DNA of 64,000 bases from Platanthera guangdongensis (lineage: Eukaryota > Streptophyta > Magnoliopsida > Asparagales > Orchidaceae). The notes below the pieces were generated by a model, which was not told the DNA's origin, made no database searches, and saw nothing but the letters and a program-made list of their open reading frames with translations. Of this stretch, positions 1 to 64,000 are shown in pieces. Each line of letters opens with the position of its first letter. Position 1 is the first letter of the stretch. Location of the stretch: positions 180,052,375 to 180,116,374 of the forward strand of contig CM077150.1 in NCBI GenBank assembly GCA_039583875.1, written 5' to 3'. The position numbers and the translations under genes were made by a program.

Positions 1-2
1 AA

Positions 3-294
3 AAGCCTCACACTTCCAGATCCGGCGAGAAGAGCAAGTGGACTCCTGTAGGTTCGCACTCTAGGGGACCGCCGACGTGCTACAACTGCGGTAAGGTGGG
101 GCACATACCTCATGTTTGTCCTCAAGGAGGAGCGGAGCAAGAGGAAAGGCAGGAGCAGACTATGCGCTCCGGCCCCAGTGCCGCAGAGAAAGGGAAGATG
201 GCGGAGTCAAGCGCTTCTCGGTTCCAACCGGTGCAACCAAGGGCCTACAACCTTAGACAGCAGGAAGCGATCCGCCAAACCGATGTGGTGACAG
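3..294 (+). pseudogene. Element 1 gag C-terminus with zinc knuckle
   Basis: This open frame is cut by the window edge. It encodes the nucleocapsid end of Gag, which packages the element RNA. A CCHC zinc knuckle (CYNCGKVGHIPHVC, spacing CX2CX4HX4C) lies at about 78-119. A basic and Gln-rich tail follows and ends in the VVTG motif, which in related polyproteins leads straight into the protease. Here the frame meets a TAG at 336-338, inside a putative intron, and the frame is the same before and after it. I call it part of a broken polyprotein rather than an independent gene because pol downstream has further stops. Confidence 0.8.
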
Positions 295-366
295 GTATGA
301 AAAAATTTAAGTTTAAATTTTGTGCTTCATACTTTTAGACTTTTATGTGTGATGCCTATGTTGTAG
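295..366 (+). other. Putative 72-bp intron between gag and protease
   Basis: The exon side ends ...GACAG and the intron begins GTATGA; it ends TTGTAG. The stretch is AT-rich, 72 bases long (a multiple of three) and holds an in-frame TAG at 336-338. Joining 294 to 367 gives an uninterrupted VVTG-FILVSG reading into DTGASHS, which is the usual gag-protease joint in this family. It could instead be decayed linker sequence; the splice sites are inferred from sequence only. Confidence 0.5.
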
Positions 367-3300
367 GCTTCATTTTAGTGTCCGGATACCCCGCTAGGGT
401 ATTGTTTGATACGGGAGCATCGCACTCCTTTCTCGCGGAGAGCTTTATCCAGAGAGTAGGAGTTGAGTCCTTCTCGTCGGGCGCAGAGCTGAAAGTGCGC
501 ATGCCCAATGGGTCATCCATGACCACCGGGGCCAAAGGGCGCATCTGTTGGGAGCTGGACGAAGTTGACTTCATTTTGGTAGCAGCGATTTTACAGTTGG
601 TTGAGTTCGATGTCATTTTGGGCATGGACTGGCTTGTAGAGCAGCGCGCCAGTATTCACTGCCTATCTAAGGTAGTGACCCTAAGGAGTAAAGGGCAGGA
701 GGAAGTCAAATTTGAGGGCCTTTGTGGAGTGGCCTATTCCCTGATTTCGGCCATGCAATTGATGCGGGCGGTTAACCACGGTGGTGTAGCGCTAGTAGCG
801 TTATTGGAGGTTCGCCTCTCTCAGTTGTCTATTGAGGAAGTGCCCGTAGTGGCGGAGTTCAAGGTTGTGTTTCCGGATGAACTTCCTGGAGTGCCTCCTA
901 GGCGGGAGATCGACATTTCGATCGAGTTAGTGCCGGAGGCTAGACCGATGTCACGTCCTCCGTTTAGGATGGCACCAAAGGAGTTGGCTGAACTCAAAGT
1001 ACAGCTACAGGAAATGTTGGAGCAAGGGTATATTAGACCAAGTTCTTCACCGTGTAGCGCGCCGGTGTTGTTTGTAAATAAGAAAGACGATAGCATGCGG
1101 CTATCCATAGACTACCGAGAGCTGAATAAATTGATCGTCAAGAATAAGTATCTGATTCCTCGGATAGACGACCTGTTCGACCAATTGGTGGGGTCAGTGG
1201 TGTATTCAAAATTGGACTTGAAGTCAGGCTATTATCAGCTGCGAATTTGGAACGAGGACATAGCCAACACTGCTCTTGGTACAAGGTATGGACACTTTGA
1301 GTTTACGGTGATGCCGTTTGGGCTGACGAACGCGCCATCGGTGTTCATGGACCTTATGAATCAGGTATCTCGGGAATACTTGGATTCTTTTGTGGTTATC
1401 TTCATCGATGACATCTTGGTGTATTCCAAAACGGAAGTGGAGCATGAGACCCACTTGAGAGTGGTCTTGCAAGTGCTGAGGGAGAATCGGTTGTATGCAA
1501 AGTTCTCGAAATGTGAGTTCTGGTTAGAGAAGGTGGCATGTTTGGGCCACGTGATTGGTGGGGCTGGGGTGGCAGTGGATCTGACAAAGGTGGAAGCCAT
1601 CAGAGATTGGCCAGTTTTGAGGACCGTGGCGGAAGTCCGAAGTTTTCTTGGACTAGCTGGGTATTATAGGAGATTCGTTGAGAATTTTTTGCGGATAGCT
1701 CTACCCCTCACCTCACTCACTCGTAAAGATCATAAGTTTGTGTGGACTCAAGAGTATAGTCAAGCATTCGAGGAACTGAAGGAGAGGCTTATGATGGCTC
1801 CAATCCTAAGTCTACCGCAAGGGACCGAGGGATTTCAGATCTTCTGTGACGTATCGGGATGAGGTTTGGGTTGCGTTTTGGTGCAACATGGTAAAGTGAT
1901 AGCTTTTGGGTCTAGACAGCTAAAGCCTCATGAGAGGAATTACCCCTTCCATGACTTGGAGTTGGCGGCGGTAATTTTTGCGTTGAAAATATGGCGACAT
2001 TATGTGTATGGTGCAAAGGTGGAGATCTTCACGGATCATAAAAGCCTGAAATATCTCTTGGATCAAAAGGACTTGAACATGCGGCAACGCAGGTGGGTTG
2101 ACTTTCTTGGAGACTACGAGGTGGCGATTCAGTATACGCCAGGTAAAGCCAACGTGGTGGCGGATGCTTTGAGTAGAAAGTACTCGGGGCAAGGAAATTG
2201 GATCGAAGCTCATGATGAGCGGTTGGTACGGGAATGGGAGTCCATTGGTTTGGAATGTGTTGCGAGAGGCGAGTGCAGCGTGGCTCGGTTGAACTGGATT
2301 GAAGTGCAGAATGACTTGTCCGATCGAATTCGGGAAGCGACTCGGTTGGATGTGGAGTTCCAACCATATGTGTTGGAGGCTCAAAAGGGCGAGAGCAGCG
2401 CCTGGGAGATGAACGATGGGATTCTGAGGAAGGACGGAAGGGTTTGTGTACCGCAGTTCGGCAAACTCTGTGAGGAGTTGATGTTTGAGGCTCACTTCAC
2501 AAAGTACTCCATTCACCCGGGCAGTACAAAGATGTACTTGGATATGAAGAAATCCTTTTGGTGGTCGAGGCTAAAGCGGGACGTAGCTTTGTATGCGAAT
2601 CGTTGCCAAACTTGCGCCTTGGTGAAGGCCGAGTGTCAGAAGCCGGGTGGGTTCCTGAAGCCCCTTCCAATCCCTGAGTGGAAATTTGATGATATTTCCA
2701 TGGATTTTGTACATGGTTTGCCTAGATCGCAGCAGGGTAATGATGCTATTTGGGTGATCGTGGATCGCCTAACCAAGGTGGCCCACTTCATCCCAAATCG
2801 GAAGGAGGACAACGTGGAGAAGCTGGTGGAGTTGTATGTTCGCAACATTATGCGACTGCATGGGATTCCGAAGAGCATTGTCAGCGATCGAGATGGACGG
2901 TTTACGTCCAAGGATTGGAGATTGGTTCAGAAGAGTTTGTGCACGAAACTAAAGTTCAGTACGACGTTCCATCCTCAAACTGACGGGCAAACTGAAAGAA
3001 CGAACCGTACTATGGAGGATATGTTGAGAATGTGCGTTCTTGACTTCGGCAAGAAGTGGGAGGATCACCTCTTCATGGTGGAATTCGCGTACAATAACAG
3101 TTATCAAGCAAGTATAAAAATGACGCCATACGAAACTTTGTATGGGAGGCGGTGTCGAACACCGATGTCTTGGACAGAGGCGGGAGACACCAAAATCTTG
3201 GGAAAAGAGGTGGTAGTTGACGCTTGTGAGTTGGTACGGACCATCCAAGAGCGTATGAATGTGGCACAAGACGGGCAAGCAAAATACTTTAATGCCCGTC

Positions 3301-3752
3301 ACAGGAAGTTGGAGTTTGCGGTAGGTGACTGGGTCTACTTGAAGATCAAGCCGTTCAAAGGCGTCTCACGGATTCGCCGACTCAAGAAGTTGAGTCCAAG
3401 GTTTTTGGGGCCTTTTGAAGTTGTTGAACGGGTGGGAGAAGCAGCCTATCGGTTGGCGTTGTCCGCGGAGCTGAGTGGATTGCAAGACGTCTTCCATATC
3501 TCCGTCTTGAGGAAAGCCTTGGTGGAGGCTAGTGTAGTGATTGAGCCGGCATCGGTGCCGATAGAGGAAGACTTGAGGACGCGAGTCCGTCCAATTTCCA
3601 TAGAGGATTCGGAGACTCGGCAGTTGTGGAATAAAGAGGTTAAACTCGTGAAAGTCCGATGGGACAACTGCGGTCGTGAGGAGCAATCTTGGGAACGAGA
3701 ACAAGCCATGCTATAAGAGTATCCAGAACTCTTCATTTCAGGTACCATTTAA
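367..3752 (+). pseudogene. Element 1 pol: protease-RT-RNase H-integrase-chromodomain
   Basis: This is a polyprotein for reverse transcription and integration. The protease active site DTGASHS is at 408-428. RT has the FIDD catalytic box at 1401-1412. RNase H follows (TDHKSL, then ADALSR). Integrase has an HHCC finger near 2490-2620, the catalytic Asp of SMDF near 2700, the Asp of SDRDGRF near 2890 and the Glu of GQTER near 2990. A chromodomain-like tail (VKVRWDN...SWERE) ends the protein. Two in-frame stops break it: TGA at 1860-1862 at the start of RNase H, and TAA at 3714-3716 close to the C-terminus, where related copies have Glu. The frame otherwise continues to TAA at 3750-3752. The length is close to that of an intact chromovirus pol, so the copy is fairly young but dead. 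Confidence 0.9.
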
Positions 3753-3797
3753 GTTTTGTTCCCTTTGTTTTGTAATTTCGGGATGAAATTCTGTTAT

Positions 3798-3814
3798 GGG
3801 GGGGGGGGGGGGAG
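3798..3814 (+). other. Polypurine tract of element 1
   Basis: Fifteen consecutive G residues at 3798-3812 followed by AG lie just before the LTR. This is the expected position of the plus-strand DNA primer. A pure G run is unusual; the related elements here have mixed purines. Confidence 0.75.
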
Positions 3815-4930
3815 TGTTGTAACACCCCAAAATTTGTGAGGGGGGTCGACCAGCATTTTCTGGCCAATTTTGGTTTCTGTCAGGGGGCACACGGCCTGGG
3901 ACACGGGCGTGTCCTAGGGCGTGTCGAGCCCGTGTCTACTATCAGTCCGGAGAGTCAACGATTTTTTGCTCGACGAAGTGTCGAGACAATGCACACGGCC
4001 TAGGACACGGGTGTGTCCAAGGCTGTGTCAGCCAGTCGACAAACTTCGCTCGACGAGGTGTCGAGACATCGCTCGACGAGGTGTCGAGACATCGCTCGAC
4101 GAGGTGTCGAGACAAGGCACACGCCCTAGGACACGAGAATTTTCAAGGCCGTGTCAGTCAGTCGACGAACTTCGCTCGATGAAGTGTCGAGACATCGCAC
4201 GACGTGGTGTCAATACAGGGCACATGGCCAAGGACACGGGCGTGTCCAAGGCCGTGTCAGGTGTCGAGGCGTGAACACGGCCTGGAGCCCAGGTGTGTTG
4301 AGGTAGACACGGGCAAGGACACGGGCGTGTCCAGTACCCATGTAGTTCTAGGGTTGTTTTCGAGATAAATCGATGGCGGGACACGGCCGACCACACGGTC
4401 GTGTCAGTTGGAACACGGGCGTGTCGGGTCGAACACGGGCTTGTTCGATGCCCGTGTGCTGTTCCAGGCGCATCGGTTTTGACTGCGAATGGGGAACATG
4501 GCCCTGGACACGGGCGTGTGCCAGGCCATGTTCGGCCCAGTTGTTTTATTTTTCAGGCGGATCGTGGCCATTCTTTCCCTTATTTTGGGATCTGATGGTC
4601 TAGGACTGCTTCTGGGGAGTTAAGCCCGAAATAGGGTTGGAAACCCTCATTCTTCTCCAAGCTTTCTCTTACTAACATTCTAGAGAGAAGAGAGAGCAAG
4701 GAAGAAGGTGAAGGAGAGATCTGGCTATTTGAGAGGCTTTGGTCCTCCAAATCGCGAGCCGAGTCCAGATCCGTGGAGGTTAGATCTTTGCGAAGGTTTT
4801 CATCCGGATAATCTTCCATGGCTAGGAAGAGGAGTCGGAAGGTAACGACACTTCTCCTCTCGGTTTTAGGATGCACGTTTTAGCATCTTTTCTTTTCTAG
4901 TACAACCAAAATAAAAGAAAAGAGGGACTT
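3815..4930 (+). mobile_element. Element 1 3' LTR, truncated
   Basis: It begins TGTTGTAACACC immediately after the polypurine tract; the exact first base could also be the TG at 3818. The first 700 bases are packed with ACACGG/CGTGTC words and GTCGAGACA repeats. From about 4670 to 4830 it resembles the LTRs of elements A and B (AGAGAGCAAGGAAGAAG and CAAATCGCGAGCCGA). It then diverges and runs directly into the end of gene Q, so the LTR 3' end is missing. No coding sequence is supported here: the short open frames with repeated TRPC or DTPVS strings are translations of the repeat. Confidence 0.75.
4047..4115 (+). repeat. Three tandem 23-bp repeats in element 1 LTR
   Basis: The unit CGCTCGACGAGGTGTCGAGA plus CAT is present three times head to tail at 4047-4069, 4070-4092 and 4093-4115. 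The unit is itself partly palindromic (CTCGAC...GTCGAG). Diverged copies continue to about 4210. Confidence 0.9.
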
Positions 4931-6353
4931 TCAGGGAGACGTGCTGTACCCCTCCGATCTCTCGCTTGAGCTCCCGCAAGAGCTCTCGCATGAGCTCTCC
5001 CCGGATGTCTCGCCACCCGTGGTAGGGGATTTCGGGACGTCCGAGGGCGGGGAATCAGGCGCGCCTGGGGGCTTCGGGAGAGGCTCGAAGAGCCAAAGGA
5101 CGAGCTGGCGAGAGGTGATGGTCTTGCCTCTCCCGTCCAAGCAACCTACATCCCACAGTGTCTCTAGCGTCAGCTTGATTGTAGCTTGCGCGTTGGCCTG
5201 GAGGAGCTTGTCTATGTTGTAGACGGAATAGTAGCGGCTCTTCAATCTTTCGCCCAGTGGAGGAGGTGGGGGGGGGGGGGGGGGGCGCATTCGTCTCCAT
5301 GCGCTCGAGCTGGTCCCTCAGCAGGACGTTCTCGTATCGCGTCTGGGCCAGCTCCGCGCGAAGCACCACGGCCTGAGCAGAATCCTGTGTAGCGAGAGGT
5401 TAGCATGAAAGAATGAAGTTGTAATCTAAAGTGGCGAGAGCGAGTGTTGTGAAAGGTCTCTCTTACATCTTCCGCCCGGCACGAGGACAGGAGTTGCTTG
5501 GCGTCTGCCAGCTCTTTCTTCAAGGCAGCCGCCTGAGTCACCGCCTCCTCGCGGGCCTCGTACATATCTTGGAAGTTTCGGTCGATGGTGATACTCCGAC
5601 GTGCCCATATATGCGCAAGCTCGATACCGCGCATCAGAGCCCGGGTGTAGTCAGAGGCCAGGAGACTGGTGGTCATTTTGTCATAGATACTGGCGTTCTC
5701 CCGGCTGTAGATGCCGTAGCCCAAGGAGAAGGCCTCGCTGGTGACCTCATCTCGCTCCGCCCAGCGGGTAGAAGAGATGAGATTGAGACCCTGTTGGTGT
5801 CAGGGTCCCACTGAAGCAGCGGTTTGTTTTCCTCGCCAAGGCACTTCATGACGAGACCAAAATTACGGTGACCCTGCGGCACCTCTCCAGGCGGAGACTG
5901 AGCGGAGGTCTCGGCGGCTGCTCCCTCACCATCTACTCCACCGGGGGCCGGGAGGTTCTCGGCAGGTACCTCGGCGCCACCCCTGCTAACCGTGATCTCG
6001 CTGGCGGCCTGCAAGATCTCTTCAAAGGAGCAGCCTACAATGGGAGGTTGGGAGGGCGGCACCGCTATGGCTTTACCCTTATCGGCAGCAGTTATTTTGG
6101 GCCTCTAGAGCTGTGGGGGCAGAGGGGCACCTGGATTTCGCTTCCCGGCACCGGTTAAAGGAAGCGGGGCCGGCTCGTCCCGGCAAGCTTGAGCCGCGGC
6201 CTTCGCAAGAGCCAACGGGTCTCTCATAGATTGGCTCTCGGCAGCGTGAGCCTCGTCGAAGGGTTGGTGCAGGGGGATCTCGCGCTCTCCCGCGGAAGCG
6301 ACAACACTCAGTTCTAATCTTAAAAAGAAGGGGAGGAATAGAAAGACAAAGGC
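4931..6353 (-). pseudogene. Gene Q, 3' part: gag-like coiled-coil protein
   Basis: This continues gene Q beyond the element 2 insertion. Reading leftward there is a Pro/Ala-rich exon (about 6330-5750), then a helical stretch with GYGIYSREN and MRGIELAHIWARR (about 5720-5590) and a coiled-coil run (ALKKELADAKQLLSS). A donor GTAAGAG follows codon GAT near 5467. The acceptor ...CTACACAG comes near 5385 and keeps the phase, giving DSAQAVVLRAELAQTRYENV. The protein then has a proline run encoded by the 18-G tract, RYYSVYNIDKLLQ, and a Ser/Glu-rich tail ending at TGA 4931-4933. Damage seen: a TAG near 6106, a frame change near 5740, and a frame change at the homopolymer. The layout fits plant 'putative gypsy-type transposon' gag-like proteins; the function is inferred. 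Confidence 0.6.
5268..5285. repeat. 18-G homopolymer in gene Q
   Basis: Eighteen consecutive G on the + strand encode a proline run in gene Q. The open frame changes across it, which fits slippage during replication, or a sequencing or assembly length error. Confidence 0.9.
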
Positions 6354-6358
6354 GATAC
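6354..6358. repeat. Target-site duplication GATAC, left
   Basis: GATAC at 6354-6358 is repeated exactly at 16982-16986, directly outside the two ends of element 2. Confidence 0.95.
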
Positions 6359-8999
6359 TGTAACACCCCGGATTTTTGATTGCGTACGCTTGATGGGCGT
6401 TACGTTGGCTTTGACCGTTGTTCGAGCATGGTTTTTCCCGCGGGCTTGCGAGTGGCTGTTTTGGTAGCCGAGTTGCACGATTCCCCAGCAAACCAGAGTC
6501 CAAATTGGTGGCTCGGTGAGGCCTCTTAGGGAATGTTTGCACTTTTTCGCGCCCGGGAAATGTCGCGCAAAATGAGTTGCTGGTACAGGAAACAAAAAAA
6601 GGTAAAAAGTGCTTAAGGCAAAAATGGTCTAGGACGACACAGAAACATTTTTCAAAACAAGGAAAAATGGTCATTTTTGTGCGTGTCACGCCCCCCGACA
6701 CGGGCGTGTCGGGGTGTGACCCAGGGCGTGACCTGGGCGTGACCTCCTTGACTCGACGAATTTGTCTTGTGTCGAGTTGAGCTCGACGAATGGGGTACAC
6801 GCCCCGTAACACGGGCGTGTCACGGGCCGTGTCTCGCAGTGTCGAGTGTCGAGTGTCGAGTGTCGAGTATCGAGTGTCGAGTGTCGGGTGTCGAGATAGG
6901 GGACACGGCCTGTGACACGGGCGTGTCACAGGGCGTGTCAAGCTGTGTCAAGTGTCGATATTTTTTGGTCGACGAGGTGTCGAGACACGGGCTACACGCC
7001 CTAGGTCACGGGCGTGACCGACCCGTCACGGGCGTGTACCCGACCGTGTACCGTGTGGATCAACTTGGATTTGCCGACTTTCTACGCCGCTTAAGGTACA
7101 CGCCCTGCGTCACGGGCGTGACACAGGGCGTGACCGGCCCGAAAATCGACTTTTTCCAGTTTTTTGTGCCGTTTATTTCCTTGATTCTGCATCTAGCGGT
7201 CCAGCTCTGTTCTGGAGGAAATAAGGCCGAATCAGAGTTTCTCCTCCTCACTTCACCTTCTCTTCATCTTCTTCCTCATTTCAAAAAGGAACTCAAGGGA
7301 GCAAGGGCTAAAGCAAGACAAGGAAAGAGAGGAGCAGCCGTCGCGGCATCGTCTCGGTTCAGGCAAGCGGTGTTCTTCACCCTTGCCAATCTTCTTTCTT
7401 GTTTTTGATTGTGCAAAATAGCTAGTTTTTCTCTTTCACTTTTCCTAGCTTGTTCTTCTTGTTTTGGGTTCTTCCTCACTAGCCTTATTATGCTCTTAAA
7501 TTTCCCTATGCTGAATGACTTTGATCTTCCATGCTTAGTTTTCATGTAGTTCTCTTGTTCATGTGATTCATGTAGCTAATTTGATTCATGTTCATGTAGC
7601 CTTTCTAATTATGTGATTCTTCCTTAATCAACAGCATGTGATTCTTTCTTGTTCCAAACATGTGATTCATGTACTTAAGTTAATCAAACTCTATCATGTG
7701 ATTCTTCTTTGATCCAAAGCATGTGATTCTTTTCCTGTAATTCAATTCATCAAACTCTACGTTGGCAATTTGTCGTCATGTGTGAGGATGAAGGAAGGGA
7801 AAGTGTGTACTTGGGTTATGGTGAGATTTGCTTGTGGTGTTACGGTTAGGTTCGTTTTTGGTGAGTTTTACGACGAAATGTGAACCATGGCAGAAGCGTG
7901 TGTGTGCGGATTTGGTAAGGGGTGGTGTGGGTTAAGCCTTTGTGGCCACCGGGTTTGGATTTGTGGTGTAGAGCACCATTTTGCCCCGATTTGGGCTGGC
8001 TTTTTATGGTGCATTCCAATTTAGGGCTGCCACCAAAAATCCTTGCTGAATCGCATTTAACCGTTGCTTATGTTTCACTCGTATAGTAGTTTCGTGTACT
8101 ATGGATGATGGAATGGGCATGTCTTTTGCCTTTTTGCTCCTGCGGGGTGAGTAGGACTTGATGAAACTTGTACGCACTTGATGCGTTTGGCACTTTGGAC
8201 TGACCGTATTGAATACTTGTTTTCCACTTGTTTTTGTTCACTCATTTTACTTATATGAAACATTGCTACGGGGTCGGTAAGCCCCTTCATGATATTGTAT
8301 AAACATGCTGCTCTTCTTTTTATTGTATCTTCGAGGATTGCTGAGGTATTCTTTCTTGAATGCCTCAGGTGCAGGTTGTAGCCGGTTGAGCGGCTAGGTT
8401 TGTTGGTGGCATTTCTTGGGAGCTAGCCGAGCTTACTTAGCGAGGTAGTTCTTTTCTTTGTTGTACAGACATACATGTGCCCCAATGGGTTCGTGTCAGC
8501 TTGTTGGCGCCCATTGGTGGCTTACTTTACTTGTGATATATGAATACGAGACTGCTAATGTGACTCATTTGGATGAGATGATGTCTTCTTGCTCTTGGGA
8601 AGGATTTATGGTAGGTTGCATTAGATATTTTTAAGCTAAACAAAACTATTATTGTATCCATGCATAACATGTTTTGGTTACCGAACACGTATTTTTCAAA
8701 TGACGTAAACAAAGATGATTTCTTATCGTAGTATCCATATAGATTGCATATAGGAGATCGTCATAAGTAAACAAAGTGTTTCCGCCGCGTACAAATGTGT
8801 TTTTGATACCTAAGGCCGAGGGATACGGCCATTAAATCCAAAGGTTTTCTTACATTTAACTGTTGAATTTCAACTCATAAAGTAAGCGTCAAGGGTTGCC
8901 TGAGCGTGTTCAGTTATCCCCTGCACGACGTGGCATCATAACCCGTAGTTCCTCTTGCTCTGTTACGAGGTACTCGTTGAGGAAATGCGGGTTGTGACA
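6359..8999 (+). mobile_element. Element 2 5' LTR (2641 bp)
   Basis: It starts TGTAACACCCCGG and ends GGGTTGTGACA. The first 800 bases hold ACACGGGCGTGTC palindromic words and a GTGTCGA heptamer array (6839-6897). A second block (7560-7745) repeats CATGTGATTC about eight times. A possible TATA box, TATAAA, is at 8298-8303, followed by a C/T-rich stretch; this promoter call is inference. Open frames inside the LTR are products of the repeats. Confidence 0.95.
6839..6897 (+). repeat. GTGTCGA heptamer tandem array
   Basis: About eight tandem 7-bp units (TGTCGAG, with TATCGAG and TGTCGGG variants). The 3' LTR has the same array with two fewer units at about 14829-14873, so it changed length after insertion. 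Confidence 0.9.
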
Positions 9000-9001
9000 G
9001 T

Positions 9002-9013
9002 TGGTATCAAAGC
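9002..9013 (+). other. Element 2 primer binding site (initiator Met tRNA type)
   Basis: TGGTATCAAAGC starts three bases after the LTR end. The common plant gypsy site is TGGTATCAGAGC, complementary to the 3' end of initiator Met tRNA; this copy has one difference. Confidence 0.85.
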
Positions 9014-9153
9014 AGGTTTGCTTGACAATTGGTCGGACAAACTTTCTTTTTTTTGGTTGTAAGCATCATATCATACACACACCGAGGTGCCATCAGTATG
9101 TCTTGGCCGATGTATGCACACTACACTCATGGCATGATAAGAAGTATACGTGG

Positions 9154-9325
9154 CATATTATGTAGTATGAGATGCATAATATGTGGTTGTATATGGATCC
9201 ACCATAGGGGCAACATGTGCAGGTTATGTAGTATGGGATGCATAACCTTACCACATGGATGCGACTAGCACGTTTTCTTTTCTTCGTTGCATGCAATGCT
9301 ATGTAGTATGGGATGCATAGCATTG
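9154..9325 (+). other. Three leader stem-loops with a constant loop
   Basis: Three inverted repeats lie between primer site and gag. Stem 1 is 9154-9162 with 9175-9183 (CATATTATG/CATAATATG). Stem 2 is 9221-9228 with 9241-9248 (AGGTTATG/CATAACCT), extended by CATGTG/CACATG at 9214-9219 and 9252-9257. Stem 3 is 9294-9303 with 9316-9325 (CAATGCTATG/CATAGCATTG). All three enclose the same 12-base loop TAGTATG(A/G)GATG. The outer stem bases differ between copies yet stay paired. In the element RNA this position is where packaging or dimerisation signals are usual; that role is inference. Confidence 0.8.
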
Positions 9326-9663
9326 TGATGCGTACGACCGCTCATGGCATGGATTAATGCCTTTTTAGATTGCATCGCACATCACACATAACATAACATT
9401 GCATGAGCACAACATGCCAAGCGAAGATGTACATGATGACACTTGTACACTCATGGTTTTGGGTCAAATAAAGTCATGCATTCATTGGTTAGGCACAAGT
9501 TAGTGGGATGACGGTGAGTCATCTTTAGGTTAGACATACCATCATTCTCAAACTCCCAGAGCAAGTTAGCAGTTGATATTCATATTTATATATGTATGGT
9601 CTGTACATAGCCGTTGTGTGTTTTGTTGGGTTTGAGTTTGACAAGAGTGAACGTGTTTATAGG

Positions 9664-10860
9664 ATGTCGAAGCATCCAGTGACAAGGCAAACTCCCCAAT
9701 CTGAGGGCGAGTCTTCGGGCGCGCAGAATAATGCCCTGATGGATAGTCTACGCCAAAGTAATGAGGCTTTGACGAGGCAGGTGCAGGAAGTGCAGTCCCA
9801 GCTCCAAGCTATGTCCCCAGCGATGTCTGGACTGGCACCAAGAGGTCAAGAGACGGTCCGAGGTCCCACCATTTCTACTCGTTCCGTGGCAGTGATACCC
9901 CCAGTTGTGGTTCCTCCTGCGATGACTTTCATCTCGCAGTTACAGCGACTTGGACCACCGACTTATGATGGAAAAGCGGACTTTGTGATCTTGGATGATT
10001 GGGTGATCACGTTGGAAGAAATGTTTGGTTATTCTGGCGTTACTGAGGACCAGAAGGTGATGCTTGCCGCCTATCAACTAAAAGGGTTGGCGAAAGGTTG
10101 GTGGTTGCGAGAAAAGGAGAGCCTAGGGGCGGGATGTTCATGGGAAGCCTTTAAAGAAATGTTACGACACAAGTTTCTACCGTCAGTTGAAAGGGACCGC
10201 CTGATGAATGACTTCTTGTACCTGAAGCAGAGGAAACTCACAGTTAGTGAGTATGAAATTGAGTTTAGCAAGTTAAGTCAGTTCGCTCCGAGCTTGGTGA
10301 CGATGGAAGCTGACCGAGTAAAGCGATTTCTTGGCGGACTCCGCAGCGATGTACAGCAGTTCGCAAGTGCTTATGGAGCGACGAGTTACACCACTGTGGT
10401 TGAGGCTGCGTTGAAGGTTGAAGCGATAGAAAATGCAAAACAAAGAGGACAACTGATGAGGAAGGATAAGAGGAAGCTGATGGGAGGGAAAAGCTCCCAC
10501 GAATCAGACGTAAGGAAGAAGAACAAGGAGACGTGTAGTTTCTGTGGCCGGTCAGGTCACCCGTTTGAGAAATGTTTCAAGCGGTTGGGGATGCAAAAGA
10601 AGGAGCAGGTGCACGCCATTCAAAGTGCGCCAACCAGAGACTTGGAGTGTACAACTTGTGGGGGAAGAGGTCATGATATGAGCCGCTGCTGGGTCAAGGA
10701 CAAGGTGTGCTTCTAGTGTGGCAAATAGGGACATCTGAAGGCAAGGTGCCCACAAAACCAGCCCGTACTGCAGCCAATGCCACTCCAGGCTTTGCCTCCG
10801 CCTCCGCGTGTGGACAAAGGAAAAGGGAAGTTAAATGTGATCTCCTCAGAGGAAGCTCAG
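9664..10860 (+). pseudogene. Element 2 gag with three zinc knuckles
   Basis: I start at the ATG at 9664 (MSKHPVTRQTP), which opens the usual low-complexity Gln/Ser-rich N-terminus; the open frame itself extends 24 codons further upstream. The retrotransposon gag domain covers about 9950-10430 (LGPPTYDGKADF..., LKGLAKGWW, FLPSVERDRLMNDF, VKRFLGGL). Three CCHC knuckles follow: CSFCGRSGHPFEKC (about 10534-10575), CTTCGGRGHDMSRC (about 10648-10689) and a third, C-F-stop-CGK-stop-GHLKARC. Two TAG codons at 10714-10716 and 10726-10728 interrupt the third knuckle; the frame then stays open into the protease. Gag forms the capsid-like particle around element RNA. This copy cannot make a normal Gag-Pol without reading two stops. 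Confidence 0.85.
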
Positions 10861-11268
10861 ATGTCACCCCAGGTTATCTCAGGAAACTTTAAGGTAAAGA
10901 ACTGTTGGGCGTGTGTTCTATTCGATTCTGGTGCGACCCATTCATTTGTGGCTCGAACCTTTCTGGATCAGTATCATTTGACACCAGATCGAGTGGGGAA
11001 TGCCTTTTTGGTGAAGTTTCCTTCCGGTGCTTCTGTGGTAGCAGATTGGGGTCTTCTTGACTGTCCCATTTTGTTGGGGGATTTCTTAGCGAAGGCTGAT
11101 TTCAAGGTGATCGATTTGGCGGATTTTGACGTCATTCTGGGTATGGACTGGTTATCCCGCTATGATGCCGTCATCCAGTGCAAAGGGAAGCGCTTGGATT
11201 TTATCAAGGACAATGGTCAGCCGGTAAGTGTTTATGGTGATTCATGCCAGGATACTCTAGGGATTTAG
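10861..11268 (+). pseudogene. Element 2 aspartic protease
   Basis: It continues in the gag frame. The active-site motif DSGATHSF begins at 10924, and the second conserved block [16 protein letters not shown] is near 11125-11170. Its role is to cut the Gag-Pol polyprotein. The frame closes at TAG 11266-11268, and RT continues in a different frame, so sequence between protease and RT is short and shifted compared with relatives. The N-terminal gag-protease linker (10730-10880) is proline-rich. Confidence 0.85.
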
Positions 11269-14240
11269 GCGGTATGTGTTCAGACGTTGTTTGTTTCCGA
11301 CTGTTTTGCTTGTCTAGTCTCAGTTGTGGGACTAGTGTTGTTTTGCCGCGTTTGGAGGAGATTCCGGTTATGCGTGAATTCCCAGATGTTTTTCCTACTG
11401 ATCTTCCTGGTCTTCCCCCTGATCGTGATGTCGAGTTCGTTATTGATTTGGAACCGGGTACGCGGCCTATTGCGAAAGCGCCGTACAGAATGGCCCCGCG
11501 TGAGCTATCAGAGTTGCGTACCCAGCTGGATGACTTATTGGCAAAATGGTTTATCAGGCCGAGTTCATCACCTTGGGGTGCACCGGTGTTATTTGTGAAG
11601 AAGAAAGATGGGTCGATGCGGCTTTGCATCGATTATCGGGAGTTGAACAAGGTGACGATTAAAAACAAGTACCCACTGCCAAGAATCGATGATTTGTTTG
11701 ATCAACTGCGTGACAGTTCCGCATTCTCGAAGATTGATCTCCGCTCGGGCTATCATCAGCTCAAGGTCCGGGAGTCTGATATTCCGCGGACTGCATTTCG
11801 ATCACGACATGGTCATTTTGAATTTCTGGTGATGTCGTTTGGTTTGACCAACGCACCATCAACCTTCATGGATATGATGAACATGGTGTTCAAGGACTAC
11901 TTGGATAAGTTTGTGGTGGTTTTTATTGATGACGTTCTTGTCTACTCCCGCAGTGCTGAGGAGCATGAACAGCATCTGCGATTGGTATTGGCCACTTTGC
12001 GAGACCAACGGTTATTTGCCAAGCTAAGTAAATGCGAGTTTTGGTTGCCTCAAGTTGCCTTTCTAGGTCATGTCATTAATCACCATAGAATTTCAGTGGA
12101 TCCCGAAAAGATTGCTGCAGTCATGGAATGGAGAAGACCGGAGACACCCAAGGAGATTCGAAGCTTCTCGGGATTGGCCGGCTATTATCGCAGATTTGTC
12201 GAAGGTTTTGTAACGTTGGCTGCACCTTTGACTCGCTTAACCCAGAATAATGTGGCGTTTGATTGGAATGACAAGTGTGAGGCCTCATTCCTTGAACTCA
12301 AGAACAGATTATGTATCGCTCCTGTGTTGATCTTGCCGACAGAAGGGATAGATTATGACGTTTTTGTGGATGTGTCGCACGTTGGACTTGGATGTGTTTT
12401 AATGCAAGACAAAAAGGTGATTGCGTATGGGTCTCGACAGTTGAAAAGTCATGAAAAGAACTACCCAACACATGATTTGGAGTTCACAACGGTGATATTT
12501 GCGTTGAAGTTGTGGAGACACTTACTTTATGGTGCACAGTGTAAAATCTTTACGGATCATAAAAGTTTAAAGTACGTCTTCACGCAAAAGGAAATGAATC
12601 TGCGCCAACGACGATGGCTTGAATATGTAGCTGATTATGATGTGGACATTCAGTATCATCCGGGGAAAGCGAATGTTGTGGCCGATGCATTGAGTCGGAA
12701 GACGGGGAAAGTATTTCATCTTTCAGTCGACCGTCTTGTGGAGGAATTTCTATTGATGGATATTTCCGTGGGCAAGTATGACCCGCAAAGTCATTCGATG
12801 GTAGAAGAACCTTCATGGCTGGTGCTTGCAAGACAACATCAAAAGGATGATCCTGATCTTTTCCATTTTTTTCTTCGAACAGAAAAGAGTGAATTACCAG
12901 ATTTTTCTATTGATGAGGGGGGCACGTTAAAGTATCGTGGTCGATTTTGTATTCCCGCAGTTGGAGACATTCGCGAGATGGTGTGTCGGGAAGTACATGG
13001 CTCAAGTATGGCCTACCATCCAGGCTCAACAAAAATGTACCGTGATTTGAAACAAATTGCCTGGTGGTATGAAATGAAAAGAGATATAGCGCAATTTGTA
13101 TCTGAATGTCATACATGCAAGCGGGTGAAAGCTGATCATGGGAGGCCTGGTGGCAAGTTGACACCATTGGAGATTCCAACATGGAAGTGGGAAAGCATCT
13201 CAATGGATTTTATTACAGGCCTACCAAGATCTCCACGAGGACATGACTCTGTGTGGGTGATCGTGGATAGATTGACCAAGTGTGTTCATTTCATACCGTT
13301 TAAGGTCAACTACCCGATGAAGACAATAGCAGAGTTGTATTTGAACGAGATCATCCGATTGCATGGTGTGCCAGTCAATATCATATCAGACAGGGATTCC
13401 CGATTTACTTCTCGTTTCTGGAAGAGTCTACACGAGGGTTTGGGGACAGATTTGCGGTATTCCACTACTTACCACCCTCAGACGAATGGCCAAACGGAAC
13501 GAGTAAATCAAATTGTGGAAGATATGATTCGCTGCTACATTCTTGAGTATGGCGGAGTATGGGATGAACGTTTGCGGCTTATGGAATTCGCATATAATAA
13601 CAGCTATCAAGAAAGCTTGCAAATGGCTCCGTTTGAAGCTTTATATGGGCGTCAATGTCGGACTCCACTCTTTTGGACTGAGGTTGGCGAGCGGCTTTTG
13701 TTGGGCCCAGAGACGCTCGAGGACATGGAAGTTGCCGTACGACTTATTTGGGAGAAGCTCTGAATCGCCCAAGAGCGATATGAAAAGTATGCCAACCGAC
13801 GAAGGTCGGAATTAGAGTTTGCGATGGGGGATTCCGTTTTCTTGAAAGTCTCCCCAATGGTTGGGATTAAAAGGTTTGGAAAAGAGCGCAAATTAGACCC
13901 AAGGTTTGTGGGTCCCTTCAACATTCTTGCGCGAGTTGGTGCACCCGCTTACAAGATAGAATTACCAGTGAAATTTCCTGGTGTTCACGACGTGTTTCAT
14001 GTTAGCCAACTTTGCAAGTGTGTGCGACATGACACGCAAGTGTTGGACGTGGTGCCGCAATTGACGCCAAACCTTTCTTATGTGGAGATGCCTATCCGGA
14101 TATTGGACTCCCAAGATCGCGTGTTGCGGAAAAAGAAGATTCCTATGGTCAAGGTGCTATGGAAAAATCAGAATGTGGAAAGCGCGACATGGGAGCTCGA
14201 GTCAACGATGAGGGCGGCTCACCCTCATTTGTTCCCGTAA
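11269..14240 (+). pseudogene. Element 2 pol: RT, RNase H, integrase, chromodomain
   Basis: The frame opens at 11244 and reads [15 protein letters not shown] just before RT. RT has FIDD at 11922-11933. RNase H shows FVDVS, HDLEF, FTDHKSL and ADALSR (about 12360-12700). Integrase shows HHCC near 13000-13120, SMDF near 13200, ISDRDSRF near 13380 and GQTERV near 13490; from the second Asp to the Glu there are 35 intervening residues, as required for DDE enzymes. The tail is GDSVFLKVSP then a chromodomain (VKVLWKN...SATWELE) ending in TAA at 14238-14240. A TGA at 13761-13763, probably from CGA, cuts the open frame before the tail. All catalytic residues survive, so the damage is limited to the frame change upstream and this stop. 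Confidence 0.9.
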
Positions 14241-14349
14241 ATAAGCTGGTATGTGAATTGGTGTTTTTGTTGCATTGCTGTTTTTGGTTTGTTACCTTAG
14301 TTGATTGAGATCAAAATGATTGAAAAGTTTCGAGGCGAAACTTTTTGTT

Positions 14350-14361
14350 AGGGGGAGTGAC
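14350..14361 (+). other. Element 2 polypurine tract
   Basis: AGGGGGAGTGAC directly precedes the 3' LTR, the expected plus-strand primer position. Confidence 0.8.
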
Positions 14362-16981
14362 TGTAACACCCCGGATTTTTGATTGCGTACGCTTGATGGG
14401 CGTTACGTTGGCTTTGACCGTTGTTCGAGCATGGTTTTTCCCGCGGGCTTGCGAGTGGCTGTTTTGGTAGCCGAGTTGCACGATTCCCAAGCAAACCGGA
14501 GTCCAAATTGGTGGCTCGGTGAGGCCTCTTAGGGAATGTTTTCACTTTTTCGCTCCCGGGAAATGTCGCGCAAAATGAGTTGCTGGTACAGGAAACAAAA
14601 AAAGGTAAAAAGTGCTTAAGGCAAAAATGGTCTAGGACGACACAGAAACATTTTTCAAAACAGGAAAAAATGGTCGTTTTTGTGCGTGTCACGCCCCTCG
14701 ACACGGGGGTGTCGGGGCGTGACCCAGGGCGTGACCTCCTTGACTCGACGAATTTGTCTTGTGTCGAGTTGAGCTCGACGAATGGGGTACACGCGCCGTA
14801 ACACGGGCGTGTCACGGGCCGTGTCCCGCAGTGTCGAGTGTCGAGTATCGAGTGTCGAGTGTCGGGTGTCGAGAGAGGGGACACGGCCTGTGACACGGGC
14901 GTGTCACAGGGCGTGTCAAGCTGTGTCGAGTGTCGACATTTTTTGGTCGACGAGGTGTCGAGACACGGGCTACACGCCCTAGGTCACGGGCGTGACTGAC
15001 CCGTCACGGGCGTGTACCCGGCCGCGTACCGTGTGGATCAACTTGGATTTGCCGACTTTCTGCGCCGCTTAAGGTACACGCCCTGCGTCACGGGCGTGAC
15101 ACAGGGCGTGACCGGCCCGAAAATCGACTTTTTCCAGTTTTTTTGTGCCGTTTATTTCCTTGATTCTGCATCTAGCGGTCCAGCTCTGTTCTGGAGGAAA
15201 TAAGGCCGAATCAGAGTTTCTCCTCCTCACTTCACCTTCTCTTCATCTTCTTCCTCATTTCAAAAAGGAACTCAAGGGAGCAAGGGCTAAAGCAAGACAA
15301 GGAAAGAGAGGAGCAGCCGTCGCGGCATCGTCTCGGTTTAGGCAAGCGGTGTTCTTCACCCTTGCCAATCTTCTTTCTTGTTTTTGATTGTGCAAAATAG
15401 CTAGTTTTTCTCTTTCACTTTTCCTAGCTTGTTCTTCTTGTTTTGGGTTCTTCCTCACTAGCCTTATTATGCTCTTGAATTTCCCTATGCTGAATGACTT
15501 TGATCTTCCATGCTTAGTTTCCATGTAGTTCTCTTGTTCATGTGATTCATGTAGCTAATTTGATTCATGTTCATGTAGCCTTTCTAATTATGTGATTCTT
15601 CCTTAATCAACAACATGTGATTCTTTCTTGTTCCAAACATGTGATTCATGTACTTAAGTTAATCAAACTCTATCATGTGATTCTTCTTTGATCCAAAGCA
15701 TGTGATTCTTTTCCTGTAATTCAATTCATCAAACTCTATGTTGGCAATTTGTCGTCATGTGTGAGGATGAAGGAAGGGAAAGTGTGTACTTGGGTTATGC
15801 TGAGATTTGCTTGTGGTGTTACGGTTAGGTTCGTTTATGGTGAGTTTTGCGAGGCGAAATGTGAACCATGGCAGAAGCGTGTGTGTGCGGATTTGGTAAG
15901 GGGTGGTGTGGGTTAAGCCTTTGTGGCCACCGGGTTTGGATTTGTGGTGTAGAGCACCATTTTGCCCAGATTTGGGCTGGCTTTTTATGGTGCGTTCCAC
16001 TTTAGGGCTGCCACCAAAAGACCCTTGCTGAATCTCATTTAACCGCTGCTTATGTTTCACTCGTATAGTAGTTTCGTGTACTATGGATGATGGAATGGGC
16101 ATGTGTTTTGCCTTTTTGATCCTGCGGGGTGAGTAGGACTTGATGAAACTTGTACGCACTTGGTTCGTTTGGCACTTTGGACTGACCGTATTGAATACTT
16201 GTTTTCCACTTGTTTTTGTTCACTCATTTTACTTATATGAAACATTGCTACGGGGTCGGTAAGACCCTTCATGATATTGTATAAACATTCTGCTCTTCTT
16301 TTTATTGTATCTTCGAGGATTGCTGAGGTATTCTTTCTTGAATGCCTCAGGTGCAGGTTGTAGCCGGTTGAGCGGCTAGGTTTGTTGGTGGCATTTCTTG
16401 GGAGCTAGCCGAGCTTACTTAGCGAGGTAGTTCTTTTCTTTGTTGTACAGACATACATGTGCCCCAATGGGTTCGTGTCAGCTTGTTGGCGCCCATTGGT
16501 GGCTTACTTTACTTGTGATATATGAATACGAGACTGCTAATGTGACTCATTTGGATGAGATGATGTCTTCTTGCTCTTGGGAAGGATTTATGGTAGGTTG
16601 CATTAGGTATTTTTAAGCTAAACAAAACTATTATTGTATCCATGCATAACAGGTTTTGGTTACCGAACATGTATTTTCCAAATGACGTAAACAAAGATGA
16701 TTTCTTATCGTAGTATCCATATAGATTTCATATAGGAGATCGTCATAAGTAAACAAAGTGTTTCCGCCGCGTACAAATGTGTTTTTGATACCTAAGGCCG
16801 AGGGATACGGCCATTAAATCCAAAGGTTTTCTTACATTTAACTGTTGAACTTCAACTCATAAAGTAAGCGTCAAGGGTTGCCTGAGCGTGTGCAGTTATC
16901 CACTGCACGACGTGGTATCATAACCCGTAGTTCCTCTTGCTCTGTTACGAGGTACTCGTTGAGGAAATGCGGGTTGTGACA
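14362..16981 (+). mobile_element. Element 2 3' LTR (2620 bp)
   Basis: It is nearly identical to the 5' LTR: same TGTAACACC start, same CA end, same repeat blocks, but two fewer GTGTCGA units. The target duplication GATAC follows at 16982-16986. The 100 bases before it (14241-14340) are untranslated sequence after pol. Confidence 0.95.
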
Positions 16982-17650
16982 GATACCGTACCTTCGCTCG
17001 GAGGCACGGGGAGGAGTGAATCGACGCCCCGCCGGAGGAATTGGACGTCGAAATACTTGGTTCCGAAGAACTCAAGGAGGGCGCTCTCGCACGAGCCCAA
17101 GGAGGGCGGCTTATAAGAGGCGTCCTCGTATTGAATGGGCGCGAGAGGCACGTTCTCTAAATTGCCGGAAACGAAGACGAACTTCTCGCCCTAGTGGTGG
17201 TGCTTGTTGGCGAGAGCGGTGGTCTTGAGCAGCTGCCCTGAAAAGAACACCGCCCCTCCCTTAGCGCGGAAGTTGAACAGCTTCCGGAAGATAGGGAGGC
17301 TGAACTCGATCCTCTCGGATCGCATGTAATAGATGAAGGCCACCAGGATCGCGACCGAGTTTGGATTCAACTGCGCGGGAACCACTCCATAGTACCGGAG
17401 GCCCTGGCGCATCTTGGGACAGAGGGGGAGGTGGAATCCCACCTCAAAGTGCTCAAGGGGGGATGGCGAGCTCCCCCTCCCCCGCACTGTTTACCTTGTC
17501 ATGGTTGCTGGGGTTTCGCATAGTGAAGCCGGCGGGAACGTAATGAGTCTGGGTCAGTTGGAACTCTTCCATGGTCAGGCTGTAGTAGGGGAACTGATGC
17601 TTCTGGAAGGCTTCCGCGCAAGTAGAGCGCCCCTCGCTTCTGCCCGACAT
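16982..17650 (-). pseudogene. Gene Q, 5' part: putative gypsy-type transposon domain
   Basis: I take the ATG at 17648-17650 (MSGRSEGRS), about 170 bases below a TATA box. The protein has YVPAGFTMRNPS, then HFEVGFHLPLCP, LRYYGVVPAQLNPNSVAI, IFRKLFNFRAKGG and FEFFGTKYFDV-like blocks. This pattern matches the plant 'putative gypsy-type transposon' family (Pfam Transposase_28) as I know it. Damage: a frame change at the G run near 17456-17462 and a TAG near 17196. A donor GAAG|GTACGG lies at the insertion point of element 2, and a matching acceptor (TTTTTAAG) lies at 6328, so the insertion is probably in an intron. The biochemical role of the family is not known to me. Confidence 0.6.
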
Positions 17651-17820
17651 CGAGATTGTGAGGTTGAGGGCGAGATCTTCAGAAGAGAGGCGAGAACGAG
17701 AACTGAGCGAGAATGAGAGGGGAAGAGAAAGCAAGCAAGAGCTCTCGGCAAACTACGAAAGCGACGCGAAAAAAGACACGGGTTTCAGATCGGAGAAATA
17801 AATATGGTAGGTGGACACCC

Positions 17821-17829
17821 TATTTATAG
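17821..17829 (-). promoter_or_regulatory. TATA box of gene Q
   Basis: CTATAAATA read on the minus strand, about 170 bases upstream of the gene Q start codon, with a C/T-rich leader (CTTGCTTGCTTTCTCTTCCCC) in between. The position and leader fit a plant RNA polymerase II start. Confidence 0.6.
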
Positions 17830-18149
17830 AAAACCTTGATCATCATGACTATTCCAGAAAAGGCAGCGGGGGTACTGCTGTCACGCCCTAAATCGGCGGC
17901 GCCTCGGTTTCCCGCCCAGGATTGACAGCGACTGACAAATCTGATTAACACAAAACATTTTGAGATGACACGCGACAAGTAAAACGAGCGGAAGCGGGGT
18001 CACTCTCGCCGAGCGAGAGCTGAATAGAAAATAATAATAATAACAGAGTTAGGAGTTACAGACTGATAAAAACGACAGGGTACATTGGGGAAGGGGAAGG
18101 CCGGGGTAAAGAAAGGGGGGAGATCTCACGAATCAATAAGGCTCCCACC
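17830..18149. other. Spacer between genes Q and P with LTR-like remnant
   Basis: There is no supported coding sequence. TGTCACGCCCTAAATCGGCG at 17879 and AACGAGCGGAAGCGGGGT near 17982 resemble LTR terminal words of plant gypsy elements. No pair of ends or duplication could be found, so this is at most a fragment. Confidence 0.4.
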
Positions 18150-18812
18150 GTCATCGTCCTCGTTCCCGCTGCCTGGTCTTCGGTGGCGCCTGCGGGTTGA
18201 AATAGGATGATAAGACGGTGCATCCTAGGTTGATCCGGCGAGACAGGTCTCGGATCCGCGCGATGCACCTTTTGGGAGAGGACCCGGCGGTAGGCCCACC
18301 TGGCCGATCCGTCTCGCCTATGAAGTAGTCTCGCTCCAGAGCCTCCAGCCTCTTCTCCACCGATTGGTGAAACTATCTCGCCGCGGATACATGGGCTCGC
18401 TCCCGTCGTATGAGCTTCGACAGGATGGTGACAACCCTCTTCGCCCGCCTTTTGGCGCTCCTGGGACTGGTCAAGATTTCCTCCATCTCGTCAGATGAAG
18501 GCAAGGGGGAGCTCTCGCCATCCTCCCCCTCTCTGTCTTCGTTGTCTTCTTCATCTTCATCCTCTGAGTAAGCTCCCGACTGCGAGCCCAGATCCCCTGA
18601 CAAAAGAATTCCACGGTCATGGCGAGAGCTAAGCGACAATTGTGATAAACATACCGCATACCTGCAGTATGGAGAGAACCACCGGCCGACGGCAGGTGAG
18701 AAGGCCCAGCCCCCCCCTCAGTTCCAAAGAGGAGGTGGATCGACTTTCCTTTTCCCGGTGGGAAGATTTTGCGAGTGGTGATCCTGGCTTGGCCGGAAGT
18801 AGGGGGAGTTAT
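18150..18812 (-). pseudogene. Gene P, 3' part: acidic, coiled-coil protein
   Basis: This is the continuation of gene P beyond the solo LTR. One exon (about 18812-18664) ends in CTGCAG|GTATGCGG. The next begins after TTTTGTCAG near 18600 in matching phase. It encodes a strongly acidic block (SEDEDEEDNEDREGEDGE) followed by a basic one (SAKRRAKRVVTILSKLIRRER) and an arginine-rich helical end (IARIRDLSRRINLGCTVLSS). A TAG near 18371 interrupts it; the frame closes at TGA near 18150. Acidic-basic proteins of this kind accompany the gag-like genes in several plant retroelements. The role is unknown. Confidence 0.5.
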
Positions 18813-21556
18813 TGTCACAACCCGCATTTCCTCAACGAGTACCTCGTATCAGAGCAAGAGGAACTACGGGTTATGATGCCACGTCGTGCAGGGGATAACT
18901 GCACACGTTCAGGCAACCCTTGACGCTTACTTTGTGAATTCAAGTTCAACAGTTATATGTAAGAAAATTAGTTCATTTGCTGGCCGTATCCCTCGGCCTT
19001 AGGTATCAAAACACATTGTTACGCGGCGGAAATCCTTGGTTTATTTATAATGAGCTCCTATATGCAGCCTATAGTGATATTATTATAAGAAATCCTCTTT
19101 GTTTACGTTATTTGAAAATAAGTCTTAATTTATCAAGTCATGTATGCATGAGATACAATAATAGTTTTGGTTTAGCTTCAAAATACCTAATGCAACCTAC
19201 CAGAAAACCATCCCAAAAGCAAGTACATTCCATCCAAAGGAGTTTACAATCGCAGTCTTGTTCATATTTACATAAAAGAAAATCCACCAAATGGGCGCCA
19301 ACAAGCTGACACGAACCCATTGGGGCACATGTATGTCTGTACAATAAAAGATGAACTACCTCGCTTTGAATGCTCGGTTAGCTCCCAAGAAACGCCTCCA
19401 ACCAACCTAGCCGCTCAACTGGCTACAACCTGCACCTGAGGCATTCAAGAAAGAATACCTCAGCAATCAACCAAACTATACAAAAGAGAGTACAAATTTC
19501 ATAATGGATCAAGAAGGGGCTTACCGACCCCATAGCAATGCTTAAGTCAAAAGAGTGCACAAAACAAGTGCGTACATGTAGAAAAACAATGTCATTCCAA
19601 AGGATCAACCGCACCAAGTGCGTACTAGTTCTTCAAGTCCTGCTCAAACCGCAGGAACAAAAGGCAAAACACATGCCTATTCCATCATTCATAGAACAAG
19701 AACCTACTAGACAAGTGAAGCATAAGCAGCGGTTAAGTTCAATTTCACAAGGGTCTTATCGGTGGCGGCCCTAAAGTGGAACGCACCAAACAAAACCAGC
19801 CCAAATCGGGGCCAAAGTGGTCTCTCTAACCACAAAAACCAAACCCGGTGGCCACAGGCTGAAACCACACCACCCCTTGCAAAATCCTCACACAAACGCT
19901 CCCGCCATGCTTCACGAATTCGCCTCGCAAAACACCCCATAACCCAAGGTAACACGTTTCCTTTCATCGTCCTCACACATGACTCCCAATTGCCAACGTA
20001 GAGTGTGAGAAATACATAAATCACATGCTTTGTATCAAAATAGAACTACATAAGAGAGTTTGATAAGTACGTAAATCACGGATTTGGAGCATGAATCATA
20101 TGTGTTTGAGCAAGGAAGAATCACATACATTTGAAAGGCTATATGAACAGGAATCCAAGTAGCTAGAACTACATGACTTACCCTAGCATAGACGTGATAA
20201 CCAACAAAACTAAACATAAGGAATTAACTACATGTATCAACTTAACATAAGGAATTAACATAGGGAATTAGCTACATGTCATATGGAATTACATAAGGAA
20301 TTAGCATAGGGAATTAACTACATGTATCAAATTAGCATATGGACCTTTGATAAAACAAACAAGTGGATTGATAATCAAGAAGAACACACTAGGCAAGTGC
20401 ATCATAGAGAAAATGAAGAACACAAGAAACTAAAGCTAGGAAAGTGAAAGAGGAACACTAGCTATGTTGGCATAATTCATATCAAGAATGAAGATTGGCA
20501 AGGGTGGAGGACACCGCTTGCCTGAACCGAGACGATGTCGCGACGGCTGCTTTTCTTTTCTTGCCTTGCTTGAGCCTTGCTCTCTTTGCTTTCTCTTTGA
20601 GGAGAAGGAAGAAGAAGATGAAGATGAAGAGGAAGAAGATGAAAATGAAAGGTTTCTGTTTCGGACTTATTTCCTCCAGAACCGAGCTGAACCGTTCGAT
20701 GCAGGATCAAGGAAATGAACGGCACAAAAAAACTGGAAAAAGTCGATTTTCGGGCCGGTCACGCCCTGTGTCACGCCCGTGACACAGGGCGTGTACCATA
20801 AGCGGCGCTGAAAGGCGGCAATTCCACGTTTATCCAGACGGTACACGGCCGGGGTACACGCCCGTGACGGGTCGGTCACGCCCGTGATGGGTCGGTCACG
20901 CCCGTGACCTAGGGCGTGTAACCCGTGTCTCGACACCTCGTCGACAGAAAGTGTCGACACTCGACCCAGCCTGACACGCCCTGTGACACGCCCGTGTCAC
21001 AGGCCGTGTCCCCTCTCTCGACGACTCAACACTCGATACTCGACGCTCGATACTCGACGATCGACACTCGACACTCGACGAAGCGGGACACGGCCCGTGA
21101 CACGCCCGTGTCAGGGGGCGTGTACCCCATTCGTTGAGCTCAACTTGACGCAAGAAAAATCGTCGAGTCAAGAAGGTCACGCCCAGGTCACGGCCTGGGT
21201 CACGCCCGTGACATGGGGCGTGTCTAGCACAAAAACGACCATTTTCCCCTTTTGTGAAAAATGTTCCTGGGACGTTCTAGACCATTTTTGCCTTAAGCAC
21301 TTTTTACCCTTTTTTTTGTTTCCTGAACCAGCAACTGATTTTGAGCAACATTCCCCGGGCGCGAAAACGTGCAAGCATTCCCTAAGAGGCCTCACCGAGT
21401 CCCTTATTTGGACTACGGTTTGCCGGGGAATCGTGCAACTCGGCAACCAAAACAGCCACTCGCATGCCCGCGGGAAAAACCATGCTCAACTACAATCAAA
21501 GCCAACGTAACGCCCATCATGCGTACGTAATAAAAAATCCGGGGCATTACAGCTAT
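18808..21556 (-). mobile_element. Solo LTR of an element-2-related family
   Basis: The LTR runs 18813-21551 and is reversed relative to element 2: it starts, on the + strand, with the complement of the element 2 LTR end and finishes with the complement of its TGTAACACCCCGG start (here one base changed). The flanks GTTAT (18808-18812) and GCTAT (21552-21556) form a 5-bp duplication with one mismatch. No internal region is left, so the element was probably removed by LTR-LTR recombination. It is more diverged than the two LTRs of element 2 are from each other, and has an extra GGTCGGTCACGCCCGTGA unit near 20870-20905. Confidence 0.9.
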
Positions 21557-22222
21557 CCTCTCCCACGGGATGGCTGGCATCATGGGGAGCTGCGGAAGAT
21601 TTGACAGCCATTCCTCCCGCCGGTAGGGAGGAATCAACCGCAGGGGTAGGCTGATTAGCGATCATTACTTCGTTCTCCCGGGTAGCGAGACCCGGTTGGG
21701 CGGAAGCTGGTGCTGCGGGAAGACAATTCAGCAATCTGAGACTGAGTTAAGAGCGAGAGTGGAAAATATACCTGTAGTTCTCGGGGTGTCCGGCGGAGGA
21801 GCGACCTCCGAGACCCGCGGTTGGTTCTCAGGAGGACGAGATGATGAGTCTAAGGGCTCCCGCGGGGGCCTAACGTCGTCGGGGACCGTTTCCTGCGAGA
21901 AGAATCGCGTCAGCTACAAATCCTCCCGCATAGGCAACTAGTGGTTTCAATGATTAGCGAGTCATACATACCTTCTGTGGAGAGGGATCATCCGTGCGGC
22001 TTGGGGTAGGGGTAGGCAGGCCCTGTTCTCGTGAGGCAGGTCTCGCTGGACCACCTTCGCCTTCTTCTTTTTCTTCTTTGGATGAGAAGGCTCAGTGGCT
22101 GACGACTTTCTCGACAGCCAGGGGGTAACCAAGGTGCAGTTAGCCTTGGCTCGCGCCTGTGCCGCATCGATACGGTCTTGAAGATCCTGCGGAAGTGGTT
22201 TGTCAGCACGCTTGGAACGCAT
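21557..22222 (-). pseudogene. Gene P, 5' part: three small exons
   Basis: The ATG at 22220-22222 starts MRSKRADKPLPQDLQDRID, followed by a lysine run (about 22060-22080). Exon 1 ends CAGAAG|GTATGTATGA near 21972. Exon 2 (acceptor TTCTCGCAG, about 21893-21775) reads ETVPDDVRPPREPLD to DTPRTT. Exon 3 (acceptor CTTCCCGCAG, about 21715 leftward) reads APASAQPGLATRENE and runs to the solo LTR. Joining in phase requires one frame change inside the purine-rich lysine tract, so the copy is probably damaged. The exon calls rest on splice consensus and reading-frame continuity only. I do not recognise a domain in these exons. Confidence 0.5.
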
Positions 22223-22292
22223 CGCGAGAGAAAGCGAGAACTCAGGCGAGGAATGACGATTCGAAGGCAGATTTATGGCCGTCTATCGGCAC

Positions 22293-22299
22293 ATATATA
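22293..22299 (-). promoter_or_regulatory. TATA box of gene P
   Basis: CTATATATG read on the minus strand, about 70 bases upstream of the gene P start codon, the normal distance for a plant promoter with a short leader. Confidence 0.55.
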
Positions 22300-23038
22300 G
22301 CCATTGTACAACCCACCAAAAAATTCTCTGATGTTGACACGTGCTCAGCAAATATTAACGGGTTGGATGTGTCTTTTCGAGCGCAGAGCTTGCTCAAAAA
22401 GAGCGGGGATTGTGTACAACCCCATATTCACTGAGTTAGACCAGGAGACACCAATGGTCAGGATTAGGCTAGCCAGAGGAGCTCTCGCCCTGAAGAAGTT
22501 CTCGCCATAAGTTGGGCGAGAACGCTTGCGCTTGCGCCAAGCTCCTGCCTTGGAGGAGCTCTACCCTATAAGCAGGCGAGATCGCTTGCGCCGGACTATG
22601 GGTAGGAAGGCTCTCGGCTCAGAGTTTTTGCCGGGTGGGGCGCATGGCCCGGGGTAAAATGACCTAATTACCCTCAGGTAAAATTACCCCTATACCCTCA
22701 GGATAAACAACGGGATTTGGCTATGAGCAAATCAACTAAGGGTATTTCAGTAATTTCAGGTCAGCAAAAGGCAATAAATAGACCCATAAGGACTCCTTAG
22801 AAGGCAAGCTTTCATTATCTTCCAATCTCCAATGCTTTCTAAGGAGCTCCTAGCCCAGCTTTTGGCTTTGGAGGGGAAGCTCTCAGAGATCTTCCGGGTG
22901 TGAGGTGGGACCTCCCTTCTGAGGCTTTGGGTCAGTCTTAGGTCCTTTGAATCTAGTCGAGGGTTGAGGCTTGAGAGAAGTAGGTGTTGGCTGCACCCCT
23001 ATTTTGAACTCCCGTTGAGGTCATTTTTGGCTTCAACA
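22300..23038. other. Non-coding upstream region, possible LTR
   Basis: No gene is supported. Read on the minus strand it starts TGTTGAAGCC at 23038, where homology to the element A LTR stops abruptly, and it leads to the gene P TATA box. It contains many GCGAGA/TCTCGC words also frequent in genes P and Q, and an AATAAATAGACC stretch near 22773. It may be the 5' LTR of the element to which P and Q belong, but I found no primer site and no second copy. Confidence 0.35.
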
Positions 23039-24350
23039 GCGGGTACGGTTCCTCCTAACCCGTTGCTCACACCGCCCTATCACCTTAAGACATGGGCGCG
23101 GGTCAAACTTCCCCGAGTCCCAAACCGATCACACACTTCACATAACCCAGTTATGTGCAAGTTGGCTCCCAGGCCACCATGTTGGCAGAATCACGCATCT
23201 GCCCAGTTTTCTGAGTGCACCTTAGAGTTAGTCCCCAAGTCTCCCTGTTGCAATCTACCGTGTAGAAAACCCAAAAAACAAACATCTGCACGGAGTCTTC
23301 TCCGGCCATTCATGCAATGCAACATCACCGATCCAGACCAACTTGTCCGGGTAGGCTTCAGACATCATGCCTATGTCCGTTTCTCGATTACGGACTCTAC
23401 TTGCTAAATAATGGGGACTATTCATGTCTACCCGAAGGAACGCCTCACAATCACCGCAAACTCGCGAGAGCGGGCTTCCTATGCAAAGGAACGGTGGACT
23501 TCACATGTCCTATGATGATAATCATTACCCTAGCATTCCTCTTTGGCGTCATGGAAATCTATGCGGATGAAAAGCACCACAATGTCCTCGCCTTCGTAGA
23601 TCCGAAGTCGGCTTGCGATTTGGGGCTCTAAAGCTCCGCCGGCGGCCAGATATATCTCCCTTCTTCTTCCTTGCTCTCCCCTCTCTCTAGAACTCTAGAA
23701 AGAGAATAACCCAAAGAGAATGAGGGCTTTCAACCATATTCCCCGGTATAACACAGCAAGAATAGCCCTAAATCGTTGGATCCCAAAATAAGGAAACAAA
23801 CGTCCACGATTCGAGCTTGAAATCCAAAACCTGGGCCGAACACGGCTTGTGACACGCCCGTGTCCAAGGCCGTGTGTCCCATTTGACGTCGAAACCGTCG
23901 CGTCCCAAAAAGTACACGGACTCTCGACACGCCCGTGTCCGACTTGACACGCCCGTGTCATCCAGTACACAGCCGTGTAGCGGGTTGTGTTCCTCCATCA
24001 ACACAGGACCAACACCAACCCATGAAGGACACAGGTATTGGATACGCCCGTATTCCAAATGACACGCCCGTGTCATACCCGAACATGCCTGGGCTCCAGG
24101 CCATGTTTCTGCCCCAACTCAACTCAGCCAACTACCAGAGTAGGACATGGCCTGGGACACGCCCGTGTCGCAGGCCGTGTTCGCTGCTCGACGATTGTCG
24201 ACTGAAATTTGTCAACCACACGGCCATTGTCGAACCCGAGCACGATACGCCCCTGGGACACGCCCATGTCCCAGGCCGTGTGCCCCCTGCCAAATTCCAA
24301 ACTTGGCTCAAATCGCCATCCGTCATTGTTTTGAGTTTCGAGGAGTTACA
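23039..24350 (-). mobile_element. Element A 3' LTR, truncated
   Basis: It starts on the minus strand with TGTAACTCCTCGAAAC at 24350. It contains ACACGGGCGTGTC-type words (23840-24290) and aligns along its length with 57457-58767 of the 5' LTR. At 23039 homology ends; the 5' LTR continues about 770 bases further (excluding the 5S array), so that much is missing here. Confidence 0.8.
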
Positions 24351-24413
24351 ACTCTGTCCATCTTAAAAGAATTTTGTCCCGAAATTACATAAAGCAAAGA
24401 TAAAAAACAAAGC

Positions 24414-25826
24414 TTAAACGGTACCTGAGTGGAATAACTCCGGGTACTTCTCAAGCATGGTCTGCTCTCGCTCCCATGAGAGCTCCTCCCGACCGCAATT
24501 GTCCCAACAGACCTTGACCATACTGATCGCCTTGTTGCGTAACCTCTTGACTTCCGAGTCCTCAATGCGAATGGGCTTGACCTTCGTCGTCAACCCATTA
24601 TCGACCGGCACTTGATCAACCGCAATCACTTGCGAAGGCTCCTGCACCGCCTTCCGCAGCACCGATATGTAGAATACATCATGTAGACCACTTAGCTCCA
24701 CCAATAGCCTCAATCGATAAGCTGCTTCGCCAATCCGCTCCAGCACCTCAAATGGTCCAAGGTACCTCTGGCTTAGCTTCTTCAAGTGCCGTACCCGCGA
24801 GACACCCTTGAACGGCTTAATCTTCAAGTATACCCAGTTTCCGACAGCGAACTCCACGTTCCTATGCTTGGCATTGTAGTACTTAGCTTGGCGATCCTGA
24901 GCGATCAGCAATCTCTCTCGAATCATTCGAACGAACGACGTTGCATCTTCCACCTCTTGGCGCTTGTACAACTTTGACTCACTCGTTTCCAACCAAGACA
25001 ACGGCCTGCGACATCTCCTTCCATAAAGTGCCTCGAAGGGCGCCATTTGTATGCTCTCCTGGTAGCTATTGTTGTAAGCGAATTCCACCAAGTATAGGTG
25101 ATCTTCCCACTACTTCCCGAAATCGAGAACGCACATGCGAAGCATGTCTTCCATCATCCTATTGACCCTCTCGGTCTGACCATCCGTCTGCGGATGAAAG
25201 GCCGTGCTGAAACTCAGTTTTGTTCCCAACATTTGCTGCACCAACCTCCAATCATTGGACGTGAACTGCCCAACTTGGTCACTCACGATGCTGCAGGGTA
25301 CACCGTAAAGCCGTACAATAATATTTACATATAACTTTGCCATTTTCTCCACGGAATCATCCTTCCTATGCGGAATGAAGTGCGACACCTTCTTCAAACG
25401 ATCTATGACCACCCAGATGGCGTCGTTTCCCTTCTGCGACCTTGGCAAGCCATGCACAAATTTCATAGTAATGTCGTCGAACTTCCACTCCGGAATAGGC
25501 AAGGACTTCAAGAATCCTCTAGGCTTTTGGCACTCCGCCTTCACCAAGGCGCATGTTTGACACTTCGCCACGTACAATGCCACATCCTTTTTAAGTCCTG
25601 GCCACCAGAACAATTTCTTCATATCGCGGTACATCTTCTTTCTCCCCGGGTGAATCGAGTACTTGGTATGATGAGCCTCATACATCAATTCCACCCGCAA
25701 TTTGTCCAAATTTGGGACCCACAGACGACCATCCTTCCATAGCAATCCATCCACGACCTCAAATTGGGAACTTGACCCATCCAAAGCCTCAACCATGATT
25801 TGCTTCATGCGGCCATCCAAATCCAA
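24414..25826 (-). pseudogene. Element A integrase and chromodomain
   Basis: The HHCC finger (HHTKYSIH...CQTC) is near 25690-25555. Catalytic core: the block normally SMDF reads TMKF here (about 25463), so the first catalytic Asp is replaced by Lys. The second Asp (VSDQVGQF) and the Glu (GQTERV) remain. A TAG at 25110-25112 splits the frame after DFGK, and the same frame continues with WEDHLY. The C-terminal part holds [13 protein letters not shown] and the chromodomain-like VKVCWDN...LSWERE, ending ELFHSGTV. Its role in the intact element is insertion of the DNA copy, with the chromodomain guiding it to chromatin. This copy is inactive. Confidence 0.85.
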
Positions 25827-25856
25827 AGCCTACCGAATCCGATCAGCCAGGTCACA

Positions 25857-26319
25857 CTAAACTTCTATCCAGTTCAATAACGCTTCGACACTTGTCTGCT
25901 TGTCTACGCAAGAGATCTCCAACGCCTCCAACTCCCGAACCAACCTCTCGTCATGGACCGACAGCCAATTGGCTTGAGCTTGGGCCCTGCGACTCAACGC
26001 ATCCGCAACTACATTGCCTTTCACAGGCACATAATGAATTTTGAACGTGTAGTCCCCCAGGAACTCCATCCATCTCCGCTGTCTCATGTTTAGATCTTTC
26101 TGATACAATAAGTATTTCAGGCTCTTGTGGTCGGTATAAATATCGACCGTCACCTTGTACAAGTAGTGCCTCCACAGCTTCAAGGCAAAAATCACGGCCG
26201 CTAACTCCAAGTCATGGACCGGATAATTCCTCTCATGCACTTTCAGCTATCGTGAGCCATACGCTATCACACTTCTATGCTGCATTAGGACACAACCCAA
26301 TCCACTGCCCGAAGCACCG
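25857..26319 (-). pseudogene. Element A RNase H
   Basis: The fragment runs from [11 protein letters not shown] next to the solo LTR insertion to [14 protein letters not shown] and a stop. [11 protein letters not shown] and ADALSR motifs are present; a TAG follows AYGSR near 26249. The preceding part of RNase H is on the far side of the insertion at 28250. It would remove the RNA strand during reverse transcription. Confidence 0.8.
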
Positions 26320-28254
26320 TGATGAGGAATTTTATAGTTCTAAAAAGTATATCCAAACTATAATCCCGAAATAGGCAAGCACACCTATCAAAATATAGTA
26401 TAGGAAATGTCGTATTAGACTCGGGGCCTGTTGAGTACTTCTACTCACGCAAATTGATATTATTTTATCGGAATATAAATTGAAGGTAAATTAAAACTAA
26501 AGCTGAAAACAAACGAAAAGATAACACTTGATCTAGAATCCCATTGGATTAAAATGAACCTTCATAAACATAAAGTACGCAAGACTCTTAAATTGCTCAC
26601 TCAACCGTGGAAGTTCCTAATTACAAAAGCGTCTCTCTCGAGCTCATGCTTTTGACTAACCTTAGGTTGATCGATTAAGACCTCTCGGCCAGTCGAAACC
26701 CCTAAGCTTGCTTTAGGCGGTGAACCACTCTATTGGATTTCACTCCAATCCGGAGGATTTATGTCGTCCTCTCTCGAGGAGTGCATGCAACTCCTTTTAT
26801 CTTTGAGTGATCTACTCGTATCCGCAACCTCTCGGTCATTTAGGATACGGATCTTGGATCAAAAAACATATCCGCGAAATATGAATTCGACGAAATATAA
26901 ATCAAAGATAAATCATAAGCGAGCAAAATTAAGAACAAGACATTTGATAAAGAAAAGAAGAGTTTATTTTATTCCAAGCTTCATCATGATCAAGTACTTA
27001 TGGAAATTTAGCTACTCATAATTGAAAAATACATTCTATCACTATGAAATAAAAGAGTGCAATTGCATGAAAAGAAAAATCTAAACTATATTGCAAATAA
27101 AATAAAATTGCATAAAATAAAACTAACTCCAAAGATATTCCGAAAATAAGCCACCCAAACCGATTTTCAACCCCAATGGTGGACTCCCCTCATCATTCCC
27201 CCTTGGCCATTATTTATAGGAAAAAAAGAAAGGATGAAAGACACATGAAAGGTTGGAAGGCCAAGGGTAAGAGGAGGAAAATAAAGTGATAATAATAATT
27301 AAATATTATTGAAATATATGAAAAAACAACCAAATTAAATGAGGGAGTTTCATAGTTTATAAAGAGGAGATGAATGGTGAACATAATTACTAAAATTAAG
27401 ATGGAGTTGAAACATCAAATATTTATCAAATATTTAAGAGGAGGTAAATAGAGGGAAGAGATAATGAAGAAGAATATAAAGGTGGTGCTTTCATGGAATA
27501 AAGAGGAGCTATCGGTTTCTTGGAGAAATGAAGATGGGAAGTAAATGGTTATAGTAATAATAATAATAATAAAGTGCATGTATTTAACTGTGGCAGGTTT
27601 TAGAGAGAGAAAGGGGTGGTGATGTAGGTTGTATGATGAGGTGGCGGCTTTGACATGAAAAGGTGATGGCGATGGCATTGTGCATGAGAATGATAAAAAT
27701 AGTTGAATGTCGAAGACTTGTTTAGCGCCGGTCATTTTGAGAGTTGGCGATGATGGCATGGCGACATCAATGCATAATAATATATTTGTCATGAGCTTGC
27801 ATGAAGAAAAGCTGACTGGGTGGTTGCGACATGAAATGCTTGATCGGCTTGAACGAGTGCAGTGAGACTTTGCCTTGGTTTCATGTAGACTGCATGAATT
27901 GCTCGGCCAATGCGACGACTTCGGTAAATATTTCTTTTCCAAACGTCGGGAGCGCGACCACGTCAATAAACCTACAAAAATAAATATATATAAAATTAGT
28001 AAAATAAAATATAAAATAAATGATTTATAAATGAAAATATATAAATTATTATTAATTTTATATTAATTATTAAACTAAAATAAATACTAAATAATAGTTA
28101 TAAATCCTACAAAAATAAATAAAACTTAAATTATTTAACATATATCAAAAAGATATAATTTATTAACCAGAATAAATAAAATATGATTAATTAAAACTAA
28201 ATATTAAACTAAATATTATAGTAAAAATACGTGTAAATATTACTTATCACACCA
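26315..28254. mobile_element. Solo LTR, Athila-like family
   Basis: The LTR is 26320-28249 (1930 bp), starting TGATGAGGAATTTT and ending ACTTATCA. The flanks are CACCG (26315-26319) and CACCA (28250-28254), a 5-bp duplication with one mismatch, within the RNase H region of element A. It shares words with the LTR at 62831 and, more weakly, with the Athila LTRs: GGCAAGCACACCTATC and the CCTCTCTCGAGG-GCATGC-CAACTC block. It is very AT-rich at its right end. The 183-codon open frame at 27415-27966 has no recognisable domain and is probably chance. Confidence 0.8.
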
Positions 28255-29069
28255 CTATAGATCTCAAAACCTTCGGTCCCACTCTACGAACTCAGCACAG
28301 GCGCCGTGGTCAACCGACTCTTCAGCTCCTCAAAAGCTCGTGCGCACTCCGACGTCCAAACGAACTCCTACTCTTTCCTCATCAGATTCGTGAGGGGTAA
28401 CATTATCCGCGAGAACTTCTCCACGAAGTGCCTGTAATAGCTGACAAGCCCCAGAAAACTCCGGACTTCCGCAACCGTAGATAGCACAGGCCAATCTCGT
28501 ATCGCAATAATCTTCGCCGGATCCACCGCAATTCCCTCTCCACTGACTATATGACCAAGGAACACTACTGAGGACAAACAAAACTTGCATTTGGAGAACT
28601 TGGTGTAAAATTGATTCCTTCTCAGCGTCTCCAACACCAAATGTAGATGCTTAAAGTGATCCTCCTCACTCTGCGAGTACACAAATATGTCATCGATGAA
28701 GATGATCGCAAAGTGGACTAGGTACTCCCTGAAAGTCCTGTTCATCAGATCCATGAACACTGACGGCGCATTCGTCAACCCAAACAACATGACCGTAAAC
28801 TCGTAATGCACGTATCTCGTACTAAAAGCTGTCTTGAGGATATCACTCTCCCTTATCCTTAGCTGATAATAACCAGACTTGAGATCCAATTTCGAGTACA
28901 CCGATGACCCGACTAACTGATCGAACAGATCATCAATCCTCAGGATCGGGTACGTGTTCTTCTCCGTTAGCTTGTTCTGTTCTCGGTAATCAATACAAAG
29001 TCTCAAGCCTCCGTCCTTCTTCTTAACAAAAAGAACCGGTGCGCTCCAAGACGACGAACTTGGACGCAC
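28250..29069 (-). pseudogene. Element A reverse transcriptase
   Basis: RT blocks in order: [60 protein letters not shown] and the catalytic FIDDIFVYS (near 28690). The connection and start of RNase H ([20 protein letters not shown]) follow. The open frame ends after LMRKE near 28368, and the rest to the insertion is in a disturbed frame. A frame change just upstream separates it from the protease part. Confidence 0.85.
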
Positions 29070-29104
29070 ATACCCTTACTCCAACAACTCTTGAAGTTGT
29101 ACCT

Positions 29105-29703
29105 TCAGCTCTGCCATCTCCTTAGGCGCTGCCGATACGGAGAGCGTGACACGGGTTTTACACCTGGCACTAGCTCGATGGTGTAATCAATCTCCCGTTG
29201 AGGTGGGGATCCAGGAAGATCGCCAGGAAACACATCAGGGTACTCGGATACCACTGAAATACTGTCCAACATAGGCTTAGGCTTTGCAACCTCCACTAGC
29301 GTGAAGAACAGCTCTGCTCCAGCACGAACCGCCTTCACCACCTGCAGATCAGACATCAAAGTCTTGCTCGACCCTTTCAAGCCCGTAAAAGTCGTCTCAC
29401 GACCTATACCCAACTTGACCTCCTTGCGACTGCAATCAATATGAGCTTGCTACTCTGAGAGCTAGTCCATGTCAAATATCACGTCGAACTCCACCAGCGA
29501 AAGTAACGACGCTTGAAAATCGAACTCTTGATTCCCAATACGAATATTTACGCCACAGACTCTATCCGCGCGTATCGAACATCCATTCCGCAACAACACA
29601 TACAGTTTGTCCTTTCGCCATCGAAGAAGGTACTCCGATGAGCGATATGAATACAAAAAAGGAATGTGAAGCTCCCGTATCAAAGAGTGCTCTCCCCGGA
29701 TTC
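29105..29703 (-). pseudogene. Element A protease and RT-proximal linker
   Basis: Immediately beside the Athila insertion the minus strand reads [14 protein letters not shown] (about 29692-29660), the protease active site. Stops and a frame change follow. The later block reads LVEFDVIFDMD (near 29470), then VVSEYPDVFPGDLPGSPP (near 29230), the usual lead-in to RT. The linker to gag is cut by the Athila array; gag resumes at 53684. Confidence 0.75.
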
Positions 29704-31324
29704 TGATGATTTTTCTTGCTAACAAGTAATAACTCAATGTGATTTCATTCTACATTCTAATACAACTATGTAGATGGAATTAAAATAGATTGAATTAGCA
29801 TTCAGGCAAGCACACCTATCAATCGTAATATATGAGAAATCTACATCTCGTGTTGTATTCCACAGGGTCGTTTCAACTATTCGTACTCACCCTCCCTTTA
29901 TTATCATACCTCTAAATAAAAGTGATATTTAAACTACATTAACCTAACTATGACCAATTGGATGATTCAGTATTGGAGAAGTAAAAACGATGAAAACATG
30001 AAGCTTTTAAACAATTACATGAACAAATTCATTTATTAGTTCAATTCTAAGCGATCATGACATGAAAAGACTGTTAAATTTGTGCAATGTAAAGGTTAAT
30101 TTTTCATCAAAATTCTCTCTCGAGCAATTCCAAATCTAAACCTAATATAGTAAATTTTCTCTCGAACAATTTACGACACTCAAGTTCGCATTAAATAAAG
30201 TACCTTTATTGCTACATAAATTCATGAATTTTATCTCTAAATTAACATGAATCCTTTTATTCGTGTTCTAATTTTCCAAACAAAATGTCTCTCGATCATA
30301 AAGTTTGAATTACAAAGGGAATTATCATCACAATATGAACATACCAAAATCATTGCAAAGAACCAATTTCTCAATCTAGCCAATTGCAAATTTTGTAAAA
30401 CAAATAAATAATTCATAAGGAGGATTAAACACTTTGTTTGCAAGCATAAACACAAATAAAATACTACAAATGTAACATAATCAAAGTGATACATGATTAC
30501 TAGAATGTTCAAAGAGAAGTTCATGCAAATTAAAATGAAATTTGAAGATGGATCATCAAGAGAAAGAAAGGATTCAAAGGGGTTAATGATTAAATAAAAA
30601 TACATAGAAATACCCTTCAATCCTCCTTGTCTTGGATGCTCCCCTTCGGCCTCCAGCAGTTCTCCAATCCAGAAATGATCCAAAAGTCCTAAACAAATTT
30701 TTCTATAGGAAATATATAGTTCCCTTGCAAACAGGTCGGACACAGGGTCGCACACAGCCGTGTGGTAGGCCGTGTGGACGGTTCCTAGGCGGTTCCTGGG
30801 CGGTTCCCCACGAGCAGGCGTGTCTGGTCGTGGGCCGTGTCAGATGACACGGGTATGGACACGGCCGTGTGTTCGGCCGTGTTCCTCAGACACGGGTTGG
30901 TCGGCAGTCGTGTGCAAAGATGACACGGGTATGCACACGGGCATGTGCCATACCCGTGTGAGGTTCCATCGTCTGCGCCCAAATTCTTCAGCTCCAGGTG
31001 CATAGGACACGGGTAGGCACACGGCCGTGTGTCTGGCCGTGTACACCAAATTTTCATCCTGTCATCAGCCATGTTGACTCCGTGAACTCCTCTGTTTGCT
31101 CCGAGACTTTTAGGTCTATTGGTTGGCATTACCTGCAATAGAAAAATGATAGACTCAGTAAATAGTTTATTACAAGAACTGCCAAAGACTTCTAAATACG
31201 CTCTTCTATCTATGATACGACAATTTCTTTACTATTATCATGAAATCAACACAAAAAGGGGTAGGAAATAGTAGACATGATTACAATTATGATAGTAAAA
31301 AGCCTATCATAATCGTACTCATCA
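29704..31324 (-). mobile_element. Athila LTR C1 (3' LTR of body I)
   Basis: 1621 bp. Read as sense (minus strand) it starts TGATGAGTACGATTATG and ends AAGAAAAATCATCA. A block with CACACGGCCGTGTG words is at 30730-31045. No coding potential is supported: the frames with TRPC repeats come from this block. Confidence 0.92.
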
Positions 31325-31909
31325 AATACCCCCAGACTTAGATGTTTGCTTGTCCCTAAGCAAACTAATTCAAACACCTGGGTTACCATTAAATAATTTT
31401 GCCTCCACACACTGGTTGCTATGAATTTAAGAGAACTTTGATGATGTAATCGCATAGGAAATAATTTAGCAGACTTTTCTAAATATAGATTTATCTTAAC
31501 ATTCCTCTAATATATCATTTTAACTATCTCTCACTCGCTTTTAGAAATAAAAGTATAGTCATCTTTAACAAATATGAGGAGAAAATAACAATCTCTATAA
31601 GATACGTATTAGTGTTTCAAAACTTATAAGTACTCTTACTGATAATCATGAGCTTACCCTTTTTACACCCTCATCACAGCATAATTTAGAATTAGTAAGG
31701 TTGGATCCTTAGGACTTGAATTTTGGTGTCGCCTTTTTGGCTTAGGATAGAAGATTAAAGGTGAGGTAATCAAGGATAAGTTCGATAAATTTTTCACACC
31801 TAAATCTTAATTGAGCCTTATGTTGGAAGATACCTTAACATATTTCAATTTTATGTAAACACCCCCAGGCTTTGAAATTTGTATATTTCCCACATTTTGA
31901 AGGACACTC

Positions 31910-31964
<55 letters not shown>

Positions 31965-32988
31965 CCAAGGGACCATAGTAGGGATCATTCCAAGTGGGTG
32001 CTAGTATACACGCACTCAAGCCACATATCACTATGTCTTTTTTTGTGGGTTCAAAGTAGGGATCATTCCAAGTGGGTGCAAGGATACACCCACTCAGGCC
32101 ACATATCACAATGAACAAATCATTCCAAGCAGGCATCAATGATAGGTGTGCTAATAGGTAGGGATTTGGCCTTGGTGAATTTTAATAGTAGAGCATCAAA
32201 AGGATGGGGATTAGGTTCAAATTGGTTGTGCAAGGGTATCATGTTAAAGGTGTTGGGATAACAAGGCTCAAGCTATCCAATAGGAGGCCTAAGTCATTTC
32301 GGCCCTTACTAATTAACTTATGTAATATTTTGAGGAATGCTAGAGGGTGAGTCCTAGACATCAATAGGGAGTAATTTTTAATTTTAAAGCCCTAATACCA
32401 AATTATAAAAATGTTACACTCATCGACTCATTTTATTATAGATAAATATATTTTCTAAAATAGAGTGTTGGATAGTTACTAATATAGAGGAGTAATCTTA
32501 AAATTAAATTATATAGAGAAAATTAAGCTAAAAAAAATTTCTATGCTTAATTACGAAATCAACAAAGTTGAATACTCTATGAGTCTACATCAATTCATTT
32601 TAATCAGTGTGCGAAGTTAAATTAAATATTTATAATCCCAAATGAAAGAATAATGAGTGCCTAAAAGATCAACAAAATTTGTAGGGGGGTATAACAAACT
32701 TGAGTATTATGATAAGCAGATTAGAATCAATTGTAACCACATGAATAACCATTCTACCCCCAGACTTAAGATTTGCAATATCCTCAGTGCAATGTAAAAA
32801 GCGGACATAGAGTGATTTCATGATGATATAAGAAAAAAAACTGCTATCATAATAAGTAGAAGAGCACAGTAACGAAACAGGAGCTATAATGGAATGCACT
32901 GATATATAATAGCTGAAAGAACTGAATATACTGATATATAAAAAAATACAAGATACGATACATAAAGATAGCACTATATCTATACATA
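31325..32988 (-). other. Body I 3' non-coding region
   Basis: It lies between the env-position ORF and the LTR. The polypurine tract is the complement of AATACCCCCAGACTT at 31325-31339. A (TA)n run is at about 31912-31960. Two diverged tandem copies of an ~80-bp unit (AGGGATCATTCCAAGTGGGT) are at about 31979 and 32058, with a shorter third near 32120. A second purine-rich word (complement of CTACCCCCAGACTTAAG) near 32754 could be an internal plus-strand primer. No gene seen. Confidence 0.75.
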
Positions 32989-34245
32989 TCAGAAGTAATC
33001 ATGGTGGCCTGTCGTATCGTCTGGGAAGGAAGGCAGGGCTGGAGCTAGCGGCTGGCAAGGGGCGATCCCAAGGTGGTCTCTGATCTGTGTGAGGAGGTCC
33101 TCGGTCCGCTGCTGCGACTCCTTAATGTCCTGTAGGCGCGGCGAGAGCTCGGTCTCGAAAAACTGTCGAAACTCGCGCGAGTATCGTGAATGAGGTGGAG
33201 GAGGTGCAGTAGACGACTCGCCATGTGCGTAAGTGGAATGGGGTGGAGGCACCAATGGCACGTCGAGGTCAGGATCTATCTCATCATCACAGTCATCCTA
33301 TACATGCGGTCAACGTCGAGTAATAGAATATATAACCCCTCCCCGGCCCTGACGGGCGGTGATGAGGTGGAGGGAGCGAAGACTAGCCATCGTGATAGGC
33401 ACGGTCTTTGCGACCACTGTCATCTGGGGGAGGGCTAAAAAGATGCCCATATTCTTCACGAGGCGAGTAATGTAGGGTGCTACACAAATAGACCCTATAC
33501 GAGGGGTGTCAGCCTGATGGAGAATGAACTGGGCTAGAAGATAACCGAGATGTAGAGGATATCGTGAAGTCATGCTGTAGAGGTATAACAGGTCCTGCCT
33601 ACTAACAACTTCGGAGCTTTCTCCCCGGCCGCTCAACGTGTGGCTGAGGAGATGGTGGATGTAATGGAGGGCGGGAGAAATCAATTTAGATGCCTTAGAT
33701 CTCTTGGCCTCGTAGGCGCCAGTGTCAAAAGAAATCTGGCGCCAGATACCACCGGCCATATCGCGGTTGGGGTGTTCGAAGTAGAGCTCGGGGTAGGCAG
33801 CACTAAAAAGGAATGAATCCTCATACACCCCTAAATATTGGGTGAACTGGAGCATGGTGAGTGTATAAAATGTACCACCCACTCGAAATGAAACTATCCC
33901 CTCGGGCGCGTGCGGCGCATCGATGAAGTTAGGCCGAAAGCTGGAATAAAACGAAGATAGGAACTCTAAAGTGAGTTCCCTAAAGCCTAACTCCTCTATG
34001 GCAAAAAATTGATCCCACCCCGTTACAGAAATTAACCCCTTGACATCTCCAGCTAAGTTTATCTCTTCAAGCACGCTCCAATCAATTATACCTATATCTT
34101 GAAAATTTTTTGATTACAAACGGTTGAAGCGGGCGGTGTGTGATGCATCGGTGAAAATTAGCGGAGCAGCGGAATCCCGCCTCTCTGTTGAGACTTGTAG
34201 TTCCGGTCGGCGATGGCGACCTCCATGACTTCTTCCGGAAGACAT
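32989..34245 (-). pseudogene. Body I env-position ORF (Athila ORF-1 type)
   Basis: Start MSSGRSHGG at 34243-34245. The protein of about 418 residues has WSVLEEINLAGDV, then FLSSFYSSFRPNF, VGGTFYTLTMLQFTQYLGVY, DMAGGIWRQIS, LISPALHYIHHLLSHTLSGR, RYPLHLGYLLAQFI and a Pro-rich tail ending HHDYF. This pattern matches the plant Athila ORF-1/putative transposon protein family. I see no signal peptide or convincing membrane segment, so an envelope role is not shown. Two stops: TAA at 34114-34116 (CAA in body II) and TGA near 33310 (GGA in body II). Confidence 0.75.
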
Positions 34246-35081
34246 GACGTAGAAGGGGAAAATACGAGTGGAGGGGGACGAGAATTGGAAAAGAAGGCAC
34301 CTTGAGGATCAGGCTACGTGGAGATTTGTGATGGGAGAATATTAGAATGAGCAAAAAAAGAAATCCACACGGCCCTATTTATAGGGGTTGCACACGGGTT
34401 CGCACACGGGCGTGTGTGAACCCGTGTTAGGGAATCAGCAGCCTCGTGGAACACGGGGTGCGTCGGTCCGTGTAAAAAAATGGAACACGGGTGCGCACAC
34501 GGCCGTGTGTGCACCCGTGTTAGGGGATCCGAGGCCTCATGGAACACGGGGCTGCCTCGGTTCGTGTGGTCAAACTGGCTGGGGACAGCGCGTCAGGTGG
34601 ACACGGGTGACAACACGGCCGTGTGTTGCCCCGTGTCGCAGCTGGCACGGTACACAAACATGGGTATGTAGGTGACACGGCTGTGTGTTATCCGACACGC
34701 CCGTGTCTGGTGTCTCGACACATCGGTCTCGACGATCGTCGAGCGATAGACACGGCTAGGAACACGGGTTGGTGCGAACCCGTGTTGTGCTCGGGATGAA
34801 ATTGGCCTTTTCTCGGAATTAATCCACACGGCTGGGCCTGAGCCTGTGTCATGCACACGACTAACCACACGGGCATGTGTGTAGGCGTGTGCCACTCCCA
34901 TTTTGAATTTCTCAAAAGAAAAAAAAAATTTTTACAGAAAATTTTTTTTCTCTCATTAAAATTTTGATGGAAATTTCTTTTCAATAAATTTTTTTTTCTT
35001 TTCATTAATTTTTCATTGCAACTAATTAGATTTATACTAAAACAAGAATACTTAGAAACACCTACTATAGTTAATATGAAA
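34246..35081 (-). other. Body I spacer between integrase and env-position ORF
   Basis: No coding sequence. 34380-34890 is full of ACACGGGTGCGCACACGGCC-type words in the same style as the LTR blocks. 34910-35010 is T-rich on the plus strand. Possible promoter function for the downstream ORF cannot be judged from sequence. Confidence 0.6.
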
Positions 35082-36298
35082 TTAATCTAGACGGAGGCAA
35101 TTCTCTGGACGAGCAAAGTCCATAGGGATTTCACCACAATAAGGCTTAAGTCGGTGACCATTAACCTTAAAATCTCCCTTCTCAGGGTGAGTTAACTCGA
35201 CGGTACCGTAGGGAAAGACTTATTTAACTTTAAATGGTCCGGACCACTTAGACCTTAATTTCCCTGGGAATAAACGTAATCTGGAGTTATAAAGGAGGAC
35301 TTGGTCACCTTTTTGGAATACCTTGGGTTTACGAAGGTGACGGTCATGAAATAGCTTGGTTTTCTCCTTATAAATCCGGGAGTTCTCATAGGCCATAGTT
35401 CTCCACTCATTTAATTCGTTAAGTTGAAGTTTACGCTTCTCTCCTATAGAACTAGTGTCAAAATTTAAGGAGCGTATTGCCCAATACGACTTGTGTTCTA
35501 ATTCTATAGGTAAGTGACAAGATTTACCGTAGACTAATCTAAAGGGGGTGGTCCCTATAGGTGTTTTGTAGGCGGTCCTATAAGCCCATAAATAGTCGTT
35601 AAGTTTCCTAGACCAATGCTTCCTATTCCCTTCTATAGATTTTTCTAAGATTCTCTTAAGCTCTCTATTGGAAACATCAACTTGTCCACTGGTTTGAGGA
35701 TGATACGGAGTGGCTATCCTATGTGTAACTCCATATTTTTCTAATACTTTGTCTAGTTGTAGATTACAAAAGTGTGAACCCCTATCGCTAATAAGTGCAC
35801 GTGGTGTGCCAAATCGTGCGAATAAGGATTTCAAAAATCTAATTACAACCCTACTATCATTAGTAGGCAAAGCTTGCGCTTCAACCCACCTTGATACATA
35901 ATCTACAGCTACCAAAATGTATTTATTCCCAAAAGAAACTGGAAATAGTCCCATAAAATCTATACCCCACACATCGAATACTTCACATTCAAGGATAAAT
36001 TTTTGAGGCATTTCATGTAATTTAGAAATATTACCTGCTTTTTGGCAAGAATCACATGAAAGCACATACCTTTGGGCATCCCTGAATAGAAGGGGCCAAT
36101 AAAAACCAGAATCAAGAACCTTTTTAGCGGAGCGATTCGCTCCATAGTGACCACCAGCAGGACCTGAATGACACTGCTCCAAAATCTTCCAACCTTCCTC
36201 CGCTGATACACACCTTCTTATAACAGAATCTGCACATATCCGAAAAGAAAAGGGTCCTCCCAAATGTAATATTTCAAGTCAGAGAAAAATTTCTTTTT
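35082..36298 (-). pseudogene. Body I integrase
   Basis: The HHCC finger ([14 protein letters not shown]...CDSCQK) is near 36180-36035. Core motifs: GIDFMGLFP (near 35960), LISDRGSHF (near 35790) and GQVDVSNRE (near 35680). The third catalytic residue, Glu in body II, is Asp here (codon at 35676-35678). TAA near 35220 (GAA in body II) removes the last ~45 residues, and one A is missing near 36258 relative to body II, shifting the frame. No chromodomain, as expected for Athila. Confidence 0.85.
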
Positions 36299-38245
36299 CT
36301 ACTGATATGAAAAGTCTTTTGGAAGGACCTTAGCCACAAGATAGTTTGCATAATCTGCAAACCATGGATAATCTAGATGTATATTGGTAGATATGGCAAA
36401 TAATGATTCCTCAGGGAATGTATCAGAAATTTCAGATTCATCTAACATTGATCGTAGTGGGTTTTCTGAACGTGAAAGATGATCTGCCGCTAAGTTTTCC
36501 GCTCCTCGTTTATCCCTAATTTCTAGATCAAATTCTTGTAGAAGAAGAACCCATCGGATTAAATGAGGCTTTGCTTCCGCTTTGGCTAGCAAATATCTAA
36601 GTGCAGAGTGATCCGTATAAACTACCACTTTGGACAATGTTAAATATGGTCTAAATTTATCAAAGGCGAATACTACTGCTAGGAGTTCTTTTTTAGTAGT
36701 TGTATAATTCACCTGTGCATTATTAAGTGTTTTACTAGCATAATATATTGAGTGAAAATGTTTGTTTCGGCGTTGTCCTAAAACAACCCCTATCGCAAAA
36801 CTACTAGCGTCACACATGATCTCAAATGGTTGACTAAAATCAGGTGCGATCATAATAGGAGAATTAATTAATTTTTCTTTTAAGAACTCAAAGGCATGTA
36901 GACACTCTTGTTCAAAAATAAAAGGTGTGTCTTTTTCTAAAAGCCTTGTAAGTGGTTTAGCTATTTTAGAGAAGTCTTTAATAAAACGGCGGTAAAATCC
37001 CGCGTGTCCTAAGAAACTTCTCACTGCCTTTACGGAGGTTGGTGGTGGTAAGTTTTCTATGGTCTCTATTTTTGCTCTATCTACTTGAATTCCTTGGCTT
37101 GAAATTTTATGGCCAAGTACTAACCCTTCTTGTACCATGAAATGGCACTTCTCTCATCTCCTCACACCTCCTAAGAACTTTCTAAAAATTATTCAAACAC
37201 AACTCAAAGGAGTCGCCAAAAACCGAAAAATCATCCATGAACACTTCCATGATATCTTCAACATACTCGTTAAAGATGGCTAGCATGCACCTTTGAAATG
37301 TGGCGGCGCATTACATAACCCGAAAGGCATACGTCTATAGGCAAAGGTACCAAATGGGCAAGTAAATGTTGTTTTCTCTTGGTCTTCTGGTGCTATAGGA
37401 ATTTGAAAGTATCCAGAAAGTCCATCTAGAAAACAATAATAAGAGTGTCGTGATAAGCGTTCTAATATCTGGTCAATGAAAGGAAGAGGGAAATGGTCTT
37501 TTCTAGTGGCATCGTTTAATTTCCTATAGTCTATACAGACACGCCAACCTGTTACTGTTCGCGTTGGAATTAATTCATTTCTATCATTTGCTACCACAGT
37601 CAGGCCACCCTTCTTAGGAACTACTTGGACAGGACTAACCCATGAACTATCCGAAATAGGATATATAATACCAGCATCTAATAACTTCACAATCTCAGCC
37701 TTAACTACCTCTTTCATATTAGGATTTAGCCTACGTTGCGGTTGAATAAACGACTTATAGTTTTCTTCCAAAAGAATTTTATGAGTGCAAAAACTAGGAT
37801 TAATACCCTTTATATCAGATATTTGCCACGCTATTGCACCTCTACAATTCTTCAATACAATTATCAATTTTTCTTTTTTAATATTGGAAAGATTTGAAGA
37901 TATGATAACTGGGTACGAAGAATTTGTTCCTAAGAATGCATACTCGAGATGATCCGGTAATTTTTTTAATTCTACTATTGGTGGATCCTTAGTATTATTC
38001 TTAAGAATTTCATGATCTCCTTCAGTAATTAAACTATATTCCGTTGTTCTATTCATAGCAACACAATTTTCTAGAAAAAATAAATGTTCAATAATGTCAT
38101 CATTTTTATCATCTTCTAGATAGTTGTTAGTTATGCAAATTTCTAAAGGATCTTTATAATAAAAATTAGAATTTATAGAAGACATAAAGTCATCAATACC
38201 ATGAGAAAAATAGCAATAATCATCGTTATCTAAGGATTGTTTCAT
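36299..38245 (-). pseudogene. Body I reverse transcriptase and RNase H
   Basis: RT starts near MKQSLDNDD and has PVQVVPKKGG, WRVCIDYRKLND, HYFPLPFIDQ-like and FAYRRMPFGLCNAP blocks. One G is missing near 37302 and ~19 bases are missing near 37152 compared with body II, which shifts the frame twice around the FMDDF catalytic box (near 37235). RNase H has [28 protein letters not shown] and AADHLSR. It ends at TAG 36299-36301 where body II has CAG. Confidence 0.85.
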
Positions 38246-38269
38246 AGTATTGCCAATTTGAAAAGTGAC

Positions 38270-38764
38270 TTAATCTTCTCCTACTCGCAATACTAATTTA
38301 CCATCAAAAACATCAATAAGTGCTCTAGATGTAGCTAGAAATGGACGGCCTAGTATGAGTGGTACTTCGATATTTTCATCCATATCTAAAATAACAAAAT
38401 CAGCAGGAAATATAAATTTATCTACCTTAACTAATACATCTTCTACCACTCCTTTAGGATATTTAACCAATCGATCTGCTAATTGAATACTCATTCTTGT
38501 TGGGCTAAGTTCTCCTAGGCCTAGTTTCAAATATAGTTTATAAGGCATTAAATTTATACTTGCTCCTAGATCTGCTAAAGCCTTATTTACTTGTAAATCA
38601 CCGATTAAGCAAGGAATTGAAAATGAACCGGGATCCTTAAGTTTTTGTGGCAATTTATTTTGCAAAATAGCAGAACATTCTTCACTTAATGTTACTAATG
38701 ATAATTCTTCTATTTTCTTTTTATTAGAAATCAAATCCTTAAGAAATTTTGTATATTTAGGCAT
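38270..38764 (-). pseudogene. Body I aspartic protease
   Basis: The Athila-type active site ADLGASINLMPYKLY lies near 38582-38540, followed by ILDMDENIEVPLILGRPFLA and VLRVGED. It is in frame with gag but separated by the TAA at 38783-38785, and it ends with TAA 38270-38272. The same second stop is present in body II, so it predates the duplication. RT resumes in the same frame. Confidence 0.85.
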
Positions 38765-38782
38765 TTGAATAATTTCAGAAAA

Positions 38783-40363
38783 TTATAAATTAACATGTAA
38801 TTGCTTAAACATAGATAAAAATTTACCATACTGCGCATCCATGCGCTCCTTGTTAAGCTTTGCTGGGTATGGTAATGCTGGTTGGTACTCCATCGGTTGT
38901 ACGTTCATCTCACTTGGTCCTTCGCCGCTAGACTCCATTTGGGGTGCTTCTTTTGCAGGCCTTGGGTCTTGTAACTCCTTTCCACTCCTCAATTGAACAG
39001 CTTTTGCATGCTCCCTTGGATTTATCTCTGTATTCCCTGGAAGTGTTCCTTGCTGCCTTTCAGAAACCATCCTTGCAAGCTGACCAATCTGATTTTCCAA
39101 GTTCCGAATTAAACCCTCTTGATTCTGGAAGGCTACATCGGTAGTTTGCATGAACTTGGTAAGCACATCTTCCAATGTAGGCTTCCTTGGTTCCAACTGT
39201 GGTTGTTGTCCAAACATGGGTTGCTTCCCTTGATTTACTTGTCCTCCCCAAGAGAAATTTGGGTGGTTTCTCCATCCAGGATTATATGTCGAGCTATATG
39301 GGTTGTTGGCTTGATTGAAAGGTGGTCTAATATTATTACCCATATAATCAACATGCTCTTGAACTTGCGGTTCACCACAGGGCATTCCAGTGCATGAAGG
39401 GTCCCATTGTTGAGGTGCCATGGAAGGTGATGCTAAGTCAAGGTTGTCCATCTTTTGGTGAAGTTTCTCCACTTGAATTGCTAAGGCGGTGACGGCATCT
39501 ACTTCATAAATTCCTGCGGGCTTGCTAGGCTTTTGTCTTACTGTAGTCCATTGGTAATTGTTCATTGCCATGTCCTCTATCAACTGCTGAGCCGCTTCAG
39601 GTGTCTTGTTGTTCAAAGTTCCTCCACTAGCCGCATCAATCATTTGTTTGGTGGCTGGATTTAGTCCATTATAGAAGGTCTGAATCTGAAGCCATGAAGG
39701 TAGAGCATGGTGGGGACATCTCCTTAACAACACCTTGAATCGTTCCCATGTGTCGTACAACGATTCAGACTCCAATTGAATGTACGTAGAGATGTCATTC
39801 CTTAACTTCGCAGTTTTCGCAGGTGGAAAATACTTCATCAGAAACTTCTCAACCATCATGTCCCAAGTAGTGATCGACCCTCTAGGTAAGGAATTCAACC
39901 ACTGCTTCGCCTTATTCCTTAAAGAAAATGGAAACAATCTCAATCGAATGGCATCATTGGAAACACCATTGATCTTAAATGTGTCACATATCTCTAAGAA
40001 TCCGGCCAAGTGGGTGTTAGGATCCTCATCTTGCAAGCCATCATACTGGACATACTGTTGAACCATTTGTATCACACTAGGCTTCAATTCAAAGTTATTG
40101 GTAGCTATCGGTGGTCTAACGATGCTCGACCCGGTTCCTTGGAGATTAGGTCTAGCAAAGTCAGACATGGCTTGCTCATTTTGGTTGGCCATGGTATCTA
40201 AGTTTTCAAGATGATTCTCTCCTTGGTTTACTGTCTCCTCTTCTGATAGTCCGTTTGAAATTTCTGTGGTATTAATTCCCACATCCCTTAAGTTAGTGTT
40301 ATGGAGAATTCGTTCTGGGTCAGGATGGAATGGTACTAGCCCAGAATTTCTGCCCCTGGTCAT
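38783..40363 (-). pseudogene. Body I gag
   Basis: The 526-residue frame starts MTRGRNSGLVPFHPDPE. The retrotransposon gag domain spans about residues 115-270 (LRLFPFSLRNKAKQWLNSLP, TTWDMMVEKFLMKYFP, YDTWERFKVLLRRCPHH). It continues with SWGGQVNQGKQP and a Gln-rich stretch (LENQIGQLARMVSERQQ). I do not see a CCHC knuckle, which is usual for this lineage. The stop TAA replaces CCT of body II after LHVNL; in body II the protein continues in frame into the protease. Confidence 0.88.
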
Positions 40364-40481
40364 AGACTAACAGACTACAAAAAAATATTATGCACTATAA
40401 TTATTCAAATACTAATTTACAACTATATAAATAAAAATTGGTAGATCAATAAAGATTAGGATTTCAAAATATTGAAAACGA

Positions 40482-40499
40482 TCCCCGGCAACGGCGCCA
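40482..40499 (-). other. Body I primer binding site
   Basis: TGGCGCCGTTGCCGGGGA on the minus strand, six bases after LTR C2. This is the known Athila/Calypso-type site, complementary to tRNA-Asp. The 118-base leader to gag holds nothing else I recognise. Confidence 0.9.
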
Positions 40500-40505
40500 A
40501 AAACT

Positions 40506-42114
40506 TGATGATTTTTCTTGCTAACAAGTAATAACTCAATGTGATTTCATTCTACATTCTAATATAACTATGTAGATGTACTTAAAATAGATTGAATTAG
40601 CATTCAGGCAAGCGCACCTATCAATCGTAATATATGAGAAATCTACATCTCGTGTCGTATTCCACAGGGTCGTTTCAACTATTCGTACTCACCCTCCCTT
40701 TATTATCATACCTCTAAACAAAAGTGATATTTAAACTACATTAACCTCACTATGACCAATTGGATGATTCAGTATTGGAGAAGTAAAAACGATAAAAACA
40801 TGAAGCTTTTAAACAATTACATGAACAAATTCATTTATTAGTTCAATTCTAAGCGATCATGACATGAAAAGACTGTTAAATTTGTGCAATGTAAAGGTTA
40901 ATTTTTCATCAAAATTCTCTCTCGAGCAATTCCAAATCTAAACCTAAGATAGTAAATTTTCTCTCGAACAATTTACGACACTCAAGTTCGCATTAAGTAA
41001 AGTACCTTTATTGCTACATAAATTCATGAATTTTATCTCTAAATTAACATGAATCCTTTTATTCGTGTTCTATTTTTCCAAACAAAATATCTCTCGATCA
41101 TAAAGTTTGAATTACAAAGGGAATTATCATCACAATATGAACATACCAAAATCATTGCAAAGAACCAATTTCTCAATCTAGCCAATTGCAAATTTTGTAA
41201 AACAAATAAATAATTCATAAGGAGGAATAAACTCTTTGTTTGCAAGCATAAACACAAATAAAATACTACAAATGTAACATAAACAAAGTGATACATGATT
41301 ACTAGAATGTTCAAAGAGAAGTTCATGCAAATTAAAATGAAATTTGAAGATGGATCATCAAGAGAAAGAAAGGATTCAAAGGGGTTAATGATTAAATAAA
41401 AATACATAGAAATACCCTTCAATCCTCCTTGTCTTGGATGATCCCCTTCGGCCTCCAGCAGTTCTCCAATCCAGAAATGATCTAAAAGTCCTAAACAAAT
41501 TTTTCTACAGGAAATTTATAGTTCCCTTGCAAACAGGTCGGACACGGGGTCGCACACGGCCGTGTGGACGGTTCCTAGGCAGTTCCTGGGCGGTTCCCCA
41601 CGAGCAGGCGTGTCTGGTCGTGGGCCGTGTCAGATGACATGGGTATGGACACGGCCGTGTGTTCGGCCGTGTTCCTCAGACACGGGTTGGTCGGCAGTCG
41701 TGTGCAAAGATGACACGGGTATGCACACGGGCGTGTGCCATACCCGTGTGAGGTTCCATCGTCTGCACCCAAATTCTTCAGCTCCAGGTGCATAGGACAC
41801 GGGTAGGCACACGGCCGTGTGTCTGGCCGTGTGCACCAAATTTTCGTCCTGTCATCAGCCATGTTGACTCCGTGAACTCCTCTATTTGCTCCGAGACTTT
41901 TAGGTCCATTGGTTGGCATTACCTGCAATAGAAAAAATGATAGACTCAGTAAATAGTTTATTACAAGAACTGCCAAAGACTTCTAAATACGCTCTTCTAT
42001 CTATGATACGACAATTTCTTTACTATTATCATGAAATCAACACAAAAAGGGTAGGGAATAGTAGACATGATTACAATTATGATAGTAAAAAGCCTATCAT
42101 AATCGTACTCATCA
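40506..42114 (-). mobile_element. Athila LTR C2, shared by both bodies
   Basis: 1609 bp. To its left is the body I primer site and to its right the body II polypurine tract, so it acts as 5' LTR for I and 3' LTR for II. It lacks a 12-base GGCAGGCCGTGT-like segment present in C1 and C3. In its first ~300 bases every site shared with only one other LTR agrees with C3; in its last ~150 bases such sites agree with C1. Confidence 0.92.
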
Positions 42115-42699
42115 AATACCCCCAGACTTAGATGTTTGCTTGTCCCTAAGCAAACTAATTCAAACACCTGGGTTACCATTAAATAATTTTGCCTCCGCAC
42201 ACTGGTTGCTATGAATTTAAGAGAACTTTGATGATGTAATCGCATAGGAAATAATTTAGCAGACTTTTCTAAATATAGATTTATCTTAACATTCCTCTAA
42301 TATATCATTTTAACTATCTCTCACTCGCTTTTAGAAATAAAAGTATAGTCATCTTTAACAAATATGAGGAGAAAATAACAATCTCTATAAGATACGTATT
42401 AGTGTTTCAAAACTTATAAGTACTCTTACTGATAATCATGAGCTTACCCTTTTTACACCCTCATCACATCATAATTTAGAATTAGTAAGGTTGGATCCTT
42501 AGGACTTGAATTTTGGTGTAGCATTTTTGGCTTAGGATAGAAGATTAAAGGTGAGGTAATCAAGGATAAGTTCAATGAATTTTTCACACCTAAATCTTAA
42601 TTGAGCCTTATGTTGGAAGATACCTTAACATATTTCAATTTTATGTAAACGCCCCCAGGCTTTGCAATTTGTATATTTCCCACATTTTGAAGGGCACTC

Positions 42700-42793
<94 letters not shown>

Positions 42794-42797
<4 letters not shown>

Positions 42798-43480
42798 AGT
42801 CATATTTGGATCACACCATGAAAAGCATCTGGACCGTCCGATCTCAAGGAAATGGATTCTGGCCATTGGATTCATACACATTGGCCTGCAAATAACAAAA
42901 ACCCCAAAAGAAGTTACTGTTCATTTCAGAAAAGTCCCGATACCAAGCTTCCGCCCGCCCCTTCCGCCCGCCCCTTCCTATGTCGCCGGCGGCGGAGCCA
43001 CCGGCAGCCTGCCCGGCGCCCACCGGCGGGTTCGCCGGCCTCCGGCGAACCCGCCAGGGGTTTTCCGGCGGCGAGCGGGCAGGGCCACCGCCGGCGGTGG
43101 CCCTGCCCGCTCGCCGCCGGACAACCTCGGCGGGTTCGCCGGAGGCCGGCGAACCCGCCGGTGGGCGCCGGGCAGGCCGCCGGCGGCTTGCCGCCGGCAG
43201 CAGGCGGAGGCGGAGGCTGGAATTGGGTTTTTGTTTTTTTTTTCGATTTTTTAATTTTTTAATATTTAAATAATTTATATTATTAATAAATAATTAAATA
43301 AATATTTTAAAAATCAGAAAATTAAATTTTTTTACTTTAAATTTTTAAAATTTTATGCCGGGCGGGCGAAACCCGCCGGGGGGGTGGGCGAACCCCACCA
43401 GAATGTCAAGCGGGCTTGTTGCGGGCGAAGCCCGCAGCGACGCATCGAGACCGGGCGGAGCCCATTCGAAGATGCTAGTA
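42794..43480. mobile_element. Unidentified insertion, possibly Helitron-like
   Basis: It is absent from body I at the same (TA)n site, so it is a later insertion. The right end has a GC hairpin (GGGCGGAGCCC), then 11 bases, then CTAG before T, which is the arrangement of a Helitron 3' end. A clear 5' TC end preceded by A is not at the junction, and I see no convincing terminal inverted repeats or duplication, so the class is uncertain. It contains the 171-bp palindrome. Confidence 0.35.
43007..43177. repeat. 171-bp GC-rich near-perfect palindrome
   Basis: The outer arms 43007-43055 and 43129-43177 are perfect 49-base complements. The inner arms (28 + 28 bases, centred at the middle GCCGGC) are also perfect, separated from the outer arms only by short mismatched stretches (AGGGGTTTT and ACAACCT). 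It is almost pure G+C inside a strongly AT-rich region. Confidence 0.9.
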
Positions 43481-44523
43481 TATATATATATATTTTAACC
43501 AAGGGACCATAGTAGGGATCATTCCAAGTGGGTGCTAGTATACACGCACTCAGGCCACATATCACTATGTCTTTTTTTGTGGGTTCAAAGTAGGGATCAT
43601 TCCAAGTGGGTGCAAGGATACACGCACTCAGGCCACATATCACAATGAACAAATCATTCCAAGCAGGCATCAATGATAGGTGTGCTAATAGGTAGGGATT
43701 TGGCCTTGGTTAATTTTAATAGTAGAGCATCAAAAGGATGGGGATTAGGTTCAAATTGGGTGTGCAAGGGTATCATGTTAAAGGTGTTGGGATAACAAGG
43801 CTCAAGCTATCCAATAAGAGGCCTAAGTCATTTCCGCCCTTACTAATTAACTTATGTAATGTTTTGAGGAATGCTAGAGGGCGAGTCCTAGACATCAATA
43901 GGGAGTAATTTTTAATTTTAAAGCCCTAATACCAAATTATAAAAATGTTACACTCATCGACTCACTTTATTATAGATAAATATATTTTCTAAAATAGAGT
44001 GTTGGATAGTTACTAATATAGAGGAGTAATCTTAAAATTAAATTATATAGAGAAAATTAAGCTAAAAATAAATTTCTATGCTTAATTACGAAATCAACAA
44101 AGTTGAATACTCTATGAGTCTACATCAATTCATTTTAATCAGTGTGCGAAGTTAAATTAAATATTTATAATCCCAAATGAAAGAATAATGAGAGCTTAAA
44201 AGATCAACAAAATTTGTAGGGGGGGTATAACAAACTTGAGTATTATGATAAGCAGATTAGAATCAATTGTAACCACATGAATAACCATTCTACCCCCAGA
44301 CTTAAGATTTGCAATGTCCTCAGTGCAATGTAAAAAGCGGACATAGAGTGATTTCATGATGATATAAGAAAAAAACTGCTATCATAATAAGTAGAAGAGC
44401 ACAGTAACGAAACATGAGCTATAATGGAATGCACTGATATATAATAGCTGACAGAACTGAATACACTGATATATAAAAAAATACAATATACGATACATAA
44501 AGATATCACTACATCTATACATA

Positions 44524-45779
44524 TCAGAAGTAATCATGGTGGACTGTCGTATCGTCTGGGAAGGAAGGCGGGGCTGGAGCTGGCGGCTGGCGAGGGGCGA
44601 TCCCAAGGTGGTCTCTGATCTGTGTGAGGAGGTCCTCGGTCCGCTGCTGCGACTCCTTAATGTCCTGTAGGCACGGCGAGAGCTTGGTCTCGAAAAACTG
44701 TCGAAACTCACGCGAGTATCGTGAATGAGGTGGAGGAGGTGCAGTAGACGACTCGCCATGTGCGTAAGTGGAATGGGGTGGAGGCACCAATGGCACGTCG
44801 AGGTCAGGATCTATCTCATCAACACTGTCATCCTGTACATGCGGTCCACGTCGAGCAATAGAATATATAACCCCTCCCCGGCCCTGACGGGCGGTGACGA
44901 GGCGGAGGGAGCGAAGACTAGCCATCGTGATAGGCACGGTCTTTGCGACCACTATCATCTTGGGGAGGGCTAAAAAGATGCCCATATTCTTCACGAGGCG
45001 AGTAATGTAGGGTACTACACAAATAGACCCTATACGAGGGGTGTCAGCCTGATGGAGAATGAACTGGGCTAGAAGATAACCGAGATGTAGAGGATATCGT
45101 GAAGTCATGCTGTAGAGGTATAACAGGTCCTGCCTACTAACAACTCCGGAGCTTTCGACCCAGCCGCTCAACGTGTGGCTGAGGAGATGGTGGATGTAAT
45201 GGAGGGCGGGAGAAATAAATTTAGATGCCTTAGATCTCTTGGCCTCGTAGGCGCCAGTGTCAAAAGAAATCTGGCGCCAGATACCACCGGCCATATCGTG
45301 GTTGGGGTGTTTGAAGTGGAGCTCAGGGTAGGCAGCACTAAAAAGGAACAACTCCTCATACACCCATAAATATTGGGTGAACTGGAGCATGGTGAGTGTA
45401 TAAAATGTACCACCCACTCGAAATGAAACTATCCCCTCGGGCGCGTGCGGCGCATCGATGAAGTTAGGCCGAAAGATGGAATAAAACGAAGATAGGAACT
45501 CTAAAGTGAGTTCCCTAAAGCCTAACTCCTCTATGGCAAAAAATTGATCCCACCCCGTTACAAAAATTAACCCCTGACTTCTCCAGCTAAGTTTATCTCT
45601 TCAAGCACGCTCCAATCAATTATACGTATATCTTGAAATTTTTTTGATTGCAAGCGGTTGAAGCGGGCGGTGTGTGATGCATCGGTGAAAATTAGCGGAG
45701 CAGCGACATCCCGCCTCTCCGTTGAGACTTGTAGTTCCGGTCGGCGACGGCGACCTCCATGACTTCTTCCGGAAGACAT
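44524..45779 (-). pseudogene. Body II env-position ORF (Athila ORF-1 type)
   Basis: It has the same start (MSSGRSHGG) and end (HHDYF) as in body I. The CAA and GGA codons that are stops in body I are intact here. However one T is missing near 45574 (CCCCTGAC against CCCCTTGAC), which shifts the frame after EINLAGEV; the long frame resumes at VGGTFYTLTM (45417) and runs to the stop at 44524. The tail is Pro/Ser-rich, then acidic and helical (FRQFFETKLSP...IKESQQRTEDLL). Function unknown; the position after integrase is where env-like ORFs sit in Athila. Confidence 0.75.
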
Positions 45780-46616
45780 GACGTAGAAGGGGAAAATACG
45801 AGTGGAGGGGGACGAGAATTGGAAAAGAAGGCACCTTGAGGATCAGGCTACGGGGAGATTTGTGATGGGAGAAGATTGGAATGAGCAAAAAAAGAAATCC
45901 ACACGGCCCTATTTATAGGGGGTGCACACAGGTTCGCACACGGGCGTGTGTGAACCCGTGTTAGGGAATCACCAGCCTCGTGGAACACGGGGTGCGTCGG
46001 TCCGTGTAAAAAAATGGAACACGGGTGCGCACACGGCCGTGTGTGCACCCGTGTTAGGGGATCCGAGGCCTCATAGAACACGGGGCTGCCTCGGTCCGTG
46101 TGGTCAAACTGGCAGGGGACAGCGTGTCAGGTGGACACGGGTGACAACACGGCCGTGTGTTGCCCCATGTCGCACCTGGCACGGTACACAAACACGGGTA
46201 GGTAGGTGACACGGCCGTGTGTTATCCGACACGCCCGTGTCCGGTGTCTCGACACATCGGTCTCGACGATCGTCGAGCGATAGACACGGCTAGGAACACA
46301 GGTTGGTGCAAACCCGTGTTGTGCTCGGGATGAAATTGGCCTTTTCTCGGAATTAATCCACACGGCTGGGCCTGAGCCTGTGTCATGCACACGGCTAACC
46401 ACACGGGTGTGTGTGTAGCCGTGTGCCACTCCCATTTTGAATTTCTCAAAAGAAAAAAAAAATTTTTTACAGAAAAATTTTTCTCTCATTAAAATTTTGA
46501 TGGAAATTTCTTTTCAATAAAATTTTTTTTTTCTTTTCATTAATTTTTCATTGCAACTAATTAGATTTATACTAAAACAAGAATACTTAGAAACACCTAC
46601 TATAGTTAATATGAAA
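45780..46616 (-). other. Body II spacer between integrase and env-position ORF
   Basis: Non-coding. 45915-46430 carries the ACACGGGC/GCACACGGCC words as in body I, followed by a T-rich stretch. Differences from body I are scattered point changes. Confidence 0.6.
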
Positions 46617-47984
46617 TTAATCTAGACGGAGGCAATTCTCTAGACGAGCGAAGTCCATAGGGATTTCACCATAATAAGGCTTAAGTCGGTGACCATTAAC
46701 CTTAAAATCTCCCTTCTCAGGGTGAGTTAACTCGACGGTACCGTAGGGAAAGACTTCTTTAACTTTAAATGGTCCGGACCACTTTGACCTTAATTTCCCT
46801 GGGAATAAACGTAATCTGGAGTTATAAATGAGGACTTGGTCACCTTTTTGGAATACCTTGGGTTTACGAAGGTGACAGTCATGAAATAGATTGGTTTTCT
46901 CCTTATAAATCCAGGAGTTCTCATAGGCCATAGTTCTCCACTCATCTAATTCGTTAAGTTGAAGTTTACGCTTCTCTCTTATAAAACTAGTGTCAAAATT
47001 TAAGGAGCGTATTACCCAATACGACTTGTGTTCTAATTCTATAGGTAAGTGACAAGATTTACCGTAGACTAATCTAAAGGGGGTGGTCCCTATAGGTGTT
47101 TTGTAGGCGGTCCTATAAGCCCATAAATAGTCGTTAAGTTTCCTAGACCACTGCTTCCTATTCCCTTCTATAGATTTTTTTAAGATTCTCTTAAGCTCTC
47201 TATTGGAAACTTCAACTTGTCCACTGGTTTGAGGATGATACGGAGTGGCTATCCTATGTGTAACTCCATATTTTTCTAATACTTTGTCTAGTTGTAGATT
47301 ACAAAAGTGTGAACCCCGATCGCTAATAAGTGCACGTGGTGTGCCAAATCGTGCGAATAAGGATTTCAAAAATCTAATTACAACCCTACTATCATTAGTA
47401 GGCAAAGCTTGCGCTTCAACCCACCTTGATACATAATCTACAGCTACCAAAATATATTTATTCCCAAAAGAAACTGGAAATGGTCCCATAAAATCTATAC
47501 CCCACACATCGAATACTTCACATTCAAGGATAAATTTTTGAGGCATTTCATGTAATTTAGAAATATTACCTGCTTTTTGGCAAGAATCACATGAAAGCAC
47601 ATACCTTTGGGCATCCCTGAATAGAAGGGGCCAATAAAAACCGGAATCAAGAACCTTTTTAGCGGAGCGATTCGCTCCATAGTGACCACCAGTAGGACCT
47701 GAATGACACTGCTCCAAAATCTTCCAACCTTCCTCCGCTGATACACACCTTCTTATAACAGAATCTGCACATATCCGAAAAAGAAAAGGGTCCTCCCAAA
47801 AGTAATATTTCAAGTCAGAGAAAAATTTCTTTTTCTGCTGATATGAAAAGTCTTTTGGAAGGACCTTAGCCACAAGATAGTTTGCATAATCTGCAAACCA
47901 TGGATAATCTAGATGTATATTTGTAGATATGGCAAATAATGATTCCTCAGGGAATGTATCAGAAATTTCAGATTCATCTAACAT
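46617..47984 (-). CDS. Body II integrase, open
   Basis: This is the best preserved pol segment of the array: 455 codons without a stop. It includes the end of the RNase H linker ([14 protein letters not shown]), the HHCC finger ([14 protein letters not shown]...CDSCQK), [18 protein letters not shown] and GQVEVSNRE with the Glu 35 residues after the Asp, as DDE enzymes require. The tail ends [21 protein letters not shown]. Upstream parts of the polyprotein carry stops, so the enzyme would not be made from this copy in the normal way. The start shown is an internal Met, not a real initiation site. Confidence 0.85.
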
Positions 47985-49799
47985 TGATCATAGTGGGTTT
48001 TCTAAACGTGAAAGATGATCTGCCGCTAAGTTTTCCGCTCCTCGTTTATCCCTAATTTATAGATAAAATTCTTGTAGAAGAAGAACCCATCGGATTAAAT
48101 GAGGCTTTGCTTCCGCTTTGGCTAGCAAATATCTAAGTGCAGAGTGATCCGTATAAACTACCACTTTGGACAATGTTAAATATGGTCTAAATTTATCAAA
48201 GGCGAATACCACTGCTAGGAGTTCTTTTTCAGTAGTTGTATAATTTTCCTATGCATTATTAAGTGTTTTACTAGCATAATATATTGGGTGAAAATGTTTG
48301 TTTCGGCGTTGTCCTAAAACAGCCCCTACCGCAAAACTACTATCGTCACACATGATCTCAAATGGTTGACTAAAATCAGGTGCGATCATAATAGGAGAAT
48401 TAATTAATTTTTCTTTTAAGAACTCAAAGGCATGTAGACACTCTTGTTCAAAAATAAAAGGTGTGTCTTTTTCTAAAAGCCTTGTAAGTGGTTTAGCTAT
48501 TTTAGAGAAGTCTTTAATAAAACGGCGGTAAAATCCCGCGTGTCCTAAGAAACTTCTCACTGCCTTTACGGAGGTTGGTGGTGGTAATTTTTCTATGGTC
48601 TCTATTTTTGCTCTATCTAATTGAATTCCTTGGCTTGAAATTTTATGGCCAAGTACTAACCCTTCTTGTACCATGAAATGGCACTTCTCCCAACTAAGCG
48701 CCAGGTTCGTCTCCTCACACCTCCTAAGAACTTTCTCAAAATTATTCAAACACAACTCAAATGAGTCGCCAAAAACCGAAAAATCATCCATGAACACTTC
48801 CATGATATCTTCAACATACTCGTTAAAGATGGCTAGCATGCACCTTTGAAATGTGGCGGGCGCATTACATAACCCGAAAGGCATACGTCTATAGGCAAAG
48901 GTACCAAATGGGCAAGTAAATGTTGTTTTCTCTTGGTCTTCTGGTGCTATAGGAATTTGAAAGTATCTAGAAAGTCCATCTAGAAAACAATAATAAGTGT
49001 GTCCTGATAAGCGTTCTAATATCTGGTCAATGAAAGGAAGAGGGAAATGGTCTTTCCTAGTGGCATCGTTTAATTTCCTATAGTCTATACAGACACGCCA
49101 ACCTGTTACTGTTCGCATTGGAATTAATTCATTTCTATAATTTGCTACCACAGTCAGGCCACCCTTATTAGGAACTACTTGGACAGGACTAACCCATGAA
49201 CTATCCGAAATAGGATATATAATACCAGCATCTAATAACTTCACAATCTCAGCCTTAACTACCTCTTTCATATTAGGATTTAGCCTACGTTGCGGTTGAA
49301 TAGGCGACTTATAGTTTTCTTCCAAAAGAATTTTATGAGTGCAAAAACTAGGATTAATACCCTTTATATCAGATATTTGCCACGCTATTGCACCTCTACA
49401 TTTCTTCAATACAGTTATCAATTTTTCTTTTTCAATATTGGAAAGATTTGAAGATATGATAACTGGGTACGAAGAATTTGTTCCTAAGAATGCATACTCG
49501 AGATGATCCGGTAATTTTTTTAATTCTACTATTGGTGGATCCTTAGTATTATTCTTAAGAATTTCATGATCTCCTTCAGTAATTAAACTATATTCCGTTG
49601 TTCTATTCATAGCAACACAATTTTCTAGAAAAAATAAATGTTCAATAATGTCATCATTTTTATCATCTTCTAGATAGTTGTTAGTTATGCAAATTTCTAA
49701 AGGATCTTTATAATAAAAATTAGAATTTATAGAAGACATAAAGTCATCAATACCATGAGAAAAATAGCAATAATCATCGTTATCTAAGGATTGTTTCAT
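47985..49799 (-). pseudogene. Body II reverse transcriptase and RNase H
   Basis: The open part (48249-49799) begins MKQSLDNDD. RT blocks: PVQVVPNKGG, WRVCIDYRKLND, FAYRRMPFGLCNAPATFQ, and the catalytic FMDDFSVFG (about 48781-48794). Then [26 protein letters not shown] and the RNase H start. TAG near 48249 replaces CAG after KTLNNA. Further stops follow, one where body I has the Asp of EFDLEIRD and one before SMLDESE, so the RNase H second half is broken. Confidence 0.85.
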
Positions 49800-49823
49800 A
49801 GTATTGCCAATTTGAAAAGTGAC

Positions 49824-51917
49824 TTAATCTTCTCCTACTCGCAATACTAATTTACCATCAAAAACATCAATAAGTGCTCTAGATGTAGCTAGAAATGGAC
49901 GACCTAGTATGAGTGGTACTTCGATATTTTCATCCATATCTAAAATAACAAAATCAGCAGGAAATATAAATTTATCTACCTTAACTAATACATCTTCTAC
50001 TATTCCTTTAGGATACTTAACCGATCGATCTGCTAATTGAATACTCATTCTTGTTGGGCTAAGTTCTCCTAGGCCTAGTTTCAAATATAGTTTATAAGAC
50101 ATTAAATTTATACTTGATCCTAGATCTGCTAAAGCATTATTTACTTGTAAATCACCGATTAAGCAAGGAATTGAAAATGAACCGGGATCCTTAAGTTTTT
50201 GTGGCAATTTATTTTGCAAAATAGCAGAACATTCTTCACTTAATGTTACTAATGATAATTCTTCTATTTTCTTTTTATTAGAAATCAAATCCTTAAGAAA
50301 TTTTGCATATTTAGGCATTTGAATAATTTCAGAAAAAGGTAAATTAACATGTAATTGCTTAAACATAGATAAAAATTTACCATACTGCGCATCCATGCGC
50401 TCCTTGTTAAGCTTTGCTGGGTATGGTAATGCTGGTTGGTACTCCATCGGTTGTACGTTCATCTCACTTGGTCCTTCGCCGCTAGACTCCATTTGGGGTG
50501 CTTCTTTTGCAGACCTTGGGTCTTGTAACTCCTTTCCGCTCCTCAATTGAACGGCTTTTGCATGCTCCCTTGGATTTATCTCTGTATTCCCTGGAAGTGT
50601 TCCTTGCTGCCTTTCAGAAACCATCCTTGCAAGCTGACCAATCTGATTTTCCAAGTTTCGAATTGAACCCTCTTGATTCCGGAAGGCTACATCGGTAGTT
50701 TGCATGAACTTGGTAAGCACATCTTCCAATGTAGGCTTCCTTGGTTCCAACTGTGGTTGTTGTCCAAACATGGGTTGCTTCCCTTGATTTACTTGTCCTC
50801 CCCAAGAGAAATTGGGGTGGTTTCTCCATCCAGGATTATATGTCGAGCTATATGGGTTGTTGGCTTGATTGAAAGGTGGTCTAATATTATTACACATATA
50901 ATCAACATGCTCTTGAACTTGCGGTTCACCACCAGGCATTCCAGTGCATGAAGGGTCCCATTGTTGAGGTGCCATGGAAGGTGATGCTAAGGCAAGGTTG
51001 TCTATCTTTTGGTGAAGTTTCTCCACTTGAATTACTAAGGCGGTGACGACATCTACTTCATAAATTCCTGCGGGCTTGCTAGGCTTTTGTCTTACTGTAG
51101 TCCATTGGTAATTGTTCATTGCCATGTCCTCTATCAACTGCTGAGCCGCTTCAGGTGTCTTGTTGTTCAAAGTTCCTCCACTAGCCGCATCAATCATTTG
51201 TTTGGTGGCTGGATTTATTCCATTATAGAAGGTCTAAATCTGAAGCCATGAAGGTAGAGCATGGTGGGGACATCTCCTTAACAACTCCTTGAATCGTTCC
51301 CATGTGTCGTACAACGATTCAGACTCCAATTGAATGTACGTAGAGATGTCATTCCTTAACTTCGCAGTCTTCACAGGTGGAAAATACTTCATCAGAAACT
51401 TCTCAACCATCATGTCCCAAGTAGTGATCGACCCTCTAGGTAAGGAATTCAACCACTGCTTCGCCTTATGCCTTAAAGAAAATGGAAACAATCTCAATCG
51501 AATGGCGTCGTTGGAAACACCATTGATCTTAAATGTGTCACATATCTCTAAGAATCCGGCCAAGTGGGTGTTAGGATCCTCATCTTGCAAGCCATCATAC
51601 TGGACATACTGTTGAACCATTTGTATCACACTAGGCTTCAATTCAAAGTTATTAGTAGCTATCGGTGGTCTAACGATGCTCGACCCGGTTCCTTGGAGAT
51701 TAGGTCTAGCAAAGTCAGACATGGTTTGCTCATTTTGGTTGGCCATGGTATCTAAGTTTTCAAGATGATTCTCTCCTTGGTTTACTGTCTCCTCTTCTGA
51801 TAGTCCGTTTGAAATTTCTATGGTATTAATTCCCACGTCCCTTATGTTAGTGTTATGGAGAATTCGTTCTGGGTCAGGATGGAATGGTACTAGCCCAGAA
51901 TTTCTGCCCCTGGTCAT
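49824..51917 (-). pseudogene. Body II gag and protease
   Basis: It starts MTRGRNSGLVPFHPDPE at 51917. The gag domain is as in body I. A TAG at 51234-51236 (CAG in body I) cuts it after SWLQI; the frame then stays open through gag, across LHVNLPFSEIIQMP, into the protease (LGSSINLMSYKLY). The active-site block reads ADLGSS instead of ADLGAS. It ends at TAA 49824-49826 after VLRVGED, the stop shared with body I. The continuous gag-protease frame shows the ancestral arrangement was a single polyprotein. Confidence 0.88.
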
Positions 51918-52038
51918 AGACTAATAGACTACAAAAAAAAAATATTACGCACTATAATTATTCAAATACTAATTTACAACTATATAAATAAAAATTGGTA
52001 GATCAATAAAGATTAGGATTTCAAAATATTGAAAACGA

Positions 52039-52056
52039 TCCCCGGCAACGGCTCCA
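52039..52056 (-). other. Body II primer binding site, mutated
   Basis: TGGAGCCGTTGCCGGGGA on the minus strand, next to LTR C3. It differs from the body I site by one base (GGAGCC for GGCGCC) inside the part that pairs with the tRNA 3' end. Confidence 0.85.
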
Positions 52057-52062
52057 AAAATT

Positions 52063-53683
52063 TGATGATTTTTCTTGCTAACAAGTAATAACTCAATGTG
52101 ATTTCATTCTACATTCTAATACAACTATGTAGATGGACTTAAAATAGATTGAATTAGCATTCAGGCAAGCGCACCTATCAATCGTAATATATGAGAAATC
52201 TACATCTCGTGTCGTATTCCACAGGGTCGTTTCAACTATTCGTACTCACCCTCCCTTTATTATCATACCTCTAAACAAAAGTGATATTTAAACTACATTA
52301 ACCTAACTATGACCAATTGGATGATTCAGTATTGGAGAAGTAAAAACGATAAAAACATGAAGCTTTTAAACAATTACATGAACAAATTCATTTATTAGTT
52401 CAATTCTAAGCGATCATGACATGAAAAGACTGTTAAATTTGTGCAATGTAAAGGTTAATTTTTGATCAAAATTCTCTCTCGAGCAATTCCAAATCTAAAC
52501 CTAAGATAGTAAATTTTCTCTCGAACAATTTACGACACTCAAGTTCGCATTAAGTAAAGTACCTTTATTGCTACATAAATTCATGAATTTTATCTCTAAA
52601 TTAACATGAATCCTTTTATTCGTGTTCTAATTTTCCAAACAAAATATCTCTCGATCAAAAAGTTTGAATTACAAAGGGAATTATCATCATAATATGAACA
52701 TACCAAAATCATTGCAAAGAACCAATTTCTCAATGTAGCCAATTGCAAATTTTGTAAAACAAATAAATAATTCATAAGGAGGATTAAACTCTTTGTTTGC
52801 AAGCATAAACACAAATAAAATACTACAAATGTAACATAAACAAAGTGATACATGATTACTAGAATGTTCAAAGAGAAGTTCATACAAATTAAAATGAAAT
52901 TTGAAGATGAATCATCAAGAGAAAGAAAGGATTCAAAGGGGTTAATGATTAAATAAAAATACATAGAAATACCCTTCAATCCTCCTTGTCTTGGATGCTC
53001 CCCTTCGGCCTCCAGCAGTTCTCCAATCCAGAAATGATCCAAAAGTCCTAAACAAATTTTTCTACAGGAAATTTATAGTTCCCTTGCAAACAGGTCGGAC
53101 ACGGGGTCGCACACGGCCGTGTGGCAGGCCGTGTGGATGGTTCCTAGGCGGTTCCTGGGCGGTTCCCCACGAGCAGGCGTGTCTGGTCGTGGGCCGTGTC
53201 AGATGACATGGGTATGGACACAGCCGTGTGTTCGGCCGTGTTCCTCAGACACGGGTTGGTCGGCAGTCGTGTGCAAAGATGACACGGGTATGCACACGGG
53301 CGTGTGCCATACCCGTGTGAGGTTCCGTCGTCTGCGCCCAAATTCTTCAGCTCCAGGTGCATAGGACACGGGTAGGCACACGGCCGTGTGTCTGGCCGTG
53401 TGCACCAAATTTTCGTCCTGTCATCAGCCATGTTAACTCCGTGAACTCCTCTGTTTGCTCTGAGACTTTTAGGTCCATTGGTTGGCATTACCTGCAATAG
53501 AAAAAATGATAGACTCAGTAAATAGTTTATTGCAAGAACTGCCAAAGACTTCTAAATACGCTCTTCTATCTATGATACAACAATTTCTTTACTATTATCA
53601 TGAAATCAACACAAAAGGGGTAGGAAATAGTAGACATGATTACAATTATGATAGTAAAAAGCCTATCATAATCATACTCATCA
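52063..53683 (-). mobile_element. Athila LTR C3 (5' LTR of body II)
   Basis: 1621 bp, same ends as C1 and C2, followed directly by the duplication GATTC. CACACGGCCGTGTG words at about 53100-53410. The outer LTRs C1 and C3 would have been identical at insertion. Confidence 0.92.
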
Positions 53684-53688
53684 GATTC

Positions 53689-54824
53689 TCACAAATCAAA
53701 ACAGAGCCTATGCAAGCAGTGGTAAGGTAACACGCGCATAACAAGTATTTTAAAATTAAATTGCTATAAATTTAAACTCTACCTGTCACCACATCCGCTT
53801 GCTTGATGTCCTTCTGCTGGCCAAGATTATACACTCTATGTTGAACATAATGGGATGAGGTTGAATCCACCGCCTTGCCCTTTTCCTCATATATTGCTCC
53901 CAGCTTCCTTTCGGATTTGGGCCGTCCACTCCAGCAGTCCCGGGCAAAGTGTCCTGGCTTTCCACAAGTAAAGCATGCACCCGGGGTCCGACCCATAGTC
54001 TCTCCAGAAGCACCGGAAGAAGGGGCTGGACCCGAAGTCCTAGCCTTCTTAGACCACCTACGATTCGCAGTCTTTGAGTTAGCCGGCACCTTGAACTCAG
54101 TCTTCTTATCACCCTAATTTTTCTTCGCTTGCACATTCTTCAAATACTTTTCCAACAACCGAGCCGTATTGACCAGGGTCAGGAAGCCCTGCGTCATAGG
54201 CCACGAGAGTAGTAGCCTTAAGTCATCTCTCAAACCTTCATAGAATCGGTTTGTCTTACGCTCCTCGTACACGAACGTAGAGCTAGCGTACTGACCCAAC
54301 CGAGTAAATTCATGGAGATACTCATCCACGCTACTCGCTCCTTATGTCAGCTTCTGGAACTCATTCTCCTATGCTATCCTATGAGCCGAGGGAAGGTACC
54401 TTGCCAAGAACAGTCTCGAAAACTACACCATCGAGATGTCCGTAAGTTACCTTCCCCTCAAGAGATGTAACTCGAAACCTTCCCACCACAGCCTAGCATC
54501 TTCGTCCAACAGGAATGTAGCTATAGTGGTCATCTGCCACTCTTTTGTTTCAGTAACTGTTAGTATTATCTTCGCTTGAGAGAGCCAATCCTCTGCTTGG
54601 GATGGGGTTCTCATCCCCGAGAACACCGGAGGATTGAAGCCCATAACATGTTTGAGCTGCCTTTCGGTTGCTCTCCTAGGCACCAAAGGCTCCACCACCA
54701 CCTGCTCCACCCTTCTCGGTTCACCCCTTTGAAGCGGGACCTGCTCCATCATAGGAGCAGGCTGCTGCATTTGCCTTGCAGGCTGCGCGTTGATCATAGC
54801 AAACACCGCTTCGGCCGCCATCGT
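53689..54824 (-). pseudogene. Element A gag
   Basis: It starts MAAEAVFAMINAQPARQ at about 54821. Gag blocks: LKHVMGFNPPVFSGMRTPSQAEDWL, WWEGFELHLL, VDEYLHEFTRLGQYA, RTNRFYEGLRDDLRLLL-like. The CCHC knuckle CFTCGKPGHFARDC is near 53980-53940. It ends QADVVTG and then GTAGAG, the same gag-intron joint as in element 1. At least four in-frame stops (about 54447, 54423, 54385 and 54344) break it, plus a TAA near 54114. The Athila array inserted within the putative intron region, just before the protease. Confidence 0.8.
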
Positions 54825-55127
54825 ATGGTTTCTGCCGAGGGAGGTGTTGCAGGCGCATCATTCGGTACGCTACTAGCCTTAGAAACCAGGCATTCTAACG
54901 GCCCTCCACCACTTCTAGTCACCTATAGTTATACAAAACACCGTTAAGAGACCAAACAAAATTGCAAAAAGCAATTATAGGATCACACAGGTTCCTCAAA
55001 CACGTGTATTTTCATTCCTAAGTGGACATTCATGGGTTCTTTTATGTTATAACGATGACGCACACACATGTGCTTACCACCCCTTAAAAGAATTCGTCCA
55101 CGAATTCATTTAAGTTTACCGAAACCA

Positions 55128-55141
55128 GGGCTCTGATACCA
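55128..55141 (-). other. Element A primer binding site (initiator Met tRNA)
   Basis: TGGTATCAGAGCCC on the minus strand, three bases after the LTR end (GTTACA at 55145-55150, complement). It matches the common plant site exactly. Confidence 0.9.
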
Positions 55142-56128
55142 AATTGTAACACCACCTATTCGTTGCATAGCATATAACAGTAGGTCTGGCCGGGGCCCAA
55201 CGCCATATACCACAGACAGACCGGAAGGTTACTCAATGGAAACCATCCAACTAAGAATCAACGTCCTACACAGAGTGCATTCTAGCGGAAGTAATTTAAA
55301 AGTTACAATAAAATAGAACCCCGCCAAAAGCATGAATGTCCACTAAAGAAACCCAGAAGGAATAAACGTACAATACACAAGTACTTGGCCTTATGGCCTT
55401 ACAATAGTATACTCAAATTAAAGTGTTTTCCAAACCTCGGCACGCAGGCCGGTCACACATGAATAATACAAGTAAACATTTATTTTTAGGCCTTCGAGGG
55501 CCGGCTCACCAACATGGGCTTTTGCCTGCTATTTACCACTTGGCTCCGCAGCACCTGCAAGCAACAATCCACCGCAACGATGACAAACAAAAGCAATGGT
55601 CAACCATGCTGACCAAATTATAACAACCCCGACCCCAAACTTGGGTCGGCGATGCTCCTTCCCTGCACTTTCTTAGCATAACCAAGAAGTATAGTGTAAA
55701 ACACTTCATCACAGGCGTGGGCTCGCACGGCCACACACCCTGTGCTCTCAGGGCACATTCAAGGTGAACACGGTCAAAGTCCGCTGACTCACCACCACCC
55801 TCTGGGCGGTAATATCTTGTTAGCATTATGGTCTTTCTGGCCAATGCCTAAGTGTAACATCCCCTGGGCCATCCGTGGGCCGCAGCCCACTAGGCCTCCG
55901 TTAGATCGTTACCGGGATGCAGCCCAAGCGCCCCAAACCCTCTCCCTCCACAGGCGGGTTGTTGGTGGTCACAACCTCCCTTTAATGAGTGAAATTCTCC
56001 CGTTAAGCGGACTACACGGGGACTTCCCAGGAGGTCACCCATCACAGGAGTTCTCCAGCCCGAGCACGCTTAACTATGGAGTTCTTTCAACTCTCATCAC
56101 CAATTAAGCTTAATTGGTGATGAGAGTT

Positions 56129-56208
56129 GAAAGAACTCCATAGTTAAGCGTGCTCGGGCTGGAGAACTCCTGTGATGGGTGACCTCCTGGGAAGTCCCCG
56201 TGTAGTCC
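56129..56208 (+). ncRNA. 5S rRNA-derived sequence in unit 2
   Basis: GAACTCCATAGTTAAGCGTG continues to GATGGGTGACCTCCTGGGAA and CCCCGTGT. Box A, intermediate element and box C of the internal Pol III promoter are all recognisable. It corresponds to the 3' two-thirds of plant 5S rRNA; the 5' part and the true 3' end are replaced, so it is not a ribosomal gene. Equivalent segments occur in units 1, 4, 5 and 6; unit 3 lacks box A. Confidence 0.8.
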
Positions 56209-56364
56209 GCTTAACGGGAGAATTTCACTCATTAAAGGGAGGTTGTGGCCACCAACAACCCGCCTGTGGAGGGAGAGGGGTTGGGGCGCTTGGGCTACAC
56301 CCCGGTAACGATCTAACGGAGGCCTAGTGGGCTGCGACCCACGGACGGCCCAGGGGACGTTATA

Positions 56365-56383
56365 ATAAAAGTGCACTTTTTAT
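56365..56383. repeat. Palindromic linker with T runs on both strands
   Basis: ATAAAAGTGCACTTTTTAT joins units 2 and 3. It offers five T to rightward and four T to leftward transcripts, both enough for Pol III termination. A related linker ATAAAAAGTGCACTTATAT joins units 4 and 5 at 56848-56866. Confidence 0.8.
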
Positions 56384-58767
56384 TGTAACGTCCCCTTGGC
56401 CGTTCGTGGGCCTTAAGCCCACTAGGCCTCCGTTAGACCGTTACCGGGTTGCAACACAAGCACCCCAACACCTCTCCCTCCACAGGAGCGTTGTTGGTGG
56501 CCACAACCTCCTTTTGTTGAGTGAAATTCTCTCGTTAAGCATGCAGCACGGGGAATTCCCAGGAGGTCACCCATCCTAGTACTTCTCCAGCTCAATTGGT
56601 GATGAGAGTTGAAAGAACTCCATAGTTAAGCGTGCTTGGGCTAGAGAAGTCCTGGGATGGGTGACCTCTTAGGAAGACCCCGTGTTGTCCGCTTAATGGG
56701 AGAATTTCACTCATCAAAGGGAGGCTGTGGCCACCAACAACCCGCCTGTGGAGGGAGAGGGGTTAGGGTGCTTGGGCTGTAGCCCGGTAACGGTCTAACG
56801 GAGGCCTAGTGGGTTTAAGGGCCACGGACGACCCATGGGACGTTACAATAAAAAGTGCACTTATATTATAACGTCCCCTGGGCTGTCCGTGGGCTGTAAC
56901 CCACTAGGACTCCGTTAGATCGTTACCGGGCTGCAGCCCAAGCACCCCAACACCTCTCCCTCCATAGGCGGGTTTTTGGTGGCCACAGCCTCTCTTTGAT
57001 GAGTGAAATTCTCCCGTTAAGCGGACAACATGGGGACTTCCCAGGAGGTCACCCATCCTAGGAGTTCTCCAGCCCGAACACGCTTAACTATGAAGTTCTT
57101 TCAACTTTCATCACCAATTGAGCTGCAAATCAATTAGTGATGAGAGTTGAAAGAACTCCATAGTTAAGCGTGCTCGGGCTGGAGAAGTCTTGGGATGGGT
57201 GACCTCCTGGTAAGTCCCCATACTGTCCACTTAACGGGATAATTTCACACATCAAAGGGATGCTGTGGCCACCAACAACCCGCCTGTGGAGGGAGAGGGG
57301 TTGGGGTGCTTGGGCTGCAGCCCGCTAACGTTCTAACGGAGGCCCAGTGGGCTGTGGCCCACGGACGGCCCAGGGGACGTTACACTAAGACCCTCTATCT
57401 ATGCCAACGGCAAGTACCAAGTACCTTTAGGTCGCTTTAACCGAACGACATAGATCGGGTACGGTTCCACCTAATCCGTTGCTCACACCGCCCTGTCACC
57501 TTAGGACATGCGCGCAGGTCAAACTTCCCTGAGTCCCAAACCGATCACACACCTCACATAACCCAGTTATGTGCAAGTTGGCTCCCAAGCCACCATGTTT
57601 GAAGAATCACGCATCTGCAAAGTTTTCCGGGTGCACCTTGGAGTTAATCCCCAAGGCTCCCTGTTGCAATCTACTGCGTAGAAAACCCGAAAAACAAACA
57701 TCCGTACGGAGTCTTCTTCGGCCATTCATGCAATACAACATCACCGATCCAGACCAACTTGTCCGGGTAGGCTTCACACATCATACCTATGTCCGTTTCT
57801 CGATTACGGACTCTACATGCTAAACAACGGGGACTATTCATGTCCACCAGAAGGAACGCCTCACACTCACCGCAAACTCGCGAGAGCGGGCTTCCTATGC
57901 AAAGTAAAAGAGGACTTCACATGTACTAGGATGAGAATCATTACCCTAGCATTCCTCTTTGGCACCATGGAAATCTATGCGGATGAAATGCACTGCAATG
58001 TCCTCGCCTCCGTAGATCCGAAGTCGGCTCGCGATTTGGGGCTCCGAAGCTCCGCCGGCGGCCTGATCTATCTCCCTTCTTCTTCCTTGCTCTCCCCTCT
58101 CTCTAGAACTCTAGAAAGAGAATAACCCAAAGATAATGATGGTTTTCAACCATATTCCCGGGTATAACACAGCAGGAACATCCCTGAACCGTTGGATCCC
58201 AAAATAAGGAAACAGACGACCACGATTCGGGCTTGAAATCCAAAACCTGGGACGAACACGGCTTGTGCCACGCCCGTGTCCAAGGCCGTGTGCCCTATTC
58301 AACGCCAAAATCCTCGCGTCCCGAAAAGTACACGGGCTCTTGACACGCCCGTGTCCAACTTGACACACCCGTGTCATCCATTACATGGCCATGTAGCGGG
58401 CCATGTTCCTCCATCAACACAGGACCAACACCAACCCGTGAAGGACACTGGTATTGGACACGCCCGTGTCACAAATGACATGCCTGTGTCATACCAGAAC
58501 ATTCCTGGGCTCCAGGCCGTGTTTCTCCCCCAACTCAACTGGGCCAACTACCCGAGTAGGACACGGCCTGGGACACGCCCGTGTCTCAGGCCGTGTTCGC
58601 TGCTCGACGATCGTCGACTGAAATTCATCGACCACACGGCCATCGTTGAACCCGAGCACGACACGCACCTGGGACACGACGGTGTCCCAGGCCATGTGCC
58701 CCCTGCCAAATTCCAAACTTGGCTCAAAATGCCACCCGTCGCTCTTTTGAGTTTCGGGGCGTTACAG

Positions 58768-60353
58768 CTCCTTCCCTGCATTTTAGTAGCATAGACAAAC
58801 AATAAAGTGAAAGTACAACATAAGCACACTTCACCACAGGTGTAGGCCCGTACAGCCACACACCCCGTGCTCTTAGGGCACTTACTCGGTGAAGCCGCTC
58901 CGAACCCGGTCCGTCCCGCAACTCCACCACGGCCCCCAGGACGGCAAATAATGTGAGCATTTAGTTCTTTCAGCTGCAGCCTAGACTCTCTCTCCAAGTT
59001 ATCGGTAAGTCCCATGTACCTTAGGTCGCTTTAACCGAAGCAAATAGAGTGGGTAGAGTTCCACCTGCCCATTGCTCACTTCTCCACGACAATTTAGCCA
59101 TCGGCGTGGGCCAAGTTTCCCCCACTCCTAAAGTATCGATCATATAATCGTACATAACCCGGTTATGTACACGGCTGTCTCCCAGGCCACCTATACACCA
59201 AAAATTCGATTCTGCCCAGATTTTCGGGTGCACCTTGGAGTTAATCCCCAAGACTCCTTGTTGCAATATACCACGTAGAAAACCCGAAAACAACCATTAG
59301 CACGGAGTCTTATCCGGCTATTCATGCATAATGAAACATCACCGATCCAGAAGAACTTGTTCGGGTAGGCTTCACACACCATGCCTATGTCCGTACTATG
59401 ATTCCATACTCTATATGCAAGATTACAGGGACTATTCATGTCCACCCGAAGGAAATACAACATACTCACCGCACACTCGCGAGAGCGGGTTTCCTATGTA
59501 AAAAGGAAGAGGACTTCACATGTCCAAGAAGAGAATCGTTGCTCTAGAGATTCGCTTTGGCGCCATGGAAAACTAGCCGGATGAAAAATACCGCAACGAC
59601 CTCGCCTCCACGGATCTGGACTCGGCTCGCGATTTGCGGATCCGAAGCTCCACCAGCGGCTGGATTCCTCCTTCTCCTTCTTCTTTGCTCTCCCCTCTCT
59701 CTAACTCTTTAGAAAGAGAAAGTTCTAAGAGAAATGAGGGTTTAACCCTCAACTCCCGGCCTTATAACAGCATGGAGATCTCTGGGTTGTTGGATCCTAT
59801 TAGAAGGAAATGAACGGCCATGAATCGCCCTGAAGGGCTAAACACGGCCCGTGACACGCCCGTGTCACAGGCCGTGTCTCGCGATCTGAAAATAATCATC
59901 GAACGCAGAATAGGACACGGGCTCCAACACGCCCGTGTACTGCTTCACATGACCGTATCAGCCTATAACACGCCTGTGTCATGGGCCGTGTCCCTCAAGC
60001 GACATAGGAAACTGTCACTTCCTGACCAGGATACGACAATGAGACATGCCCGTGTAATAACTTGACATACCCGTGTCAGCCTCTGATATGCCCGTGTCCT
60101 GGGCCGCGTACTTCACTCGACACTGCCCTGCCAACATAGAGCAGGGCACGGCCCTGGACACGCCAGTGTCTCAGGCCGTGCACCCGACCTCCAAGGAACA
60201 TCGAATGTATTTCGTCGACAACATAGAAAATCGTCAAACTCGTAACATGACACGGCCATGGACACGCCCATGTCCCAAGCCGTGTGACCCTTATCAGGCC
60301 CCATATTGGCCTTAAGATGCTACCAGATCATTTTCATGTTTTGGGGAGTTACA
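58768..60353 (-). mobile_element. Element B 3' LTR, truncated
   Basis: It starts TGTAACTCCCCAAAAC at 60353 (minus strand) and contains ACACGGGCGTGTC-type words at 59840-60290. It ends at 58768 exactly where the element A LTR begins. The word at its end, GCTCCTTCCCTGCA, occurs about 500 bases inside the element A LTR (55648), so roughly that length of LTR end is missing. It is diverged from the element A LTRs. Confidence 0.75.
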
Positions 60354-60410
60354 ATTCTCCCCACTTAAATGAATTTCTTCTCGAAAGTATGGAATAGAAA
60401 GTACTCAAAC

Positions 60411-62830
60411 TTAAACGGTACCTAAGTAGTAGAGCTCGAGATACTCCTCAAGCATGGTCTGCTCTTGCTCCCATGAAAGCTCCTCACGACTGCAGTTGTC
60501 ACATCGGACTTTGACCATCCTGATGTCTTTGTTATGAAGTCGCTTGACTTCAGAGTCCTCAATGCGAACAGGCTTGACCTTCGTCGTCAACCCACTATCC
60601 ACAAGTACCTGATCGACCGCAATCACTTGTGAAGGCTCTTGCACCGCCTTCCGCAACACCGATATATGGAATATGTCGTGTAGACCACTCAGTTCCACTG
60701 ATAACCTTGGTCGATAAGCCGCTTCAACAATTCATTATAGAATCTCAAACGGCCCATGGTAGCTCAGACTCAACTTCTTTAAGCGTCGTACCCATGAGAC
60801 ACCCTTGAACGACTTAATTTTCAAATATACACAGTCACCAATAGCAAACTCAACGTTTCTATGCTTGACATTATATTATTTAGCCTGCCTGTCCTGAGCG
60901 ATCAGCAATCATTCTCGTAATGTTTGTACCAACAAAGTGTCTTCTTCCACTTCCTGTCATTTGTACAGCTTCGACTCACCCGTCTACAACTATGACAATG
61001 GCGTGCGATATTTTCTACCGTAAAGGGCCTCGAAGGGCGTCATTTGAATACTCGCTTGGTAGCTGTTGTTATAAGCAAACTACACCATGTACAGGTGATC
61101 TTCCCACCTCTTTCCGAAATCTAAGATGCACATGCAAAGCATGTCCTCCATCATCCTGTGATCCTCTCGGTCTGACCATCCGTCTGCAGATGAAAGGCCG
61201 TGCTGAAACTCAGCTTGGTTCCAAACATTTATTCCACCAACCTCCAGTTGTTGGACGTAAAGTGCCCATCTCGATCACTCACATTACTGCGGGGCACACC
61301 GTGTAGTCGAATAATGTTATCTACATAGTGTTTTACTAGCTTATCCACCGAATCATCCGTCCTATTCAGAATGAAGTGCGACACTTTTGTCAATCGATCT
61401 ACGATCACCCAGATGGCGTCGTTTTCCTTCAGCGACCTTGGCAACCCATGCACAAAATCCATTGAAATATCGTTGAAGTTCTACTCCGGGATAGGTAAGG
61501 AATTCAAGAAACCTCCGGGCTTCTGGCACTCCACCTTCACCAAGGCGCACGTTTGACACTTCGCCACATAAATTGCAGCGTCCTTCTTAAGTCCTGGCCA
61601 CCAAAACAACTTTTTCATATCACAATACATTTTCGTGCTCGCTAGGTGAATCGAGTACTTGGTATGATGAGCCTCGTACATCAATTCCTCCCACAGTTTA
61701 CCCACATTTGGGACGCACAAACGACTGTCCCTCCATAACAGTCCATGAACAACACCAATCTAGGAATTTTACCCATCCAATGCCTCATCCATGATTTGTT
61801 TCATGTTGCTATCCAAATCTAGAGACTGCCGAATCCTATCAGCAAGGTCATACTACACCTCTGTCCAGTTCAATTGTGCTTTGGCACTCGTCTGCTTGTC
61901 AACACATGAGATCTCCAATGCCTCCAAATCCCGAATCAAACGCTCTTCATGAACCGATAACCAGTTGGCCTGCACGGGGGCCCTGCGACTCAACGCATCT
62001 GCCACCACATTGCCTTTCCTTTGCACGTAATGTATCTTAAATGTGCAGTCACCCAGTAACTCCATCCACATCCACTGACTCATGTTTAGGTCCTTTTGAT
62101 CCAATAAGTACTTAAGGCTCTTGTGATCGGTATAGATATCGAACTTCACACCGTATAGGTAATGCCTCCACAGGTTCAGAGCAAATATCACGGCCACTAA
62201 CTCCAAGTCATGGACCGAATAATTCCACTCGTGCACCTTCAGCTGACGCAAGCCATAAGCTATTACACTCCCATGCTGTAGTAGAACACCACCTAAGCCA
62301 CTGACCGAAGCATCACCGTAAATCTCAAAACCTTCGGTCCCACTCGGTGAACATAGAATAAGCACCGTGGTCAACAGACTTTTCAGTTCTTCGAAAGCTT
62401 GCGCGCACTCCAGCAAACACACAAAATTTTGATCTTTCCTCGTCAAAGTCGTGAGGGGTAACGCTATCCGCGAGAAGTTCTCTACCACGAGCATGTAGTA
62501 GCCGGCAAGTCCAATGAAACTCCAGACTTCTGCCACTGTTGATAACACAGGCCACTGTTGTATCGCAACTATATTTGACGGATCTACCGCAATCCCTTCT
62601 CCACTAACTATATGACCAAGGAATGCTACCGAGGATAACCAGAATTTGCTTTTGGAGAATTTGGTATAAAGTTGATTCCTCCTCAATGTCTCCAACACCA
62701 TATGCAGATACTTGAAATGATCATCATCGCACTACGAGTACACCAATATATCGTCGATAAAGACTATCACGAAATGGTCCAGGCACTCTCTGAATGTTTT
62801 GTTCATCAAATCAATAAACACGGATGACGC
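60411..62830 (-). pseudogene. Element B pol fragment: RT to chromodomain
   Basis: Read leftward: RT end with FIDDILVYS (near 62760) followed by a TAG, RNase H ([29 protein letters not shown], about 62320-61970), integrase finger (HHTKYSIH...CQTC, about 61675-61555), SMDF-type [10 protein letters not shown] (near 61460), VSDRDGHF (near 61280), TDGQTER in a different frame (near 61180), and a chromodomain-like end (VKVRCDN...LSWEQE). There are many stops and several frame changes. It is a close relative of element A. Its 5' half is separated by the LTR insertion at 62831 and lies outside the window. Confidence 0.8.
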
Positions 62831-64000
62831 TGATGTGCCCGCGAACAGACTCTTACTGTGGTTGGTTCGGTGAGTCGATCGCCGCGGGCTTGCTCGGGTA
62901 GGCAAGTGCACCTATCGCAAGTAGTACTCGATATTCGGGGGAATACCGAGGTCGTATTGTTCTCGGGGTCGCGTTGACTATTCTTACTCCTCCGGGAGGA
63001 CTATTATTTTACTGAAAGAAAAGGTGGATTTTTTTACTTAATAAAAAGGCGGAAAAGCAAAGGAGCGAAAAAACGATTTAGAAAATATTCGATGAAGGGT
63101 TAACGCTCGACATCGAATCGGATTAAGACTAAAACAATTTTTAATAATAAAAAGACTTAGTTTTCAAATTAATAATAAGGCAACTTGGCCGTGGAGGTTC
63201 CACAAATGTGAGCGCACTTATCTCTAGGAATATTGCTCACCTGAACGTTAAGACTATTCGACCGAACGTTAGTCCGACGAAGGATTCCTCTTAACGCCCG
63301 CTTTACGCTAAGAACCCCGCTATTGGGTGGGGAACCCAATCCGGTAGAATTACGCTTGTCCTCTCTCGAGGGTATGCACGCAACTCTATTTACCCAGGGG
63401 TGATCGGTCCATATGCACGGCCTCTCGGCTAGCTAGCATATGGACTACGGAAATAGGGCCCACACATCGATTATGTGGTCCTACGCGTCGTAAACCCGGG
63501 GTAAACCCTAAGTGCTTAAATTAAAATGAAAAAAAAGAGCTTTAATTATTATAAATCATTTCAAATGTCCCAATGCTCTTCGATGCCGAGGCTAATAGCG
63601 ATTAGCCACACATCGGTATGGGGACGGCTTATAATTTAGTGAGGCGCGAGTTCGAAATTAAATACTAAACGATTATAAGAAGGGGACACAAGAAAAATAA
63701 CAACATTTAGAAAACTAAAAAAAATTAGCTAGAACAAGAACTCACGCACACTCCAAATTATAAATTAAAAAGGAACTAAGTTACACATAAAAAGAAATTT
63801 TGCATAATTCAAATTTGCGAGTCCCACTCAAACGAGTGGGGGCGGTAAATAAAGGCTGAAAATTGCAAGTCCTACTCAAACGAGTAGGACTGAAATGAAA
63901 GCGAGTCCTACTCAAATGAGTAGGAGAAAATAAATGCGATTATAGGGCTAAAAAGTCCGGCCATTTAACTCAAGTGAGTATGCGGAAAAAAAAAGAAAGA
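62831..64000. mobile_element. Athila-like LTR, cut by window end
   Basis: It begins TGATGTGCCCGCG inside the RT of element B; the 5 bases before it are GACGC. GGCAAGTGCACCTATCGC and the CCTCTCTCGAGG-TATGCACGCAACTC block are shared with the solo LTR at 26320, so both belong to one superfamily of LTRs. No open frame of note. Orientation and right end cannot be decided here. Confidence 0.7.
63823..63979. repeat. Four short hairpin repeats with paired changes
   Basis: CCCACTC-AAAC-GAGTGGG (63823-63840), AGTCCTACTC-AAAC-GAGTAGGACT (63868-63891), TCCTACTC-AAAT-GAGTAGGA (63906-63925) and ACTC-AAGT-GAGT (63968-63979). Stem positions that differ between copy 1 and copies 2 and 3 change on both arms. 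Confidence 0.75.

Follow-up and report, generated by a model that had tools for sequence, protein, structure and literature searches.

Alternating inverted arrays of 5S-derived units inserted as whole blocks in the genome of the orchid Platanthera guangdongensis

In a 64,000-nucleotide stretch of the Platanthera guangdongensis genome (contig CM077150.1), referred to as the window, we found an array of six alternating inverted 5S-derived units. A 5-bp target-site duplication and an empty site confirmed that the whole array is one insertion, and other arrays inserted as whole blocks were found elsewhere in the 4.25-Gb host genome. The window array is best explained as a member of a non-autonomous mobile family that derives from a Cassandra-type LTR, of which it carries the ~70-bp 5S core and the downstream part. 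As to the origin of the arrays, we give an even chance to a reading in which fold-back at the head copies Cassandra-derived units, the copies are linked through their tails, and an integrase of the LTR-retrotransposon type inserts the arrays once they have formed.

The window array and its target site

The array spans positions 55853-57384 of the window, and its units follow the order -+-+-+. It is bordered by the duplication CTAAG (55848-55852 on the left, 57385-57389 on the right). The same window holds a paralogous copy of the flanks that lacks the insert, about 71-72% identical, on the plus strand at about 58767-60353. Joined without the insert, the flanks of the array (GCCTAAGACCCTCT) matched this empty site (GCCT-AGACTCTC). 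The outermost bases of each unit were set by reading of the sequence. This confirms an earlier sequence-only reading, which had described six strictly alternating inverted units with TG...CA ends and a CTAAG duplication. Its remark that there is no direct pair was inexact, since the units also form ~515-bp head-to-head dimers that follow one another as a direct trimer, with two 19-bp near-palindromic spacers between the dimers.

All six units carry module A. Unit 1 (55853-56108, minus strand; computed positions of box A, 56064-56075, and box C, 56033-56045) has the outer end TGTAAC and is 97% identical to unit 2 (56109-56364, plus strand; box A 56142-56153, box C 56172-56184). The head joint between them (56092-56125) is a perfect palindrome, TCTCATCACCAATTAAGCTTAATTGGTGATGAGA, that spans the ends of both units. 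Tail joint 2/3 (56365-56383) is a near-palindromic spacer, ATAAAAGTGCACTTTTTAT, with T-runs on both strands. Unit 3 (56384-56591, minus strand; box C 56565-56577) has lost its head together with box A, a deletion that shortened the middle dimer of the trimer. Unit 4 (56592-56847, plus strand; box A 56624-56635, box C 56654-56666) is separated by the spacer ATAAAAAGTGCACTTATAT of tail joint 4/5 (56848-56866) from unit 5 (56867-57122, minus strand; box A 57078-57089, box C 57047-57059). At head joint 5/6, the bases between the aligned units (57123-57129) form a loop of the GCTGCAAA type, and unit 6 (57130-57384, plus strand; box A 57162-57173, box C 57192-57204) closes the array with the outer end GTTACA.

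Boxes A and C of the 5S-type Pol III promoter lie 18 nt apart, the published Cassandra spacing (PMC7215508), in five of the six units, with one mismatch in box C of units 1 and 2. The core, which we take to be 5S positions 40-109, covers ~70 bp from the A box to the C box and occupies bases 24-93 of a 256-bp A unit and 21-95 of a 253-bp B unit (one unit each). Against the Rfam 5S model, the window units scored 29.9 bits at best, which is below the gathering threshold of 38; a search of seven other loci gave three matches above it (41.9, 40.9, and 38.5). Rfam miRNA models also matched the palindromes at low threshold, none at gathering score, which we attribute to the chance resemblance of hairpins.

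The Pol III transcript predicted for unit 2, with its start placed by the 5S spacing we assume, would comprise 290 nt (56092-56381, plus strand), with a predicted hairpin at either end. It would begin with the head-palindrome hairpin, which has 15 bp, and finish in the tail T-run. TTTT occurs within the sense strand of 1 of 159 full units and within the antisense strand of 13 of 159, compared to a Markov expectation of 0.27 per unit. The first TTTT after GTTACA lies within 30 bp in 89 of the 159 full units, and farther away or nowhere in 69. That neighbouring units could pair into long RNA hairpins, as suggested earlier, is possible according to the predicted fold, in which 96% of the bases are paired for units 1/2, 91% for units 5/6, and 85% for units 2/3.

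The window units are 84-97% identical. Relative to a star tree, pairing units 1/2 gained 21.8 log units, pairing 3/4 added 3.1, and pairing 5/6 brought no gain. The alignment has 15 informative columns, four of which group units 1/2 alone, versus 5.8 (2-11) or 8.0 (3-14) in star simulations; the tree is therefore star-like only after units 1/2 have been set apart. These two units look gene-converted. C-to-T changes amount to 13.6% at CHG, 7.2% at CG, and 2.2% at CHH sites, a pattern that points to methylation-related decay. In two pairs outside arrays, CG and CHG were likewise above CHH, so that decay of this type is not specific to the arrays.

Palindromes are unstable and hard to assemble, which speaks for amplification of one inserted dimer in place or for an assembly error. 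We nevertheless consider this explanation extremely improbable. The target sequence is not repeated between the units of the window array, the units differ by 3-16% through largely private changes, and at other loci we observed identical spacers in unrelated surroundings, mixed-module arrays, and separate duplications.

Related arrays in the host genome

Genome loci were taken from the best matches to two queries, for which the best 40 of 1,939 and the best 40 of 3,361 first-look candidates were scored. The 75 loci fetched yielded 64 distinct unit groups. At the loci read, inverted neighbours were present in all 59 groups with at least two units, and 175 of 200 neighbour pairs were inverted, the other 25 having the same orientation. 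The outer array ends read TGTAAC...GTTACA, and whole arrays flanked by 5-bp duplications hold 2-11 units or unit fragments, with mosaics of several modules. Twenty-five arrays were complete at both ends. The duplication was perfect in 14 of them and had one mismatch in five, compared to 0/600 and 11/600, respectively, in a cross-locus control; in the remaining six, two or more of the five flanking bases differ.

A search for further inverted joints, proposed in the sequence-only reading, revealed many independent loci with the same joints and 5-bp duplications, which is the outcome that reading had named for a real element type and the opposite of a genome with direct-repeat copies only. It had offered two alternatives: integration of a multimeric template by an integrase of the retroviral type, or a 5S-derived element in a new foldback form. 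The recurring joints and the duplications of at most one mismatch around 19 of the 25 whole arrays support this interpretation, and both alternatives appear to be true together: the foldback dimer repeats, and preformed multimers are inserted.

The methionine tRNA primer binding site (PBS), TGGTATCAGAGC, would be expected after GTTACA. Its absence had been claimed for the window insert, and we indeed found no match there with up to three mismatches allowed. Within 80 bp of the 206 complete unit tails at the loci read, no tRNA primer site was detected with up to two mismatches; since these loci are the best matches to two queries, PBS-bearing copies may exist elsewhere in the genome. Because the sequence that follows GTTACA is no PBS, tRNA-primed strong-stop DNA was dropped from consideration. 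In Cassandra, a polypurine tract precedes the 3' LTR; read by eye, the bases ahead of TGTAAC in the window array are CACTTTTTAT, with no purine run.

These data bear on the explanation that the units belong to ordinary Cassandra TRIMs with tRNA-primed reverse transcription, and that template switching or the joining of cDNA ends yields inverted multimers as by-products, which an integrase inserts. Cassandra has TG...CA ends, and these agree with the arrays, as do the 5S core and the box spacing. Many plants have TRIMs in tandem arrays, among them a maize array that is flanked by a 5-bp duplication and contains two inverted TRIMs (PMC4717578); template switching has been proposed for Cassandra arrays in the available excerpts of PMC7215508. 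Against this explanation stand the lack of a PBS near the 206 complete tails among the best-match loci, the recurrence of the same two joints, and inversion as the rule between neighbours. We regard it as rather unlikely.

A fold-back or MITE-like DNA transposon would have long inverted repeats and a captured 5S promoter; it would be moved by a transposase and form arrays by recombination between its arms. The overall fold-back shape fits, but both promoter boxes are kept in five of the six window units, and the multi-module mosaics also argue against such an origin. To our knowledge, plant DNA transposon superfamilies have target duplications of lengths other than 5 bp, which counts against it as well. 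Ends of the TGTNR type are common to Ginger elements, but Ginger1 and most Ginger2 elements make 4-bp duplications, with 5 bp for TDD-4/5, according to the accessible part of PMC2836005. We consider a DNA transposon decidedly improbable.

Exact unit patterns were absent from viral_contigs and genome_contigs, and a distant blastn search gave no match in plasmids and phages; all these collections are without plant DNA. In protein searches, the accidental ORF of a unit matched one orchid protein through a common antisense 5S stretch, and the sense frame of a unit had no match. Separately, a gypsy gag ORF gave 12 protein matches, of which 10 were named, all ten from Platanthera zijinensis with 62-79% identity.

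Head joints, tail joints, and a proposed copying route

Two near-palindromic joints, head and tail, recur with the same spacers at unrelated loci. L001-L045, minus six loci dropped as duplicates, contain 44 tail pairs, 36 of them with the tail motif, and 68 head pairs, 35 of them with a recognised head motif; 7 of these 35 heads and 6 of the 36 tails are perfect palindromes today. The terminal module was the same in 67 of 74 head-joined pairs (seven were mixed), versus 54.7 (sd 2.5) in within-array shuffles, none of which reached this value in 5000 trials. Among tail-joined pairs, 29 of 47 shared the module, with 33.5 (sd 2.3) after shuffling. The comparison left out 53 of 264 units without an assignable module. 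B arms showed a median difference of 0.8% when head-joined (n = 28), 4.4% when tail-joined (n = 10), 3.6% when not neighbours but within one array (n = 68), and 6.1% between arrays (n = 3986). Since B units are closer within an array (3.6-4.4%) than between arrays, tail partners are not freely drawn from the whole family.

Head arms might be alike through post-insertion gene conversion in the palindrome instead of fold-back copying, with arrays made from joined separate units. Units 1/2 of the window look converted, and the short head loop would favour conversion across the head joint. However, B head arms are more alike than other units of the same arrays, the two arms have stayed different where L003 and L006 join A to B at the head, and the joining orientation is non-random. 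We judge conversion to be an unlikely source of the likeness.

We also dropped the idea of a single rolling hairpin that makes a whole array out of one template, as modules are mixed and the mean distance of A units is 0.103 within and 0.101 between arrays. Two results point against dropping it: 33 of 129 units, versus 3.9 expected, have their nearest relative in the same array, and B units differ by 0.084 within versus 0.123 between arrays. Part of this within-array closeness is due to head partners.

For the favoured fold-back copying, we infer the following route. One unit would correspond to one Pol III transcript, with the head palindrome at its 5' end and the tail palindrome with the T-run terminator at its 3' end. 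The 3' tails of two transcripts would anneal and each prime reverse transcription on the other, so that tail joints would be mixed. At the head, the cDNA 3' end would fold back and self-prime the second strand, giving head joints with identical arms, and repeated tail pairing and head fold-back would build alternating arrays. A borrowed LTR-retrotransposon integrase would then trim the outer ends to TG...CA and insert the array with a 5-bp duplication; the model leaves the removal of the tail half-spacer unexplained. Also counting against this route are the mixed head pairs, the head pairs in which no motif was recognised, the small share of perfect palindromes, the limited mixing of tail partners across the family, the neighbours of like orientation, and the six complete arrays with two or more flanking mismatches. 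Because head joints would be copied and tail joints mixed, the mechanism is directly testable.

More tentatively, and with some doubt on our part, the arrays may represent a retroelement class without LTRs and tRNA primer, characterized by palindromic Pol III transcript ends, tail-primed reverse transcription, head fold-back, and variable alternating concatemers that an integrase inserts whole, the transcript ends being the array joints. If the route is true, a non-coding retroelement replicates without tRNA primer or direct LTRs by means of palindromic transcript ends and borrowed enzymes. Inverted 5S-promoter hairpins would then lie ready-made in the plant genome in large numbers, possibly in thousands, and might serve as a source of double-stranded RNA; the route would also suggest how inverted multimers like the one illustrated for maize could form.

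Comparison with known systems

The arrays share with Cassandra the ~70-bp 5S core, boxes A and C at a distance of 18 nt, a non-coding nature, and multimers (PMC7215508, available excerpts; PMC10853983, an LTR survey). TG...CA ends are a further common feature. Cassandra has two direct LTRs around an internal domain and a methionine tRNA PBS, whereas the window array has inverted units with only the 19-bp spacers between dimers, and the 206 complete tails lack a PBS. The Cassandra 5S core lies within 25-75% of the LTR (PMC10853983, section 14), whereas here it is near the unit edge, at bases 24-93 of ~256. Long tandem arrays of Cassandra are direct in the excerpts of PMC7215508, and the present ones are mostly inverted. 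Recurring near-palindromic joints and exchangeable terminal modules further set our arrays apart.

The nearest precedent we found is the maize array with its two inverted TRIMs (PMC4717578). Like our arrays, the tandemly arrayed TRIMs of that study, especially the Zma-SMART array in the legend to Fig. 2C, consist of several units; one of the published arrays is inverted, and a single 5-bp duplication is given for the whole array. A typical SMART in that study is built from an internal part and two LTRs, a structure not seen here, and 5S is absent from TRIM families other than Cassandra, whereas our arrays are 5S-derived. Inversion in tandem-arrayed TRIMs is represented by one illustrated example; in our arrays it is the rule.

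Fold-back elements and MITEs resemble the arrays in their long inverted arms and hairpin potential. Unlike them, our arrays combine 5-bp duplications and TG...CA ends with a Pol III-type promoter and several dimers per insertion. In parvoviruses, rolling-hairpin replication with palindromic ends produces alternating head-head and tail-tail concatemers; this is an analogy only, as our arrays have no viral genes and an integrase-type insertion. With LTR-retrotransposon-type integration, finally, they share both the TG...CA ends and the 5-bp duplication around the whole insertion.

Structure and setting of the insert

The insert at 55853-57384 is composed of six 5S-derived units of ~255 bp each (unit 3, ~208 bp) in the order -+-+-+, and CTAAG borders it at either end. 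The same window contains a diverged paralogue of both flanks (~58767-60353), which lacks the insert and runs continuously across the target. The sequence-only reading of six alternating units within one 5-bp duplication was thus confirmed. The empty site is one copy of a ~1.4-kb repeat found at 57388-58766, 58983-60353, and 23040-24354; the array is flanked by direct copies, and the copies are 71.6% and 90.6% identical to its right flank. No further unit copies were detected by Blast in the window outside the insert.

Both 5S promoter boxes are present in five of the six units, spaced by 18 nt as PMC7215508 describes for Cassandra and in agreement with the 5S-type promoter noticed from the sequence; unit 3 lacks the head (the promoter-bearing end) and box A. 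All window units scored under the Rfam gathering threshold, and a 5S match above it was obtained in three of seven other loci searched. A plant 5S sequence aligned over its bases 40-109 in one module-A unit and 40-114 in one module-B unit of locus L003, a stretch that fits the ~70-bp core common to all Cassandras of PMC10853983. The insert contains no tRNA primer-binding site (PBS) at up to three mismatches on either strand, in line with the sequence-only reading.

The head-to-head joint of units 1/2 is a perfect palindrome, and the tail-to-tail joints of units 2/3 and 4/5 are 19-bp near-palindromic spacers around GTGCAC. Viewed as blocks, the insert is made of three directly repeated head-to-head dimers separated by two spacers. 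Since neither CTAAG nor target sequence occurs between the dimers, the array was not grown in place from one inserted dimer.

Measured against their common majority base, the six window units each differ by ~6%. With a plant substitution rate of 1.3e-8, this gives, as a rough figure, an age of a few million years. Changes from C to T relative to the majority base were most frequent in CHG (22/162), followed by CG (11/152) and CHH (12/557), which suggests past methylation; in two pairs outside arrays, CG instead ranked above CHG.

Window region 29572-53426 carries three LTR-like copies (~97-98%; at about 29.7, 40.5, and 52.1 kb, spacing 10.8-11.6 kb) with duplicated retrotransposon ORFs between them, an arrangement resembling a tandem LTR-internal-LTR-internal-LTR array. 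In the window, gag, protease, reverse transcriptase, RNase H, or integrase families are matched by five retrotransposon ORFs, one of them by Ty3_capsid. At 55130-55150 (- strand), GTTACAATT precedes a perfect methionine PBS, TGGTATCAGAGC, whose start on the - strand is 55141. This apparently marks where the LTR of another retrotransposon ends, ~0.7 kb to the left of the 5S array, and the array may sit within that neighbouring LTR.

Inverted arrays in the host genome

The host assembly (4,245,561,818 bases, 274 contigs) was searched with one module-A and one module-B unit, the modules being exchangeable terminal parts of units; all six window units carry module A. These gave 1,939 and 3,361 first-look candidates, respectively, with 40 scored in each case; the totals are candidates and not copy counts. 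From loci L001-L075, overlapping loci were merged, single weak hits (≤100 bits) were left out, and L005 was removed as a duplicate, being 99% identical to L004 including the flanks. This resulted in 64 distinct unit groups, with fragments counted as units. The sample is non-random and some arrays are cut, because the loci are best matches to two queries, many with only 1.5 kb of flank.

All 59 groups of at least two units contained an inverted neighbour pair; the other five were single units. Neighbour pairs were -+ in 104 cases, +- in 71, -- in 13, and ++ in 12. In 25 groups both outer units were complete with tails outward, and their 5-bp flanks were identical in 14, had one mismatch in 5, and two or more in 6, compared to 0 identical and 11 with one mismatch among 600 cross-locus pairings. 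When 20 of these arrays were examined in an earlier pass, 11 had identical flanks, 5 had one mismatch, and 4 failed (control, 0 and 7 of 380). Flanks with no more than one mismatch enclose 19 arrays, which range from 2 to 11 units and in length from 518 to 2,454 bp. Thus, the genome search suggested by the sequence-only reading revealed many loci with inverted joints and 5-bp duplications.

The flanks failed in L007, L035, L038, and L040 (earlier pass, all inspected) and in L054 and L062. Half-spacer-like sequence ahead of the left TGTAAC in L007 and L038, and a half spacer beyond the right end of L035, suggest that these three were cut at a tail joint; nothing clear was found in the L040 flanks. 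In L004/L005, L010, L013, L019, and L036, unit groups stop at or near the head centre beside flanking DNA, not at a tail end.

In one A/B pair of L003, the inner parts are 88% alike (168/192) and the outer ~60 bp 72% on gapped alignment (38/53). At least two more terminal modules were seen by eye, one in L067 (2020-2080 and 2480-2550) and L048 (1160-1230), the other in L066 (2010-2100). They share the GTTACA end, and the tail spacer is of one type after A and B and, in the loci checked (L048, L066), after these modules too. The arrays are mosaics of modules, such as B A B B in L003 and L006, A A B B in L018, and B A B B A B in L015.

Head joints, tail joints, and the probable copying route

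After exclusion of 53 of 264 units without assignable module, 67 of 74 head-joined pairs had the same module (within-array shuffles averaged 54.7 and reached 67 in 0/5,000), as did 29 of 47 tail-joined pairs versus 33.5 expected (as low in 217/5,000 shuffles). The first pass on L001-L045 gave 43/50 and 16/31. B units differed by a median of 0.8% across head joints (n = 28), 4.4% across tail joints (n = 10), 3.6% when they shared an array without being adjacent (n = 68), and 6.1% when they came from different arrays (n = 3,986); B blocks of a single array resemble one another somewhat more than they resemble B units elsewhere. The corresponding values for A units were 6.1% (n = 26), 14.4% (n = 10), 9.1% (n = 68), and 8.2% (n = 4,172). 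Judged by these module counts and arm differences, a head-to-head dimer has the behaviour of a block copied from itself, and different blocks meet at tail joints. Conversion after insertion may add to the likeness of head arms. Window units 1 and 2 have a common stem branch, after which they diverge little, and their root-to-tip length resembles that of units 4 to 6.

Joint motifs were scored in L001-L045 minus six loci: 36 of 44 tail pairs showed the tail motif, mostly with the core GTGCAC, and 35 of 68 head pairs showed the head motif; 6/36 and 7/35, respectively, are perfect palindromes today. Among head cores, AGCTGCAGCT occurs most often (8), and TGCA lies within at least 20 of the 35 heads; window units 1/2 have AAGCTT in its place. 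Same-orientation neighbours in L012, L021, and L032 meet precisely at TGCA, where a tail half is fused to a head half (L017 nearly so), as expected of strand switching or deletion at a shared core.

No methionine PBS (≤2 mismatches) was found within 80 bp of 206 complete unit tails, 118 of which are followed by a half spacer and 88 are not. Among 159 full units, which are related so that counts are not independent, TTTT occurs inside one in sense and 13 in antisense (first-order Markov expectation ~27% per unit), and the first TTTT lies ≤30 bp past GTTACA in 89 and not in 69. With its start placed by 5S spacing, the unit-2 transcript is predicted to span both palindromes completely, beginning at the outer edge of the head one and stopping at the outer edge of the tail one, and to carry a hairpin at either end.

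The likeliest route is that reverse transcription would be primed tail to tail, the second strand would be made by fold-back at the head, and whole arrays would then be inserted in an integrase-type manner. This route, with its putative transcription, priming, and trimming, fits the palindromes at both ends, the copied heads and mixed tails, the alternating units, the lack of a tRNA primer, and the integrase-like insertion of whole arrays; the alternation, joints, module statistics, and duplications were themselves observed.

Comparison with known TRIM arrays

Where PMC7215508 describes Cassandra arrays they are direct, and 'inverted' there concerns primers and PCR; the word is absent from the main text of PMC10853983. 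A literature search for inverted Cassandra arrays, judged mostly by listing, brought nothing else to notice, which does not establish absence from print. Tandem-array TRIMs are reported in PMC4717578, whose Fig. 2 legend mentions one maize array 'with two inverted TRIMs' and the TSD CTTCA. This maize array, from a family without 5S sequence, is a genuine precedent for inverted multimers that entered by a single insertion.
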